From the NCBI GenBank assembly GCA_026416125.1, contig JAOAFT010000002.1, positions 150,773-214,772 on the forward strand: DNA of 64,000 nucleotides. Direction: 5' to 3'. This document shows positions 1-64,000 of this stretch, one piece after another. The position numbers and the translations under genes were made by a program. The notes under the pieces are model-generated. The model was not told the origin of the DNA. It made no database searches and was given only the letters and a program-made list of their open reading frames with translations. The DNA is from Bacteroidota bacterium. GTDB lineage: Bacteria > Bacteroidota > Ignavibacteria > UBA10030. How positions within the stretch are numbered: position 1 is the stretch's first letter; each line of letters starts with the position of its first letter.

Positions 1-324
1 CAGAATGCTAAAGTACAAGAACGAAATGCAGAAATGAATCTTGCACAAACAGAGCGATCGATCAGTGTCGAAGTCAAAAAAGCTCTCCTTGACCTCGAAG
101 CTGCACGAAAGCAATATGAAGCAAGTGTAAAGAGTGTAACTTCTGCAGAACAAGATCGTAAAGTAGCAGAAGAGAAGTACAACCTAGGATCGGGGACACT
201 CATTGATTTACAAGTTGCTAATGCGAATTATGTAAACGCACAAGCAAACAAAGTTAACGCAATGTATAACTACATAATAGCAAAACGAACACTTGAATAT
301 GTTCTTGGAGTCAGGACTTACTAA
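1..324 (+). CDS. TolC-family outer membrane efflux protein, C-terminal fragment (cut by window edge)
   Basis: The reading frame is open from base 1, so the gene starts upstream of the window and only the last 107 codons are seen. The fragment is an alanine/glutamine/lysine-rich amphipathic helix of the kind found in the last coiled-coil hairpin of TolC-type outer membrane channels, ending in a helix with AYNYIIA-like spacing ([18 protein letters not shown]) that is typical of the family C-terminus. TolC trimers form the outer-membrane exit duct of tripartite pumps. The next gene, 14 bases on, is a periplasmic adaptor, followed by a MacB-like ATPase and two permeases, which supports the call. 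Confidence 0.85.
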
Positions 325-338
325 AGGAAGGACGAACA

Positions 339-1598
339 ATGGCAGTAAACAATAGCAAAAAAAAGAAGAAACGTATTATCATTTTCTCAGTCATCGGTGG
401 AGTACTTATCCTTCTCATAGTTCTCGTTATTATCGGAAGTCAACGAAAACCGGTTTTCACTGTGCAAACTGAAAAAATTACTCGCAGAACAATTACACAA
501 GTTGTCACTGCAACTGGGAAAATTCATCCGGTTACACAGGTTGTCATTAATGCAGAAGTAAGTGGTGAAATTATTGAACTGCCTGTAAAAGAAGGACAAC
601 GCGTAAAGAAGGGGCAACTTCTTGCTCGGATTAAACCTGATGTTTACCAAGCACAATACGAAAGTGCACTCGCAAACCACGCTATGGCAGAGGCAAGTTT
701 CATAAGAGCTGAATCCGATTTCAAACGGGTTTCTGAGTTGTTTGCGAAAAACCTCGTTTCACAAGCCGATATGGACGTTGCTCGTGCAAATTACTTAAGT
801 GCAAAAGCTGCCAATGAACAAGCAGCTGCCAATGTACGCCAAGCGAAGGAAACGCTGAGCAAGACAGTTGTTCTTTCTCCAATGTCAGGCGTTGTGAGCC
901 AACTTAATGTAGAAATTGGAGTACGCGTGAGTGGAAGCACCTTTATGCAAGGAACGCAACTCATGACAATTGCTGATCTCTCCGTTATGGAAGCACGCGT
1001 TGATGTTGGTGAGAATGATGTCGTGCTCGTTAACATAGGCGATACTGCCCGTATTGAGGTCGATGCATTCCCTGACCGTGAATTTATTGGTACAGTAACT
1101 CAAATTGCAAATACTGCAAAATCAACCGGCCTTGGAACACAGGACCAAGTAACGAATTTTGAAGTACGTATTCTCCTACACACACCACCGGGCATTGAAT
1201 TCCGCCCCGGGATGTCTGTTACTGCTGATATTGAAACAGCAACAAAAGAAAATGTCTTTGCCGTCCCAATTCAATCTGTGACAATTCGTTTGCCAAAATC
1301 GTCTTCCCCCGAAAGTGATAGCGATGTCCAACTTGTCAACGGATCGAAGAAAAAACAAAGAGAAAAATTGCAAGAAGTTATTTTTGTTGTAAAAAACGGC
1401 GAGGCGAAAACTGTACCTGTAACACGTGGCATTAGTGACGATACGTACGTGGAAGTTAGTGGTGAGAATCTCGAAGGACTCGAAGTCATCACAGCACCGT
1501 TCAAAGCAATCAACCGCGACCTCGAAGATGGTTCAAAAGTACGAGTTGATAATAAGAAAAAAATGCGTACAGGAACTTCAATTGAAAAAGAAGGTTAA
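339..1598 (+). CDS. Periplasmic adaptor (membrane fusion) subunit, MacA/HlyD type
   Basis: 419 residues. A lysine-rich N-terminus is followed by one membrane anchor (about residues 13-33), then the adaptor core: a first beta-barrel/lipoyl half (VSGEIIELPVKEGQRVKKGQLLARI, quoted in part), a helical hairpin at about 105-170 (ALANHAMAEASF onward), the second lipoyl half (SPMSGVVSQLNVEIGVRV) and a C-terminal barrel and membrane-proximal domain. Such proteins bridge an inner-membrane transporter to TolC. A lysine/serine-rich insert (about 325-345) interrupts the membrane-proximal region. It lies between the TolC end and the ATPase gene in one operon. The substrate cannot be inferred. Confidence 0.9.
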   Translation: MAVNNSKKKKKRIIIFSVIGGVLILLIVLVIIGSQRKPVFTVQTEKITRRTITQVVTATGKIHPVTQVVINAEVSGEIIELPVKEGQRVKKGQLLARIKPDVYQAQYESALANHAMAEASFIRAESDFKRVSELFAKNLVSQADMDVARANYLSAKAANEQAAANVRQAKETLSKTVVLSPMSGVVSQLNVEIGVRVSGSTFMQGTQLMTIADLSVMEARVDVGENDVVLVNIGDTARIEVDAFPDREFIGTVTQIANTAKSTGLGTQDQVTNFEVRILLHTPPGIEFRPGMSVTADIETATKENVFAVPIQSVTIRLPKSSSPESDSDVQLVNGSKKKQREKLQEVIFVVKNGEAKTVPVTRGISDDTYVEVSGENLEGLEVITAPFKAINRDLEDGSKVRVDNKKKMRTGTSIEKEG

Positions 1599-1619
1599 TG
1601 GTTTAAGAGTACTTTTCAT

Positions 1620-2339
1620 ATGGCAGAACTCATTCGTTTAACAAATATTGTAAAAATTTATCAGGTCGGTGACGAGCAAGTTCATGCTCTCGATGGTATT
1701 ACTCTTCAGATCAGGAAGAACGAGTACGTTGCAATCATGGGGCCATCTGGTTCTGGAAAATCAACAATGATGAATATTATCGGTTGCCTCGATACACCAA
1801 CTTCCGGGTTATATGAACTCAATGGAATGAACGTGAGTGACATGGATGATAATGAACTTGCACGTGTACGAAATAAAGAGATAGGATTTGTTTTCCAAAC
1901 ATTCAATCTTCTCCCTCGTTCGAATGTACTCCACAATGTAGAACTCCCGCTAATCTATGCGGGAATGCCTGCCGAAGAACGTCGTGAACGAGCAAAGGAA
2001 GCAATTGCACGTGTCGGTCTTACAGAACGTATGCACCACAAACCGAACGAACTCTCTGGTGGTCAACGTCAACGTGTTGCTATTGCACGCGCACTTGTTA
2101 CACACCCATCGATTCTTCTTGCAGATGAACCAACTGGAAACCTTGATAGTAAGACAGGAGAAGAAATTATGGCGCTTTTCGATGCACTCCATAAGGAAGG
2201 GAATACCATCATCCTTGTTACCCATGAAGAAGACATTGCATCGCATGCACACCGGATTATCAAACTTCGCGATGGCAAAATTGAAGGTGATTTCCCTTCC
2301 CGAAAACGACCGACTCCTTCACCAGCTACTGTTTCCTAA
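1620..2339 (+). CDS. ABC transporter ATP-binding protein, MacB/LolD type
   Basis: 239 residues, the normal length for a stand-alone MacB/LolD/FtsE-type ATPase. Visible motifs are Walker [10 protein letters not shown] (41-49), a Q-loop region [11 protein letters not shown], the signature [15 protein letters not shown], Walker [13 protein letters not shown] and the H-loop VTHEE. It would power the two FtsX-fold permeases encoded just downstream. In E. coli MacB the ATPase and permease are fused; here they are separate genes, as is common in Bacteroidota. The start ATG lies 21 bases after the adaptor stop. The antisense ORFs listed over it are shadows. Confidence 0.93.
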
Positions 2340-2347
2340 AAAGCGCT

Positions 2348-3574
2348 ATGGTTACTATTAACGAATTACAAGAAGGATTCCGAATTGCGCTCCAATCTAT
2401 TTGGGCAAATCGGATGCGATCAGCTCTCACAACCCTCGGAATTGTTATTGGAATTGTTTCTGTTACTTTAATGGGCACAGCATTGGAAGGATTGAGTCGA
2501 GCTTTCGATAAGAGTATTGCACAAATTGGTGCTGATGTACTCTACGTTCAAAAGTGGCCATGGGGGGGTGGGCAAGATTGGTGGAAATACCGAAATCGAC
2601 GGGATTTGCGTATCGAACACGCAAATGCTATCGAACGATCAGCAGAACTTGTTGCTTCACTCTCGCCAATCATTGGAACTTCTCAAGATATTAAGTATCA
2701 AGGGAAATACATTGAAGATGTAATCGTAGTCGGCACAACCCATACGATGATCGAAACGAACCCTGCAAACCTTGCAATCGGTCGCTTCTTCTCTCGCTCG
2801 GAATCGGAAGGAGGTCGACCCGTTTGTGTTATCGGATCAGAAATTGCATCAAGCCTTTTTCCGAACGAATCCCCGCTCGAAAAGGTAATCAAAATTGGCG
2901 GCTATGCGTACCGTGTTGTGGGCGTTTTCGAAAAGCAAGGTAGTCTCTTTGGCGGCGAAAGTCTTGACAAACGTATTTACGTTCCTATCAACCGTTTCTT
3001 TACCCAATATCAATCTCGACGTGGTGGTATTACTATCATGGTAAAAGCAAAATCGCTTGACCTCCTCGACGATACCAAGGAAGAAGTACGCGGCATTCTC
3101 CGACGAGCTCGGGGATTAAAACCACGTGATGAAGATGATTTTTCTATTAACCAACAAGAGATGATTATTCAGATCTTCAACCAAATAGGCGGTGTCATAG
3201 CAATCATCGGTTTGTTCATTACAGGCCTTTCGCTCTTCGTTGGTGGTATCGGTATTATGAACATCATGTTTGTTTCAGTGACCGAACGAACAAAAGAAAT
3301 TGGTATTCGAAAAGCAATCGGGGCACCACGACGTGCAATTCTCCTTCAATTCCTCATTGAATCATCGCTTATTTGCTTCTTGGGAGGCATTATCGGAATT
3401 GCAATTGCTTTTCCACTGAGTTTGATAGTTGACCAAATTCTCCCAACAGCAATGCCATTGACAATTGTTGGAATAGCGCTCTCCCTCTCATTACTCGTTG
3501 GCTTGCTCTCGGGGATCATTCCAGCATACAGAGCTTCGAAATTAGATCCAGTGGAAGCATTGCGGTATGAATGA
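2348..3574 (+). CDS. MacB-like ABC transporter permease (FtsX fold), first copy
   Basis: 408 residues. An N-terminal membrane helix (about 20-45) is followed by a large periplasmic MacB_PCD-type domain and three C-terminal membrane helices, giving the four-helix MacB topology. Family motifs at the last helices are present: GIMNIMFVSVTERTKEIGIR, RKAIGA and the ending PAYRASKLDPVEALRYE. It starts 8 bases after the ATPase stop and its own stop overlaps the next permease by four bases (ATGA), implying translational coupling. With its neighbour it could form a heterodimeric permease; this is inference from the pairing. Confidence 0.9.
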   Translation: MVTINELQEGFRIALQSIWANRMRSALTTLGIVIGIVSVTLMGTALEGLSRAFDKSIAQIGADVLYVQKWPWGGGQDWWKYRNRRDLRIEHANAIERSAELVASLSPIIGTSQDIKYQGKYIEDVIVVGTTHTMIETNPANLAIGRFFSRSESEGGRPVCVIGSEIASSLFPNESPLEKVIKIGGYAYRVVGVFEKQGSLFGGESLDKRIYVPINRFFTQYQSRRGGITIMVKAKSLDLLDDTKEEVRGILRRARGLKPRDEDDFSINQQEMIIQIFNQIGGVIAIIGLFITGLSLFVGGIGIMNIMFVSVTERTKEIGIRKAIGAPRRAILLQFLIESSLICFLGGIIGIAIAFPLSLIVDQILPTAMPLTIVGIALSLSLLVGLLSGIIPAYRASKLDPVEALRYE

Positions 3575-4809
3575 CGGAGTACTCTATGAATTACACAGAA
3601 ATTATTACCTTTGCAATTCAATCACTCCATGCTAATAAGTTACGCTCAGCACTTACGCTCCTGGGGATTGTTGTTGGTGTTTTCTCAATCATTGCTGTCA
3701 TGACAGCAGTTCGTGTTCTACAGAACAGTATCGAAAGCGGATTGAGCGTGTTAGGTACCCATACATTTCAAATTCAAAAATTCCCTGTAATGGCAAGCCA
3801 CACTGAGTGGCGAAAAGCGCAAAAACGAAAAGATATTACGTACGAACAAGCACTCCAACTAAAAGAGAAAATGACACTTGCTGAATTTGTTGCCATAGAA
3901 GTGTGGGGTGGTCCACGTGTAGTGCAATATGGTGGATTGAAAACCAATCCAAACGTGACTATCGCTGGTGAAGAACCAGAAGGATTACTCGCAAATAATT
4001 GGACTATTGCTGAAGGACGTGGCTTTTCATCAAACGATCTTACCTACACTGCCCCGGTTGCTATTCTTGGTGCCGATGTTGCTAAAAAAATATTTCCACG
4101 TGGCGGTGCAATCGGCGCTGAAGTACGTGTTGGAAATGATAAGTATGAAGTTATTGGGGTCTTTGAACCACTCGGCTCAGTACTCGGTGGGAGTCAAGAT
4201 AACTTTGTTGCAATCCCAATTACAACGTTCCTCGAGAAGTATGGGAAAAATCGCAGCGTCAATATTATGATCAAAGCTAAAAGTGCTGCTGTGTACGACG
4301 ATTGTATTGAGGAAGCTCGAAACACCCTACGAACATTAAGAAAAGTACCTCCCGCCGAAAAAGATGACTTTGAAATCTTTTCGAATGAATCTGTAATTCG
4401 TACGTTCAATGAACTCACCAAGTATGTCAAGTTAGGTGTGAGTGTTATAAGTTTCATTGCCCTTATCGCTGCAGGTGTTGGGATTATGAACATCATGCTC
4501 GTTTCAGTAACAGAGCGAACTAAAGAGATCGGTATTCGAAAAGCTGTCGGTGCAACAAAAAGGAACATCCTGGCTCAGTTTGTATTCGAAGCTATTGTTA
4601 TTTGTGAACTCGGAGGCATCATAGGTATTGTCCTTGGAATTATCGGTGGTAATATTGCTGCTGTAGTATTCAGCATGCCAGGTGTATTTCCCATCGATTG
4701 GGCAATTATTGGCGTTCTTATCACATCGCTTGTTGGAATCATCTTTGGTGTTTATCCTGCGTGGAAAGCTGCAAATCTCGATCCCATCGATGCACTCAGG
4801 TACGAGTAG
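3571..4809 (+). CDS. MacB-like ABC transporter permease (FtsX fold), second copy
   Basis: 412 residues, paralogous to the preceding permease: one N-terminal helix, a periplasmic domain and three C-terminal helices, with GIMNIMLVSVTERTKEIGIR and a matching ALRYE C-terminus. The ATG at 3571 overlaps the previous stop as ATGA; an in-frame ATG at 3586 is an alternative. The two copies diverge strongly in the periplasmic domain, so they are unlikely to be a recent duplication. It is the last gene of the efflux operon and is followed by a candidate terminator. Confidence 0.9.
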   Translation: MTEYSMNYTEIITFAIQSLHANKLRSALTLLGIVVGVFSIIAVMTAVRVLQNSIESGLSVLGTHTFQIQKFPVMASHTEWRKAQKRKDITYEQALQLKEKMTLAEFVAIEVWGGPRVVQYGGLKTNPNVTIAGEEPEGLLANNWTIAEGRGFSSNDLTYTAPVAILGADVAKKIFPRGGAIGAEVRVGNDKYEVIGVFEPLGSVLGGSQDNFVAIPITTFLEKYGKNRSVNIMIKAKSAAVYDDCIEEARNTLRTLRKVPPAEKDDFEIFSNESVIRTFNELTKYVKLGVSVISFIALIAAGVGIMNIMLVSVTERTKEIGIRKAVGATKRNILAQFVFEAIVICELGGIIGIVLGIIGGNIAAVVFSMPGVFPIDWAIIGVLITSLVGIIFGVYPAWKAANLDPIDALRYE

Positions 4810-4832
4810 CACAACACTTCACGATTCCTCGT

Positions 4833-4867
4833 TCTCTTGGATGCATCGAAGAGAGTAAGGAGTTTTT
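4833..4867 (+). terminator. Candidate Rho-independent terminator after the efflux operon
   Basis: A stem TCTCTT / AAGAGA (4833-4838 with 4849-4854) encloses the palindrome GATGCATC, and additional CCT/AGG pairing is possible outside it. A run of five T follows at 4863-4867. It begins 24 bases after the permease stop. The stem is not GC-rich, so strength is uncertain. Confidence 0.4.
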
Positions 4868-4903
4868 GTTGTGTACATTAACATATCATTAACAGGAAGA
4901 TAT

Positions 4904-5338
4904 ATGAGTATGGAATCACTTCGCGTTTGGTTTTTTCTAATGCACTGTGTTATCAATACTTTGGCCCTTTCTCAACCTATGCCATCGGATACATTGTACT
5001 ACACACGGGAAAAATGCATTACTCCATTCGATGCATCAAAGATTGAGAGTACGAAAGCGGGGTACCAATTCTGGTTCGTTGACAAAAATTTTCTCGATGG
5101 TCGAACATTGAAACTGAGTGTTGTTAAACCACGCGAAGCAACCCACGCACCGCACAAACATCCTGAAGATGAATTCTTCTTTCTCCTTGAGGGAACTGCA
5201 GAAATTTATTTATTTGGAAAATGGACACCCGTAACTCCCTACACAAGCATCTATTGTCCACCCCATGAGGTCCATGGGATCAGAAATGCCGGTGATACAG
5301 AACTTAAGTACCTTGTCATTAAAAAGTATCCCAAATGA
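4904..5338 (+). CDS. Secreted single-domain cupin protein
   Basis: 144 residues from the ATG at 4904, chosen because AGGAAG sits five bases upstream; the ORF-track start at 4871 lacks a ribosome site. A hydrophobic N-terminus (RVWFFLMHCVINTLALS) looks like a signal peptide. The rest is a small beta-barrel with cupin metal-site spacing: HAPHKHPEDEFFFLLEG carries two histidines and a glutamate, and CPPHEVHGIRN supplies the late histidine. These cupins bind a divalent metal; the substrate cannot be predicted. It stands alone between the efflux operon and the convergent porQ gene. Confidence 0.75.
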   Translation: MSMESLRVWFFLMHCVINTLALSQPMPSDTLYYTREKCITPFDASKIESTKAGYQFWFVDKNFLDGRTLKLSVVKPREATHAPHKHPEDEFFFLLEGTAEIYLFGKWTPVTPYTSIYCPPHEVHGIRNAGDTELKYLVIKKYPK

Positions 5339-5467
5339 ATTATTCTCGTTCGCTACTGGGATCGATTACTTCGTATCATCCGCTACAAGGAATCCCGCAC
5401 ATGCATTGCTCATGAGAATGGAAACATACCACTCATGTTTTATGAAAAAAAATGTCAGAAGGTGCTA

Positions 5468-6409
5468 TTACTTAAATACTATCCCAACGGAGACGTGATG
5501 GATGCCTCCAACATTCCCAAAAGAATTATACGCATAGTCAACAAGGTACTCCTTCAATACTACCCCACCACCGAACGAGAATCCAGCAAGCTCAGTTTTC
5601 GAGAGAAGTTTCCAATCTTTCCGCCGCTCATTGTTATACCCAACGCGGAATCTGAGTGAGCTACTCAAGAGAAATTCAACTCCAAATGTAAATGCCCGAA
5701 GCCGTTCTGCAAATGTCTTCGTTGGACGATTAAGGCGATGGAATACAAGATTTAAGTAGGCTGGTAAGTGTTCTGGACGTTTTGTCAAACCAATTGATAC
5801 ATCAAGTGGGAGAGATTCTTTCGTTGTTCTGTACGACGTAAGTTGTTTACCAAAATGGAGAATACTTCCACCAATCACTAAATTTTGGGATGGTACTGAA
5901 TACGTCATACCAATCCCTATGGCGAGAGCAGATGATGTGAATTCGGCAATTGATGAATGAATAAACTCAGCACTAATCCCAATGGATGTTACTTCATCCA
6001 GCATTGTTCCCCACCCTCCTATCAGTGCTACATCCGAAGCACCAAATGTACCAACTACTTCTTCTGTTGCATCAACACGTTCGAAAGTACCATAGTCAAA
6101 GTAGAGTACTCCAATACCAATAGTACCAACCGCTTCAAACGTATCTACATACGATGCATTCCCAGCATTAATGCCAGCAAGGTGTTTAAAGTACCCAAAA
6201 GATATCTGTGGGTGAGTAATTGAAGAAAGCGACGCTGGATTATAAAACAAGCTATTGGGATCGTTTTGTATTGTGAGGAAACTACCATTCAACCCTGCTG
6301 CACGAGCACCAATATCAGTCCGAAGGAACTCGTAGATAGCTGGTTGTGCATATCCATACGTTCCACAAAAGAAAACAAATAAAACCCAATACGCTTTCAT
6401 ACTTACCAT
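5468..6409 (-). CDS. porQ: PorQ/PorV-type outer membrane beta-barrel, type IX secretion-associated
   Basis: About 313 residues from the ATG at 6409, with another start at 6400; no clear Shine-Dalgarno decides. A signal peptide (MKAYWVLFVFFCGTYGYAQ) precedes a sequence with PorQ hallmarks: the GARAAGLNGSF opening, then NDPNSLFYNPASL, then alternating beta strands ending in a C-terminal phenylalanine-lysine. PorQ belongs to the FadL-like PorV family linked to type IX secretion and gliding in Bacteroidota; its exact role is unsettled. No other secretion-machine gene is in the window, which is usual because these genes are scattered. Confidence 0.75.
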   Translation of the reverse strand: MVSMKAYWVLFVFFCGTYGYAQPAIYEFLRTDIGARAAGLNGSFLTIQNDPNSLFYNPASLSSITHPQISFGYFKHLAGINAGNASYVDTFEAVGTIGIGVLYFDYGTFERVDATEEVVGTFGASDVALIGGWGTMLDEVTSIGISAEFIHSSIAEFTSSALAIGIGMTYSVPSQNLVIGGSILHFGKQLTSYRTTKESLPLDVSIGLTKRPEHLPAYLNLVFHRLNRPTKTFAERLRAFTFGVEFLLSSSLRFRVGYNNERRKDWKLLSKTELAGFSFGGGVVLKEYLVDYAYNSFGNVGGIHHVSVGIVFK

Positions 6410-6503
6410 AAAATATCGAAATAGAAATGCAAGTGCAATCATTATATCCACTATATCGCAATTCAAAAATTTTTTCTTACATTACAACGAAAAGAGGTGA
6501 CTA

Positions 6504-7595
6504 ATGGTATTTTCGAAAGAATTCATTCGCCAACTACCTAAAGTTCTTCTTCACGATCATCTCGATGGAGGATTGCGACCACAAACTATCATCGAACTAG
6601 CACGCGATCTAAAGTACACAAAACTTCCAACAACTGATCCAGGTGAACTTGCAGCATGGTTTCACCGTGGTGCAACACGTGGCAGTCTCCCTCTCTTTCT
6701 CGAAGGATTCGAGCATACCTGTGCTGTTATGCAAACAGAGGAATCGCTCGAACGTGTTGCGTATGAACTCATGGAGGACATGAAGAACGACGGAGTTGTA
6801 TACGTCGAAACACGCTTCGCCCCCGTATTTCATACGCAAAGAGGATTGGATTGGCATAAAGTCGTAGCCTCTGTCCTAAAAGGATTAGAACGTGGAAAGA
6901 AAGACTTCGGAGTCCAGTACGGCCTCATCATTAGTGCAATGCGAAACATGGACCCAAGTATATCTCTTGAGATTGCAGAACTTGCAGTTGACTTCAGACA
7001 ACGAGGTGTTGTTGGGTTTGATCTTGCAGGTGAAGAGGGAGGTTATCCACCGAAAAAGCACATCGATGCATTCGAATTCATCCAACGAGAAAATTTCAAC
7101 ATTACTATCCACGCTGGTGAAGCATTTGGCAAAGAATCAATTTGGCAAGCAATCCAATGGTGTGGTGCACATCGCATTGGTCATGCAACCAGACTAGTTG
7201 AAGACATGCGCGTGAAAGATGGTGAAGTTCTCAGCATGGGAACGCTTGCGCAGTATGTGCTCGATAAGCGCATTCCCCTCGAAATCTGCCTCACAAGCAA
7301 TGTTCACACAGGTGCTGTGCGGAGTATCGAAGAACACCCCTTCGGTATCTACTACCGGTACAAATTCCGCGTTACGCTGAACACCGATGACCGTTTGATG
7401 AGTAACATTACATTGACAGATGAGTACATCCGAGCAGCAGAGGTGTTCAACTTATCACTTGACGACCTTGAGAAAATCACCATCAACGCAATGAAAAGTG
7501 CATTTATGCCTTATAAGGAACGAATTGCTATTATTTACGACACATTAAAACCTGGTTATGCACAAGCACGCGAACAACTGAAAACATTCGTGTAA
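6504..7595 (+). CDS. add: Adenosine deaminase
   Basis: 363 residues, the usual length. It hydrolyses adenosine or deoxyadenosine to inosine and ammonia for purine salvage in the cytosol. The zinc and catalytic motifs are in order: HDHLDGG (17-23), the catalytic HAGE, the GHATR segment, TSNVHTGAV and the late aspartates in LNTDDR, where many family members have NTDDP. GAGGTG a few bases upstream supports the ATG. It is divergent from porQ across 94 bases and is followed by a hydrolase gene 63 bases on. An adenine deaminase subtype is a less likely alternative. Confidence 0.9.
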   Translation: MVFSKEFIRQLPKVLLHDHLDGGLRPQTIIELARDLKYTKLPTTDPGELAAWFHRGATRGSLPLFLEGFEHTCAVMQTEESLERVAYELMEDMKNDGVVYVETRFAPVFHTQRGLDWHKVVASVLKGLERGKKDFGVQYGLIISAMRNMDPSISLEIAELAVDFRQRGVVGFDLAGEEGGYPPKKHIDAFEFIQRENFNITIHAGEAFGKESIWQAIQWCGAHRIGHATRLVEDMRVKDGEVLSMGTLAQYVLDKRIPLEICLTSNVHTGAVRSIEEHPFGIYYRYKFRVTLNTDDRLMSNITLTDEYIRAAEVFNLSLDDLEKITINAMKSAFMPYKERIAIIYDTLKPGYAQAREQLKTFV

Positions 7596-7658
7596 AGAGG
7601 TCACACAATGAACTCACTGATACTTATCACATTTTTCCATTTACTAGGAGGGCCAACC

Positions 7659-8282
7659 ATGAACACTGACCACATTCACTGGTTGGGGCACGCTACCTTT
7701 CGGATCGAAGACGACACTCTACAACTCTACATCGATCCATGGAAGCTCCCAGAACACGCACCGAAAGCCGATATCATTCTCATAACTCATGCGCATTTTG
7801 ATCATTTCTCGCCTGAAGACATTGCAAAAATCCAAAAACCTAATACACTCTTTGTAGCACCTCGTGATGTTGGTTCACAGTTGAAAGGGAATGTTGTCAT
7901 TGTTGAACCAGGTAAAGAGTACACTGCAGGACGAATAAAAGTCCGTACCATACCAGCATACAACCCCAACAAAAAATTTCATCCAAAAACGAACCAGTGG
8001 GTTGGATACCTTATCACTCTTACCAACGGACAAACAATCTACCATGCCGGCGATACTGACGCAATACCGGAAATGAAACAACTCAAGGTTGATGTTGCAC
8101 TTATGCCCTGTGGCGGTACATACACCATGACAGCAGAAGAAATGGCAGAAGCTGCAAACAACTTTATGCCGAAAGTACTAATACCCATGCACTGGGGCGA
8201 CATCGTAGGTGTACAGAAGGATGCTGAAACTGTAAAGAAGATTTTCAAAGGAACAACTGTGATTAAAAACGTTGAACGATAA
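7659..8282 (+). CDS. Metallo-beta-lactamase-fold hydrolase, UPF0173 type
   Basis: 207 residues from ATG 7659, chosen because a perfect AGGAGG lies eight bases upstream and because family members begin with WLGH shortly after the start; the ORF-track start at 7608 only adds a short unmatched stretch. The zinc site THAHFDHF is present, followed by the later histidine and aspartate ligands in YHAGDTD and PMHWGD. Family members are metal-dependent hydrolases of unknown substrate. It sits behind add and may share its transcript. Confidence 0.85.
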   Translation: MNTDHIHWLGHATFRIEDDTLQLYIDPWKLPEHAPKADIILITHAHFDHFSPEDIAKIQKPNTLFVAPRDVGSQLKGNVVIVEPGKEYTAGRIKVRTIPAYNPNKKFHPKTNQWVGYLITLTNGQTIYHAGDTDAIPEMKQLKVDVALMPCGGTYTMTAEEMAEAANNFMPKVLIPMHWGDIVGVQKDAETVKKIFKGTTVIKNVER

Positions 8283-8303
8283 AAAATCGAGATTACTGAA
8301 AAA

Positions 8304-9977
8304 GTGTTACTAGACAATATCACTCAACAATCAGATCTTACTACTAATACATTGTTAAGCAAACTTAGCGAACAAAAGTGGAATTTACTATTATTGTTCG
8401 TATTTGTATTCGGATTATTCTTACGACTTTCAATTGCTTTTAGAGATATAACTACAATTGATAGGTACTTTATCCCAGATGATACCTACTACACTCTTGC
8501 ACTTACACGATCACTTGCTGAAGGAAAAGGACCAACCATCGACGGTATTATACGTACTAACGGTTTCCAACCTCTACTAGCTTTTTTACTCGTTCCGTTT
8601 GCAAAGATTACAACAAATCCAGATACATTACTTCGTATTGACATAATCCTGCTTTCTTTTATTGACAGTGGTATTATCGTTTTATTAGGATTATTAGCCA
8701 AACGAATCTTTTATAACTCACCTAACTATTACTCCCTTGCTATAGCTTTTGCTTGGTCTATTAGCTCTGTCGGAATTTCTAATGCTTTAGGAGGTTTAGA
8801 AACTTCTCTAGCAGTATGTCTTGTATTACTTTTCGTCGAAATTTGGTTGCGTGCGATAGAAAATACTAACAACCGATTATACATTTTCGCAGGTATTATT
8901 GCCGGATGTTCCCTCCTTGCACGAATCGATACATGCTTTACACTCGGAATCATTGGCTTCTATGAACTAGTCTCTAGAAAACGGATAAAACAACTTTTTA
9001 TTACTGTTATAACAGCGATCATTGTTGTTTCCCCCTGGTGGCTCTATCAGATAGTTTATTTCAATACAATAATACCTGAAAGTGGTGAGGCTGTCCAAAC
9101 ACAGGCATACCTTCATCAAATCATGTACTTAAAGAAAACGCACCAAGTTGCTTGGGCATTTGGAACATTACTCGATTTTCTGACTGGAGAACTTTTTTAT
9201 ATCCGTAGTATATGTTTCCAGTTTCCATATCTTACCTCAGTATTGTTCTTAGTAACAACGACACTTTTCATTATCTTCCTAATAAAGAAAATTATAAACA
9301 CTGAAAATGGAGCTCCTATTTTCCTTTACATACTTTCTGCGTTCATTCTTTGTTGGTTTTATGCTCTTTATGTCCCAGCTGTATGGTTCTTTACGCGATA
9401 CTTAGCTACAACACAAACCGCGACACTTCTTTTACTCGTTGTTGGAATAAAAAAAATCACTAATTATACCCGAACTACTGCTGTAATCGAAAAATGCTTT
9501 ATCATGTTTACTATACTTTTTTCTGCATTTAATGTATACCAAAATATTAACTACCTATTTGTTACCCCTACTTCAAGTAAAAATTACGGCTTATTAGGAG
9601 CAAAAGGTTACCGACTCCCTGCTCTACAAATACTCTCACAGGCCCCTATTAATTCAGTTATTGGTGCTTTTCAAAGCGGTGCATTAAGTTACTATGCTCC
9701 AATATTCAAGAAAAATATTACAATAATAAACTTAGATGGCGTTGTAAACGGTGAATCAGCTCAGGCTCTAAAGAACTACAAACTTTCTGACTATGCCAGA
9801 AAAAGAAAATTAACTCATTTTGCTGATTGGGAGTTCAATAAATATATGTTCATTCTACGTTCCGGTGAACCAGGATACATAATGAGTATTCTCACAGCTG
9901 TTGGTTTTGCGGAACCCCAATATCCTGCACACATTAAAGCAAACGATTACTTTGTACTGTATGAATTAAAATGGTAG
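8304..9977 (+). CDS. Polytopic membrane protein, probable GT-C (family 39-like) glycosyltransferase
   Basis: 557 residues beginning at a GTG. There are roughly eleven to twelve hydrophobic segments. The first extracytoplasmic loop has an acidic pair in the context PDDTYYTLALTRSLAEG, the position and style of the catalytic aspartate motif of GT-C enzymes that use polyprenyl-phosphate sugars. The C-terminal third is a soluble domain. The gene is clearly more AT-rich than its neighbours (some 60-base lines are under 30 percent GC), suggesting later acquisition. A second GT-C-like gene follows after 39 bases. The sugar and acceptor are unknown. Confidence 0.65.
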   Translation: MLLDNITQQSDLTTNTLLSKLSEQKWNLLLLFVFVFGLFLRLSIAFRDITTIDRYFIPDDTYYTLALTRSLAEGKGPTIDGIIRTNGFQPLLAFLLVPFAKITTNPDTLLRIDIILLSFIDSGIIVLLGLLAKRIFYNSPNYYSLAIAFAWSISSVGISNALGGLETSLAVCLVLLFVEIWLRAIENTNNRLYIFAGIIAGCSLLARIDTCFTLGIIGFYELVSRKRIKQLFITVITAIIVVSPWWLYQIVYFNTIIPESGEAVQTQAYLHQIMYLKKTHQVAWAFGTLLDFLTGELFYIRSICFQFPYLTSVLFLVTTTLFIIFLIKKIINTENGAPIFLYILSAFILCWFYALYVPAVWFFTRYLATTQTATLLLLVVGIKKITNYTRTTAVIEKCFIMFTILFSAFNVYQNINYLFVTPTSSKNYGLLGAKGYRLPALQILSQAPINSVIGAFQSGALSYYAPIFKKNITIINLDGVVNGESAQALKNYKLSDYARKRKLTHFADWEFNKYMFILRSGEPGYIMSILTAVGFAEPQYPAHIKANDYFVLYELKW

Positions 9978-10016
9978 CAATAGTAATTTACATCGTACCT
10001 TAAAAAGGTTTTTCAA

Positions 10017-11741
10017 ATGAAAATAATATCTACACATTCTTATACCATACTAATAGCTATCTTTATACTTGCCATTATAATACTACCAACCCTTTCTTAT
10101 GTTCTCACTCTAACGAACAATACATTCGTCTATGCACTTGACGACACATACATTCACATGGCAATGGCAAAAAATTTAGCGCTCCATGGAGTTTACGGTG
10201 TAACACAGTATGAATTTAGCTCTGCATCCTCGTCACCATTTTGGACCGTTTTACTCGGAGGCCTCTACAGTATCTTCGGAGTTTCTGAATATACTCCCTT
10301 CATCGTCAATGTTGTCTGTGCTGTTGCTATCATCATTCTTCTCCAGAGAATTTTATCAACGCGTGGAGTATCACCATTTATCGTTACTCTTGTCCTCTTC
10401 TTCATTATTCTTGCAGCACCAATGAATGCACTCATCCTTATGAGTATGGAACACGTACTTCAAATTTTGCTGGTGCTCTTGTTTGTGTGGTACTTCCTTA
10501 AAATCCTTGATACACCTCCTTCTACAGCGGTGCTTTGGAAACTAGCCCTCTGCACAGCACCTCTCGCACTTACACGTTTCGAAAGCTACTTCCTGTTTCT
10601 CATCAGCGGTTTTCTCCTTATGTTCAAAAAACAGTGGAGAGCAGTACTTATACTCTTCATTAGCGCTGTTGTTCCATTACTAATCTTTCAAATCATTTCA
10701 GTAACTCATGGGTGGTTTCTGCTTCCTAACCCAGTACTCATTAAATCACACACAACTGGTTTTCCTAATTACTCACATCAATTTTTTTCATCCCTTGGCT
10801 CTATTCTCCAAGGTGCTGAGTACTACATGGCAAATGCACTCGAGAATTATTATCAAGCAGAATACATCGTTTTCTTCGTAGGCTACGCAGTAATTCTAAG
10901 CATTGTTCTTACAGTGTACTATAAAACATTAAACACTCCTACAAATCTTCTCCTCATTATGTACATCTTCCTCACAGTGCTCCATATACTCTTTGCACGG
11001 TTCGGTGCATACTTCCGCTACGAAGCATACCTTATCGTTCTTGGTATTGTTGTCCTCAGTACCACTCTTCCAGAACTCATTACCGTTCTCAAAGCATGGA
11101 GTATACATCCTGCGCTTAAAGCATTTATTGTACTCATTGGCATTTACTTTTCTATCCCAAGCTTTACCGGTGTTATCAAACGAGCAAAAACAGACCTCCT
11201 GTTCACTCCACTAACCTCTCGAAACATTTACGAGCAACAGTATCAAATGGCACGATTTCTAAAGAAGTACTATAATAGTGCAACTGTAGCACTGAACGAT
11301 ATAGGTGCAGTTACGTACTACAGTGATATTCGATTAGTTGATGTTGTCGGTCTCGCTAGTGTGGAAGTACTGCGTTTAGCAGCTGATAAGAACTATACAA
11401 CAGCAGAACTCTATAAACTGTGCAAATCAAAAGATGTGGATATTGCTATAGTCTATGATGACTGGGTACGATTAAACTTTTTCCCACCACCTCCACCCCA
11501 ATGGAAAAAAATTTGTTACTGGAAAATTCCCTACAACGTTATCTGTGGTGATTACATTGTTACTTTTTATGCTGTAAAAGAACATGAGGTCGACTTACTA
11601 CGGAAACGCATAGAAGAGTTCTCACCGGAATTACCTCCGACCGTGAAGGTTGAGTTCGTTGATGAACACTTATCCCCACCGAAGGATGAATTCCCCTACA
11701 ACAATGAAACGCGTGCTCAGATGTACAACGTTTACTATTAG
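10017..11741 (+). CDS. Polytopic membrane protein, probable GT-C glycosyltransferase
   Basis: 574 residues with about eleven membrane segments and an early loop containing ALDDTYIHMAMAKNLALHG, the same DDTY arrangement as the preceding gene. This is the expected position of the GT-C catalytic acid. The two proteins share topology and the DDTY loop but little other sequence. A C-terminal soluble part contains the proline run FFPPPPPQW. Unlike the preceding gene, its base composition is close to the rest of the window. AAGG upstream supports the ATG. Convergent with ddh, 52 bases apart. Confidence 0.65.
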   Translation: MKIISTHSYTILIAIFILAIIILPTLSYVLTLTNNTFVYALDDTYIHMAMAKNLALHGVYGVTQYEFSSASSSPFWTVLLGGLYSIFGVSEYTPFIVNVVCAVAIIILLQRILSTRGVSPFIVTLVLFFIILAAPMNALILMSMEHVLQILLVLLFVWYFLKILDTPPSTAVLWKLALCTAPLALTRFESYFLFLISGFLLMFKKQWRAVLILFISAVVPLLIFQIISVTHGWFLLPNPVLIKSHTTGFPNYSHQFFSSLGSILQGAEYYMANALENYYQAEYIVFFVGYAVILSIVLTVYYKTLNTPTNLLLIMYIFLTVLHILFARFGAYFRYEAYLIVLGIVVLSTTLPELITVLKAWSIHPALKAFIVLIGIYFSIPSFTGVIKRAKTDLLFTPLTSRNIYEQQYQMARFLKKYYNSATVALNDIGAVTYYSDIRLVDVVGLASVEVLRLAADKNYTTAELYKLCKSKDVDIAIVYDDWVRLNFFPPPPPQWKKICYWKIPYNVICGDYIVTFYAVKEHEVDLLRKRIEEFSPELPPTVKVEFVDEHLSPPKDEFPYNNETRAQMYNVYY

Positions 11742-11793
11742 GAAGGAATACACAGCAAAAACAAAAAACACCATACTGAAACGTTGAGCGCCA

Positions 11794-12786
11794 TTACAAC
11801 ATGGTACGACGCAATTCCTCATTCGTCTTTGGTGAGAAGTACTTTGGAGCTATATCAAACACGGTTTGAGCCCCAATGACTCCCTCAGTTCTCAAACGAT
11901 AAGCAGCACGTGCATAGGCAACGAGAATATTTCCAGTAAATTCAGGGTTACTCTCGAGTTTCAATGAGAACTCCATAAGAAACTTATTCCAGGATGCTGA
12001 AGATCCACTCGTAAGAACAAATCCCCCATGCGGCATTTTTGAGTGCTTTTCGATAAGTTCGACATGGGAGACAAAGTGAACAATTGTATCATACTCTGCA
12101 AAATAATTCGGCATTGATTTAATCTCTGTTTCAACTCGTTTCCGTTCATCTGGTGTATCGTTTTCTAACACCACATAACATACACGGATGTGTTTTTCCC
12201 GCGTTGTCAATTCTGGATTACTTCCCGACCGTACGTTTTGTAGTGCAGCATCGAGCGGTATAGTATACTGCCGCGCATCTTTCACCCCTTTTACACGGCG
12301 AATGGCGTCAGAATGTCCTTGGCTAATTCCAGGTCCCCAAAATGTGTAACTCTTTCCATTTGGTATACAAACATCTCCAAAAACTCTGGCAATAGAAAAG
12401 AGCCCTGGATCCCACCCCGTCGATATAATCGCAAGTGTACTATTCCTTTTTGCGACATCATCCATTACTGTAAAGTACTCTGGAATACGAGCATGTGTAT
12501 CGAAACTATCGACTACATTGAAGTACTGTGTAAAGTACGGTCCTTGTTCAATTAGATCAGTTGCCGATCCTCCACAGAGAATTGCTACATCAATAGCTCC
12601 TTGAAGATCTATTGCAGCCTCAGTGGGATACACAGGTACGTTTGACAAATGTGGTCGAATAGAACCCGGTGAACGTCGCGTAAGGATTGCCACAAGTCGA
12701 ATATCTGGATTTTGAGTAATTGCTAACTCAGTCCCCCTTCCAACATTACCATATCCGACAATTGCTACATTTATTAGTACACTCAT
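11794..12786 (-). CDS. ddh: meso-Diaminopimelate D-dehydrogenase
   Basis: 330 residues, the typical size. It makes meso-2,6-diaminopimelate directly from tetrahydrodipicolinate, ammonia and NADPH, bypassing the succinylase route. The Rossmann motif GYGNVGRG lies near the N-terminus, and family signatures STGWDPG and FWGPGISQGHSDA, which line the substrate site, are present. It lies 15 bases downstream of lysA on the same strand, so the pair supplies diaminopimelate for the cell wall and lysine. Ddh is common in Bacteroidota. Confidence 0.93.
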   Translation of the reverse strand: MSVLINVAIVGYGNVGRGTELAITQNPDIRLVAILTRRSPGSIRPHLSNVPVYPTEAAIDLQGAIDVAILCGGSATDLIEQGPYFTQYFNVVDSFDTHARIPEYFTVMDDVAKRNSTLAIISTGWDPGLFSIARVFGDVCIPNGKSYTFWGPGISQGHSDAIRRVKGVKDARQYTIPLDAALQNVRSGSNPELTTREKHIRVCYVVLENDTPDERKRVETEIKSMPNYFAEYDTIVHFVSHVELIEKHSKMPHGGFVLTSGSSASWNKFLMEFSLKLESNPEFTGNILVAYARAAYRLRTEGVIGAQTVFDIAPKYFSPKTNEELRRTML

Positions 12787-12801
12787 CAGTTTTTCATTCC
12801 C

Positions 12802-14151
12802 CTATGGTTGCAGTTTTACATTAGTACGAAATCTATAAAGTATTTGGTCTAAATCTTCCACACCTTTTGAACATTCGACGAGAGATCCCTTGTACTCCAT
12901 GAGGATATTGGCACGTCCTCGCAGACAGTAGCACGACGACATAACATCACCGTATGCACCAGTATCAAGAATACCAAGAATATCACCCTCGCGAATTTCA
13001 GGGATAGCTCGAGTTTCATCTTGCGTGAATGTATCCCCCGTTTCACATACGTTTCCATCAACAGAATAGTGGTAAAACTCTCCATTTGGATTGGATACGT
13101 TGATAATTTCATGATATGCATGGTAGAGCTTAGGGCGAATGAGTGTTCCCATACTCGCATCGGTGTACGCATGGAGAATTCCATTTTTCTCTTCAACAGT
13201 ATTAACCTTTGTTAAGAGAATTGTTGAATCCCCAACGAGACTTCGTCCAGGTTCAAGAATAAGTTTCTTGATTTTCACACCGCTCGCAATAAGTTCTTCA
13301 CGAATTATGCGCGCATACGTATCGAAAGGAAACGATTCCTGCGATTCTTTGTATCTGATTCCTGGACCACCACCAACATCAAGATTCAACTCTGAAAATC
13401 CATGGTTTTCGAGTTCCCTCATAACTCTGAGTGTGTTTCGAAGTGCGAGGCGAAAATTTTCAACATCGTTCCCTAACCATCCAGAGCCAACATGGAAATG
13501 CAGCGTATCTGGGTAAAATCCATACTCCCGTGCAAGAAGGAATGCGTCGATAATTTTCGCTTCCTCAATACCGAACTTAATAGGTACACCATCTTCATTT
13601 CGAACACCTGCTGTAATCACATCGGGATTATGACCAGCACCTATGTTCGGATTTATGCGAATTGAGAGTTTTAGCCCACGAATATTCCACTCATCTCTAT
13701 GTTCTCGCAACTTACGAAGTTGAGAGAGTGAATCAATATTTATCTTATAATTCTCCGACTTTACGAGAAGTTCCATCTCTTCTTTTGAAACGGAGGTTCC
13801 AGTAAACATGATCTTTTCTTTTGGGATGCCTCTCTGTTCAGCTAGAATTGCTTCGTTGGGGGAGACTACGTCAGCACCTAATCCAAGGAGAGCAATTAAA
13901 TCGAGAATTTGTGGACAGTAATTCGCTTTTACAGCATAGTTGATCTCAACTGGTCCACAGTAGTGTCGTTCGAACGCTTCTCGAATGAGACGTGCTTTGT
14001 CTTGAATACGTTTTCCGTTTGTAAAGTAAATTGGAGTTTGATACCGTTGGGCAAGAGTATCTAAATCAAACTCCTTGAACGAACGAGACCACACTTTGTT
14101 ATTCTTAACATCGTATCCTTTGAAAAACCACCAATACTGCCTATCCACCAT
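12802..14151 (-). CDS. lysA: Diaminopimelate decarboxylase
   Basis: 449 residues. This PLP enzyme converts meso-diaminopimelate to L-lysine. The PLP lysine is K75 in NYAVKANYCP; HFHVGSG, the glycine-rich phosphate loop LDVGGGPG, EPGRSLVG and the late catalytic cysteine region GNVCETGD are all present. GGAAG a few bases upstream supports this ATG. The N-terminus is slightly longer than in many homologues. It is the first gene of a two-gene lysA-ddh unit. Confidence 0.93.
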   Translation of the reverse strand: MVDRQYWWFFKGYDVKNNKVWSRSFKEFDLDTLAQRYQTPIYFTNGKRIQDKARLIREAFERHYCGPVEINYAVKANYCPQILDLIALLGLGADVVSPNEAILAEQRGIPKEKIMFTGTSVSKEEMELLVKSENYKINIDSLSQLRKLREHRDEWNIRGLKLSIRINPNIGAGHNPDVITAGVRNEDGVPIKFGIEEAKIIDAFLLAREYGFYPDTLHFHVGSGWLGNDVENFRLALRNTLRVMRELENHGFSELNLDVGGGPGIRYKESQESFPFDTYARIIREELIASGVKIKKLILEPGRSLVGDSTILLTKVNTVEEKNGILHAYTDASMGTLIRPKLYHAYHEIINVSNPNGEFYHYSVDGNVCETGDTFTQDETRAIPEIREGDILGILDTGAYGDVMSSCYCLRGRANILMEYKGSLVECSKGVEDLDQILYRFRTNVKLQP

Positions 14152-14256
14152 AGAACTTCCGAATAGTTTGTTATTAAAAATTTAAGTATGGAAAAGTAAT
14201 AAAAAGTGAAGAAAAAATCCGTAATACTCGTTTATAGATGAATCGAAGAAATGTTG

Positions 14257-14847
14257 TTAAAACATTGCTTTCAACAATTCAGCCCCATAGTCGAGGCAAA
14301 GTGAACGTCGGAGATCATCGTAGTCTTCAAATCGCTCAATCAATGCTCTTGTCTCGTTATCCAGTAAACGCTTGGTTACCCTTCCATTAAATACACGGGA
14401 GGGGAGATTCTCTACACCACAGAACGTTGCGAGGTGTTTATCGATATATTTCACTTTCTCTTCAGTCCCTACGGGTTTTCTCATATTGCCACAAACAATG
14501 AAGTATCCTCGTACTTTCTTTCGCAGTTCTTCCTTATGGTTTTCCAGGAAAGAACAAAGTTCTTTTGAAACTTGTCCATAGCGTATTGATCCACCGATGA
14601 TTATGTGGTCGAAGTATTCAATTGTCGGTTCTTCCCGAACGTCAAACACATCAGCGATCCCCCCCATTCCTTCTGAGATCCACACAGCAGCATCACGGGA
14701 CGATCCGCACCATGTACTGTAAATAATAGCAATCTTCTTGTTTGATGGTTGTGGATAATATTTCAATGCAAAGAGATCTTGCGATACCAGGCTAAGACCT
14801 CCTAGGGTAAGCGTTGTCCGTAAAAATGTTCGTCGTTGCATAGGCAT
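14257..14847 (-). CDS. Exported flavodoxin-like protein with twin-arginine signal
   Basis: 196 residues. The N-terminus MQRRTFLRTTLTLGGLSLVS has the look of a Tat signal (RRTFLR followed by a mild hydrophobic stretch). The mature part has a flavodoxin fold: a first strand and phosphate loop IAIIYSTWCGSSRDAA, then HIIIGGSIRYGQVS and YFIVCGNMRK. This resembles HemG-type protoporphyrinogen oxidase/flavodoxin_5 proteins. A Tat signal would fit export with FMN already bound. The phosphate loop is STWCGSSRD, with a cysteine where many flavodoxins have threonine or glycine. Not in an evident operon. Confidence 0.65.
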   Translation of the reverse strand: MPMQRRTFLRTTLTLGGLSLVSQDLFALKYYPQPSNKKIAIIYSTWCGSSRDAAVWISEGMGGIADVFDVREEPTIEYFDHIIIGGSIRYGQVSKELCSFLENHKEELRKKVRGYFIVCGNMRKPVGTEEKVKYIDKHLATFCGVENLPSRVFNGRVTKRLLDNETRALIERFEDYDDLRRSLCLDYGAELLKAMF

Positions 14848-15080
14848 TTATTTCTCTACATCTGTTATTCCACAGAATATTATTGCTAAAAATGTTTCTT
14901 TACAGTAACACCATAAGTATTGTCAATGCTACCAATGTGTAGTATTCCTTCACCCTATTGGTGCATTCCTTCCTTTATTCCTCATGCAGCATAATCATTT
15001 CCACATCAACGATCAGAGCAGAAATTCATATTTACGAAGTATAAAGTAGCTGATTTTTGAGTTTCGTTTTCTACCTCTTC

Positions 15081-15100
15081 AATCCTTTTGAATCCTTTTG
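15081..15100. repeat. Tandem 10-base repeat beside tRNA-Pro
   Basis: AATCCTTTTG occurs twice without a gap, about 15 bases beyond the 3' end of tRNA-Pro (minus strand). Read on the minus strand it is CAAAAGGATT twice. No function is evident. Confidence 0.6.
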
Positions 15101-15115
15101 GCCTTTGGTCTCTTG

Positions 15116-15190
15116 TCGGGGCGGCGGGATTTGAACCCGCGACCTCTTGGTCCCGAACCAAGCGCGCTAGCCGGGCTACGCTACGCCCCG
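15116..15190 (-). tRNA. tRNA-Pro (anticodon CGG)
   Basis: On the minus strand the acceptor arms CGGGGCG and CGCCCCG pair perfectly, the anticodon stem is CTTGG/CCAAG around loop TTCGGGA with anticodon CGG, and the T arm is GCGGG-TTCAAAT-CCCGC. The discriminator base is A and CCA is not encoded (the sequence continues CAAG). It reads CCG proline codons. Confidence 0.95.
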
Positions 15191-15230
15191 ATAGAAACGT
15201 TGTTCAATATATTAAATGTATGTTCTAAAA

Positions 15231-16229
15231 TCAATTTTCTGTGCATTTTCGAAAGTATTCAATAATCTCACCTGCAAGCTGTTCCCACTCTGTACTTCCA
15301 GATACAGGAAACCATCGAATCCTCTGATCTGCTCGGTACCATGTAAGCTGGCGTTTTGCAAATCTTCGGGTGTTCCGCTTGATAAGTTCAATCATCGTTG
15401 CATATGAAATTATCCCTTCAAAGTAATCGAACGCTTCCTTGTACCCAACTGTATTCAGAGCATTCAACGTCCGAGAATATCCGTTCTCTTGAAGCCAACG
15501 TACTTCATCAAGGAATCCACCATTAATCATTGCGTCAACACGTTGATCGATTCGTAAATATAGTTCGGACCTTTCCCAGAAAAGTCCAACTTGTACGATT
15601 TTAAAAGGAGGACGTTTTTGTTGTGTTAGGTGAAAAAAAGAAATGGGTTTTCCAGTAAGGTAGTACACTTCAAGCGCACGAATAACTCGTCTTATTTTTG
15701 TTGGATCCATCGTTGTAGCTGCTGCAGGATCAATACTCTGCAATCTGTTATAAAGCCATTCTGCTCCATACTCATTGAGTTCTTCGAGAAGCTGTTTTCG
15801 TAGTTCTTCACTTTTCCCAACGCCTTCAAAAAGACCATCGATTACTGCCTTTACATACAACCCTGACCCTCCAACGAGCAGTGGTTGTTTTCCTCGTTTA
15901 TGAATGTTTTCGATACATTTCCTCGCCTCGTTACCATACTGTCCTGCACTGTAATCTTCCCTCGGATCGAGAATATCGATGAAATGGTGAGGTACCAGAC
16001 GTAGCTCATCCTTCGTAGGTTTTGCAGTACCGATCGTTAAATACTTATACACCTGCCGAGAATCAGCAGAGACAATTTCAGCATCGAGTCGGTTTGCTAG
16101 GATGAGAGAGAGGTGTGTTTTTCCTGATGCTGTTGGTCCAACAATTGCGAGGATTGCTTTCTGTTCGGAATTCTGTTTCACTGAAGAGTTTGCTAGTTTT
16201 TCTACGGTGTAGAATTGATCCCGTTCCAC
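15231..16229 (-). CDS. miaA: tRNA dimethylallyltransferase
   Basis: 332 residues. MiaA transfers the dimethylallyl group to A37 of tRNAs reading codons that start with U. P-loop GPTASGKT (31-38), the substrate-binding DAEIVSADSRQVYK and the later RRVIRALEVYYLTGKP and RNTRRFAKRQLTWYR blocks are all present. The start is a GTG that overlaps the end of pcm by 28 bases; no later start codon exists before the P-loop, so the roughly 25-residue leader is retained. Last gene of the folP-GT2-pcm-miaA operon. Confidence 0.93.
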   Translation of the reverse strand: MERDQFYTVEKLANSSVKQNSEQKAILAIVGPTASGKTHLSLILANRLDAEIVSADSRQVYKYLTIGTAKPTKDELRLVPHHFIDILDPREDYSAGQYGNEARKCIENIHKRGKQPLLVGGSGLYVKAVIDGLFEGVGKSEELRKQLLEELNEYGAEWLYNRLQSIDPAAATTMDPTKIRRVIRALEVYYLTGKPISFFHLTQQKRPPFKIVQVGLFWERSELYLRIDQRVDAMINGGFLDEVRWLQENGYSRTLNALNTVGYKEAFDYFEGIISYATMIELIKRNTRRFAKRQLTWYRADQRIRWFPVSGSTEWEQLAGEIIEYFRKCTEN

Positions 16230-16855
16230 CCTTTTTTACCAATGAGTGGAACAAACTTAAATCCCAAAACTTCTTCCACTGAATATTCGCTTCCTTTACG
16301 CGTGATAATCTGCATTGCTTGGGTATCAAGATTACCAACTGGAATAACAAGTCGTCCTCCATCCGCAAGTTGATCGAGCAACGGTTTTGGTACTTCAGGA
16401 GCTGCTGCCGTTACAATAATACCATCGTACGGTGCAAACTCACTCCATCCAATTGTACCATCACCACAGAGCGTTGCAACACGGTATCCCAGTTTTTCGA
16501 GGAGTTTTCGTGCTTGGAGGTGAAGTTCCATGTGTCGTTCAATTGTAAAGACACGGCACCCCATCTCAGCGAGAATTGCAGCTTGATATCCAGATCCTGT
16601 TCCAATTTCAAGTACTTTCGAATCCTTTCCCACTTGTAATTTCTCAGTTTGGAAAGCAACAGTGTAGGGTTGTGAAATTGTCTGGCCTTGAGATATTGGT
16701 AGTGCTGTGTCTTCGTATGCACGATTTACATGAGCAGGATGAACAAATAATTCGCGCGGTACTTTACCGATTGCTCGAAGCACTTGCTCATCCCGAATAC
16801 CTTTGCGTCGGAGTAGCTCCACCAACTGTTGTCGTTCATGCTCAAATCGTGTCAT
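16202..16855 (-). CDS. pcm: Protein-L-isoaspartate O-methyltransferase
   Basis: 217 residues. It methylates L-isoaspartyl residues of aged proteins using S-adenosylmethionine. The family block PRELFVHPAHVNRAYEDTALPISQGQTIS (quoted in parts: DTALPISQGQTISQP) and AdoMet motif I VLEIGTGSGYQAAIL are clear, as is IPVG near the end. Its ATG overlaps the GT2 stop as ATGA, and its end overlaps miaA. The last 15 residues (KKGWNGINSTP) are slightly divergent. Confidence 0.92.
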   Translation of the reverse strand: MTRFEHERQQLVELLRRKGIRDEQVLRAIGKVPRELFVHPAHVNRAYEDTALPISQGQTISQPYTVAFQTEKLQVGKDSKVLEIGTGSGYQAAILAEMGCRVFTIERHMELHLQARKLLEKLGYRVATLCGDGTIGWSEFAPYDGIIVTAAAPEVPKPLLDQLADGGRLVIPVGNLDTQAMQIITRKGSEYSVEEVLGFKFVPLIGKKGWNGINSTP

Positions 16856-17526
16856 GAGTAGTCCTTGAGTAGCACATTGAGAAAGTTAACAGTTGTTTTC
16901 CATTTTTTCATGTAACTTTTTTCATTTCCATACACTGTTTGAATTGGTACATGAGCAACAGAAAATCCTCGAAGCACCCCTTTGATGAGAAACTCTGTCT
17001 CTGCTTCATACCCGTCCGATTGAATTTTTATGTGCTCCAACACAGTTCGTCGAATCATTCGAAATCCACATTGGCTATCAAAAATCCGAGTACCTGTCCG
17101 TGCTGAGACAAGGAATGATGTTATCACATTAGAACACCGACGATGGAATGGCATAGATGTTCCGTATCGTTTCCTATAACCAAGAACAATATCGGCGTTC
17201 GTTTTCCGCTGGATTTCAAAGAACTTCGGACATTCCTCAGGTATGTGCTGTAAATCTGCATCAAGTGTAATTACCCATTCAATTGATGTAGCGTTGAGCA
17301 CGTACTCAAATCCTGTACGGAGTGCAGCTCCTTTGCCTAAATTTTTCTCGTGAGAAAGAAGTGTTATGTGGCATGGATTAACACATTGCTTCGTCCCATC
17401 TGTTGAACCATCATCCACAACAATAATGGAGCTGTTTGGCATTACACATTGTACTCGTTGAATGAGTTTCAAAAGTGTAGCTTGAGCGTTGTAAGCAGGA
17501 ATCACAATAGCAGGTCTAAGTTCCAT
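16852..17526 (-). CDS. Family 2 glycosyltransferase, polyprenyl-phosphate sugar synthase-like
   Basis: 224 residues without membrane helices. GT-A features are IVIPAYNAQATL at the N-terminus, the VVDDGSTDGT nucleotide site, KNLGKGAALRTGFE and the DLQHIPEEC metal-binding segment. This matches dolichyl/undecaprenyl-phosphate mannose or glucose synthase-like enzymes that charge lipid carriers for GT-C transferases. It is tightly packed between folP (3-base gap) and pcm (4-base overlap). A functional link with the two GT-C-like genes at 8.3-11.7 kb is possible but is inference. Confidence 0.8.
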   Translation of the reverse strand: MELRPAIVIPAYNAQATLLKLIQRVQCVMPNSSIIVVDDGSTDGTKQCVNPCHITLLSHEKNLGKGAALRTGFEYVLNATSIEWVITLDADLQHIPEECPKFFEIQRKTNADIVLGYRKRYGTSMPFHRRCSNVITSFLVSARTGTRIFDSQCGFRMIRRTVLEHIKIQSDGYEAETEFLIKGVLRGFSVAHVPIQTVYGNEKSYMKKWKTTVNFLNVLLKDYS

Positions 17527-17529
17527 TCA

Positions 17530-18354
17530 CTATCCTTTAAGAACATCGACAACTTGTGCAACTCGCTTCATTACTTTCACATCATGTACTCGTACAATTT
17601 GTGCTCCATTCAAAATACACATAGCAACCGCCGCTGCTGTGCCTTCCACACGTTCGTGTGGTGGCAGATTCAATATTGCACCAATAAACGACTTTCTGGA
17701 TGGCCCAACAAGAAGAGGATACCCAAGCTTTTTGAATTGTGAGAGTTCACGAATGAGCTGTATATTATGTTCAAACGTTTTTCCAAAACCGATGCCAGGA
17801 TCAACAATAATTTGACGAATCCCTCTTTGTGTTGCATAGAATGCTCGTTGTTCTAAAAAATTAAAGACTTCACTGGTTACATGGTTATAGGTTGGATGTT
17901 CCTGCATCGTTTTTGGAGTTCCCTGAATATGCATTAGAACTACCGAAGCATTGCTTTCTGCAACAACATCGGCCATGTGAATGTCAAACGTCATTCCACT
18001 AATATCGTTTACTATTGAAGCACCTGCATCTAGCGCAGCACGAGCAACTTCTGACTTGTACGTATCAATCGAGATCGGAATCACCGTTCGTTTGGAAAGT
18101 TGGTCAATGACAGGAATTGTACGGCGTATTTCTTCATCAACCGCTACTGGATCGGATCCTGGTCGAGTAGATTCACCACCAATATCAATTATATCGGCAC
18201 CTTCATCAATCAATTGAAGAGCATGGTCAACTGCTGCACTGGTTGAATAATACTTACCTCCATCAGAAAACGAGTCTGGAGTGACATTGACAATCCCCAT
18301 TAAATATGTCCGTTGTGAAAAATCGTATTCAACAGAACCAAACCGATACCGCAT
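17530..18354 (-). CDS. folP: Dihydropteroate synthase
   Basis: 274 residues. It joins p-aminobenzoate to dihydropterin pyrophosphate in folate synthesis. Signatures run in order: GIVNVTPDSFSDGG, DIGGESTRPGSDPV, IVNDISG, VLMHIQGTPKTMQ, VDPGIGFGKT, GPSRKSFIG and the C-terminal VRVHDV. First gene of an overlapping four-gene operon with GT2, pcm and miaA. No other folate gene is nearby. Confidence 0.95.
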   Translation of the reverse strand: MRYRFGSVEYDFSQRTYLMGIVNVTPDSFSDGGKYYSTSAAVDHALQLIDEGADIIDIGGESTRPGSDPVAVDEEIRRTIPVIDQLSKRTVIPISIDTYKSEVARAALDAGASIVNDISGMTFDIHMADVVAESNASVVLMHIQGTPKTMQEHPTYNHVTSEVFNFLEQRAFYATQRGIRQIIVDPGIGFGKTFEHNIQLIRELSQFKKLGYPLLVGPSRKSFIGAILNLPPHERVEGTAAAVAMCILNGAQIVRVHDVKVMKRVAQVVDVLKG

Positions 18355-18399
18355 AGTTACTTCACGAGGCTTTAGTTTTTATTGTACATTTTACTTTGG

Positions 18400-19857
18400 T
18401 TACTTTGATATTTCTGTATTATCCCACGCGAGTCGTAATAAACCTATGCCGACCGCTTTCACACCCCATACAATGTGTGGTTCGCGATCTGTTGTTAACC
18501 GAGGGATGTCGAGTGAAGAGTGATAGTACGGTGAATATCCAATGATGACAGTATCAGCGGCTCCTTTCCACGCCTTCGAACCCCACCCTTTTGTTTGAGC
18601 AACGGCTTTTGGTTCATTCCATGCAGCAGTGAAAACAGTAATCACAGGGATTTCTCGCTGACGCACGCGCAATTGTCGTAGATACTGCGGCAAAAAAACA
18701 TGCGAATCAGTACCACCTTGGAACGGAATCGTTGTTGCTTCTTTCCAAAACCCTTGCTTCCCAGCGTATTCTTCGCCAATAGAATTGAAAACCCGAAGAA
18801 GATGTTCATTGAATGGTACATCATTTCCTTCGAAGTAGACACAATATCTGGGACGACCGATGCCAATTTGGTCAACATTTATAACTCCACGAATCTGATC
18901 GAGCTCATAGTCACGTTTTTTTACAAAATCGCTTGCTGATACATACTCCGTACCCCAGATGATGAATCGAAGTGTATAGACTGGCGGTTGAATGAGCTTC
19001 ATCCTTACCATGGCACTTAAAATACGAGCAACCTCCAAGATACCAGCAACGCCCGAGGCGTTATCGTCAGCTCCCGGACCACCAGAATCTGAGTCACCGT
19101 GTGCGCAGACGATATAGTACTGCGAAGATTTACCCTTTAGCGTAGCAATGACTGTCTTCGAATTACCATACCTGATAACAGTCTTCGATGAATATCGAAG
19201 TGTAATTGGGGTCCCGTACTCAAGTTCCTGTCTTAGTCGTTCTCCTGCAAACCGGGAAATATTGTACACCGGAACTTTATTGGATTGCGAAGGTGTCAAT
19301 TGGGTAATCATCGCTCCATGCATGTAGGCCTCAGAGTTGACTACACTGTAGTGAAGAATACACCGAATACCGGCATTGGAAAGTTCTTCGTAGAGTTCGT
19401 GTGTTAATGGTACATTAATGAGTACTGCTCGGTTACGAACACTATCAAGAGTGAGTGCACCAGGGCGAATGTACTTCAACTCGCACACCGTTTCTGAAAC
19501 AGAAGGAGAAAAACCTGCAAGCCATTCATTTTGAATTAACCCTCTTAACCGCTTGGGTGATTCTACTTTGAGTTTCCACTGGTGGTGAGTGTATGTAAGA
19601 CGTTCCGGTGATTCCAAAATCTCTACAGACAGTCCATACTCTTTGAATCGAGTACTTATCATACGAACAGCTTGATCACCCGAGTTTGTTCCACCCATTC
19701 TATTTCCAATCAGAACAAGTTCACGTACAGTTCGCTGGAGTATCTGTTGAGAAACTTTAGTGCTGAACTGTACTTCTACACTGCGCTGAGCCAAAAGAGG
19801 AATACAATAGAGGGAAAAAAGTACTATGACTCTTAACCGAATGTTCACGTCCAACAT
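18400..19857 (-). CDS. Secreted M28-family metallopeptidase
   Basis: 485 residues with a signal peptide (VIVLFSLYCIPLLAQ). The N-terminal half (about 60-235) resembles a PA-type inserted domain; the peptidase core follows. Zinc-site motifs of M28 are VCAHGDSDSGGPGADDNASG (His and Asp ligands) and the late GGTDSHVF. The acid pair usually written EE appears as IWGTEY, keeping one glutamate, so activity is likely but not assured. M28 enzymes are aminopeptidases or carboxypeptidases. No type IX C-terminal domain is seen. It lies 45 bases before folP. Confidence 0.8.
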   Translation of the reverse strand: MLDVNIRLRVIVLFSLYCIPLLAQRSVEVQFSTKVSQQILQRTVRELVLIGNRMGGTNSGDQAVRMISTRFKEYGLSVEILESPERLTYTHHQWKLKVESPKRLRGLIQNEWLAGFSPSVSETVCELKYIRPGALTLDSVRNRAVLINVPLTHELYEELSNAGIRCILHYSVVNSEAYMHGAMITQLTPSQSNKVPVYNISRFAGERLRQELEYGTPITLRYSSKTVIRYGNSKTVIATLKGKSSQYYIVCAHGDSDSGGPGADDNASGVAGILEVARILSAMVRMKLIQPPVYTLRFIIWGTEYVSASDFVKKRDYELDQIRGVINVDQIGIGRPRYCVYFEGNDVPFNEHLLRVFNSIGEEYAGKQGFWKEATTIPFQGGTDSHVFLPQYLRQLRVRQREIPVITVFTAAWNEPKAVAQTKGWGSKAWKGAADTVIIGYSPYYHSSLDIPRLTTDREPHIVWGVKAVGIGLLRLAWDNTEISK

Positions 19858-19955
19858 TTTAAGCTCATGGAAAGTAAAAAATACCTTGCAAACAGTATAC
19901 CGAATAGTTGGAAAATCATCAACCGGAACACAGATGTAGGGGTAGACAAAATCTT

Positions 19956-20570
19956 TCAGATGTACTTTCGCACATCGACCCAGCGCATACCTGCACGTTC
20001 AGCTGCAGCCAAACCAAGATCACCATCTTCAAACACGAGACACTGGTGAGGTTGAACATTCATCCGACGAGCAGCTTCAAGAAAAATATCTGGTGCTGGC
20101 TTCGGCTTTACTGAATCATCGGCAGTCACAATCACTCGAAACCATGAGAGAATTCCTAGTATCATTAACTCCTTTTCTACAATTTCACGTACTCCACCAG
20201 AGGCAACTGCCATGGGAAGTTTCGATCGATACTCTTTGGCAATTGCTACAACAGCATTAATCGGCGTAATCATGTGGATGTGATTAAGAACGTAGAGATG
20301 TTTCAATCGTACAATTTCAACACTCTTTAAAGCAGTTCCAAAATGATTGTTGTACTCGTCAATGAGTTCTGTTTCCTTCATCCCTTTACGTAAGAGGAAA
20401 AACTCATCATCGTACGGTACTCCCGACAAAGAAAGCACATGTTTCCAGGCGGCAGTGTGAAGTGGCATAGAATCAACGAGTGTTCCATCGCAATCAAATA
20501 TCAAACCTTGACAATCTGAAGGAACACTTATTCGACCGTACAGAGTGGATACAGACATCGCTTCGCGCAT
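19956..20570 (-). CDS. HAD-superfamily phosphatase, beta-phosphoglucomutase-like
   Basis: 204 residues. HAD motifs are visible in order: LIFDCDGTLVDSMPLH (nucleophile and acid aspartates), ASGG (motif II), KPKPAPD (motif III lysine) and FEDGDLGLAAAERAGM (motif IV). The cap domain is helical and small, as in the beta-phosphoglucomutase/phosphatase subgroup. It follows araD by 13 bases, so it probably belongs to the arabinose operon and could act on sugar phosphates. ATG at 20570 is used; an in-frame ATG at 20558 is possible. Confidence 0.82.
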   Translation of the reverse strand: MREAMSVSTLYGRISVPSDCQGLIFDCDGTLVDSMPLHTAAWKHVLSLSGVPYDDEFFLLRKGMKETELIDEYNNHFGTALKSVEIVRLKHLYVLNHIHMITPINAVVAIAKEYRSKLPMAVASGGVREIVEKELMILGILSWFRVIVTADDSVKPKPAPDIFLEAARRMNVQPHQCLVFEDGDLGLAAAERAGMRWVDVRKYI

Positions 20571-20583
20571 CTAGAAGGGATTT

Positions 20584-21276
20584 TTACCGCTGTTGACCGT
20601 AGTAAGCTCCTGAACCGTGCTTTCGTTGAAAATGTTTTCGAAGAATATACTTTGGAAGTTGTTGACTTGTTGGTTGAAGAATAAGAGTGTACAATGCCAT
20701 TTCTGCTATACGCTCAAGCGATAACATGTGTTCTACTGCCTCCAATGCAGACGATCCCCAGGTAAACGGCGCATGCCCAGCAACAAGTACACCAGGCAAT
20801 GACTGAGGATCTAAATTTTTAAAGCGTTCGATTATCACTTTCCCTGTATTGAGTTCGTACTGTGTTTCAACCTCCTTTTTCGTGAGAAACCGCGTTACAG
20901 GGACCGGACCATTGAAAACATCGGCATGTGTCGTACCGACGCATGGTATTTCTACTCGTGCTTGTGCAAATGCCGTTGCATAGGTACTGTGACTGTGCGC
21001 TATTCCACCAATAGCAGGGAACATTCGATATAATTCAAGGTGCGTTGGAGTATCAGAGGATGGTTTTAATTCACCATCAATGAGATTACCATTCAGATCA
21101 ACGACAACCATGTGATTCGGAGTCAACTCAGCATATGGTACACCACTAGGTTTAATGACTACAACACCTTTTTCACGATCAATCCCGCTCACGTTTCCCC
21201 ACGTAAGAGAAACTAGCCCCCACTCAACTAATTTTAGGTTTGCTTCGAAAACTTCTTTCTTTAGCTTTTTATACAT
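20584..21276 (-). CDS. araD: L-ribulose-5-phosphate 4-epimerase
   Basis: 230 residues, near the E. coli AraD length of 231. It converts L-ribulose 5-phosphate to D-xylulose 5-phosphate. The class II aldolase-like core is intact: WGNVSGID, IKPSGVPY, the SSDTPTHLELYR segment, the zinc histidines in GGIAHSHSTYATA, and the later AGHAPFTWG. GAGGT lies a few bases before the ATG. It sits between the GH127 gene and the HAD phosphatase in the arabinose operon. Confidence 0.93.
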   Translation of the reverse strand: MYKKLKKEVFEANLKLVEWGLVSLTWGNVSGIDREKGVVVIKPSGVPYAELTPNHMVVVDLNGNLIDGELKPSSDTPTHLELYRMFPAIGGIAHSHSTYATAFAQARVEIPCVGTTHADVFNGPVPVTRFLTKKEVETQYELNTGKVIIERFKNLDPQSLPGVLVAGHAPFTWGSSALEAVEHMLSLERIAEMALYTLILQPTSQQLPKYILRKHFQRKHGSGAYYGQQR

Positions 21277-21294
21277 TCGTACCTCGTATTCCTT

Positions 21295-23262
21295 CTATCT
21301 TCGTAAAAACCACACTTTCATTAGTGTATTACCTCGATTTGCCCAGCAAAAGTATGGAATCGCTGTAAACGGTACAGTTTGTAAGTGAGATAGATCTGAA
21401 ACATTTCCTGAAACAACAACCATGTCTCCAAGATCTGTTCTCCGATATTCTGCACGTAAGGACACTGTATTGTTGACGACAATGCTATCAAGAGGATAGT
21501 TGTTATCAATACCTTCAGCACAGTAAATAAAGGGACCATATTCGATCACAACACGATTTCTGTTTTCAAGAACATTCTCATGAGCTACAACACGACGTAC
21601 TTTCATTGGGTAATCAAGAACAAGTCGATCGTTTGTATTCCACTGCCGAGTAATGGTAATATATCCACGGTCGTATATGATCGGTATTTTTTTTCCATTT
21701 AGTACAATACGTACCATCGTACTGGATGAATCGAGATAGGAATACAGTGTACCCGGAAGTACAGAGTTTTGAACCCAACCAGGGATACGGACTTTAAGAG
21801 TGAAAGGCTTCGGTTTCTCTGTCTGTACTCTAATTTTAACTTTCCCATTCCAGGGATATTCACCCTGTTGTACCAGGTGAACGGTGTTCGATCGAAGCGT
21901 CAAAGTCGCATTACTAGCAACATAGAGATTGATATACACCGTATCACCACTTGTAGAGTAGATATAGCTTGGAATACTTGGGAAAAACCGTACTACATTT
22001 GTTGGACAACATGCACACTCGAACCATTCTTGTCGTGTTTGAAAACCGACATTGAACGGTGTTGTTCCATTATATTCGAGTGGATTAACATAGAAGAATC
22101 GCTTCCCATCCTTTGAAAGTCCAGAAAGGAGGCTATTGTAGAGTACCCGTTCGATCACCGTGAAGTAGATAGCATTCCCCGTAAGCTGGAAGAGTCGTGC
22201 ATTCCACAGCACCGTTCCGATAGAAGCACATGTTTCACAGTATGCAGTGCTATTGGGAAGTTCATACTCCTCTCCAAATGACTCGCCATCGTGACGTGAT
22301 CCAATTCCGCCGGTAATGTACATTTTCTTTTCAACCATATTGTGCCATACTCGTTGTACAGCACGTAAGTATTCAACGTTATCATAAAGTTGTGCAATAT
22401 CCGTCATTCCAGTATACATGTAAACTGCACGTACAGCGTGTCCCACAATTTCATTTTGCTGTAGTACTGGAACATGGTCTTGGCTATAAGGCCCATAGAG
22501 TTTATGTGTGGTTGAATCTCCTCGAATATCAAGAAAGAATTTTGCGAGTCGTGCATATTCTACATTTCCTGTCACACGCGCAAGTTTTACTAATCCAGTT
22601 TCAACTATTTGGTGCCCAGGTGGAAGTGTTAATTTACCATACCCAAATGTACGGAGTAACAAGTCTGCATTCTTGATTGCAACGTTGAGAAGAGTACGTT
22701 TTCCTGTTGCAATATAGTGGGCAACGGCAGCTTCGTATAGATGACCAGCGTTATACAATTCATGATTTGCTTCTTCGCCAAGCCACCTTTCCCCTACTTT
22801 TTTTGCCCACCATGCTGGTGGATTTTGTGGATCGATTGTCATCCACGTTGTAAGGTAACCATCTGGCTCTTGAGCAAGAGCAATGGTTGTAATAAGGGAA
22901 TCGATCATCGCTTCGAGAGAAGGATTAGGGAACAACATGAGTGAATAAGAAGCCCCTTCGATAACTTTATACACATCGGTATCATCGAAAGGCATTTTCC
23001 CTCGTACTGAACCTTTCTTTATACCGGCAGCAATGAGAAAATTATCAATTCTCCCCTCTTCATTGCACTTTGCTATACAATGTGGAATAGTTACACTTTG
23101 AATAAGTTTCATTTTTGGTAACCAAAAACTATCAGTAAGTGTAACATTGCGGAGAGATACAAACGAAATGGGGTAATCAGGGAGTACTTGCTGTGAATAA
23201 CACACAAGTGATACTCCAAAAAGGAGAACTTTTACTTTTTTCACTACTCTTTGGTGTGTCAC
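21295..23262 (-). CDS. Exported GH127 beta-L-arabinofuranosidase
   Basis: 655 residues starting at GTG 23262. A signal peptide (VLLFGVSLVCYSQQ) implies a periplasmic or surface enzyme. An alpha/alpha barrel is followed by beta domains. The GH127 active site matches that described for HypBA1: Glu343 and Cys345 in YCETCASIG, and Cys418-Cys419 in ECACCPTN, where one cysteine is the nucleophile and all four bind zinc. The enzyme removes terminal beta-L-arabinofuranose from plant glycans or glycoproteins. It lies between araB and araD, which agrees with the substrate. A related GH146 activity is possible. Confidence 0.9.
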   Translation of the reverse strand: MTHQRVVKKVKVLLFGVSLVCYSQQVLPDYPISFVSLRNVTLTDSFWLPKMKLIQSVTIPHCIAKCNEEGRIDNFLIAAGIKKGSVRGKMPFDDTDVYKVIEGASYSLMLFPNPSLEAMIDSLITTIALAQEPDGYLTTWMTIDPQNPPAWWAKKVGERWLGEEANHELYNAGHLYEAAVAHYIATGKRTLLNVAIKNADLLLRTFGYGKLTLPPGHQIVETGLVKLARVTGNVEYARLAKFFLDIRGDSTTHKLYGPYSQDHVPVLQQNEIVGHAVRAVYMYTGMTDIAQLYDNVEYLRAVQRVWHNMVEKKMYITGGIGSRHDGESFGEEYELPNSTAYCETCASIGTVLWNARLFQLTGNAIYFTVIERVLYNSLLSGLSKDGKRFFYVNPLEYNGTTPFNVGFQTRQEWFECACCPTNVVRFFPSIPSYIYSTSGDTVYINLYVASNATLTLRSNTVHLVQQGEYPWNGKVKIRVQTEKPKPFTLKVRIPGWVQNSVLPGTLYSYLDSSSTMVRIVLNGKKIPIIYDRGYITITRQWNTNDRLVLDYPMKVRRVVAHENVLENRNRVVIEYGPFIYCAEGIDNNYPLDSIVVNNTVSLRAEYRRTDLGDMVVVSGNVSDLSHLQTVPFTAIPYFCWANRGNTLMKVWFLRR

Positions 23263-23268
23263 CTTGAT

Positions 23269-24972
23269 CTACCTAGACTGCTGGCGAACAGAATCCCGGA
23301 TTTGAATAAGTTCTTTCATGACATTGTAGAGTGAACCGTGCCACGCCTGCGTTCCAAAGGCATCGTGCAATTGCCAGTAAAGTGCATAGAGCTTCTTGTA
23401 GATTTCGTGATTTTTCGAATTTGGATGGTATACTTTTCCAATACCTGTCATAGCATCTTTTGCTTCTTCAATTGTTCTATAGCCACCAGCACTTTCACCT
23501 GCAGCAACCGCAGCAAACATTGCCGCACCAAGAGCTGGGGTTTGTTCACTCCGTGAGACTTTCATTGGTCGTCCTGTAACATCTGCATAGATTTGCATCA
23601 GGAGTGGATTTTTTGTCGCCAGCCCTCCACAGTTGATTATGTCTGTAATCTTGACACCATACTCTTCGATCCGATCGATTATGCGGAGAGCGCCAAATGC
23701 AGTTGCTTCAATAAGTGCACGATATATTTCTGGTGCTGTTGTATGGAGAGTTTGGCCAAGGAGCAATCCTGTGAGCCGTACATCGACAAGGATTGTTCGA
23801 TTCCCATTATTCCAATCAAGAGCAAGGAGTCCACTCTCACCAGGTTTAAGCTTCCTTGCTTCCCGTTGAAGAGAGTCGAATTTATCCTCTTGTGTTTTTC
23901 CATAGGTATTGGGTACCAAGGAATTCACAAACCAGAGAAATATATCACCGACTGCCGATTGACCAGCTTCGATACCATAGTAGCCACTCATAACAGAGCC
24001 ATCGACAATACCACACACACCAGGAATATCATTCAGCGGTTTGTCGTGCGGATAAACCATAATATCGCACGTACTAGTACCGAGAATTTTCACAAGCGTT
24101 CCAGGACTAATACCAGCACCAACGGCTCCCATGTGTGCATCGAATGCTCCAACTGCAACAGCTGTTTTCTGCGATAATCCTAATCGCTGTGCCCACTGTT
24201 TTGAAAGAAATCCTGCACATTCGTCTGCAGTATAGGCTTCATTGTATAACCGTCGACGAAGAGATCCTAAGCCAGGTTCCAATGTTTCCAAGAACTCTTC
24301 ATCAGGTAACCCACCCCACTGCTTATTGTACATTGCCTTATGACCTGCAGCGCATACACTCCGTTTAAACGTTGAGAGCGATGGAGCTTCGATGAGCATC
24401 ATTGGAATCCAATCGCAAATTTCCATCCAACTGAATGCTGCATTGTATACCTCCGGTGCAGTTCGTTTACAGTGAAGAATCTTGCTCCACCACCACTCCG
24501 AAGAATACACGCCACCAATCTTTGCAAGATACTGCGGACGTATTTTCTGTGCAGTTTCTGTTATATATTCTGCTTCCGCAAAACTCGTGTGATCTTTCCA
24601 CAACCATACCATAGCAGCTGGATTTTTCTTGAAACGCTTATCGAAGCAAAGCGGTAACCCTCTTTCATCGACTGGTAATGGACTACTTCCCGTTGTATCA
24701 ATACCGATACCAATAACAGCATCTGGAGTAAAAGTTTTTTTCACATTTTTTGCTTGTCGCAGAACACTCTTAACACATACCTCAATTCCCTTCAAGTAAT
24801 CGCGAGGATTCTGACGTGCCAAAAGCGGGTTTCGTGGGTCAACAATTACCCCTGCTTTTCCAGAAGGGTACTGAAAAACCTCTGTTGCAAGTTCTTTCCC
24901 ATTCGTAACATCAACAAGCACTGCTCGACATGAATTCGTCCCAAAATCCAATCCTATGACATACTTTGCCAT
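23269..24972 (-). CDS. araB: Ribulokinase
   Basis: 567 residues, the usual AraB size. It phosphorylates L-ribulose. The FGGY-kinase features are the N-terminal phosphate loop IGLDFGTNSCRAVLVD, GIDTTGSSPLP, the AraB-specific AMVWLWKDHT and IGGVYSSEWWWSKILH, GAFDAHMGAVGAG and VKILGTSTCDIMV. These match AraB rather than xylulokinase or glycerol kinase. GGGAG seven bases before ATG supports the start. It follows galM by 21 bases and precedes GH127 by 6. Confidence 0.95.
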   Translation of the reverse strand: MAKYVIGLDFGTNSCRAVLVDVTNGKELATEVFQYPSGKAGVIVDPRNPLLARQNPRDYLKGIEVCVKSVLRQAKNVKKTFTPDAVIGIGIDTTGSSPLPVDERGLPLCFDKRFKKNPAAMVWLWKDHTSFAEAEYITETAQKIRPQYLAKIGGVYSSEWWWSKILHCKRTAPEVYNAAFSWMEICDWIPMMLIEAPSLSTFKRSVCAAGHKAMYNKQWGGLPDEEFLETLEPGLGSLRRRLYNEAYTADECAGFLSKQWAQRLGLSQKTAVAVGAFDAHMGAVGAGISPGTLVKILGTSTCDIMVYPHDKPLNDIPGVCGIVDGSVMSGYYGIEAGQSAVGDIFLWFVNSLVPNTYGKTQEDKFDSLQREARKLKPGESGLLALDWNNGNRTILVDVRLTGLLLGQTLHTTAPEIYRALIEATAFGALRIIDRIEEYGVKITDIINCGGLATKNPLLMQIYADVTGRPMKVSRSEQTPALGAAMFAAVAAGESAGGYRTIEEAKDAMTGIGKVYHPNSKNHEIYKKLYALYWQLHDAFGTQAWHGSLYNVMKELIQIRDSVRQQSR

Positions 24973-24993
24973 TATATTACTCCCTCAGTGATT

Positions 24994-26139
24994 CTATTCC
25001 CGAGTGGTAAACTTATAGATTGTTGTTTGCTTGTAGATTTGACCAGGACGTAAGACAGTTGACGGGAAATGTGGGTGATTTGGAGAATCTGGGAAGCACT
25101 GAGGTTCCAAACAAAATCCTGTTCTATGCTCATACGCAACACCTTTGCCTTTTGCGGTTCCATTGAGGAAATTCCCTGCGTAGAATTGGATACCTGGTTG
25201 ATCAGTCCATACTTCAAGTACTCGACCACTTGTTGGTTCATACACCTCAACAACTTTACGAACTGTCCCATTGTAGTTCTTCAATACCCAGTTATGATCA
25301 TATCCTCTTCCATATAAAAGCTGTTGATGTTGTTCATTGATGCGTGAGCCAATGAGAACTGGTTTTCGAAAATCGAACGGTGTATTCTCAACACTCACGA
25401 GTTTACCTGTTGGAATTAATCTTTGGTCGATTTCTGTAATTGAATCAGCATCGATCTTCATGATGTGATCCGTAATAGGTTTCGTAAAGGATCCGCTTAA
25501 GTTGAAATATGAATGATGGGTCGGGTTGAGCACTGTTGGTTTGTCTGTGGTACCTTCGTACACAATCCGCAATGCGTTGTCATTTGTTAGTGTAAATGTT
25601 ACTTTTATTGTTACAGTACCTGGGTATCCCTCATCCCCGTCAGGGCTCACATACGTCATTGCAACTGATGGACCAGCAGTATCATCAACAATGGTTGCGT
25701 TCCATACTACTTTGGAAAATCCTTTGTGACCACCGTGCAAATGGTTTTCGCCGTCGTTAATCGTGAGTTGGTACTTCTTTCCATCAAGAACGAATGAACC
25801 TTTGTTAATGCGATTTCCATATCGACCAACTGTAACACCAAAGAAAGATTTATCCTCTAAGTAGCCTTGCAATGAATCGTATCCAAAAACAACATCACTC
25901 AGTACACCATTACGGTCTGGGACCTTCAGCAATGTTACCGTTGCACCATAAGTTATGAGTCTAGCTTCCGCACCTTTAGAATTCTTCAGAATATACTCAT
26001 AGACTTCTGTACCATCATGTAATTTCCCATACAATCGTTTTTCAACCATAGAGCTGATTCCTTTCGAACAAGTATTGAAGACAATTCCACTACAACATAT
26101 GAAAATACTTACCATAATACTACCACCATACCTCCACAT
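24994..26139 (-). CDS. galM: Aldose 1-epimerase (mutarotase), probably exported
   Basis: 381 residues from ATG 26139, chosen because AAGGAG lies seven bases upstream; the ORF-track start at 26175 has no such site. The N-terminus has a hydrophobic stretch (MVSIFICCSGIVF) that may be a signal or lipoprotein leader, though no canonical lipobox is seen. Core motifs are intact: GRYGNRI, NDGENHLHGG (catalytic His), NPTHHSYFNL, the YDHNWVL region and the C-terminal glutamate in LEPQCFPDSPN. It interconverts sugar anomers and is the first gene of the arabinose operon. Confidence 0.9.
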   Translation of the reverse strand: MWRYGGSIMVSIFICCSGIVFNTCSKGISSMVEKRLYGKLHDGTEVYEYILKNSKGAEARLITYGATVTLLKVPDRNGVLSDVVFGYDSLQGYLEDKSFFGVTVGRYGNRINKGSFVLDGKKYQLTINDGENHLHGGHKGFSKVVWNATIVDDTAGPSVAMTYVSPDGDEGYPGTVTIKVTFTLTNDNALRIVYEGTTDKPTVLNPTHHSYFNLSGSFTKPITDHIMKIDADSITEIDQRLIPTGKLVSVENTPFDFRKPVLIGSRINEQHQQLLYGRGYDHNWVLKNYNGTVRKVVEVYEPTSGRVLEVWTDQPGIQFYAGNFLNGTAKGKGVAYEHRTGFCLEPQCFPDSPNHPHFPSTVLRPGQIYKQTTIYKFTTRE

Positions 26140-26158
26140 CGCTGTACTCCTTACGTTG

Positions 26159-26182
26159 TTTAGTGTAACGTACACACTTAAA
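26159..26182 (-). promoter_or_regulatory. Imperfect inverted repeat before galM, candidate operator
   Basis: TTTAGTGTAACGTACACACTTAAA contains perfect arms AGTGT and ACACT separated by seven bases and lies 20 bases before the galM start. The location and the ACGTAC core make it a candidate operator for the arabinose operon, but no regulator is encoded nearby and the match may be chance. Confidence 0.25.
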
Positions 26183-26315
26183 AGTTTCCCTGTATAATAA
26201 CGAGCACTTCAAAAAAAAACAAGCACGAATATTCTCAGACCTGCACCACAAGAATACTTTGCACAAATAGAATGTTTTTAAGATATTGTATACAAATGGA
26301 AGGAGAATAGGAACT

Positions 26316-27182
26316 GTGACACCAAAACCTGAACTCACAGCAACATTACTTTTTTCTTGCCCAGACCAGAAAGGACTTGTCTCACGAATCTCTCACTTCC
26401 TCTTTGAACGGAATGGGAATATTCTCGATCTCGATGAGCATGTTGTTCAAGAAGAAAAGCGATTTTTTTTACGAATTTGTTGGGACATGAAAGACTTTAC
26501 CTTAAGTCCACAAGCAACCATTGAAGCTTTTACCCCGCTCGCAAAAGAATTTTCAGCAACCTGGCAAATACGGTTTAGCAATCAGCGACGACGAACAGCT
26601 ATTTTCGTTTCGAAGCACGGCCACTGTCTCCAAGAACTTTTGTGGCGACACTCACTCGGTGAATTCGACACAGAAATTGTGCTAATCATTTCGAACCATC
26701 CCGATTTACACCCTCTTGCAGAACGGTACAGCATTCCCTACTACGTCTTTCCGATAACTCCCGATACAAAAGTAGAACAAGAAAAGAAGGAGCTTGCTCT
26801 TCTTCAACAACACAATATAGATACAATTATTTTAGCACGGTACATGCAAGTACTTTCCCCTCAATTCGTTGAAAAGTATCCAAACCAAATCATCAACATT
26901 CATCACTCATTCCTTCCTGCTTTTGTGGGGAGTAATCCGTATAAACAGGCATACGAGCGTGGCGTAAAAATCGTTGGGGCAACAAGCCATTACGTTACAA
27001 ATGAACTTGACGAAGGACCAATCATTGAGCAGGATATTGTTCGTATTTCTCATCGCGATAGCCTCGATGATCTCATTCGGAAAGGACGCGACCTTGAACG
27101 ACTCGTTTTAGCACGAGCGGTTCGTTTGCACCTTGAAGATCGAGTACTCGTTTACGGGAACAAAACTGTTGTCTTCGAGTAG
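26316..27182 (+). CDS. purU: Formyltetrahydrofolate deformylase
   Basis: 288 residues from GTG 26316, chosen because AAGGAG lies ten bases upstream; the ORF-track TTG start has no ribosome site. An N-terminal ACT domain (LLFSCPDQKGLVSRISHFL) senses one-carbon status, followed by a formyltransferase-like hydrolase domain with ILARYMQVLSP, the catalytic INIHHSFLPAF and GATSHYVTNELDEGPII. It hydrolyses 10-formyl-THF to formate and THF. It is divergent from galM and precedes the SpoU gene by four bases. Confidence 0.93.
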   Translation: MTPKPELTATLLFSCPDQKGLVSRISHFLFERNGNILDLDEHVVQEEKRFFLRICWDMKDFTLSPQATIEAFTPLAKEFSATWQIRFSNQRRRTAIFVSKHGHCLQELLWRHSLGEFDTEIVLIISNHPDLHPLAERYSIPYYVFPITPDTKVEQEKKELALLQQHNIDTIILARYMQVLSPQFVEKYPNQIINIHHSFLPAFVGSNPYKQAYERGVKIVGATSHYVTNELDEGPIIEQDIVRISHRDSLDDLIRKGRDLERLVLARAVRLHLEDRVLVYGNKTVVFE

Positions 27183-27186
27183 TTAT

Positions 27187-28026
27187 ATGGCTCGAGTTCT
27201 TTACCCGGAATCGCTTGAGATACCTGAACTTCAACCATATCGAGTACGGAAGAATAACTACGAACTCTTACGCGATGGTATATTTATCGCAGAAGGAAAG
27301 CGAGTTGTTGTACGCTTGCTTCATTCTTCACTTCATACTCGATCAGTGCTTACAACGCAGGTAGTGTGGGAATGGCTTGAGCAAAACATCCCTCAAGGTG
27401 CTCACACCGACCTTCCTGTTTACATTGCACAGCGTGAATTCCTTGCTCAGCTGGTTGGGTACGATGTTCAACAACCTATTCTTGCAATCGGAGAAGTACC
27501 ACACGATACTCAGCCAGAAACGATCTTGGCACAGAAAAGTTCAAAGTGTCTCTTCCTTGCTACTGATCACCTTATGAATCCGGATAATCTTGGTGTTATC
27601 GTGCGAAACTGTGTTGCTTTTAGCGTCGACATTCTCATAGCAGGCCCATCTTCAGCAAGTCCATATTATCGGAGAGCTGTTCGTAATTCTATGGGAAGCA
27701 TTTTTCATCTACCAGTATGCCATACCACTTCACTCACAAGAATCTTAGAGACCTTGAGAGATCGCTGGAGCTTTCAAATTGTTGCTGCTGATCCTAGTGG
27801 CCAAGAAGATCTCCACACATTTCGGTTTAGTGAAAACGTCTGCATCGTTGTAGGAAATGAAGCAAGCGGTATTAGCGATTGTGTGTTGAATGTATGCACT
27901 AATATTGTACGAATCCCACTCAGTCCAACTATTGATTCCTTCAACGTTTCAAATGCAACTGCTATCTTCTTGTGGGAACTGTGGAAACAACGAACGCTCG
28001 CTCCCTACACCTGTGTTTCTCTCTGA
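27187..28026 (+). CDS. SpoU (TrmH) family RNA 2'-O-methyltransferase
   Basis: 279 residues from ATG 27187, four bases after purU; the ORF-track start is inside purU. An N-terminal substrate-binding domain (about 1-110) precedes the SPOUT fold with motif 1 MNPDNLGVIVRN, motif 2 VVGNEASGIS and motif 3 IPLSPTIDSFNVSNATAI, which together bind AdoMet in a knot. The conserved N and R of motif 1 are present. It likely methylates a ribose in rRNA or tRNA; which one cannot be told. Its 3' end overlaps the opposite-strand GT4 gene by 22 bases. Confidence 0.88.
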   Translation: MARVLYPESLEIPELQPYRVRKNNYELLRDGIFIAEGKRVVVRLLHSSLHTRSVLTTQVVWEWLEQNIPQGAHTDLPVYIAQREFLAQLVGYDVQQPILAIGEVPHDTQPETILAQKSSKCLFLATDHLMNPDNLGVIVRNCVAFSVDILIAGPSSASPYYRRAVRNSMGSIFHLPVCHTTSLTRILETLRDRWSFQIVAADPSGQEDLHTFRFSENVCIVVGNEASGISDCVLNVCTNIVRIPLSPTIDSFNVSNATAIFLWELWKQRTLAPYTCVSL

Positions 28027-29090
28027 ACTTCACGATAGACACTGCGTATACAATTGACAACCTCATTGATATCATACCGTTGCTCTATGAATGAACGAGC
28101 CCACAACGGATCATGGAGCTGTGGAGTTGTGAGAATTGAAAGCAATGATTGAACGCAGAGATCAGTTGCAAATGGTTCTCGAACATTGAGATCACCAAAG
28201 TTACTGTAATATGCAGCCTCTGCCGTTTCTCTCCGAATTAAGCCGATAACCGATGATTCACCCACAGCAACAACTGGTGTTCCACATGCTAATGCCTCCA
28301 TTGCCACACGTCCAGCTCCAACAATAACATCGGCAGTATAATATACTGCCTCGATGTCAAACATGAATCCTCGGAGAATAACGTACGTTCCACCAAGCCG
28401 TTCGTTGATAGACGCAACTTCCCGCTCAACCTTCTGCCTATCGTTCATCCCACCAACAATGTGGAACTCAACACTGGGATATTCCGCACACACGCGTGGT
28501 ACCACATTCTTTAACAATGCAAGGAGCGCATCACCCTTAAACCCTGTAAAACGACCTACTATGGCAACCCGCTTCTTTCCATTGGTACATTCTCGTTGTG
28601 GACGGAACTTCCATCGTTGACAATCGATGCCGTTTGGAACCATCACAAGTTGTTCTTTCTTATACTTCATATCATTCTGCAAGTGATCGTAAATGGCACC
28701 ACATACTGCAATGAGTTTTTCACCGTACACAGAAAAATGACGACTGCTAAAATGGAGATGCTGACGCATATGAATACTGGAAACTAGTGGAATCCTTGTC
28801 ACGCGTGTTGCAAAGAACCCCACCCAAGCAGCAGCACGGGAATGTGCATGAACAACATCGATTTCTCGCTCACGTATGAGCGTACTCAGGTACTGTATAT
28901 TACGAATCCTCTGTGGATACGTTCGTTTACCAATCGGATGCGTGAGAACAGCTGCTGCGGTCTTTGTATGGAACGTGTCCGAAACAATAGTAACAGTATC
29001 ACCCCGGGCAATACACGCGTCTGCTAACGTTGCCGTATACGTTTCTGCTCCATTTACCTCATACTGAGAGAGTATGTGGAGAATATTCAT
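28005..29090 (-). CDS. Family 4 glycosyltransferase
   Basis: 361 residues from ATG 29090, which overlaps the ccmF stop as ATGA; the ORF-track start lies further inside ccmF. GT-B fold with an N-terminal acceptor domain (ILSQYEVNGAETYTATLA) and a C-terminal nucleotide-sugar domain carrying VGRFTGFKG and the acidic motif VAMEALACGTPVVAVGE. No membrane helix. Enzymes like this build surface polysaccharides or lipid-linked glycans. The pairing with ccmF has no evident functional meaning. The gene ends 22 bases inside the convergent SpoU gene. Confidence 0.85.
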   Translation of the reverse strand: MNILHILSQYEVNGAETYTATLADACIARGDTVTIVSDTFHTKTAAAVLTHPIGKRTYPQRIRNIQYLSTLIREREIDVVHAHSRAAAWVGFFATRVTRIPLVSSIHMRQHLHFSSRHFSVYGEKLIAVCGAIYDHLQNDMKYKKEQLVMVPNGIDCQRWKFRPQRECTNGKKRVAIVGRFTGFKGDALLALLKNVVPRVCAEYPSVEFHIVGGMNDRQKVEREVASINERLGGTYVILRGFMFDIEAVYYTADVIVGAGRVAMEALACGTPVVAVGESSVIGLIRRETAEAAYYSNFGDLNVREPFATDLCVQSLLSILTTPQLHDPLWARSFIEQRYDINEVVNCIRSVYREVQRETQV

Positions 29091-31336
29091 TGGATTGTTA
29101 AAGCTCCTCGAGTATGTTTCCACTCACGGCATCTCCGTTTCCATGCGAGTGCAATACCAATAAGTACACACAATGCAGATGCCCACATCATACTCATCCA
29201 TGGTTTACAACTTACCTCAACAAGGAGAGCTCGTGTCCATTCTCCGTTAACAGGCCGTCGCAATATCCCAAGCTGAACACGTGGTACTTCGATTCCCATT
29301 GGAAAACTGAGAGCAAGAAGTACAATACCATAACTACTATCATGTAGAAATGTTGGACGAGCTTCCTTTAGATCCCCTCCATCAAAAACTGAGTATACAC
29401 AAAGAGTATCAACACTTGTCCGTGACCGTACTTCGATGAGAGCACCTAAGGGTAATGTGCCTCCCATGTTGGTAAGTGTATTTCCTTGAAGTTGAAAACC
29501 CACGAATCGAAACTTTGTATTGCCGAAATGCCATGATTCATTCTTCTTCATTGTTAGGATTGTATCGTAGTGCCGCGAATGTCTTGGAGAGTAAAGTTTC
29601 AAAGGTTCAATGTATATATCCTCATTCCAACGAATCCAATAATCTGGTGTTTTATATATTATTCTACCATCATTACTCATCACCATCGATGGTTCAAGAA
29701 TAGACTTTGATGATCCATCACGCACCTCAATCCCACAGAGTATAATATCGTTCGAAGTAGACCGAGGACCAAGAAATGTAAATTCTTTCCCATAGAGTTT
29801 CTGTGGTATATTTTCTTTCAATATAACAGTTTGTTTCTCGCTGTATTGTGATGAAGTAACAATCGCCAAAATAAAGAGAACAACGCCACTGTGTGAGAGA
29901 AGTCCTCCAAGTGCTATTGGATTTGATCGAGCAATCCTGATACTTTGAAGCACTCCAACACTCAGTGCAAAGGATGATGTAAAACCAAGCAAAAGTACAA
30001 CACTACTCCTAACTCCAAGAAGCAGTATTCCCCCAAGAGCACAGGATGCGATCCCACAGTGCACAGCAAGTTTTCGAAAAAACATCCTCCGTGAATTTGT
30101 ATGCCATTGGAGTATAAGACTTATGCCAATGGTAACTACTAGACACACTGCAAGTGGCAGCAGTGACGTATTGTAGTACTCCACCGTCACAACTCTTTGA
30201 GTAAAGAGAGGAAGAAATGTTCCAATGATGACAAGCATTCCAATGCACCCTAGAATGAGGATTCCCAATACAACCATTGATTCACGAGAGAGAGGTGAAC
30301 TTTCTACCATAGTACGTTGAAAATGTTTCCATCGACAAATAATAAGAAAAGCACCACCAACAAATATCACTACCATCCAAACGATAAGCATCCAGTATAA
30401 ACTACGACTCGGATTGAGAAATGAGTGTACCGAGGAATCGGCTAGTATGCCACTGCGTGTTAGGAACGTACTAACTACAACAAAAAAATATGAGAGCCAT
30501 GAAAAAATGTACACCGAACGATGGAGATAGTTTGTGTGCATGTGAACAATCACTGCATGAAGTGCCATGAGGAGGGAAAGCCACGGGAATAATGATGCAT
30601 TCTCCACAGGATCCCAGCACCACCATCCTCCCCATCCAAGGACGCCATAAGCCCAATACCCACCAACAATTATTCCGATTCCTAAAAACAATAGTGCACC
30701 CAAAACCCATGGCAATATACTCCTAACGTTTCCAGTCCCTTGCAAACGCATAAGGAATGCACTCGTGTACGCAAAGGGAACCATACACAGTGCATACCCT
30801 AAAAACAACAATGGAGGGTGCAGCACCATCCAAAAATTTTTAAGGAGAGGGTTAAGGCCTCGACCATCAAGTGGTACTACATTTGGTCTATGATCTTGGA
30901 ATACTTCCCAGGTGTAGGTGAACGGAGATTGAAGAGCAAGAGTAGTTGTAAGAAAGAAGATCGTAGCTGTGTACACAAGCAATACTTCTCGCTCTACATT
31001 GAGAGACGTTGCATGATTTAAAACAACGATACCTATCCACGCAGTAAAAAACAGCCAGAGCAATAAGCTACCCTCTGGTCCTGCCCACAACGAAGCAATA
31101 AGCAGCGGTATTGAAAGTGAGCGAGAACTATACTGGTACACATATGCATATTGAAATTGATGAGTGAGAATGTTCAAGAGTACTACAACGGTTACTGCAG
31201 TAACACCTGAGACAGAAAATAAGAACGCAATTCGTGCAAACGGAACAGTAGATGATCTCCGAAACGAGACACCGTAGAGTATAAGAGATGTACCCGATGC
31301 GATAACTGTTAACGTGAGAAGTATTGAACCAAGCAT
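29087..31336 (-). CDS. ccmF: Cytochrome c maturation protein CcmF-like (haem lyase)
   Basis: 749 residues with about 14 membrane segments. The CcmF/CcsA haem-handling tryptophan motif is WGGWWCWDPVENASLFPW, followed by a large external domain and a C-terminal helix. Conserved surroundings LLKNFWMVLHPPLLFLGY carry a haem-ligand histidine. CcmF joins haem to apocytochrome c CXXCH motifs outside the cytoplasm. The motif has cysteine where most homologues have alanine or phenylalanine. No other ccm gene is in the window; an upstream CoA-transferase ends 64 bases away. Confidence 0.88.
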   Translation of the reverse strand: MLGSILLTLTVIASGTSLILYGVSFRRSSTVPFARIAFLFSVSGVTAVTVVVLLNILTHQFQYAYVYQYSSRSLSIPLLIASLWAGPEGSLLLWLFFTAWIGIVVLNHATSLNVEREVLLVYTATIFFLTTTLALQSPFTYTWEVFQDHRPNVVPLDGRGLNPLLKNFWMVLHPPLLFLGYALCMVPFAYTSAFLMRLQGTGNVRSILPWVLGALLFLGIGIIVGGYWAYGVLGWGGWWCWDPVENASLFPWLSLLMALHAVIVHMHTNYLHRSVYIFSWLSYFFVVVSTFLTRSGILADSSVHSFLNPSRSLYWMLIVWMVVIFVGGAFLIICRWKHFQRTMVESSPLSRESMVVLGILILGCIGMLVIIGTFLPLFTQRVVTVEYYNTSLLPLAVCLVVTIGISLILQWHTNSRRMFFRKLAVHCGIASCALGGILLLGVRSSVVLLLGFTSSFALSVGVLQSIRIARSNPIALGGLLSHSGVVLFILAIVTSSQYSEKQTVILKENIPQKLYGKEFTFLGPRSTSNDIILCGIEVRDGSSKSILEPSMVMSNDGRIIYKTPDYWIRWNEDIYIEPLKLYSPRHSRHYDTILTMKKNESWHFGNTKFRFVGFQLQGNTLTNMGGTLPLGALIEVRSRTSVDTLCVYSVFDGGDLKEARPTFLHDSSYGIVLLALSFPMGIEVPRVQLGILRRPVNGEWTRALLVEVSCKPWMSMMWASALCVLIGIALAWKRRCREWKHTRGALTIQ

Positions 31337-31400
31337 AGAGTTTTAAGAAACAGAGTTAGGAATTACCAGTGTGTTGTTCTCAAGAACACTTTGAAAAATT

Positions 31401-32708
31401 TTACCAGTCTGTTTTTTTTATAAAGAGAGATGAAAAGTACTGTTCTAACTCACTTCTGAACTTTGGATGAGCAATTGAAATGAGTGCCTCAGCTCGTTGA
31501 TGAATATTCTTTCCATGGAGAGAGGCAACACCATACTCTGTTACCACATAGTGAACATCGGCACGCGTTGTTACAACTCCGGCACCCTGACGGAGTTGAG
31601 GAACAATTTTTGAATATTTCCCATCTTTTGTTGTTGATGGAAGAGCAATAATAGGTTTTCCACCTTTCGAGTAAGCACTTCCTCGAATGAAGTCAACCTG
31701 TCCACCGAATCCACTGTAAATTTTGGTACCTATAGAATCAGCGCAAACCTGGCCAGTAATATCAACTTCAATCGCTGAGTTAACAGCAACCATTCTCTCA
31801 TTCTGTGCAATGATAAATGGATTATTAGTGTAATCACAGGGATGAATTTCAAACAATGGGTTGTTGTTCACATACTCGTAGAGCTGCCTGGAGCCAAGTA
31901 TGAACGTCGCAACTGCTTTGTTTGGATGAATGGTTTTTCTGAGGTTAGTGATAATTCCCTTCTCAACAGCTTTCATTACACCATCAGACACCATTTCTGA
32001 GTGAATACCCAAATGTTGCTTGCCTTCGAGGCGAGCAAGAACCGCATCCGGAATCCCACCGATACCCATCTGTAATGTTGCTCCATCCTCAATCATCGGT
32101 GCAATGTAATCTGCAATTTTTTCTTCAATGTCCGTTGATGTCTTAGGTCTATATTCCAAGAGTGGCTCAGAACACTCTACAATTTTATGAACACGAGAGA
32201 CATGAACGAAGACATCGCCGAGTGTCCGAGGCATTTGCTCATTTACCTGGGCAACAACAATCTTTGCAGATTCAACAGCTGCTTTCGAAGCTGCGCATTC
32301 AACCCCTAGGCTCATGAACCCATGAGCATCGGGAGGTGAAACGTGAATAATTGCAACATCTAACGGAATGTAGCCATGCCGAAAGAGATTTGGAACTTCA
32401 GAGAGATGAACAGGTACATAATCTGAAACACCCTGTGCAATTGACTCTCGATCACCTGGTCCGACAAAGAGTGAATTGTGATGAAAATGACTTTCCATCC
32501 CAGGTTTTGAGAGTGGATCATCACCCATAAGAAGGAGATGATTCACTTCCACATTCGAGAGTTCATTTGCACGTGCAGCCAGTGCCCTTGTGAGCAGAAG
32601 AGGTGTTGCAGCATTTCCACTGATGAAAATTCTATCACCAGATTTAATGCATTGCACCGCTTCTTCGGCAGAAACAATCTTTGATCGATATTGATCAACC
32701 CACGTCAT
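31401..32708 (-). CDS. Acetyl-CoA hydrolase/4-hydroxybutyrate CoA-transferase family protein
   Basis: 435 residues from ATG 32708 (GAGGG upstream); the 115 extra residues in the ORF track lie over alanine dehydrogenase and do not resemble the family. The length and sequence suit the AbfT/Cat-type CoA-transferases. Family segments are GDRIFISGNAATP, GIGGIPDAV, the catalytic glutamate in GIHSEMVSDG, SGFGGQVDFIRGS and VVTEYGVASLHGK. It transfers CoA between acyl-CoA and acetate or another acid, and is 25 bases downstream of ald, suggesting a fermentative role. Exact acyl substrate unknown. Confidence 0.88.
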   Translation of the reverse strand: MTWVDQYRSKIVSAEEAVQCIKSGDRIFISGNAATPLLLTRALAARANELSNVEVNHLLLMGDDPLSKPGMESHFHHNSLFVGPGDRESIAQGVSDYVPVHLSEVPNLFRHGYIPLDVAIIHVSPPDAHGFMSLGVECAASKAAVESAKIVVAQVNEQMPRTLGDVFVHVSRVHKIVECSEPLLEYRPKTSTDIEEKIADYIAPMIEDGATLQMGIGGIPDAVLARLEGKQHLGIHSEMVSDGVMKAVEKGIITNLRKTIHPNKAVATFILGSRQLYEYVNNNPLFEIHPCDYTNNPFIIAQNERMVAVNSAIEVDITGQVCADSIGTKIYSGFGGQVDFIRGSAYSKGGKPIIALPSTTKDGKYSKIVPQLRQGAGVVTTRADVHYVVTEYGVASLHGKNIHQRAEALISIAHPKFRSELEQYFSSLFIKKTDW

Positions 32709-32733
32709 ACGTTCCCTCTTTTCCCCACAAGAA

Positions 32734-33849
32734 CTATACGATGCTTGCGATTTCAGTATACTCAATATTGAAAGCACGTGCTGCAGCTTTGTTTGTGCAG
32801 TATCCCTTGTACGTACATACACCGTTGGCAAGTCCTTTATCCTGCTTGAGCACCTTCTCAATACCCAGTTCTGTAGCTTCACTGAGGTATGGAAGAAGAA
32901 CATTTGTCCACCCAACCGTTGATGTCCGCGGAACTGCGGCTGGCATGTTTGGTACACAGTAATGAACAACGTGATGAACAACAAACGTCGGATCAAGGAG
33001 CGTTGTTGGGCGACTCGTTTCCACACATCCTCCATGGTCGATTGAGACATCAACAATCACAGATCCTGGTTGCATCTTTCTTACCATTTCTTCTGTTACA
33101 AGGTGTGGGGTTTTTTCTCCTTTCAGTAATACTGCTCCAATAAGAACATCTGCTTTTTCTACAGCAAGTTCAATGTAGTAAGGATTTGCAATAGCTGTTG
33201 ATATACGCCACTGGAGAAGATTCTCAAGTTCACGCAATTTGGTAATGTTTCTATCAATCACAGTGACGTTTGCGCCTAGCCCTAATGCAACACGAGCTGC
33301 TGTTCTCCCAACTGTTCCTGCACCAAGGATGACAACATTTGCAGCGGGTACACCGGGGATACTTCCTAAAAGAATTCCGCGACCGCCTTGTTTTGTTTGC
33401 AGGTAGTGTGCTGCAACTTGGATTGAAAGTTGGCCTGCTATTTCACCCATCATCTGGACAATCGGGAGTTCACCTCGATCGTTCTCTATAAGCTCATGAG
33501 CTATAGCTGTTACTTTCTTTGAGAGTAACGTCTCAATGACTGTACGTTTTGCAATAGGTAAGTGAAGTGCGGAAAAAAGTGTTTGATTATCGTGAAGAAG
33601 GTTCAATTCCTCGAGTGTAGGTGGTGATATTTTCAATATGACATCAGAACGATTGACAAGCTCTTCAGCGCTGTAAACAATTATGGCTCCTGCTTCCTGG
33701 TACTCGTGGTCGCTAAAAAAGCTTTGAGCTCCAGCATTACGTTCAACATACACGGTCGCACCTAGTTTTACAAGCGCTCGTACACCTCCTGGTGTTAACG
33801 AAACTCTCCGTTCGGAAGGGAACCGATCTTTTAAAACTCCGATGTTCAT
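32734..33849 (-). CDS. ald: Alanine dehydrogenase
   Basis: 371 residues, typical length. It interconverts L-alanine and pyruvate plus ammonia with NAD. The start at 33849 is preferred over 33858 because GGAGG lies nine bases before it. Ald signatures include the opening GVLKDRFPSERRVSLTPGGV, ALHLPIAKR with the catalytic histidine, the GSIPGVPAANVVILGAGTVG dinucleotide site and VDVSIDHGGCVETS with the catalytic aspartate. The CoA-transferase follows. A pyridine nucleotide transhydrogenase alpha subunit is related but would be longer and paired with beta. Confidence 0.93.
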   Translation of the reverse strand: MNIGVLKDRFPSERRVSLTPGGVRALVKLGATVYVERNAGAQSFFSDHEYQEAGAIIVYSAEELVNRSDVILKISPPTLEELNLLHDNQTLFSALHLPIAKRTVIETLLSKKVTAIAHELIENDRGELPIVQMMGEIAGQLSIQVAAHYLQTKQGGRGILLGSIPGVPAANVVILGAGTVGRTAARVALGLGANVTVIDRNITKLRELENLLQWRISTAIANPYYIELAVEKADVLIGAVLLKGEKTPHLVTEEMVRKMQPGSVIVDVSIDHGGCVETSRPTTLLDPTFVVHHVVHYCVPNMPAAVPRTSTVGWTNVLLPYLSEATELGIEKVLKQDKGLANGVCTYKGYCTNKAAARAFNIEYTEIASIV

Positions 33850-33936
33850 CCTAATCATCCTCCACTCTTCATGTTACGTACTATCCCTCCAACCAATAAC
33901 ATGATCGATAGATACAACCCTACCCAACGTTTCTGT

Positions 33937-34497
33937 TTACTTCACAAGGCTCCATGCTCTTGCAATCTCTTTTCCACGAACTAATGCTCGTTCGTTGCTG
34001 TCGATGAGATGTTGCCGATGGGATGGTAAAACACTCCGAAGCGCAACCAGAATATGTTCTGATTTTACAATTGGAAGCTTCTCTAAAAAGGCACCAAGTA
34101 GAACCATATTCGCAACTTGTTTACTCATGAGTTTTTCTGCCTCTACAATGCCAGGGATGCAGAGCACCTCAAGATCATTCCTCAGTGGTGGTCGTATAAT
34201 CGTTGACTGTTCGTATACCAGAAGTCCTTGAGGACGAATTGCTCTTTCAAATTTATCGAGTGCTGGTTGACTCAATAAAATGGCAGCATCAAACGTTGAT
34301 ACTAGTGGAGAGCTAATGTGCTGATCGGAAATTATTACGATACAATTAGCTGTCCCACCACGCATCTCAGGACCATACGATGGCATCCAACTAACTTCTT
34401 TCCCTTCGCTGACTGCAGCGTACGCAAGAATTTGTCCAAGCAAGAGTACTCCTTGACCACCAAAGCCAGCGATAATCAATTCATACGTTGATTTCAT
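33937..34497 (-). CDS. korC: 2-Oxoacid:ferredoxin oxidoreductase, gamma subunit
   Basis: 186 residues. The gamma domain of pyruvate/2-oxoglutarate ferredoxin oxidoreductases is recognised from ELIIAGFGGQGVLLLGQIL near the N-terminus and WMPSYGPEMRGGTANC. AAGGAAG just upstream supports the ATG. It is the last of four Kor subunits in order D-A-B-C, 12 bases after korB, and precedes ald by 87 bases. The complex makes acyl-CoA and reduced ferredoxin from a 2-oxoacid and CoA. Substrate specificity (2-oxoglutarate or branched-chain) is not resolved by this subunit. Confidence 0.88.
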   Translation of the reverse strand: MKSTYELIIAGFGGQGVLLLGQILAYAAVSEGKEVSWMPSYGPEMRGGTANCIVIISDQHISSPLVSTFDAAILLSQPALDKFERAIRPQGLLVYEQSTIIRPPLRNDLEVLCIPGIVEAEKLMSKQVANMVLLGAFLEKLPIVKSEHILVALRSVLPSHRQHLIDSNERALVRGKEIARAWSLVK

Positions 34498-34509
34498 CCA
34501 ACTTCCTTT

Positions 34510-35265
34510 TCATTCCTTCGGTACCTTCAAATCACCAAGAGGATAGTATGGAATCATGTGCTCCATGAGCCACTTATTTGCCTCCACTGGCGTCATTTTC
34601 CACCCTGATGGGCAATTCGATACAACTTCAACAAAGCAGGTACCTTTATTCCTTCGTTGGTACAGAAACGATTGTGTGAGTGCCTTCTTCAACTTTCGTA
34701 CAACCTGTGCATTGTACACTGCTTGCCGTGTAACATAGTATGCTCCGGGCAGTTGAGCAACGAGTTCTGTGATTTTCAACGGAAACCCCATCGTACGAAC
34801 ATCACGTCCGAATGGTGTTGTAGACGTCTTCATACCCTCGAGTGTTGTTGGTGCCATTTGTCCGCCGGTCATCCCATAAATTCCATTGTTGATAAAAACC
34901 ATCAAAATATTTTCACCCCTATTCACAGTATGAATTGTTTCACCAGTACCAATAGCAGCCAAGTCACCATCACCTTGGTATGAGAAAACATACTTACCTG
35001 GAAGTACTCGCTTTATTCCGGTCGCCACAGCACTTGCTCGTCCGTGAGCTGCCTCTTGCATATCAATATTCATGTAGTCATACGCAAACACAGAACACCC
35101 TACTGGCGCTACACCAATTGTTTCGGATTGAATACCAAGTTCTTCAACTACTTCCATGAGTATTTTATGTACAACACCGTGTCCACATCCAGGACAGTAG
35201 TGCATTGGTGTTTCTGTGAGTGTGGTTGGTCGTTGGTACACAACCTCCATGTGAATGTCACGCAT
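34510..35265 (-). CDS. korB: 2-Oxoacid:ferredoxin oxidoreductase, beta (TPP-binding) subunit
   Basis: 251 residues from ATG 35265, chosen for AGGGAG six bases upstream. The thiamine diphosphate site SYQGDGDLAAIG followed by FINNGIYGMTGGQ, and the cluster-ligand motif HYCPGCGHG near the N-terminus, are diagnostic. It binds TPP and one 4Fe-4S cluster and does the decarboxylation chemistry together with the alpha subunit. It begins 14 bases after korA. Confidence 0.92.
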   Translation of the reverse strand: MRDIHMEVVYQRPTTLTETPMHYCPGCGHGVVHKILMEVVEELGIQSETIGVAPVGCSVFAYDYMNIDMQEAAHGRASAVATGIKRVLPGKYVFSYQGDGDLAAIGTGETIHTVNRGENILMVFINNGIYGMTGGQMAPTTLEGMKTSTTPFGRDVRTMGFPLKITELVAQLPGAYYVTRQAVYNAQVVRKLKKALTQSFLYQRRNKGTCFVEVVSNCPSGWKMTPVEANKWLMEHMIPYYPLGDLKVPKE

Positions 35266-35279
35266 TATGTACTCCCTTT

Positions 35280-36350
35280 TCAACAAAGTGATTCAAGTTT
35301 TTCCAAAATTTCTTCTACGGTAGGAATAATCCCACCAAGTCTTCCATAGAAATGAACAGGTCTCTTCCCATTAACACTCAGTCGCACGTCTTCTACCATC
35401 TGGCCGGCATTCATTTCAACTGTTAAAAACACCCTTGCTGTTTCTGCAAGCTGTTGGAGGATAGTTGTTGGAAATGGATACAACGTAATAGGACGAACCA
35501 TTCCCACTTTAATTCCTTTCTCACGAGCAAGTTCGAGTACTTTTTGACATATTCGAGCCATCAACCCGAATGCTACAAGCATAATCTCTGCATCCTCTGT
35601 TTGGATACATTCGTATCGTACATCCGATTCCCGCATTTGTGCATACTTTGCTTGGAGTACGAGATTAACTTCTTCCATTTTCTCAGGTTGAATGAACAGT
35701 GAGGTAATGATGTTACGTTCCCGTGTTGGTGGTTTTCCAGTTGTTGCCCATGGTGCCGGCGCTGGAGGAAGAACACCCTTTGGTGGAAGCACGACCCGCT
35801 CCATCATCTGACCAAGTGCACCATCAGTTAAGATCATAACAGGATTTCTATATTTCTCAGCAAGTTTGAAACCTTCAATAACAAAATCCACCATTTCTTG
35901 TACCGTTGAGGGAGCGAGGACAAGGAGGTGGTAATCCCCATGTCCTCCACCCTTTACAGCTTGAAAGTAATCAGCTTGCGATGGTTGGATAGTACCCAAT
36001 CCTGGGCCACCACGTTGAACATTCACAATTAAAGCAGGAAGTTGTGCAGATGCCATGTACGACAAGCCTTCTTGCATTAAACTAATCCCTGGACTTGAGG
36101 ATGAAATCATCACTCGTGCCCCCGCACCAGCAGCACCGTAGACCATGTTGATTGCTGCCACTTCACTCTCAGCTTGGAGCACCACAACACCTGGATATTC
36201 ATGGGCATGGAGTGTTAAGTATTCCAATATCTCTGATTGAGGTGTAATAGGGTACCCAAAGTAGGCTTGCATCCCTGCACGGAATGCTGCCTCAGCAAGT
36301 GCTTCATTCCCTTTCATCAGTCGAACATCATCCATGCCGTTGGTTTTCAT
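35280..36350 (-). CDS. korA: 2-Oxoacid:ferredoxin oxidoreductase, alpha subunit (KorA/VorB type)
   Basis: 356 residues. The alpha subunit motif GYPITPQSEILEYL, the SSSSPGISLMQEGLSYMA segment and QRGGPGLGT are clear, with a transketolase-like C-terminal domain. Because gamma is a separate gene, the enzyme is the four-subunit Kor/Vor type rather than a fused Por. Many databases call such proteins VorB; the substrate might be 2-oxoglutarate or 2-oxoisovalerate. It overlaps the ferredoxin gene by four bases. Confidence 0.9.
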   Translation of the reverse strand: MKTNGMDDVRLMKGNEALAEAAFRAGMQAYFGYPITPQSEILEYLTLHAHEYPGVVVLQAESEVAAINMVYGAAGAGARVMISSSSPGISLMQEGLSYMASAQLPALIVNVQRGGPGLGTIQPSQADYFQAVKGGGHGDYHLLVLAPSTVQEMVDFVIEGFKLAEKYRNPVMILTDGALGQMMERVVLPPKGVLPPAPAPWATTGKPPTRERNIITSLFIQPEKMEEVNLVLQAKYAQMRESDVRYECIQTEDAEIMLVAFGLMARICQKVLELAREKGIKVGMVRPITLYPFPTTILQQLAETARVFLTVEMNAGQMVEDVRLSVNGKRPVHFYGRLGGIIPTVEEILEKLESLC

Positions 36351-36589
36351 ATCTTCTCTTCAGCCTTCTGCTTGACCTGCCGATACACTGTAATCACAGC
36401 GTCGGGACACACAAGTGCACAATTCAAGCATCCAGTACAAGTATCAGCAATCAGTTGCGCGTATCGATACCCTTGGGTGTTTAAGGATTCGCTCAAACCT
36501 AAACACTGCTGGGGGCATGCTACAATGCAGAGTTCACATCCTTTACAAAGATTGATAGTAATTTCTACTGAACCTTTAACCGTTGCCAT
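36347..36589 (-). CDS. korD: 2-Oxoacid:ferredoxin oxidoreductase, delta subunit (2x4Fe-4S ferredoxin)
   Basis: 80 residues. Two CxxCxxCxxxCP motifs, C15-C18-C21-C25 and C51-C54-C57-C61, bind two 4Fe-4S clusters; an extra cysteine, C29, sits near the first. This ferredoxin domain passes electrons from the TPP subunit to free ferredoxin. It is the first gene of the korDABC operon and overlaps korA as ATGA. AAGGTG lies upstream. Confidence 0.92.
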   Translation of the reverse strand: MATVKGSVEITINLCKGCELCIVACPQQCLGLSESLNTQGYRYAQLIADTCTGCLNCALVCPDAVITVYRQVKQKAEEKI

Positions 36590-36782
36590 TGTTCACACCT
36601 TTTTGTCGTTGACATAAAAATAGCATCCTCAATGCTCGTAAAAAAGGTAGTGAGATTTCTTTTAAAAAAGCGAGTGAAAAATTTTCCCCTATACTTACAA
36701 AGTATAAAAAGAAAAGAGTAATACGCTGAAAAAGTTAAGGATTTCGATTGGTACACTTAACAAGGAGTAGAGATGACTCATC

Positions 36783-37880
36783 TCAGATATTAAATCGGAC
36801 GTACATAATATCACCATCTTCAAGAATATAATCCCTCCCATGGATGTAGAGTAACCCTGCATCTCTGACACCTTGCTCAGAACCAATTCGATCGAGATCA
36901 GAGAACTTTATGATTTCTGCTCGTATAAACCCACGTTCAAAATCTGAGTGGATTTGCCCAGCTGCTTTGAGAGCAGTTGTTCCTTTCTGCACAGTACGAG
37001 CACGCACTTCTTTCTGACCAGTTGTAAAATACGTAATAAGATTAAGCAATTCATATCCCTCACGAATCACTCTCTGTAATCCTGATTCTTGTAAACCGAG
37101 TCCTTCTAAGAACTCTGTTCGTTCGAGCTCTGGAAACTCTGCAATTTCTGCTTCCGTTTCTGCACTTACCACAACAACGCGTGCACCTTCTTTGGCAGCA
37201 ATGGTACGAACTGCTCTTACATACTCGTTTTCGTTACAGAGATCTCTCTCATGAACATTGCAAACGTACAACACTGGCTTTGATGTAAGTAACTGAAGCT
37301 CAAGGAAAACCTGGTGTTCCTCTTCGCTTTTCCAGTGAATAGAGCGTGCAAGCTTTCCAGCTGCGAGATGTTGTTTTAAAACAATAAGAAAATCATACTC
37401 AATTTTCGCTTTTTTATCTCCAGAACGAGCCTTCTTTTCACATTCTCTCAATCGTTTTTCAACAGTTTCTAAGTCTTTAAGTATTAATTCTGTTTCCACA
37501 ATTTCAATGTCGTAGTGTGGATTAATTCTCCCATTGACATGAACAATATTTTCATCGTCGAAACATCGGACAACGTGAACAATTGCATCAACATTTCGAA
37601 TATGTCCAAGGAATTGATTCCCTAACCCTTCTCCTGTACTAGCGCCTTTCACAAGACCCGCAATATCGTGGAACTCGAGTGTTGTTGGTATTATCTTTTC
37701 TGGATTATAGATTTCTCCAATACGCGTTAGCCGAACATCGGGAACAGGAACGATTCCTACATTCGGTTCAATGGTGCAGAATGGATAGTTTGCAACTGCA
37801 GCATGAGCAGCGGTAAGTGCATTGAAGAGCGTTGATTTTCCAACATTGGGTAATCCTATAATACCACAGGTAAATCCCAT
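36783..37880 (-). CDS. ychF: Ribosome-binding ATPase YchF
   Basis: 365 residues. Obg-family ATPase with G1 GLPNVGKST (9-17), G3 DIAGLVKGAS, an insert with coiled coil (about 130-170), YVCNVHERD at the G4 place, and a C-terminal TGS domain (FTTGQKEVRARTVQKGT and the ending DYILEDGDIMYVRFNI). YchF prefers ATP because G4 lacks the NKxD consensus. Monocistronic; an IR GAGATGA-C-TCATCTC covers its stop codon. Confidence 0.94.
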   Translation of the reverse strand: MGFTCGIIGLPNVGKSTLFNALTAAHAAVANYPFCTIEPNVGIVPVPDVRLTRIGEIYNPEKIIPTTLEFHDIAGLVKGASTGEGLGNQFLGHIRNVDAIVHVVRCFDDENIVHVNGRINPHYDIEIVETELILKDLETVEKRLRECEKKARSGDKKAKIEYDFLIVLKQHLAAGKLARSIHWKSEEEHQVFLELQLLTSKPVLYVCNVHERDLCNENEYVRAVRTIAAKEGARVVVVSAETEAEIAEFPELERTEFLEGLGLQESGLQRVIREGYELLNLITYFTTGQKEVRARTVQKGTTALKAAGQIHSDFERGFIRAEIIKFSDLDRIGSEQGVRDAGLLYIHGRDYILEDGDIMYVRFNI

Positions 37881-38046
37881 TCACAATTATTCTCCTGTAT
37901 TGTACTTCAAATATATTGAACCATTTTTTATGAATCCAACAGAAGTACCTTGAATAGAGCATTTGTCTTTAGTGGATGCGATACTTATAAAGTACAACTA
38001 TCAGATTTGCAATGCCACCCATGGTATGAAGAATAGAAGAAATTTT

Positions 38047-38931
38047 CTATGTTTTTCGGACGAGTTGTAGTAATGTCCGAATATTCATGCGATCATACTG
38101 TAAGTCGTTGCTTTTCGGTGTTTCAAGAATTTTCGGAATCGTGCTGAATCGTTCATCGTTCATAAGCAATCGAAAAGCAGAAAGCCCAAGAGCACCTTTA
38201 CCTATATGTTCATGTCGATCGATACGAGAACCACACTCACGCTTCGAGTCATTGAGGTGAAGTACCTTGAGACGATGGAATCCAATAACTTCATCAAATT
38301 CACGGAAAACAGCTTGGTAGCCATCCTCAGTACGAATATCGTATCCAGCAGCAAAAATATGGCACGTATCTACGCAAACGCCAACACGACTAGTTTGGTT
38401 CACACGATCTATGATTGCACGAATGTGCTCGAACGTATACCCTAATGTTGTTCCTTGTCCCGCAGTACACTCAAGGACACTCATTACCGGTTCATCTGCA
38501 GTAGTTTCGTGAACAATATTTAACGACTCAGCAACACGTTCTATACCTTCCTGTTCCCCTTTTCCCATGTGAGCTCCTGGGTGAAAAACAAGGTACGAAA
38601 TTCCGAGTTGAGCGCAGCGACGAATTTCATCAACAAGCAAAGTACGGGAACGTCGTAAAAAGTCTCTCTTCACAGCACAGAGATTGATGAGGTATGAACT
38701 ATGGGCAATGACCGGAGTAATTCTTGTTGCTGTGTGGTAATGGTGGAAGAGTGCAATATCTTCGCTCTTCAATGGAGTACTATGCCATTGTGTTGTATTC
38801 TTGACAAACAATTGTACAGTTGTACATCCAAGAGAGACTGCTCTTTCAAACACGCGCCACATACCACCAGCAATTGACATATGGGCACCAAGAAGAATAC
38901 CAAATGCTTGTGGGGTAGCTTTTCGTTGCAT
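38047..38931 (-). CDS. nfo: Endonuclease IV (AP endonuclease)
   Basis: 294 residues from ATG 38931; the ORF-track start one codon earlier is TTG. It cleaves 5' to abasic sites. Endonuclease IV zinc-site motifs are GAHMSIAGG, VKNTTQWHS, CTAGQGTTLGYTFE, VCVDTCHIFAAGYD, LHLNDSKRECGSRIDRHEHIG and the late ILETPK with its zinc glutamate, all in order. Monocistronic, with tRNA-Val on the opposite strand 45 bases upstream of its start. Confidence 0.95.
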   Translation of the reverse strand: MQRKATPQAFGILLGAHMSIAGGMWRVFERAVSLGCTTVQLFVKNTTQWHSTPLKSEDIALFHHYHTATRITPVIAHSSYLINLCAVKRDFLRRSRTLLVDEIRRCAQLGISYLVFHPGAHMGKGEQEGIERVAESLNIVHETTADEPVMSVLECTAGQGTTLGYTFEHIRAIIDRVNQTSRVGVCVDTCHIFAAGYDIRTEDGYQAVFREFDEVIGFHRLKVLHLNDSKRECGSRIDRHEHIGKGALGLSAFRLLMNDERFSTIPKILETPKSNDLQYDRMNIRTLLQLVRKT

Positions 38932-38975
38932 CAATTGCTTACGCTGAAAATGTTTTGTATATTGAGTTCGCGTTT

Positions 38976-39050
38976 GGACGCTTAGCTCAGATGGTTCAGA
39001 GCGCCGCCCTTACAAGGCGGAGGTCGTAGGTTCGAATCCTACAGCGTCCA
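38976..39050 (+). tRNA. tRNA-Val (anticodon TAC)
   Basis: Acceptor arms GGACGCT and AGCGTCC pair fully, the anticodon stem is CCGCC/GGCGG with loop CTTACAA giving anticodon TAC, and the T arm is GTAGG-TTCGAAT-CCTAC. Discriminator A, no encoded CCA (sequence continues CAAG). It reads GTA and related valine codons. It sits alone on the plus strand between minus-strand genes. Confidence 0.95.
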
Positions 39051-39057
39051 CAAGTTA

Positions 39058-39546
39058 CTATCGAAGCTCTTCAAAAATCCCTGTCCGTTTATTTTTTCGC
39101 ACATTATCCCAGGTAAAGTATCGACCATTCATAGCAATGTATACACCTTGCGGTAATACTTGTGCAAAAGCGAGTGCACTCCCTAAGTTAAAGAGTCCAT
39201 CGGAACTGCCAAATTTGTAGGGTACCATAGCTCCTGTTAAGACAATCGTTTTTGGAAGATTCGCTTTTCCAAGTGTGTGGGCAGTACAATCCATTGTATC
39301 TGTACCATGGGTTATCACAATACGGTCTTCTTTCGCACGTCGACACTCATCGACAATGAGTTGACGATGAATCTCTGTCATCTCAAGGCTATCGATGAGC
39401 ATCAGTGTCCGCACTTTAACATCGACTTTGTTTCGTCCCAACTGGAGCATCTCAGTTACATGAGTGTTTTGAAAGAAGAGTGTACCATCGAGTTCGTTAT
39501 ACTCTTTATCAAACGTTCCACCTGTAACAAGGATAAGAATTGCCAT
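39058..39546 (-). CDS. One-domain asparaginase-like protein
   Basis: 162 residues, about half the size of classical L-asparaginases. The N-terminal nucleophile domain is complete: VTGGTFDKEY with threonine T11, THGTDTMDC with T82-D83, and TGAMVPYKFGSSDG, followed by a lysine-rich segment near 151-153. The usual C-terminal domain is absent and the ORF ends in a normal stop, with the next gene only nine bases upstream, so it is not an obvious truncation. Single-domain asparaginases are known but little studied; activity is not established. It may be co-transcribed with the aminotransferase. Confidence 0.75.
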   Translation of the reverse strand: MAILILVTGGTFDKEYNELDGTLFFQNTHVTEMLQLGRNKVDVKVRTLMLIDSLEMTEIHRQLIVDECRRAKEDRIVITHGTDTMDCTAHTLGKANLPKTIVLTGAMVPYKFGSSDGLFNLGSALAFAQVLPQGVYIAMNGRYFTWDNVRKNKRTGIFEELR

Positions 39547-39555
39547 AGATTTCTC

Positions 39556-40710
39556 TCATAGTAGAGTGTAGAGTGTCTTCAGAACAGTTTCAATTTCCTC
39601 TGCTGTATTATAGAAGTGAGGCGAAAAACGTAACTTTTCCTCTCGGAGTGAAACGATTATATTGAGTTCCGTAAGTGTTTTGTATACTTTTTTGAACGAA
39701 CCACCACTATTTTTTTCAATCGTTACGATTCCCGACCGATGATGATCATCCCAAGGTGAAAGAAGAGTAATACCTTCTATACGGCGTAGTTCTTCAGAGA
39801 GAAAAGAAGTCAAATCCAAAATTCGGTTGTGGATTCGCTCGATTCCAGCCTCGAGAATCAATTGGATCGATGCGTTTAGTCCACGTAATCCGCAGTAGTT
39901 AAGAGTACCTATCTCATATCGCCGAGCAGAGGATGCAAGTGGCTGTTGATAGTCAAAGAAGTGCCAAGGATGTTCAACTGATAACCATCCTACGAACGGT
40001 GGATGCAGTGCCGAGTGCATTCGTTGAGAAACATATAAAAATCCTGTGCCCTGTGGTGCCATAAGCCATTTCTGTCCACCACAAGACATAGCATCAATGT
40101 TCATATGTCGAACATCAACTGGTACTACCCCAACACCTTGAATACCATCAACAACAAGCCATATATTCTTTGATCGGCAAAGTGCACCAATGGCTGCAAG
40201 GTCAATCCGGTACCCGGTGAGAAATTGCACTGCACTCAACGCCACGAGCTTTGTTGAAGGTGTTAGCGCTCTATTCAACCGGTCACGATCAATGATCCCG
40301 TCGTCCATTGAATAGAAATCTACTTCAACCCCAAGAGATTTGAGATGAACATATGGTATGACATTTGCGGGGAAATCCTTATCACACACCAGAACACGGT
40401 CTCCTTCTTCCCAGTGGAGTCCTCGTGCAATAACATTAATTGCTTCGGATGTGTTTTGAACAAAAGCAATACATTCCGGTGATTCTGCATTAATGAGTGA
40501 TGCAATACGATTCCTGCAGGTTGTTACAACTTCCTTATCTTCTTCGTACGTATCGATCATCCCTGCACTGTGTTCGTGAAGATACTCACTCATGGCATAC
40601 ACTGTACGTTTTGGGAGTGGTCCTGTTGCAGCGTGGTTGAAGTATAGCACCCGATTGGTCAGATAAAGGAATTCTCTCCGAATTTCCTGAATCTCATGTT
40701 CTGTAAACAT
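39556..40710 (-). CDS. Class V aminotransferase-fold PLP enzyme
   Basis: 384 residues. The PLP lysine is in AMSCGGQKWLMAPQGTG, preceded by the WLVVDGIQGVGV acid and by FVQNTSEAINVIA at the phosphate site. The fold is that of cysteine desulfurase and isopenicillin-N-epimerase relatives; the short active-site cysteine loop that marks desulfurases is not evident, so a SufS/IscS role is unlikely. It lies nine bases upstream of the asparaginase gene. Substrate unknown. Confidence 0.8.
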   Translation of the reverse strand: MFTEHEIQEIRREFLYLTNRVLYFNHAATGPLPKRTVYAMSEYLHEHSAGMIDTYEEDKEVVTTCRNRIASLINAESPECIAFVQNTSEAINVIARGLHWEEGDRVLVCDKDFPANVIPYVHLKSLGVEVDFYSMDDGIIDRDRLNRALTPSTKLVALSAVQFLTGYRIDLAAIGALCRSKNIWLVVDGIQGVGVVPVDVRHMNIDAMSCGGQKWLMAPQGTGFLYVSQRMHSALHPPFVGWLSVEHPWHFFDYQQPLASSARRYEIGTLNYCGLRGLNASIQLILEAGIERIHNRILDLTSFLSEELRRIEGITLLSPWDDHHRSGIVTIEKNSGGSFKKVYKTLTELNIIVSLREEKLRFSPHFYNTAEEIETVLKTLYTLL

Positions 40711-40817
40711 TCACTTATCCTTCTCGTATGCAGCTGGCAATATACTGCTCGATTGTTCGAAAGGCAATGTTTCTTCCATGCACTTCATACCAATTTTTTC
40801 TATCTTACCACACAACT

Positions 40818-43346
40818 ATGGAGTACCATCGTATAAGGAACAAAACGTTTGTATGTATATGTGTCCTTTGGGCTTCACTCAATGCTCAATCAGGCGGTAC
40901 ACATACAACAACTACACGCGATACAATGTTCCAGCAAACCCGCAGTGGCATCGACACTCTCATCACCTACGCTGCAAAAGATTCAATTGTGTATTCATTG
41001 AAAACACGCTTCATGTACCTCTACACTGCCTGTGAAATGCGCTACCAAAGCATTCACTTACAATCTGAACGAATCGATGTTAATTGGGATACGTCGACAC
41101 TGACATCGTACGGTATCCGTGATACAGTGAAACAAGATTCTGTGATCGGAAAGCCTATTCTTCGCGATGGTGATGATACATACTACGGTGATAAAATCGA
41201 CTACAATTTCCGCACACAAAAGGGACGGATTCTTGTAGCTCACACACAAATGGACAATGGCTACTACGTAGGTCAAACTATTAAGAAAGTAGCAAAAGAC
41301 GAGCTCTTTATCGCAAACGGTCGCTTCACAACGTGCGACAATCCTACCCCACATTTCTACTTCGAAAGTCCGAAGATGAAAGTTTTTGTACGAGATGTGG
41401 TCGTTGCTGAACCAGTATATTTGTACGTTGCAAATGTCCCCGTTTTTGGATTACCGTTCGGCATATTCCCGAGTCATGGTGGACGAGCTTCGGGCGTTAT
41501 TGCTCCTGCCTACGGTCAAGATCACGATTACGGGTGGTACCTCAGCCACATTGGGTATTATTGGGCAGCTAGTGATTACTGGGATATAGCAACGATGTTC
41601 GACATTTACGCTCGTGGAAAGTGGATGAATCAAACACAAGTCAACTATGCACTCCGTGATGTTCTTGGAGGCAGTCTAACCACTCGTATTACAAGTATGA
41701 AGAAAGGTGAATCAACAGATCCAGATCATCGTACACAACGAGACTACTACGCCAATCTCACGCACAACCAAGTCATATCACCAACATCGAGAGTAGATGT
41801 GAACTTTACCTTTGCAAGCTCAACGTACTTTAAGAATTACAGTACGAACATCAACGAAATTCTCTCACAAAATATTATCTCAAATGCTACGTACTCCACA
41901 TATTGGCCTGCGTCGAACCGGTCGCTCAGTATTTCGATCTACCGTGATCAAAACCTCATTACCGACGATGTGCACGAACAACTCCCATCAATTTCATTTA
42001 CTCAAAATCAACTGTACCCTTTTAAGAGTAGAAAAGCGACACGTGGATTGCGTGAAGAAAGTTCTCAAACTCAAAGTTTTGCTGATTTGTTTGGAATTAA
42101 CTACTCAGCATCCTTTACAAATGATCGTTGGAAACAATCCACCTTGTACGACAGTGCATACACACCAGCAGGATGGCGACACAACGTAAAAGAATTCAGC
42201 AACATTTCAAAACTTACATTCAATCAATCTGCTTCAATGGGAGTAGCACCAAAAGTGGGCTACTTTACAGTTTCACCTTCAATATCATGGAGTGAATCAC
42301 GACAGTACCTTTATGGTTCATACCCTCGAGATATTGATTCAGTTATCGTCCATCGTGATACAACACAGTGGGAAACTTCGGGTATTATTAACACTGGTGT
42401 AGGTATAAGCACTCGATTTTATGGTATTGCTCAACCAAATGTTTTTGGCATTACCACATTCCGGCATACAGTAACTCCATCGCTCTCATTATCATACAAC
42501 AAAAAAATCTATGGTGCTACCATTCCAAAGTACCAGATGCTTGCTTCTGTGAACATCGGCAATCTCTTTGAAATGAAAACTACATCAACCGACTCAACCA
42601 AACCTGAGAATAAGTATCAATTATTGAACGTTGGTCTCTCAACGAGTTACAACTTTGCGGCTGATTCGATGAAGTTCAACGACATCAATGTATCGTACCG
42701 TACAGATATTGCTTCTCTCTTCAGTCTTAGTGGAAGTGCAACGTATTCATTGTACGAATTTGATCCCCGTGCAAATCGAGGGTATGGTGCACGTGTGAAT
42801 CGCTATCTCCTCTCAACACAAAAACGTTTTGCCGATCTTACTCGATTCTCGATTACCTTTTCTACAACTCTCCGCGGTGAACGGAAACAACGCGAACAAC
42901 CACCTGGAACACCTCCTCTTTCTGTACTCGAAGAACAGGAACGAGTCAGTGGTACACCGCAGTTCCGACAGACACAACGATTATACGAAACACTCTACGA
43001 TATCGAGGAAGCCGATTTCAGCATTCCATGGCAACTCGATTTTAGTTACTCATTTTCTCAATCACAGAGTGATCCACGAAAAAAATACAGAACATCATCT
43101 GCAAACATAGGTATTTCCTTCAACCTAACTGAGAAGTGGAAAATTAGTGCACGTGGATCCTACGATTTCGTGAAGAAACAACATTACATACAATCATTAA
43201 ATGTCACTCGTGATCTCCACTGCTGGCAAATGAACTTCACATACTACCCAATGGGAACACTTGCAGGATTCCGTTTTGAACTCCGTGTAGCAGCACCTCA
43301 ACTTCAGGACATAAAAATAACAAAACAGAGTACACGACCTTACTAA
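40818..43346 (+). CDS. LptD-like outer membrane protein (LPS assembly family)
   Basis: 842 residues from ATG 40818, where a signal peptide begins (TFVCICVLWASLNAQS); the ORF-track extension upstream has no signal or ribosome site. The first part (about 60-190) is an OstA-like periplasmic beta-jellyroll, with repeats such as GDKIDYNFRTQKGRI. A segment TTCDNPTPHFYFES, with a cysteine, and VPVFGLPFGIFPSHGGRASG match the plug-to-barrel region of Bacteroidota LptD-like proteins. The rest is beta-barrel. LptD places lipopolysaccharide in the outer leaflet. The GT2 gene follows by ten bases. Confidence 0.8.
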   Translation: MEYHRIRNKTFVCICVLWASLNAQSGGTHTTTTRDTMFQQTRSGIDTLITYAAKDSIVYSLKTRFMYLYTACEMRYQSIHLQSERIDVNWDTSTLTSYGIRDTVKQDSVIGKPILRDGDDTYYGDKIDYNFRTQKGRILVAHTQMDNGYYVGQTIKKVAKDELFIANGRFTTCDNPTPHFYFESPKMKVFVRDVVVAEPVYLYVANVPVFGLPFGIFPSHGGRASGVIAPAYGQDHDYGWYLSHIGYYWAASDYWDIATMFDIYARGKWMNQTQVNYALRDVLGGSLTTRITSMKKGESTDPDHRTQRDYYANLTHNQVISPTSRVDVNFTFASSTYFKNYSTNINEILSQNIISNATYSTYWPASNRSLSISIYRDQNLITDDVHEQLPSISFTQNQLYPFKSRKATRGLREESSQTQSFADLFGINYSASFTNDRWKQSTLYDSAYTPAGWRHNVKEFSNISKLTFNQSASMGVAPKVGYFTVSPSISWSESRQYLYGSYPRDIDSVIVHRDTTQWETSGIINTGVGISTRFYGIAQPNVFGITTFRHTVTPSLSLSYNKKIYGATIPKYQMLASVNIGNLFEMKTTSTDSTKPENKYQLLNVGLSTSYNFAADSMKFNDINVSYRTDIASLFSLSGSATYSLYEFDPRANRGYGARVNRYLLSTQKRFADLTRFSITFSTTLRGERKQREQPPGTPPLSVLEEQERVSGTPQFRQTQRLYETLYDIEEADFSIPWQLDFSYSFSQSQSDPRKKYRTSSANIGISFNLTEKWKISARGSYDFVKKQHYIQSLNVTRDLHCWQMNFTYYPMGTLAGFRFELRVAAPQLQDIKITKQSTRPY

Positions 43347-43356
43347 GGATTAAACA

Positions 43357-44097
43357 ATGATTTGGGGTAAGAAAGTAACTGTTGTCCTTCCTGCATACAA
43401 TGCAGCGAAAACACTCGAACGGACGTACAACGAAATTCCCAAGGATATCGTTGATGATATCATTCTTGTTGACGACGCAAGTAACGATGAAACAGTCACC
43501 ATTGCACACCGACTCAACATTCACACTCTCATCCACAACGAAAATATGGGGTACGGTGGAAATCAGAAAACATGCTACAAAGCTGCTCTCGACCGCGGTG
43601 CAGATATTATCATCATGCTTCACCCAGACTATCAGTATACACCAAAACTCATTCCTGCAATGGCATATTTACTCGTGTCGGGTGAGTTCGATGTTGTTCT
43701 TGGTTCTCGGATCCTTGGTGGGAAAGCACTTAACAAGTACATCAGCAACAGAATCCTCTCGTTTATCCAAAATCTCCTTATTGGATCTAAACAATCTGAG
43801 TACCACACTGGGTACAGGGCATACACACGAAAGGTACTTCTCTCAGTACCTTTTGAGAATAACTCAAACGACTTTGTATTCGATAATGAACTCCTTTCCC
43901 AAATTATCTTCGCTGGATACCGTGTTGGTGAAATATCGTGTCCTGCACGCTACTTTCCTGAGGCATCCTCAATAAATTTCCAACGGAGTATTACTTACGG
44001 CATTGGATGTTTACGTACCACCTTACTGTTTCGACTAACAAAGTGGAACCTCATAGAAAATTCGTTGTTCTCGGGTTTACCTCTAGCTCAGCACTAA
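43357..44097 (+). CDS. Family 2 glycosyltransferase, soluble
   Basis: 246 residues. GT-A signatures are VVLPAYNAAKTLERT, VDDASNDET and MLHPDYQYTPK, where the usual DxD/DADLQH appears as HPDYQY. No membrane segment. It likely makes a lipid-linked or surface sugar. It lies ten bases after the LptD-like gene, hinting at an envelope role. Its end overlaps the convergent thioredoxin-like gene by four bases. Confidence 0.82.
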   Translation: MIWGKKVTVVLPAYNAAKTLERTYNEIPKDIVDDIILVDDASNDETVTIAHRLNIHTLIHNENMGYGGNQKTCYKAALDRGADIIIMLHPDYQYTPKLIPAMAYLLVSGEFDVVLGSRILGGKALNKYISNRILSFIQNLLIGSKQSEYHTGYRAYTRKVLLSVPFENNSNDFVFDNELLSQIIFAGYRVGEISCPARYFPEASSINFQRSITYGIGCLRTTLLFRLTKWNLIENSLFSGLPLAQH

Positions 44098-45101
44098 TTG
44101 AGGTGAACAACATCGGCAATTGCGTGCGATGTTGTTGCTAGTGCATAGAATGCAACATTGGAACTCGACGGTATAAGTTTAAGGGTATGTTTTTCTCTTG
44201 TCTGATGAGAGAGGATGTGATAGAGTCGAGCAGTTGAAACGACAAGTATTGAAGTTGATCGATGAGATTGAATGAGATCCCGGCCATAGTCACTTTCAGG
44301 AACAACCTTACCATCAACTTCAACAGTTACTTCGACTGGTAATTCACGTTCAGATCCGAGGAGAGCATAAACATCTTTCGCATCGTACTGTACCACGCAA
44401 TATCCTTGATCATTGAAGCATCGCATCGCTTCCCGTTCGCTGAGCCATTGACCGTGAAAGTAGCAACGATCCGGAAGGTAGTAATGTGGATCAGAGTACT
44501 CAACAATTGATTCGGGACTGTGCCCCTCAGGATTACCAATAAAACCACGCGTGTAACCAAGTGCAATATCAATTGTTCGTACTCGATAGAACTGTTCATC
44601 TTCGTCGTGATGCTTGAGCGAGAGTACTTCCGGGAGTTCCTCATCAAATCCACACTCACTCACTAGTTGACGAAGTGCACGTTCAAATTCTACAATGTTT
44701 CCATCTCCAGTGAATTTAAATCGAAGACGTCGTTCTCTATCAACAAGAAAAAACGTTGGGAGTTCCTGCACATTGTATGCAAGAGCAATTAGTCCGTCGT
44801 TATCTATCACTACAGGATACCATACATTGAAACGCTGGAGTGATTCTTCAACAAGCAAAGGGTTTTTCCCAAATGAATACTGAGGGACGTGAACACCGAT
44901 GACAATGACACCACATTCCCCATAGTGTCGTGCCCACATTCGTACAAATTGTAAACTTTCAACACATTTTAGTGAAGCAGAATCAAAAAAATGTAGTACG
45001 ATTACTCGATTTTCGAGCGTTGACAGTTGTAGAGGTTTGGAGTGGAGCCACACCGTTCCATAAAGGTCCGGCGCTTCACGATGGAATACTTCTAATGCCA
45101 T
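44094..45101 (-). CDS. Thioredoxin-fold protein fused to a DipZ-like C-terminal domain, first active-site cysteine lost
   Basis: 335 residues. Residues about 10-155 form a TlpA/AhpC-like thioredoxin fold, with IVLHFFDSASLKCVESL where the redox motif should be, VVIDNDGLIALAYNV and LPTFFLVDRE with the cis-proline. The CXXC is S43-L-K-C46, so only the second cysteine remains. Residues about 175-330 resemble the domain following thioredoxin in DipZ proteins (the IDIALGYTRG and YFHGQWLSERE segments). No signal peptide. Ten-base overlap with the argD-like gene places it in the coaE operon. Function unknown. Confidence 0.65.
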   Translation of the reverse strand: MALEVFHREAPDLYGTVWLHSKPLQLSTLENRVIVLHFFDSASLKCVESLQFVRMWARHYGECGVIVIGVHVPQYSFGKNPLLVEESLQRFNVWYPVVIDNDGLIALAYNVQELPTFFLVDRERRLRFKFTGDGNIVEFERALRQLVSECGFDEELPEVLSLKHHDEDEQFYRVRTIDIALGYTRGFIGNPEGHSPESIVEYSDPHYYLPDRCYFHGQWLSEREAMRCFNDQGYCVVQYDAKDVYALLGSERELPVEVTVEVDGKVVPESDYGRDLIQSHRSTSILVVSTARLYHILSHQTREKHTLKLIPSSSNVAFYALATTSHAIADVVHLN

Positions 45102-46288
45102 TCTGCTTTTGCCCGTAAGATATCGTTGAGTTCTGTAAAAAGCGCGTCACAGTGCTCTTTTTCAATAATGTACGGTGGCAGGAACCGAATAACGGTTGTG
45201 TTCGTACAATTTACCAAAAATCCTCGTTCAAGTAGTGTATCAACGATTGATTGACCTTCGATCGTAAGATCAATTCCGATCATGCATCCACGACCACGTA
45301 CTTCTTTTATAAGAGTTGGGAATTTCTCTTTCAGCTCGCTTGCACACGTGAGAATGTACAACCCAATCGCACCAGCTTGTTCCATAAGCTTATTATCAAC
45401 AACTTCTTCCATCACAGCACAACCAGCAGCACAGGCAACTGGATTACCACCAAACGTCGTGCCATGAGCGCCATATGCAAAACACTCAGCAACACGGTCG
45501 TTACCAAGAAGAGCACCAAGGGGTAATCCTCCACCAATTGCTTTTGCGATAACTACGATGTCAGGCTCTAATTCTAAATATTCATAACTATAGAATTTTC
45601 CGGTACGCCCAATTCCAGATTGAATTTCATCCACAATGATAAGAAATCCATACCGCTCCCTGAGTTCTTTCAACGCGCGGGCAAATTCTTGACTGACAAT
45701 GTTGATCCCCCCTTCACCCTGAATACACTCAAGGATTACTCCAAGCGTGCGCTCAGTAACTTTACTCAATAAATCTGGCACACAGTTGAAAGTAATGTAT
45801 CCAGTGTTTGGTAAGAATGGGTCGAAGCCATCACGGTACTTTGGCCGCTCTGTTAATGAGAGCGCTCCCATTGTACGACCATGGAACGAATTTGTAAGAC
45901 AGAAAAGATCAACTTTATTGTTTTCTTTCCCCCACTTCCGTGCCAACTTAATTGCTCCCTCAACGGCTTCTGTACCACTGTTCGTAAAGAAAATTTTCTT
46001 CATTCCTTGTGATGCACAGAGAATACGCTCAGCAAGTTCAACTTGTGTATCCTGGATAAAGTAATTCGACACATGGTTGTACCGTCGTATTTGTTTTTCA
46101 ATTGCACGAACAATTTTGGGATGACAATACCCCAACGCATTTACCGCAAGTCCACCGAAAAAGTCAACAAGGCGCCTCCCATCTTTGGTGTAGAGGTACA
46201 CTCCTTCACCGTAATCGAGCTCGAGCGGTAATCGACGGTACGTATGAAAGAATAGTTCATCTTCTCGTTGAAAAATTGTTTTATTCAC
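45092..46288 (-). CDS. argD: Class III aminotransferase, acetylornithine/ornithine aminotransferase-like
   Basis: 398 residues. The PLP lysine lies in VVIAKAIGGGLPLGALLG; TNSGTEAVEGAIKLAR, NSFHGRTMGALSLT, EPIQGEGG-like ECIQGEGGINI and IVDEIQSGIGRTG with the PLP aspartate are present, as is HGTTFGGNPVACAAG. Size and motifs match ArgD/Orn-AT. Without arginine genes nearby, related roles (ornithine or 4-aminobutyrate transaminase) cannot be excluded. It overlaps coaE by eight bases. Confidence 0.8.
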   Translation of the reverse strand: MNKTIFQREDELFFHTYRRLPLELDYGEGVYLYTKDGRRLVDFFGGLAVNALGYCHPKIVRAIEKQIRRYNHVSNYFIQDTQVELAERILCASQGMKKIFFTNSGTEAVEGAIKLARKWGKENNKVDLFCLTNSFHGRTMGALSLTERPKYRDGFDPFLPNTGYITFNCVPDLLSKVTERTLGVILECIQGEGGINIVSQEFARALKELRERYGFLIIVDEIQSGIGRTGKFYSYEYLELEPDIVVIAKAIGGGLPLGALLGNDRVAECFAYGAHGTTFGGNPVACAAGCAVMEEVVDNKLMEQAGAIGLYILTCASELKEKFPTLIKEVRGRGCMIGIDLTIEGQSIVDTLLERGFLVNCTNTTVIRFLPPYIIEKEHCDALFTELNDILRAKAEWH

Positions 46289-46916
46289 GTTTCAGTTCAC
46301 CTTTCATTTGTAAGAGCAGTTGTGTAAAAAATGCTACAGATCGTTCAAGATCTTGAAAAGAACCTGTGTTACGGATGATAAAGTCTGCTTTTTTACCTTT
46401 GTAGACTGATGAATATTGGGCTGCCATCCGAGCACGCACCTGCTCTTGAGAAATTCCGTCCCGTTGACAAACACGTTGAATACATACATCCACTGGCGCA
46501 TCAACAACGAGAATGTAATCACACATTGTTTCCCAATGGGCCTCATAGAGCAGTGCAGCTTCAAGAATAACAAAAGGTACTGATTGAGGTTCTAGCGATT
46601 TCAACTGTCTTTCAATTTCCTCCTGTGTCGGTGGATGGACAATTGCCTCATACTGCTTCCGGAGTGTTACATCGGAAAATATTTTCTCTGCAATAAACTG
46701 TCGATTAAGGTAACCAGTGTCTGTGAATGCTTCTTGTCCAAGAAGACACTGAATTTGCTTTCGCACATTGGGGTTAGATACAGCTACATCCTTGGCAATA
46801 TCATCAGCATGAAATACTGGTATCCCCCGTTGTTCGAAAAGCGAGCACACTGTACTCTTCCCACTCCCAATTGGACCTGTTACACCAAGAATGTTAATTT
46901 TGCACCTTTTATTCAT
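46281..46916 (-). CDS. coaE: Dephospho-CoA kinase
   Basis: 211 residues, typical length. It phosphorylates dephospho-CoA, the last step of coenzyme A synthesis. P-loop GVTGPIGSGKSTVC (about 11-24), HADDIAKDVA, the HP PTQEEIERQ region, ILEAALLYEA and VDAPVDVCIQRVCQRDG are the family's landmarks. It overlaps argD by eight bases and is preceded on the same strand by a small ORF 45 bases away. Confidence 0.93.
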   Translation of the reverse strand: MNKRCKINILGVTGPIGSGKSTVCSLFEQRGIPVFHADDIAKDVAVSNPNVRKQIQCLLGQEAFTDTGYLNRQFIAEKIFSDVTLRKQYEAIVHPPTQEEIERQLKSLEPQSVPFVILEAALLYEAHWETMCDYILVVDAPVDVCIQRVCQRDGISQEQVRARMAAQYSSVYKGKKADFIIRNTGSFQDLERSVAFFTQLLLQMKGELKRE

Positions 46917-46961
46917 TTCATCGTAAGGTACTCAAAAGTAAGTTATGAATGCAAGTGTTGA

Positions 46962-47186
46962 TTAGTACTTGGGTACTATTCTTTGAACACTGAGGTACAA
47001 AGTGACTAGCTTGACTGCATATTTCTGTGTCGTACTATCAGGAAAGAGACAATTGACATGAAAATTATTTCTTATAGTTCTTACCTTGAATCTTAACCGA
47101 AATTTCTGCAACATACCAGCCGCATGTTTGCTATTGTTTGTTACTTCAACAACTGTATGGAAATGGAAAAGCCGCATTTCACTCAT
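46962..47186 (-). CDS. Small hypothetical protein upstream of coaE
   Basis: 74 residues. I do not recognise the product. It is kept because AAGGAG lies six bases before the ATG and because it heads the same-strand coaE operon, with only 45 bases between its stop and the coaE start. The sequence is rich in V, F, K and N, with no membrane segment or signal. It could be a short regulatory or leader protein, or a chance ORF. No overlapping gene competes for the region. Confidence 0.4.
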   Translation of the reverse strand: MSEMRLFHFHTVVEVTNNSKHAAGMLQKFRLRFKVRTIRNNFHVNCLFPDSTTQKYAVKLVTLYLSVQRIVPKY

Positions 47187-47262
47187 ACAGCACTCCTTCG
47201 TAGGAACGTATGTTCATCAACCATCCCATATCATACAATACCTTTAATAGTTCGAGGTTAAT

Positions 47263-48978
47263 ATGATTCATCACACAGTCAAGTATTACCCTGCTCCTCA
47301 CATTGATTCAATCCAAGATATGCTTCTACAATCAGCACAAAAGTACACTGATAAACTAGCTCTCGAAGACTTGAAAGATACCCCTCTTCCTCGTGTTACG
47401 TACACTTCTCTCCTCCGTACTGTTCTCCGTTTTGGTACAGCACTACGAACACTTGGGATCAAGGAGCGTACACACATAGCGCTCATCGGCGAGAATCGTG
47501 TACAATGGGGTATCGCGTATCTTACAGCAATGTGCTTCAACCATGTCATCGTGCCAATTGACCGAAACCTTACAACAAACGAAATTCTCAACATTATTCA
47601 CGAATCTGATGCAGAAGCAATTGTCTTTTCAGAATCATTCGAGGCAATGCTTCGTGACGAACGAAAGACTTTAAAACGGTTGAAGTACTACATCAGCATG
47701 GATTTACTTACAGAAAAAGAAGGGGTGTATTCGATGGTGCAGCTTATCAATGAATCCGGTGGGTGCACACTAGAAGAACTCCCCACTATAAATCCAAGTG
47801 CAATAGCAGCCATACTTTTTACCTCTGGTACACTGGGACGTTCGAAAGGAATTATGCTCTCGCAAAAAAACCTTTGTTCAAATCTCATGGGAATGGTTCA
47901 AATGATTCAACTATTCCCACAAGATCGATTTCTTTCTGTTCTACCGATTCACCACACATACGAATGCACGTGTGGTTTCCTCTGTCCATTGTATGCAGGG
48001 GCCTCTGTCCATTACGCTCGTTCACTAAAAACTGTTGTGGATGACTTACAAACTGTCAAAGCAACCATTCTCCTTGGAGTTCCTCTTTTATACGATAAGA
48101 TGTTCAAACGCATCTACCAAAGTATTCGTGAGAAGAAGATTGTTGCAACATTAATTCCAGCGATCATAAAAGCAACAAACATTGCCAATTGGTTTGGCTG
48201 GAAGAGTGCAAAGAAACTTGTTTTTTCTGAAATTCACAAACGTTTTGGCGGACATATTCGCCTTTTCATTGCCGGCGGTGCAGCTCCTGATCCTGCAGTC
48301 GCAAAAGGTTTGCGAGAACTTGGTTTCACGTTTATTCAAGGCTATGGGTTAACTGAAACATCTCCTATCCTTGCACTCAATAAAATTGAGTACTTCAAAG
48401 ACGATGCCGCGGGATTACCTCTCCCCAATGTCCAACTCCGAATAGACCAACCAAATGATGATGGAATCGGTGAAATTCTCGCCAAAGGTGAGAATGTCAT
48501 GATAGGAATCTATAAGAACGAAAAAGCAACGCGTGAAGCTTTCACAACTGATGGGTGGTTTAGAACAGGTGATCTTGGCTATATTGACAACGATGGGTTC
48601 CTACACATTTGCGGGCGAAAAAAGAACGTCATTATCTCTCGTTCGGGGAAAAATGTTTATCCGGAAGAAATAGAGGATCTTCTCAATCGAAGTCCCTATA
48701 TCCAAGAATCACTCGTATATGGTGAGAATGACCCTAAACTCGACGAAGTTATTGCAGCGCAAATTGTTCCGGATGCAGAAGCATTCATCGAACTCTCAGA
48801 ATCGAGAGGGGTAGCACTCACCCCAGAACTCATTAACGATATTATTGCTCAAGAAATTAAAAAAGTAAATGAGCAACTTCCCTCTTTCAAACAAATCAGG
48901 AAATTCATTATTCGAGAACATGAATTTGAAAAAACTACCACTCAAAAGATAAAACGATACCTCGCAATACCGAAGTAG
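47263..48978 (+). CDS. Long-chain acyl-CoA synthetase (AMP-forming)
   Basis: 571 residues. ANL-superfamily motifs are the P-loop AILFTSGTLGRSKGIML (T/S-rich with GRSKG in place of GTPKG), GYGLTETSP, DGWFRTGDLGYID and the C-terminal lysine region KNVIISRSGKNVYPEEIE. This matches bacterial FadD-like ligases that activate fatty acids with ATP and CoA. It is monocistronic, diverging from the small ORF/coaE operon. Confidence 0.88.
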   Translation: MIHHTVKYYPAPHIDSIQDMLLQSAQKYTDKLALEDLKDTPLPRVTYTSLLRTVLRFGTALRTLGIKERTHIALIGENRVQWGIAYLTAMCFNHVIVPIDRNLTTNEILNIIHESDAEAIVFSESFEAMLRDERKTLKRLKYYISMDLLTEKEGVYSMVQLINESGGCTLEELPTINPSAIAAILFTSGTLGRSKGIMLSQKNLCSNLMGMVQMIQLFPQDRFLSVLPIHHTYECTCGFLCPLYAGASVHYARSLKTVVDDLQTVKATILLGVPLLYDKMFKRIYQSIREKKIVATLIPAIIKATNIANWFGWKSAKKLVFSEIHKRFGGHIRLFIAGGAAPDPAVAKGLRELGFTFIQGYGLTETSPILALNKIEYFKDDAAGLPLPNVQLRIDQPNDDGIGEILAKGENVMIGIYKNEKATREAFTTDGWFRTGDLGYIDNDGFLHICGRKKNVIISRSGKNVYPEEIEDLLNRSPYIQESLVYGENDPKLDEVIAAQIVPDAEAFIELSESRGVALTPELINDIIAQEIKKVNEQLPSFKQIRKFIIREHEFEKTTTQKIKRYLAIPK

Positions 48979-49058
48979 TCTAGGGATAGGGTACGTCTCG
49001 GTAGTTCCCGATTACTCCGTCTCACTTCTTCAATTTTCTCCGTACATTGGTTGTAACC

Positions 49059-50213
49059 ATGGAACATCGAAACACGTACATAGCGCACCTCGACCTTGAT
49101 TGTTTCTTTGTTTCCGTTGAACGCATAAAGAATCCAGCACTCATTGGAAAACCCGTAGTGGTCGCCGGGGTACCACAAGAACGTGGTGTTGTTGCTTCTG
49201 CCTCGTATGAAGCACGTATGTACGGTATCCACTCCGCTATGCCAACTGCACACGCGTTGAAACTCTGTCCATCACTTATTGTCGTTCAGCCACATCACCA
49301 CGAGTATATCCAAATTTCTGATAGAATTTTTCAACGATTGTGCGACTTTGCACCATCTGTTGAACGAGCATCCATAGATGAAATGAATATGGATTTTACA
49401 GGATGTGAACAACTTTACAACAACGATTTTCACAATTTTCTCAAATCACTCCAACGACTCATTGCTCTAGAATTCAAACTTCCTTCGACAATAGCTCTCT
49501 CCTCAAATGCAACAGTTTCAAAAATTGCTGCAAATCTTGTAAAGCCCAATGGTTTGTATATTGTTCCTCACGGATACGAAGCAGAATTTCTTGCTCCTAT
49601 CAATATTAATGTTATTCCTGGCGTTGGTAAAAAAACTGAGGAAATCCTTTGTCGTGCCGGATTCCGCACAATTGCGGACATCCAACGTTCTTCTCTCCAA
49701 CAGCTCACAATGCTCCTTGGTAAACACGGTCTATGGATCTACAATGCAGCATTCGGCAAGGGACCAACAACTCTTTCAGCACCCTCAATACCAAAGAGCA
49801 TTTCTCGTGAAGAAACCTTTGTGAAAGATCTTCATACTATCAACGAAGCAAAACGATCTCTTTTCGAACTTGTTGAATCATGTTGTTCACATCTCCGAGA
49901 ACAACAACTCAAAGCTCGGACGATTACACTGAAACTTCGTTACAGTAATTTCTCAACGGTGACTCGTTCTCATACTGTTCTCCCAACCGACGAAGATCCC
50001 ATTGTGTTTTCGATTGCTTTTGATCTTCTCATCAAATCGTGGGTACCTCAGAAACCACTCCGATTGCTTGGCGTACGGCTTTCAAATCTCGATGGTTCCG
50101 ATCAATTACCGCTCTTCTTCTTTAACGAAAAAACAACAAAAATTCTCACGGCTCTTGATGAATTACGCAGAAAGTATGGAAACAACATTATTCACTTTGG
50201 GAGTGTGGAGTAA
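49059..50213 (+). CDS. dinB: DNA polymerase IV (Y family)
   Basis: 384 residues from ATG 49059; the ORF-track TTG four codons earlier is less likely. Translesion polymerase with IAHLDLDCFFVSVE (first metal aspartate), the VASASYEARMYGIHSAMP finger region, SIDEMNMDFT (second metal aspartate-glutamate), the SKIAANLVKPNG segment, the HhH VIPGVGKKTEEIL and a little-finger domain. The end lacks an obvious beta-clamp motif such as QLVLGL, though QLPLFF occurs and could serve. Monocistronic. Confidence 0.92.
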   Translation: MEHRNTYIAHLDLDCFFVSVERIKNPALIGKPVVVAGVPQERGVVASASYEARMYGIHSAMPTAHALKLCPSLIVVQPHHHEYIQISDRIFQRLCDFAPSVERASIDEMNMDFTGCEQLYNNDFHNFLKSLQRLIALEFKLPSTIALSSNATVSKIAANLVKPNGLYIVPHGYEAEFLAPININVIPGVGKKTEEILCRAGFRTIADIQRSSLQQLTMLLGKHGLWIYNAAFGKGPTTLSAPSIPKSISREETFVKDLHTINEAKRSLFELVESCCSHLREQQLKARTITLKLRYSNFSTVTRSHTVLPTDEDPIVFSIAFDLLIKSWVPQKPLRLLGVRLSNLDGSDQLPLFFFNEKTTKILTALDELRRKYGNNIIHFGSVE

Positions 50214-50347
50214 TACCGTAGTCAAGATACATTATGAAAAACTCACTCCATTGATATCCAACAATTTATCCCTGAAATTCTATTCTTATTTTCACATCCC
50301 AAAAAGAATTTGTACCTTATAAGTAAAGATCAATACGGGAGAAGCTC

Positions 50348-51148
50348 GTGGCTCGATTTAAATTGTACATAGAGTACGAAGGAACGCGGTATAGTGGCTG
50401 GCAAGTACAGAAAAATGCTCGTACAATCCAGGGAGAACTGATTGGAGCTGCAAAGTCAGTTTTCCAAACATCTTCCTTTGAACTATACGGCGCAGGACGG
50501 ACTGATGCAGGTGTTCACGCACTCTGTCAGGTTGCTCATCTCGATGTCGAAACATCTCATACCCCTGATACTATTCGTGTACGAATGAATGATAACCTTC
50601 CGGCTGATATTGCCCTCATCGGTGTTGAACGAGTGCCCTCTACATTTCACGCTCGGCATAACGCTGTTGCACGAAGTTATGTTTACCAAATATCTCGCCG
50701 TCGTACTGCACTTGGAAAACGCTTCGTGTGGTGGGTAAAAGATGAACTCAATGTCCCTACTATGGAACATGCTGCACAACTATTCCTTGGATTGAAAAAT
50801 TTCGAATCTTTCACAGCAGACGATCCAAGTGATAGATCAACGAAAGTACACATTGAATCCATCGAACTTCGTGAAGTTGGATCACTCATCCTTTTCCGAA
50901 TTATCGGCTCCCACTTCCTGTGGAAAATGGTTCGCCAAATGGTTGGAGTTCTCGTAGAAGTAGGGCGAGGTACATTGAGCATTAATCAAGTAAAAGAACT
51001 ACTCCACATATCGTCGGACCTACCAGCAACGCTCACGGCACCACCATCAGGGCTATTTCTCGAACGAGTGTACTACTCACACGCTAAGCAAGTACCTCCA
51101 TTGAGACCAATTTTAGAAATCCCATCCTTTATGCACTATCGGGGGTAA
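50348..51148 (+). CDS. truA: tRNA pseudouridine(38-40) synthase
   Basis: 266 residues from GTG 50348, with GGGAG seven bases upstream. It makes pseudouridine at positions 38-40 of the tRNA anticodon arm. Motifs are YEGTRYSGWQVQ, YGAGRTDAGVHALCQVAH with catalytic D53, FHARHNAVARSYVYQI and FLWKMVRQMVGVLVEVGRG. The cysteine-rich small ORF begins three bases after the stop. Confidence 0.95.
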   Translation: MARFKLYIEYEGTRYSGWQVQKNARTIQGELIGAAKSVFQTSSFELYGAGRTDAGVHALCQVAHLDVETSHTPDTIRVRMNDNLPADIALIGVERVPSTFHARHNAVARSYVYQISRRRTALGKRFVWWVKDELNVPTMEHAAQLFLGLKNFESFTADDPSDRSTKVHIESIELREVGSLILFRIIGSHFLWKMVRQMVGVLVEVGRGTLSINQVKELLHISSDLPATLTAPPSGLFLERVYYSHAKQVPPLRPILEIPSFMHYRG

Positions 51149-51151
51149 ACA

Positions 51152-51337
51152 ATGAGAAAAAAACAACAAGCTCAAAAAAGACGAGATCTTCCTGAATTCT
51201 GTGACTTTCATTGTACACATGCATCATTTACAGAACCAGAAACATCAGGTGCTTGCAGGCGCGAAGTACCTGTATACTGCTCATTGTTCAAAAAACTTAA
51301 TACGAAACACTCGCCATGCTTAGAAAAAAAACGATGA
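51152..51337 (+). CDS. Cysteine-rich small protein, truA-linked
   Basis: 61 residues; not recognised. It starts three bases after truA, with GGGGG seven bases before its ATG, and its TGA overlaps the next gene's ATG as ATGA, so translation coupling supports it being real. Five cysteines (C17, C21, C35, C43, C56) and H20 lie in CDFHC, GACRR, VYCSL and SPCLEK. Such spacing suggests zinc or Fe-S binding but matches no named motif I know. The N-terminus is basic with no signal peptide. It could act on RNA like its neighbour, but this is conjecture. Confidence 0.6.
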   Translation: MRKKQQAQKRRDLPEFCDFHCTHASFTEPETSGACRREVPVYCSLFKKLNTKHSPCLEKKR

Positions 51338-51918
51338 ACCTTGCAATGTTCGCACTTATCATAGGATTCTCTGCACCCCTGTACGCTCAAACTATCCGAC
51401 AACCCATTCAAGAAGAGGTACAACGATACCCAAAACTCGAAATTCAAGACCTTTACAAATTTGCCTACCAAGCTGCAATGGGCAATGCTCACTTTGTGCG
51501 CGATTCAGGAACCATCGCAGACGACGTCCTCCATCAACTTTCTCGCATCAACGCATCACCCCATGAACCACTATTCATTGCTCTCACCACTGACAAGCGT
51601 ATTGTTCGTCTTTCACTCCGCACAGCGAAATACTATGGTATACCACCAACAGCTATTATAAATGCAATTCTCCACACTGCTCGGAATGTGAAACCATCAA
51701 AAACACTCCTCGAAACATTCCTTATGGATATAGAAAAGCTTGCTGATGATTCCCTTCTTCCTTTCTCCCATACTGCAGTCCGGACATATTTTCAACGTAT
51801 GAAAGAACAACAGTATCCACCAGTCCACCATTCTAAAACATTCATTGAAACATACGATCCTGTATACTACATCATCGATGGAACACTATGTGAAACACTC
51901 CTGAAGAGTATACGATGA
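51334..51918 (+). CDS. Secreted protein of unknown function
   Basis: 194 residues from ATG 51334, where ATGA overlaps the small ORF stop. A signal peptide (MNLAMFALIIGFSAPLYAQ) ends at AQ. The mature part has LEIQDLYKFAYQAAMGNAHF, a segment I recall only from unnamed conserved proteins, and otherwise alpha-helical sequence. No catalytic motif or repeats are evident. Coupling to the cysteine-rich ORF is notable because that one is predicted cytosolic and this one exported. Confidence 0.7.
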   Translation: MNLAMFALIIGFSAPLYAQTIRQPIQEEVQRYPKLEIQDLYKFAYQAAMGNAHFVRDSGTIADDVLHQLSRINASPHEPLFIALTTDKRIVRLSLRTAKYYGIPPTAIINAILHTARNVKPSKTLLETFLMDIEKLADDSLLPFSHTAVRTYFQRMKEQQYPPVHHSKTFIETYDPVYYIIDGTLCETLLKSIR

Positions 51919-51958
51919 ACATTATGTTCAAAGCGTTTGTTAGAACTCTACGTAAAAA

Positions 51959-51975
51959 TCCTACTCATAGTAGGA
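51959..51975. other. Perfect 7-bp hairpin after the secreted unknown gene
   Basis: TCCTACT CAT AGTAGGA, 40 bases after the stop. No T-run follows on either strand, so it is not a classic terminator; it may stabilise mRNA ends or be a protein site. Confidence 0.35.
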
Positions 51976-52050
51976 CACTATGAAAACTCTGCCGCAATGT
52001 TATTTAGTTCCCCTATCACTCTTTCCATAATGAACTCATACAAACGGCAT

Positions 52051-52278
52051 CTATATTGTATTGCTTCCCCTGAGAACAAATAAGATTTGAGAGGCGAGTA
52101 CTCTTTCCCGAGTGCATATTTTCAACCAATTAGCAACTGACCGCTTCCCGTGGATCCAGTAACCAACATAATCCCTTGTAGATTGAACTGAAGTAACAAG
52201 TAACGAGGAACTTCCTTTGTAAACAACGGAGTTACGAACAAAAACACGCATAGCGCCTGGTATACACGCTTCTTTCAT
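52051..52278 (-). CDS. Weak ORF, possible small hypothetical protein
   Basis: 75 residues on the minus strand in a 548-base region without another gene. No Shine-Dalgarno is seen before the first ATG and no domain is recognised; an in-frame ATG at residue 10 is an alternative start. It is listed because nothing else occupies the region, but it may be a chance frame. Confidence 0.2.
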   Translation of the reverse strand: MKEACIPGAMRVFVRNSVVYKGSSSLLVTSVQSTRDYVGYWIHGKRSVANWLKICTRERVLASQILFVLRGSNTI

Positions 52279-52466
52279 CTAAACATGCAACTCAAAGAAT
52301 TCGATCTTTCGAAACACAGAGACGTTTCACTATCAACTGCAGTCAACACTTGAATTCGTACGTAGCTCCAGGATGTGACAACTTGGCCCCGAGAAAAATT
52401 GCACCATTTGATGGAAAGTTTTTCGTACATTACTAGTAAGTTGTGTTGTTCTATTGGAGTTAGTAC

Positions 52467-53720
52467 ATGGCACCAGTAAAAGTTAAAGTACCAAAAGAGA
52501 CTCTTCCGTTTTTTGACAGATTAATGTATGAGGTTAACTATCGACTTAAAAAAGTCGAAGACCTCGATATTGCAGGGAAATCAGTTCCACGGTACTATGG
52601 TGAATTTTGGACATCAAAACAACGACAGGCTCACTCACTCCACGAAATCTCATATCGTGCATGTTTTAAACCACAACTTCCAGGATTTTTCGTTGAGCAT
52701 CTTTCAAATCCTGGTGATGTGGTGTATGATCCATTCAGTGGTCGAGGAACAACAATTCTTGAAGCTGCTTTATTGGAACGAACTGTCATTTCAAATGACA
52801 TTAACCCACTGTCCCGCATTCTTACAGAACCACGACTCTCCCCACCACAGTACACTGAGGTTGAACAACGATTGAAAGAAATTCCGATTTCCGAAAAGGC
52901 AGAAGCTGACATTGACTTGTCGATGTTCTACGATAAGCGTACCGAAAGTGAAATTGTCTCCCTCCGTACATACCTTCAAAAACGTCGCGATTTTGGTGAA
53001 GAAGATTCGATCGATAAATGGATTCGGATGGTTGCAACGAACAGGCTTACAGGGCATTCTGGTGGTTTCTTTTCTGTGTACTCTCTGCCACCTAACCAGG
53101 CAGTATCACCTGAAAGGCAGAAAAAAATCAATGAACGTCTGGGACAAAAACCAGAGTACCGTGATACTCGCGCAATTATCTTAAAGAAAACACGGTCTCT
53201 CCTAAAGGATGTAACAGCGTTTGATCGGACAATACTCCAAAGAGCAGCACAAACAGCCCGATTCTTTTCACAAGATGCTCGTGAAACAAAGAGTATCAAA
53301 GCTAACTCTGTACAACTCACAGTAACCTCACCACCGTTTCTCGATGTAGTCAATTATGTACAAGACAATTGGTTACGATGTTGGTTCAATGCCATTGACG
53401 TTGAAGAAATTAGCAAAACAGTAACTCTCCTGCGTACAATTGATGAATGGTCTGCAGTATTGTTCGGTGTCTTTCGCGAACTCTATCGCATTACAAAACC
53501 TCGTGGATTTGTTGCCTTCGAAGTGGGTGAAGTGAAGCGTTCTCTCCATCTCGATGAACATGTGGTACCGCTTGGCATAAAAGCGGGATTCACTTGTCTC
53601 GGTATCTATGTCAACGATCAACGTTTCACCAAGACTTCACGAATTTGGGGCATCAACAATAATGAGAAAGGAACAAATACAAACAGAATAGTTCTCTTTC
53701 GAAAAACAGAGAAGGGATAA
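52467..53720 (+). CDS. DNA methyltransferase, probable N4-cytosine type
   Basis: 417 residues; GGAG seven bases before ATG. AdoMet motif X/I region CFKPQLPGFFVEHL then VVYDPFSGRGTTILEAAL, an acidic NDINP (motif II), a 200-residue central region (possible target recognition), and catalytic motif IV VTSPPFLDVVNYVQDNWLR. TSPPF resembles the N4-cytosine SPPY motif. The order X-I-central-IV is alpha-like. No restriction endonuclease, specificity subunit or methyl-directed nuclease lies nearby, so it seems an orphan. nadC follows by four bases, so they may share a transcript. Confidence 0.8.
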   Translation: MAPVKVKVPKETLPFFDRLMYEVNYRLKKVEDLDIAGKSVPRYYGEFWTSKQRQAHSLHEISYRACFKPQLPGFFVEHLSNPGDVVYDPFSGRGTTILEAALLERTVISNDINPLSRILTEPRLSPPQYTEVEQRLKEIPISEKAEADIDLSMFYDKRTESEIVSLRTYLQKRRDFGEEDSIDKWIRMVATNRLTGHSGGFFSVYSLPPNQAVSPERQKKINERLGQKPEYRDTRAIILKKTRSLLKDVTAFDRTILQRAAQTARFFSQDARETKSIKANSVQLTVTSPPFLDVVNYVQDNWLRCWFNAIDVEEISKTVTLLRTIDEWSAVLFGVFRELYRITKPRGFVAFEVGEVKRSLHLDEHVVPLGIKAGFTCLGIYVNDQRFTKTSRIWGINNNEKGTNTNRIVLFRKTEKG

Positions 53721-53724
53721 CTCT

Positions 53725-54573
53725 ATGAATTTTCAGCGTACTATTCGAGCCATTATCCGTCGTGCGCTCGACGAAGATATTGGGAGCGGTGATCTTACTT
53801 CGCTATGTACTATTCCCCCTTCACTTATACTCACTGGTGACTTGATTGCGAAAAGTGATGGAGTTATTGCAGGCCTCAATGTTGCGTACGAAACTTTTAA
53901 AATGCTCGATCGACACGTACACGTTAAATCATATGCTAAGGAAGGGAACCGTATTAAGAAAGGTCAACGTATCGCTACCATCACAGGTAAAGGACGAGCC
54001 CTTCTTTCAGCCGAACGAACGGCACTAAATTTTCTCCAACGAATGTCTGGCATTGCTACACTAACACGGACATATGTTGACGCTGTGAAAGGAACCGGTG
54101 CTCAAATAATGGACACACGAAAAACAGCTCCAGGTCTCCGCATCCTCGATAAGCTTGCAGTCCAGTATGGCGGTGGTGTCAATCATCGCTTTGGTCTTTA
54201 TGATATGGTCCTTATCAAAGATAACCACATTGCAGCTGCTGGAGGAATTACCCAAGCAGTAACTCAAGTATGGTCAAAAAACCTTAAAAATGTGGCAATC
54301 GAAGTCGAAGTACGAACTCTCGATGAACTCCGTGAAGCTATTTCATTGAAAGTTGACAGAATCATGCTCGATAATATGGATATTCCAACACTTCGAAAAG
54401 CCGTTGAAATCACTGCTGGACGTATTCCTCTTGAAGCATCTGGAAACGTTTCACTTGAAACCGTCGTCGAAATAGCACAAACGGGAGTAGATATGATATC
54501 GATTGGAGCACTTACACATTCCGTAAAAGCACTCGATCTAAGTTTTACTATACGGAAAAGGACACAACTATGA
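53725..54573 (+). CDS. nadC: Nicotinate-nucleotide pyrophosphorylase (carboxylating), quinolinate phosphoribosyltransferase
   Basis: 282 residues. It turns quinolinate and PRPP into nicotinate mononucleotide and CO2. Motifs are ALDEDIGSGDLTS, LNFLQRMSGIATLT, MDTRKTAPGLRILDKLAVQYGGG (quoted in part), HRFGLYDMVLIKDNHI and VEVEVRTLDE with the substrate-binding residues. First of nadC-nadA-nadB, and overlaps nadA by four bases. Confidence 0.95.
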   Translation: MNFQRTIRAIIRRALDEDIGSGDLTSLCTIPPSLILTGDLIAKSDGVIAGLNVAYETFKMLDRHVHVKSYAKEGNRIKKGQRIATITGKGRALLSAERTALNFLQRMSGIATLTRTYVDAVKGTGAQIMDTRKTAPGLRILDKLAVQYGGGVNHRFGLYDMVLIKDNHIAAAGGITQAVTQVWSKNLKNVAIEVEVRTLDELREAISLKVDRIMLDNMDIPTLRKAVEITAGRIPLEASGNVSLETVVEIAQTGVDMISIGALTHSVKALDLSFTIRKRTQL

Positions 54574-55628
54574 CAGTAGATGAGCTCTATAGAATACTCA
54601 AAGCAAAACTCCGGGACATAGTTCCTGACATTGAACTTCGCTATAAAGCGGAACTTGCTGTTCAAATCCTTACGCTGAAGAAAGAACGGAATGCACTTAT
54701 CCTTGGCCACAATTACATGGAACCTGCGCTTTTCCATTCAATTCCTGACATTACAGGTGATTCACTTGAACTTTCCAGGGCAGCGGCACGAGCCACCCAA
54801 GATATTATCGTATTCTGTGGCGTCCGATTTATGGCAGAGACAGCGAAAATACTTTCCCCTCAGAAAACTGTACTTTTGCCAGCAAAGAAAGCTGGCTGCT
54901 CTCTTGCAGACGGCATTACTGCCAACGATGTCAGAAGACTTAAAGAACAATATCCTGGAGTGCCTGTTGTTAGTTACGTTAACACAAGCGCAGAAGTTAA
55001 AGCTGAATCTGATGTGTGCTGCACTTCGAGTAATGCTGTTGCTGTTGTCGAATCTTTAAAAGCTGACACGGTCATTTTCCTCCCCGATGAGTATCTCGCA
55101 CGAAATGTTGCTTTAGAAACCGGTCGCCACATTATATTCCCAACGAAAGGAGATCCTCTCCCTGACACAACTCTTGAGAAAGTGATGATCGGGTGGCACG
55201 CACGGTGCGAAGTCCATGAAAAGTACACAGTTGACGACATAAAGAACGTCCGTCAACAATTCCCCGATGTTGTTATCCTTGCTCACCCAGAATGCAGTCC
55301 TGAGGTAACAGCAGCTGCAGACTTCACTGGTAGTACTTCTGCCATGATTCAATACATTGAGCGCACAAATGCACCTCGCTACCTGCTCCTGACAGAATGC
55401 TCCATGGGAGACAACATTGCCGGCGCACATCCCGAAAAAGAAATGCTACGTCTCTGCTCAATGCGATGCCCTCACATGAATGAAATTACGTTGCAAGATA
55501 CACTCGATTCTTTAAAATATACTCGTTACATTATCAACGTGCCGGAAGAAATTCGGGTACGTGCATACCGTGCATTAGAACGGATGCTCGCAATTGGCCC
55601 AACTGTTCCGAATAAACCTTTAGACTAA
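54570..55628 (+). CDS. nadA: Quinolinate synthase
   Basis: 352 residues. NadA condenses iminoaspartate and dihydroxyacetone phosphate using a 4Fe-4S cluster. Family blocks are ILGHNYMEPALFHSI, FCGVRFMAETAKIL, KKAGCSLAD (first cluster cysteine), VCCTSSNAV, HPECSPEV (second) and MRCPHMNEIT (third). nadB begins on the base after its stop. Confidence 0.95.
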   Translation: MTVDELYRILKAKLRDIVPDIELRYKAELAVQILTLKKERNALILGHNYMEPALFHSIPDITGDSLELSRAAARATQDIIVFCGVRFMAETAKILSPQKTVLLPAKKAGCSLADGITANDVRRLKEQYPGVPVVSYVNTSAEVKAESDVCCTSSNAVAVVESLKADTVIFLPDEYLARNVALETGRHIIFPTKGDPLPDTTLEKVMIGWHARCEVHEKYTVDDIKNVRQQFPDVVILAHPECSPEVTAAADFTGSTSAMIQYIERTNAPRYLLLTECSMGDNIAGAHPEKEMLRLCSMRCPHMNEITLQDTLDSLKYTRYIINVPEEIRVRAYRALERMLAIGPTVPNKPLD

Positions 55629-57206
55629 ATGCGTACACTGGACGAATGCGTTGAAACAGATGTCCTGGTCATAGGCACTGGTATCGCTGGCTGCATTGTC
55701 GCTCTTGAACTAGCTGATGCAGGTATCCATGTCACCCTCGTGACACGGTGTTCTCAACCAAACGAGTCAAATACAATGTATGCCCAAGGGGGCATCATTT
55801 TCACTGGCCCCGGTGATTCTCCAGAACTCCTCTCAGAAGACATACAAAACGCAGGTGCAAACATTTGCAATCCACGTGCTGTTACAATTCTTTCACAGGA
55901 AGGTCCATCCCTCGTACAAAAACTTCTCATAGAAAAGTATGGAGTCCCTTTCGATCGTACACCAACCGGTGAACTTGCACTTACGCGGGAAGGTGGACAT
56001 TCCGTAGCTCGTATCATTCACGTTTCGGATATGACTGGAAGCGCAATTGAAAACAAACTTATCGATGCTGTTTTAAACAACACTAACATTACTCTCTATA
56101 CAGAAACTACCGCTGTCGATCTCTTAACTCCAGCACACCACGCATACAATCGTTTAACAGTGTATGATCCCCCACGGTGTGTTGGGGCATATGTACTCAA
56201 CCAAAACACAGGACTTGTTCATCGGATACTTTCTCGTATGACGGTACTTGCCACCGGCGGAATTGGCCAAATATACCTTCGTACAACAAACCCACCAAGT
56301 GCACGTGGCGACGGTTTAGCAATGGCACATCGAGCAGGTGCTCGAACAATAAATTGTGAGTATGTTCAGTTTCATCCAACTGCATTCTATCAAGAACATG
56401 GTCCGTGCTTCTTAATCACAGAAGCCCTTCGTGGCGCTGGAGCAAGGCTCATCAACCAAAAAGGTGAACCTTTTATGGAGCGATATGATCCAGATTGGAA
56501 AGACCTTGCACCCCGTGACGTTGTAGCCCGAAGCATTCACCAAGAAATGCTTTTCCAAAACACCCCGAATGTGTACCTCGACGCAGCCTCGTACATTCCT
56601 GCCAATACACTGAAATCACAATTCCCGTATATCTACTCACGCTGCCTCGAGGCAGGTATTGACATCACTCAAGAACCCATACCTGTCGTACCGGCAGCCC
56701 ACTACTTCTGTGGAGGTGTATGGGTTGATGAGTGGGGTCAATCAACAATTAAAAATCTTTATGCAATCGGCGAAGTTTCTTGTACCGGTCTCCATGGTGC
56801 GAACCGTCTTGCTAGCACGTCGCTCCTTGAAGGACTCGTGTGGGGATACCGAGCAGCTAAACATATTCAACACACCATTCACGAAATTCAGCCTTTCCCT
56901 GCAGAACAAATTCCCCCATGGGAAGAAACGGGAACAACATTACCTGACTCCGCTCTTATTGCACAAGACATGAGTGTTATTAAACATATCATGTGGAATT
57001 ACACAGGTCTTATTCGAACAGTTGATCGACTCCAACGTGCACTCCGCGAACTTCTTCACCTTGAAACTGAAATTCAGCGTTTCTACCGTGCTGTAAAGCT
57101 TAACGATAGCATCATTGGGTTACGAAATGCAATTCGTTCGGCGATTATCATTACAACTGCCGCATGGGCAAACAAGAAAAGTATCGGATGCCACTACAGA
57201 GCGTAG
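55629..57206 (+). CDS. nadB: L-Aspartate oxidase
   Basis: 525 residues. It oxidises L-aspartate to iminoaspartate with FAD, feeding NadA. The dinucleotide site VLVIGTGIAGCIVALELADAG, the NTMYAQGGI loop, RRVIHVSD-like ARIIHVSDMTG, the catalytic QFHPTAFY and NLYAIGEVSCTGLHGANRLAS are present. Starts immediately after nadA; last of the three-gene NAD unit, 132 bases before the AhpD-like gene. The C-terminus ends in ordinary family sequence. Confidence 0.95.
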   Translation: MRTLDECVETDVLVIGTGIAGCIVALELADAGIHVTLVTRCSQPNESNTMYAQGGIIFTGPGDSPELLSEDIQNAGANICNPRAVTILSQEGPSLVQKLLIEKYGVPFDRTPTGELALTREGGHSVARIIHVSDMTGSAIENKLIDAVLNNTNITLYTETTAVDLLTPAHHAYNRLTVYDPPRCVGAYVLNQNTGLVHRILSRMTVLATGGIGQIYLRTTNPPSARGDGLAMAHRAGARTINCEYVQFHPTAFYQEHGPCFLITEALRGAGARLINQKGEPFMERYDPDWKDLAPRDVVARSIHQEMLFQNTPNVYLDAASYIPANTLKSQFPYIYSRCLEAGIDITQEPIPVVPAAHYFCGGVWVDEWGQSTIKNLYAIGEVSCTGLHGANRLASTSLLEGLVWGYRAAKHIQHTIHEIQPFPAEQIPPWEETGTTLPDSALIAQDMSVIKHIMWNYTGLIRTVDRLQRALRELLHLETEIQRFYRAVKLNDSIIGLRNAIRSAIIITTAAWANKKSIGCHYRA

Positions 57207-57338
57207 AATGCAGAATATATTGTACGCACTCGAGCACACACGGGTTGCAATGCACCTGCACGACAATGAGCACAATGCTCGTTACATCGGTTCAAAACAA
57301 TGTTTCGGTATCTATCAGTATCTATAAGGAGATCTCGT

Positions 57339-57698
57339 ATGATTTCTCACCTCGATCACTTCCGTGAGTACAGACAACGAATGAATGAACGCATCATGAA
57401 TATTAATCATCGTGGGATTAAACGCTTTTTCAATCTCGATACCCAAGCATACACAGATGGTGCCCTCGACGCAAAAACCAAAGAACTTCTTGGGCTCGTT
57501 GCATCGTGTGTACTTCGATGCAACGACTGTATCGACTATCACCTCATCCAATGCGTCAAAGCTGGTTGGACGGATGAAGAATTGTACGATGCTCTCAATG
57601 TTGCCCTCGTTATTGGCGGAAGCATCTTCATACCACACCTTCGCCATGCTATCGAGACACTCGATATTCTCCGGAATGAACAAAGACAACAGTTGTAA
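57339..57698 (+). CDS. Carboxymuconolactone decarboxylase/AhpD-like protein
   Basis: 119 residues from ATG 57339, chosen for AAGGAG seven bases upstream; the ORF-track start is earlier without such a site. The alkylhydroperoxidase core KTKELLGLVASCVLRCNDCIDYH holds C61-N-D-C64 and H68, the AhpD redox arrangement. It may reduce peroxide or act as a thiol oxidoreductase. It lies between nadB and the HELGH peptidase. Confidence 0.85.
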   Translation: MISHLDHFREYRQRMNERIMNINHRGIKRFFNLDTQAYTDGALDAKTKELLGLVASCVLRCNDCIDYHLIQCVKAGWTDEELYDALNVALVIGGSIFIPHLRHAIETLDILRNEQRQQL

Positions 57699-57725
57699 TC
57701 AGCATTCAAAACGTCTGGGTTATCA

Positions 57726-59798
57726 ATGAAATTCAGTCACTTACTATTCATCGGTATGGTTATTCCTATGGTACCAATGATTTCACATGCGAAGCAATCA
57801 CTCCCTTGGATGAACAGTACACTTTCGGCTCTCTCGAGAGAACTCACTGAACAGTATGGAACACAACAACAACAACGCATCCAACGTGGACTTGAGCAAG
57901 TTGCTCGATACTGGACCACTGAGGATGGTGATTCAATTGTATTCATAAACTTTGTTCGAAAGTACTTTGCCGGTACACCAGAGGTTCTCGACACACTCTT
58001 TTCGAAATGTGAATTCTACTTAGAACCACTTTTCGGATACATGGAAGAAATTACACGAAAACTCCGCGAACACATCGAACTTGATCGGGGCCCCATAACT
58101 CCAATTGACGAGCTATTCGGATCGTATGCACCAAATGCACACATCACAGAGGATTTCTTTAGAAATAAAATAGCATTTGCAGTATTACTAAACTTTCCCC
58201 TCACAACAGTCGAGGAACGATTAAACAATGGATTGTCCTGGACACGCAGACAATGGGCTGAAGTACGACTTGCACAACTCTTTGCTTACCGTATCCCTGC
58301 AACCGCATATCAAGCATTAGCAGAAGCTGCTTCCATTGCAGATCAATACATTTCAGAATACAATATTTTCATGCACCATGTACTCGATGAACAAGGAGAG
58401 CGACCATTTCCACCAGGGATGCGTTTGCTCTCACACTGGAATCTTCGAGATGAACTAAAAGCACAGTATTCCTCGCCAAAAGGAGGTATAGCAAAACAGC
58501 GTCTCATACAAAAAATTATGGAACGCATCGTTACACAAACAATTCCTGCAAGTGTTATTAATAATCCTACTGTAGACTGGAATCCATTTACAAACACTGT
58601 AACTCCGACGAAGGTTTTCGATGTACCTCAGAGTTCTATAGCAGTAGTTCAAAGTACATTCGAACGGGAACCAGATACACGATATGCAATGCTCCTCAAA
58701 ACATTTCAAGCTGCACGGGGACTTGATCCCTACTGCCCGCTAGCTCCCTCGCACATGGCACGTCGTTTCAATGAAGAACGAGAAATACCCGAACTATATG
58801 TACGTTACCTTCTCGAAAGTATTCTCTCATCACCTGTCGTACCACGAGTAGCGAAGCTTATCGAACATCGACTACAACGCCCCCTCGAACCATTCGATAT
58901 TTGGTACAATGGATTCAAACCACAATCAAAGTTTACGCAAGAAGAGCTCGACCAACGTGTCCAACAGAAATATCCATCGCTCGACGCTTTCACAACCGAT
59001 GTTCCAAACATACTTATAACTCTTGGATTTGATGAATCTACTGCTCATACGATCGCTTCCCACCTTACCGTTGAAGCAGCTCGTGGTGCTGGTCACGCTG
59101 CTGGCGCAGCGATGCGCACTGCAAAAGCTCGGCTCCGCACGCGAGTTGGTTCCAATGGGATGAACTATAAAAGCTTCAATATTGCGATGCATGAACTCGG
59201 TCACAACGTCGAACAAATCCTCTCGCTCAACAAAATCGATTTCTACTTCCTCAACGGGGTACCAAACGTAGCTTTCACAGAAGCAATTGCGTTTCTCTTT
59301 CAATCAAGGGATCTTGAAATTCTTGGCTTGCAGAACAACGATCCAATTGCAGACGCACTCTTCACACTCAATGACTTCTGGGCAACATACGAAATTGCTG
59401 GTGTTGCATTGGTTGACATGGATGTGTGGCGATGGATGTATGAGCACCCTACTGCAACACCTGAAGAACTTCGAGAAGCTACATTAGCAATTGCCCGAAA
59501 GATTTGGAATACATACTACGCTCCCATTTTCAATAGAAGAGATATCGAGCTCCTTGCTATCTACTCCCACCTCATTGATGCGTTTCTCTACCTTCCCGAC
59601 TACCCACTAGGACACATCATAGCCCATCAGATAGAAGAGTACATTAGCAAACATCCGCCATTTGGAAAACAAATTGTGCGTATGGTAACTTTTGGAAAAT
59701 TATCGCCTCAACTTTGGATGAAACACGCGACAGGACAAGAACTTTCTGTAAAGCCTTTCATTCAAGCAACTGAAAATGCATTAAAATACTTTGAGTAA
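57726..59798 (+). CDS. Exported HELGH zinc metallopeptidase, M3-like
   Basis: 690 residues with a signal peptide (LLFIGMVIPMVPMISHA). A zinc site H489-ELG-H493 lies in FNIAMHELGHNVEQ, with a likely third ligand E519 in VAFTEAIAFLFQ 26 residues later, the gluzincin pattern of the M2/M3/M32 families. The 480-residue N-terminal part is mostly helical with no recognised domain. I cannot assign a peptidase family with confidence or a substrate. It lies 27 bases after the AhpD-like gene; the next gene starts about 150 bases on. Confidence 0.7.
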   Translation: MKFSHLLFIGMVIPMVPMISHAKQSLPWMNSTLSALSRELTEQYGTQQQQRIQRGLEQVARYWTTEDGDSIVFINFVRKYFAGTPEVLDTLFSKCEFYLEPLFGYMEEITRKLREHIELDRGPITPIDELFGSYAPNAHITEDFFRNKIAFAVLLNFPLTTVEERLNNGLSWTRRQWAEVRLAQLFAYRIPATAYQALAEAASIADQYISEYNIFMHHVLDEQGERPFPPGMRLLSHWNLRDELKAQYSSPKGGIAKQRLIQKIMERIVTQTIPASVINNPTVDWNPFTNTVTPTKVFDVPQSSIAVVQSTFEREPDTRYAMLLKTFQAARGLDPYCPLAPSHMARRFNEEREIPELYVRYLLESILSSPVVPRVAKLIEHRLQRPLEPFDIWYNGFKPQSKFTQEELDQRVQQKYPSLDAFTTDVPNILITLGFDESTAHTIASHLTVEAARGAGHAAGAAMRTAKARLRTRVGSNGMNYKSFNIAMHELGHNVEQILSLNKIDFYFLNGVPNVAFTEAIAFLFQSRDLEILGLQNNDPIADALFTLNDFWATYEIAGVALVDMDVWRWMYEHPTATPEELREATLAIARKIWNTYYAPIFNRRDIELLAIYSHLIDAFLYLPDYPLGHIIAHQIEEYISKHPPFGKQIVRMVTFGKLSPQLWMKHATGQELSVKPFIQATENALKYFE

Positions 59799-59952
59799 CT
59801 GGCATATTCTGTTTTCGGTACCTTGCAGTAACTCACATGCTTCATCAGGCGAAAACATCAATACAATATAGACTCAATATTCTCCGAAAGATCTGAATCT
59901 ACAAATAATTCCATGGCATCACATTAATAAACACATGAAAGGGAAAAATATT

Positions 59953-60177
59953 ATGAAATGTAATATGGGATTAGTAGACAGAATAGTGCGATTAATAGCT
60001 GCCATAGTTTTCGGCTTACTGTATTACTATGAAGTTGTTAGCGGTCCATTCGGTATTGTTCTTTTAGTTATTGGTGGTACCTTCATTATTACAAGCGCAG
60101 TAGGTTATTGTCCACTGTATGTACCATTGAGAATTTCAACTGTGTGCTCAAAACCGTCTAACAACTCTCCACAGTAA
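59953..60177 (+). CDS. DUF2892 (YgaP-type) membrane protein
   Basis: 74 residues from ATG 59953 (AAGGGA upstream); the ORF-track start six codons earlier is possible. Sequence MGLVDRIVRLIAAI then FGIVLLVIGGTFIITSAVGYCPLY matches DUF2892, two short membrane segments with the GYCPLY ending. In other bacteria this domain is fused to or beside rhodanese (YgaP), linking it to sulfur or redox handling. It lies 238 bases upstream of cydA. Confidence 0.85.
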   Translation: MKCNMGLVDRIVRLIAAIVFGLLYYYEVVSGPFGIVLLVIGGTFIITSAVGYCPLYVPLRISTVCSKPSNNSPQ

Positions 60178-60415
60178 AGTAATAGGAATGATACTGAGCT
60201 CTGTTTCTGTTCGATGTATATTAAACAGAATGTCAAGGTACATTTCCAGGGGTAATCTCTACCTCTCAGGTACTTAGCATACAAAGATTAATTTAATGAA
60301 CCACGATTATCTTGAAGTAGGTGAAGATTTTACCTCTATTCCTTCAACCACCATAAATATCTTTTACTTTTCAAAAATTTATGTATATTGCTCCTAAACA
60401 ATTGAAGGAGTTGCT

Positions 60416-61756
60416 ATGGAGGACGCGCTTCTTTTAGGGCGATTACAATTTGCTTTCACAATAACATTCCACTACATCTACCCTCAACTCACAATGGGGC
60501 TTGCACTCCTCATTGTAGTGTTTAAAGTGCTTGCACTCAAACGGAACGACGAACACCTAAACACCACTGCACGGTTCTGGGGAAAAATCTTCGGAATTAG
60601 TTTTCTCTTTGGAGTCATTACCGGAATTCCTATGGAGTTCCAATTCGGTACGAATTGGGCATTGTTTTCAACCTTTGCAGGAGGTGTCATCGGACAAACA
60701 CTCGCAATGGAAGGCATCTTCGCATTCTTCCTCGAGTCAACGTTCCTTGGAATATTCCTCTATGGCGAAAAACGTTTTGGTCAAAAAGTACATCTTGCAA
60801 GTGCTATCCTTGTCTTCCTCGGAGCATGGCTTTCTGCCTACTTCATTGTTGCAACAAATGCCTGGATGCAACATCCAGTTGCCTATACCATTGCAACCGA
60901 CGGTTCTGTTCACCTCAATGATTTCTTTGGTTTACTCTTTAATCCTTGGCTTCTTTGGCAATACACACATACGATGTGTGCTTCAATGGTTACTGCTTCG
61001 TTTGTTGTCGTCGCTGTAGGTGCTTACTATCTCCTTAAAAACCACTATACTGAATACGGTAAAACCTTTCTACGGTATGGACTCATTGCTGCAACTATTT
61101 CATCAATACTCGTGGTGGTACCAACGGGTGATGGACAGGTAAAAGAAGTCTATCGGCATAAAACTTCCCAATTTTCTGCTATGGAAGGCGTCTTCCATAC
61201 AAAAGAAGGTGCCGATTTCGTGATTATAGGTATCCCTAACGTTGATTCAATGCGAGTCGACTATAAAATATCGATTCCATACGTTCTGAGTCTTATGACC
61301 CACTTAGATCCCAAAGCTCCTATAAAGGGACTCAACGATTTCCCGCGTGAGCACTGGCCCGCTCATGTTGAACTTGTTTTCTATAGTTATCGAGCAATGA
61401 TTCTTCTCGGCATTCTTTTCGTTTCGCTCACACTTGTCTCGCTTTTTCTTTGGTGGAAGAAAAAACTTTTTACGGAGCGTTGGCTTCTTCGAATTCTAAC
61501 CCTTTCCTTTCCTTTACCATACCTAGCAAATACAGCGGGGTGGATGACTGCTGAAATTGGACGACAACCATGGCTTGTATATGGCTTAATGCTAACTAAA
61601 GATGGGCTTTCCCCATTTGTTTCACCACAACAGAGTTTATTTTCATTGATTGGTTTTGTCTCACTCTACACTCTGTTTGGAATACTCTATATCATACTTA
61701 TCATAAAGAAAGTGCGGAAAGGTCCTGAGGTTGATAGCACACACGTGTATTCATAA
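60416..61756 (+). CDS. cydA: Cytochrome bd quinol oxidase subunit I
   Basis: 446 residues; GAAGGAG just before ATG. H19 in TFHYIYPQLTMG is the high-spin haem ligand as in E. coli; conserved EGIFAFFLESTFLG, the GDGQVKEVYRHKTSQFSAMEG quinol-side segment and GWMTAEIGRQPW are present. The Q-loop is short, so it is a small CydA of the kind found outside enterobacteria. It reduces oxygen with high affinity. Confidence 0.95.
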   Translation: MEDALLLGRLQFAFTITFHYIYPQLTMGLALLIVVFKVLALKRNDEHLNTTARFWGKIFGISFLFGVITGIPMEFQFGTNWALFSTFAGGVIGQTLAMEGIFAFFLESTFLGIFLYGEKRFGQKVHLASAILVFLGAWLSAYFIVATNAWMQHPVAYTIATDGSVHLNDFFGLLFNPWLLWQYTHTMCASMVTASFVVVAVGAYYLLKNHYTEYGKTFLRYGLIAATISSILVVVPTGDGQVKEVYRHKTSQFSAMEGVFHTKEGADFVIIGIPNVDSMRVDYKISIPYVLSLMTHLDPKAPIKGLNDFPREHWPAHVELVFYSYRAMILLGILFVSLTLVSLFLWWKKKLFTERWLLRILTLSFPLPYLANTAGWMTAEIGRQPWLVYGLMLTKDGLSPFVSPQQSLFSLIGFVSLYTLFGILYIILIIKKVRKGPEVDSTHVYS

Positions 61757-61774
61757 TTCGCAACAAGGTGTACT

Positions 61775-62818
61775 ATGGAAACTATCTGGTTCATTAATGT
61801 TACATTCATGTTTGGAATGTACATAGTGCTCGATGGATTTGATCTCGGAGCTGGTATTCTCCATCTGTTTCTTGCACGTTCCGACGCTGAACGTCGAACA
61901 ATCCTTAGAACAATCGGCCCATTCTGGGATGGTAATGAAGTATGGTTGCTTGCAGCTGGGGGAACACTCTACTTCGCTTTTCCCCTTGTGTATGCATCGC
62001 TCTTCAGTGGATTTTACATCCCCCTTATGCTTGTCCTCTGGTTACTAATGTTCCGCGCTCTTGGTATTGAATTACGTCATCAATCAACCAAGCAAGCATG
62101 GATTGCTTTTTGGGATACTGCGTTTTGTATAGCAAGTTTACTCATAACGTTCCTCCTTGGTGTTGCCTTTGGTAACATTCTCCGTGGTCTCCCATTAACC
62201 GAAAATGGTTACTTTCAAATACCTCTCATTTCATCATTTTCAGTACATAGCAACGTTGGTATTCTCGATTGGTTCACTATACTGTGTGGTCTTTTTTCTG
62301 TTGCTGCTCTTACGTCCCACGGAGCTCAGTACATTGCAGTAAAGACAGTGAATTCACTCCGTCAACGGGCTACTACAGTCGCACGAAAAAGCTGGTACAT
62401 CACCATTGTACTCCTTGTTGCAATACTAATAACGCTCTTGCTCATGAACAACCAATTTTTCTCAAACTTCTTACGTTATCCCTTTGGACTTGTTCTCCCA
62501 GTTCTCATACTCGGTACATTTGTAGCTATCCGCGTATTTAATCAGAAAGACCAGTTACGTCCTGCATTTGTAAGCTCATCCCTATTCCTATTCTTTACAT
62601 TTCTTACATTTGCATTTTGCCTCTACCCTACACTTCTCCCTTCATTATCCACGAGTAATCCAAGTATAACTATTTACACAGCTGCAGCTGAACCGTATGG
62701 ACTTTCCGTTGGACTTGCATGGTGGATTTTCGGGATCATTCTTGTTATTGGATATTTTGTTTACGTTTATCGGGCATTCCGTGGTCCTGTTATTCCTAGC
62801 GAACATGAAGGATATTGA
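61775..62818 (+). CDS. cydB: Cytochrome bd quinol oxidase subunit II
   Basis: 347 residues with eight membrane segments. FGMYIVLDGFDLGAGILHL, GPFWDGNEVWLLAAGG and the RALGIELRHQ segment are the usual CydB signatures. It follows cydA by 18 bases. Together they form the bd oxidase; a CydX small subunit was not seen. Confidence 0.95.
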   Translation: METIWFINVTFMFGMYIVLDGFDLGAGILHLFLARSDAERRTILRTIGPFWDGNEVWLLAAGGTLYFAFPLVYASLFSGFYIPLMLVLWLLMFRALGIELRHQSTKQAWIAFWDTAFCIASLLITFLLGVAFGNILRGLPLTENGYFQIPLISSFSVHSNVGILDWFTILCGLFSVAALTSHGAQYIAVKTVNSLRQRATTVARKSWYITIVLLVAILITLLLMNNQFFSNFLRYPFGLVLPVLILGTFVAIRVFNQKDQLRPAFVSSSLFLFFTFLTFAFCLYPTLLPSLSTSNPSITIYTAAAEPYGLSVGLAWWIFGIILVIGYFVYVYRAFRGPVIPSEHEGY

Positions 62819-62857
62819 AGGATCGTTGTTATAATTCATGCATCATATTAATAAATT

Positions 62858-63553
62858 ATGTATTCACGGAAATATGAACGAGGTGCCGTGGCAATACAAT
62901 TTTTAGAACACATATCAACAGAAGAGATTCAAAAACGTTTACAGAAGTTATACCATCCTGTTTCAATTCTTCTTTTTATAGAGAACGAGAATGAGAATTG
63001 TTCAACAACAGAAGCATTTTTAAAAACACTCTCGAAACTATCGGATGGGAAAGTCAATCTTGATGTACGAAGTACCGATATACCTCTTTCAAGTCAACGT
63101 AAGCACGATGTGTACCATGTACCAACGTTGCTCATCGAAACCAAAGAGGGGTCAACAATACGCTTCACTGGTACACCAGGCGGCTACGAAACGATCGCTC
63201 TTCTCCACACAATCGAAACACTCGGGACATACCAGCACAGTGTAAGTGACGACACGCTTCAGAAGCTCACAACAATACGGCAGCCACTCTATATAAAAGT
63301 ATTTGTTACACCAACGTGTCCCTACTGTCCACGAACTGTTACCCTCGTTCATCAGCTTGCATTCCTAAACTCAAACATTAGTTCAGAGATGGTAGAGGTA
63401 ACTGAGTTCCCTGATCTAGCTGAACGATATGAAGTCTATGGCGTTCCACACATTGTCATCAATGAAAACCACCACTTTGAAGGGAATCTCCCCGAAACCT
63501 TGTTTATGGAGCAGGTATTGACAGCCTATAAAAAATTATATTCACAAGGTTAA
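62858..63553 (+). CDS. Two-domain thioredoxin-like protein (protein disulfide oxidoreductase type)
   Basis: 231 residues from ATG 62858; a GTG at 62888 with GAGG nearby is an alternative. Two thioredoxin folds: the N-terminal has ENENCSTTEAF, where C48 is kept but the second redox cysteine is T51; the C-terminal has VTPTCPYCPRT, C154-P-Y-C157, and FPDLAERYEVYGVPHIVIN with the cis-proline. The domain pattern is like PDO and the AhpF N-terminal domain. It probably handles thiol-disulfide exchange. It lies 39 bases after cydB and 10 bases before the OsmC gene. Confidence 0.85.
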   Translation: MYSRKYERGAVAIQFLEHISTEEIQKRLQKLYHPVSILLFIENENENCSTTEAFLKTLSKLSDGKVNLDVRSTDIPLSSQRKHDVYHVPTLLIETKEGSTIRFTGTPGGYETIALLHTIETLGTYQHSVSDDTLQKLTTIRQPLYIKVFVTPTCPYCPRTVTLVHQLAFLNSNISSEMVEVTEFPDLAERYEVYGVPHIVINENHHFEGNLPETLFMEQVLTAYKKLYSQG

Positions 63554-63563
63554 AGGTACTACG

Positions 63564-64000
63564 ATGGAACAAAAAGTATATCTTCGCCAAGTGAAAGGTT
63601 CAACACTTCTGGCGAAAGGAAAGAGCAATCACTGGGTTGTACTCGACACGAAGGAAGAAACCGGTGGATCGAATGCTGGTTCTACACCTAAAGAACTTTT
63701 ACTTATGGCTCTTGCAGGTTGTACATCAATGGATGTGATCACCATTCTCAAGAAAAAACGTGCACCTCTTTTAGGTTATGAATGCATTATTTCTGCCGAA
63801 GAAGCACATGAGCATCCTAAGAAGTATACAGCACTTCATGTCGAGTATGTTTTTTATGGTGATGGTATACATCCTAACGATGTTGAACATGCTATTGAGC
63901 TCTCACGCACGAAATATTGTTCAGTATCAGCACAGCTCGAAGCAGGTGTACCGATAACGCATTCGTACCGGATTGAACCAGCAAACAAGTTACACGGTGA
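63564..64000 (+). CDS. OsmC/Ohr-family protein, partial (cut by window edge)
   Basis: 145 codons, incomplete at the window end; absent from the ORF track because no stop is reached. MEQKVYLRQVKG begins ten bases after the previous gene. NAGSTPKELLLMALAGCTSMDVITIL carries the first active-site cysteine, and a second cysteine in TKYCSVSAQLEAGVPI. OsmC proteins reduce organic hydroperoxides. Probably co-transcribed with the thioredoxin-like gene. Confidence 0.9.
   Translation, partial: MEQKVYLRQVKGSTLLAKGKSNHWVVLDTKEETGGSNAGSTPKELLLMALAGCTSMDVITILKKKRAPLLGYECIISAEEAHEHPKKYTALHVEYVFYGDGIHPNDVEHAIELSRTKYCSVSAQLEAGVPITHSYRIEPANKLHG

Follow-up and report, generated by a model that had tools for sequence, protein, structure and literature searches.

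The window (the whole stretch of 64,000 nucleotides that was analysed) contains, between positions 50348 and 51918, three consecutive genes on the forward strand, namely a truA gene here termed truA-B and two genes, CYS and SEC, whose products belong to undescribed families. The features of this locus are as follows.

50348..51148, + strand: TruA-B, TruA-family tRNA pseudouridine synthase (second paralogue), 266 aa, GTG start
51152..51337, + strand (stop included): CYS, 61 aa, undescribed family with five conserved Cys residues
51334..51337, + strand: ATGA junction, CYS stop over SEC start, read from the sequence
51334..51918, + strand: SEC, 194 aa, exported, undescribed family, mainly helical
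51334..51390, + strand: signal peptide of SEC, MNLAMFALIIGFSAPLYAQ, read from the sequence

The truA-B gene ends at position 51148 and is followed, after a three-base spacer (ACA), by the CYS start codon at 51152, and the CYS stop codon TGA (ending at 51337) forms an ATGA overlap with the SEC start codon at 51334, thereby confirming the close spacing behind truA that the first-pass annotation had described. The longest open reading frame of SEC opens at an upstream ATG (51316); the start was placed at 51334 since this choice yields a better signal peptide and retains the conserved overlap.

The order truA-B, CYS, SEC is observed in five genomes, these being the window's own (G000), G020, G026 (genus g8), and G012 and G022 (g13). 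The overlap between CYS and SEC in these loci, which represent three genera, is −4 in three cases and −1 in two, and CYS begins either inside truA-B or at most three bases past its end, the exact CYS start being uncertain in G020. Since the overlap is retained in all five loci, coupling of CYS and SEC is well supported in the three genera; a lack of coupling in related genomes, which had been named beforehand as a ground for abandoning the proposal, was thus not encountered. The geometry of the junctions implies a single transcript and coupled translation, as had been suggested. Counts of promoters and terminators were no higher than in shuffled sequences.

The CYS and SEC protein families

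Searches with CYS and SEC against Pfam, NCBIfam, PHROGs and PADLOC produced no match above cut-off and neither protein matched a solved structure in the PDB by sequence, in agreement with the earlier view that both are unrecognised. The sole listed Pfam match of CYS, Cys_rich_FGFR (PF00839; 13.5 bits, E = 0.081), lies below the cut-off of 22 bits and was rejected as a chance-level match. An assignment of CYS or SEC to a known family, a defence gene or a phage gene was likewise rejected, all results in the four libraries being below cut-off; no PADLOC model match indicated membership of an anti-phage defence system, no relatives of either protein were found in viral contigs and plasmids, and a literature search returned nothing on the CYS family, the SEC family or a truA operon of this kind. 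The AlphaFold2 model of CYS is of moderate quality (pLDDT 73.6, pTM 0.54) and contains three short strands, and its comparison with PDB folds gave nothing better than E 2.7.

Strong matches to CYS were detected in 29 of 61 genomes (the window's own and 60 relatives) at E ≤ 5.4e-10; the same-frame homologues in the other 28 (E from 2e-19 to 5e-10) dispose of the concern, raised in the first-pass annotation, that the 61-residue ORF might have no homologues. Across 396 genomes of the phylum there were 24 strong matches, all of them within the window's class, and one borderline match. The five cysteines of CYS that the first-pass annotation had described are located at residues 17, 21, 35, 43 and 56 (C-x3-C-x13-C-x7-C-x12-C), and all five are invariant, together with P14, D18, F26 and G33, in a 28-row alignment (A1) that was built without selecting rows by their cysteines and therefore provides an unbiased count. 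In a wider set the cysteine count is 44 of 44, a result that is partly built in because these rows were chosen by the pattern C[DN]xxC. Two deviating homologues were also observed: that of L108 (G418) is a true exception in which Ser replaces C21, leaving four cysteines, and the row of L062 is without C56. Members of the family are leaderless, the N-terminal stretch of CYS is rich in Lys and Arg, and the predicted pI is 8.4–9.8 for nearly all intact bacterial members.

SEC has a narrower distribution, with matches in 14 of the 61 genomes (13 besides its own) and in 14 of the 396 genomes of the phylum, some of which lie outside the window's class. The claim that the second protein is exported was upheld, as SEC opens with a predicted signal peptide and its relatives have a signal peptide or a lipoprotein-like box at the N-terminus. 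Residues D39, Y41, K42, G50, R92, H166, P176 and Y178 are present in every row of an alignment of 34 rows, some of which are duplicate loci (about 22 distinct sequences). The AlphaFold2 model of SEC (pLDDT 87.7, pTM 0.82), derived from four sequences only, is nearly all helical, residues 1–17 having a pLDDT below 50, and comparison with the PDB gave no fold match better than E 1.9. In L134 (G231), a single ORF of 473 aa joins a SEC-type domain to an alpha/beta hydrolase domain at the C-terminus.

TruA-B and the genomic settings of CYS and SEC

The window TruA scores 199.7 bits against TIGR00071 (cut-off 142.85) and retains the sequence GAGRTDAGVHA, read in its translation, with the catalytic Asp motif GRTD. 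It is not the only TruA of its genome; a second copy, TruA-A (G000:C11:98402-99133), is 37% identical to it, and most relatives also carry two copies. TruA-B shares 60–67% identity with the corresponding copies from other genera of the family and only 33–41% with the other copy, and a 29-row TruA tree resolves two clades with 100/100 support, the window copy falling in clade B, which is the better-conserved clade and is present in about 43 of the 61 relatives. This status as second paralogue had been missed in the first-pass annotation.

Within the window's family, the gene that occurs most regularly near truA-B is c4, which encodes a protein of approximately 413 aa without a Pfam family (e.g. 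L079:7785-9026) and is found downstream of SEC or CYS at most truA-B loci bearing these genes and upstream of truA-B in genera g2, g9 and g11. Since c4 accompanies truA-B in this way across genera, these two genes look like the older pair. A search of the window's own genome for c4, made without a positive control in that genome, gave no match.

The first-pass annotation had regarded CYS and SEC as the best candidate for an undescribed unit in the window, and this part of the proposal fails. Across the 61 genomes, eight carry both genes, 21 carry CYS only, six SEC only and 26 neither, a co-occurrence that does not exceed chance (Fisher p = 0.54), and CYS elsewhere stands alone in unrelated contexts. 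Where both are present they are adjacent in five of the eight genomes and unlinked in the remaining three (G014, G041 and G046). SEC occurs without CYS in G003, G017, G023 and others, and in G003 it directly follows truA-B. CYS follows truA-B in G007 and G028, SEC being absent there, and is separated from truA-B by a further gene in G024 and G030 (a polysaccharide deacetylase gene in G024). This distribution shows that neither CYS nor SEC is an obligate partner of the other. The copy in G028 (L101 / L065) has a frameshifted CYS and seems to be a degenerating version of the operon, if not an artefact of the assembly.

For CYS and TruA-B, 25 genomes carry both, four (G014, G032, G042 and G045) CYS only, 18 TruA-B only and 14 neither. 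This co-occurrence is above expectation when genomes are counted (p = 0.013, a value that is too small since the genomes are related) and gives p = 0.30 when genera are counted; on these figures CYS and TruA-B may be functionally linked. CYS adjoins truA in a minority of genomes only. In genus g9 it stands by itself, flanked by a GH38 gene and a second hydrolase gene; PcrB and a SIS-domain gene are its divergent neighbours in f7, Ada and MGMT those in f3, and an RsmE-like gene is close by in f2. A neighbourhood common to the CYS lineages was looked for and none was found.

A further CYS homologue (L064:4001-4210) is located on a contig titled Candidatus Lokiarchaeota, together with genes that we take, from reading their translations, to encode an archaeal SecY and Vps4-like, Cbf5-like and Taw1-like proteins. 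A second genome of that archaeal phylum (L184) also carries CYS, making two of 196, and in both the gene is flanked by secY and a gene for a Taw1-like radical SAM protein. Since the second genome has the same Taw1-like and SecY neighbours, the archaeal CYS does not represent a stray contig.

Interpretation and comparison with known systems

The explanation that we favour, with moderate confidence, is that CYS and SEC are two genuine, undescribed genes of a lineage-specific operon, CYS being a metal-binding protein and SEC an exported one, and that the two are co-regulated rather than complexed. Tight joining is confined to a few related genera, which argues for an ordinary operon of one lineage and not a fixed new system. 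The operon would be headed by TruA-B, CYS and SEC having joined the operon of this TruA paralogue in one family. CYS would be a small, basic, cytosolic protein whose cysteines hold one metal site, as suggested by invariant cysteines in a leaderless protein, and its Lys/Arg-rich tail probably binds a nucleic acid or a protein partner. The site of action of SEC would be extracytoplasmic, and the protein may be an enzyme that employs the conserved residues His, Arg, Asp, Tyr and Lys. The ATGA junction may set the dose of SEC through re-initiation after CYS, the shared transcript thus providing co-regulation and not a physical complex of the two proteins.

The metal bound by CYS could be zinc or an iron-sulphur cluster. 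A cluster, which would make CYS a HiPIP- or ferredoxin-like redox or structural protein, is possible but on the whole rather unlikely: four to five invariant cysteines over 40 residues of a leaderless protein are consistent with it, as is the origin of many CYS carriers, to judge by their record titles, as metagenome-assembled genomes from sediments and groundwater, but neither sequence nor fold comparison matched CYS to an Fe-S protein of Pfam or the PDB. We rank zinc higher because no redox-gene neighbourhood recurs among the CYS lineages, admittedly a weak ground, and the five cysteines, one more than the usual Zn(Cys)4 site requires, count against the favoured explanation.

It is improbable that CYS and SEC, either by themselves or together with TruA-B, constitute a dedicated unit, in which a cytosolic protein might, for instance, donate metal to an exported partner or regulate it. 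The ATGA or one-base overlap in every adjacent pair and the adjacency of the genes in most genomes holding both would fit such a unit, but CYS occurs without SEC in 21 genomes and SEC without CYS in six, the two are unlinked in three genomes, SEC follows truA-B directly in G003, where CYS is missing, and the proteins act in different compartments. We consider it very improbable that CYS serves the pseudouridine synthase TruA-B as an RNA-binding accessory subunit. In favour of this, CYS abuts or overlaps truA-B in g1, g8 and g13, 25 of the 29 CYS genomes possess TruA-B, the CYS tail is basic and the gene adjoins one reading as Taw1, a tRNA-modification enzyme, in the two archaeal genomes; against this, four genomes have CYS without TruA-B, the genes are unlinked in most TruA-B genomes, the association by genus is not significant, and truA-B is accompanied most regularly by c4, not by CYS. 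A bolder version, in which CYS would be a metal-binding accessory subunit of the second TruA, forming a two-component synthase with its own targets, and the same protein would have been recruited to an archaeal tRNA-modification locus, is fainter still. The short length of CYS and its lack of a named family might suggest a spurious ORF open behind truA, an idea that is effectively ruled out by more than 40 homologues sharing the cysteine pattern in other contexts.

On present evidence, CYS and SEC are real, undescribed genes that are tightly coupled in a few genera and do not form a dedicated new system; the functions proposed for them above are putative. The finding, at present mostly at the level of annotation, adds two protein families without a name in current libraries, one of which (60 residues, five cysteines) extends across one bacterial class and into two archaeal genomes, and reveals in many of these bacteria a second, better-conserved TruA paralogue, set in a gene neighbourhood of its own. 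To our knowledge TruA acts alone, and if CYS does assist TruA-B it would be an unusual partner for this enzyme.

With regard to known systems, CYS resembles the small zinc-ribbon and zinc-knuckle proteins in being short, basic and leaderless with conserved cysteines, and differs in that it has five cysteines, matches no family or fold and lacks the paired CxxC/CxxH knuckles of the classical zinc ribbon (C-x3-C is followed by three single cysteines). Small HiPIP-like or [4Fe-4S] subunits, such as BssB and BssC of glycyl-radical enzymes, share with CYS at least four cysteines across a short leaderless chain, but the spacing in CYS is different and no PDB sequence or fold corresponds; no glycyl-radical enzyme was seen near CYS. 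The first gene of the locus is a TruA (TIGR00071 / PF01416), a tRNA pseudouridine(38-40) synthase above the family cut-off with GRTDAGVHA retained, and it differs from the other TruA copy, beside which it occurs in most relatives, in belonging to the second and more conserved clade.
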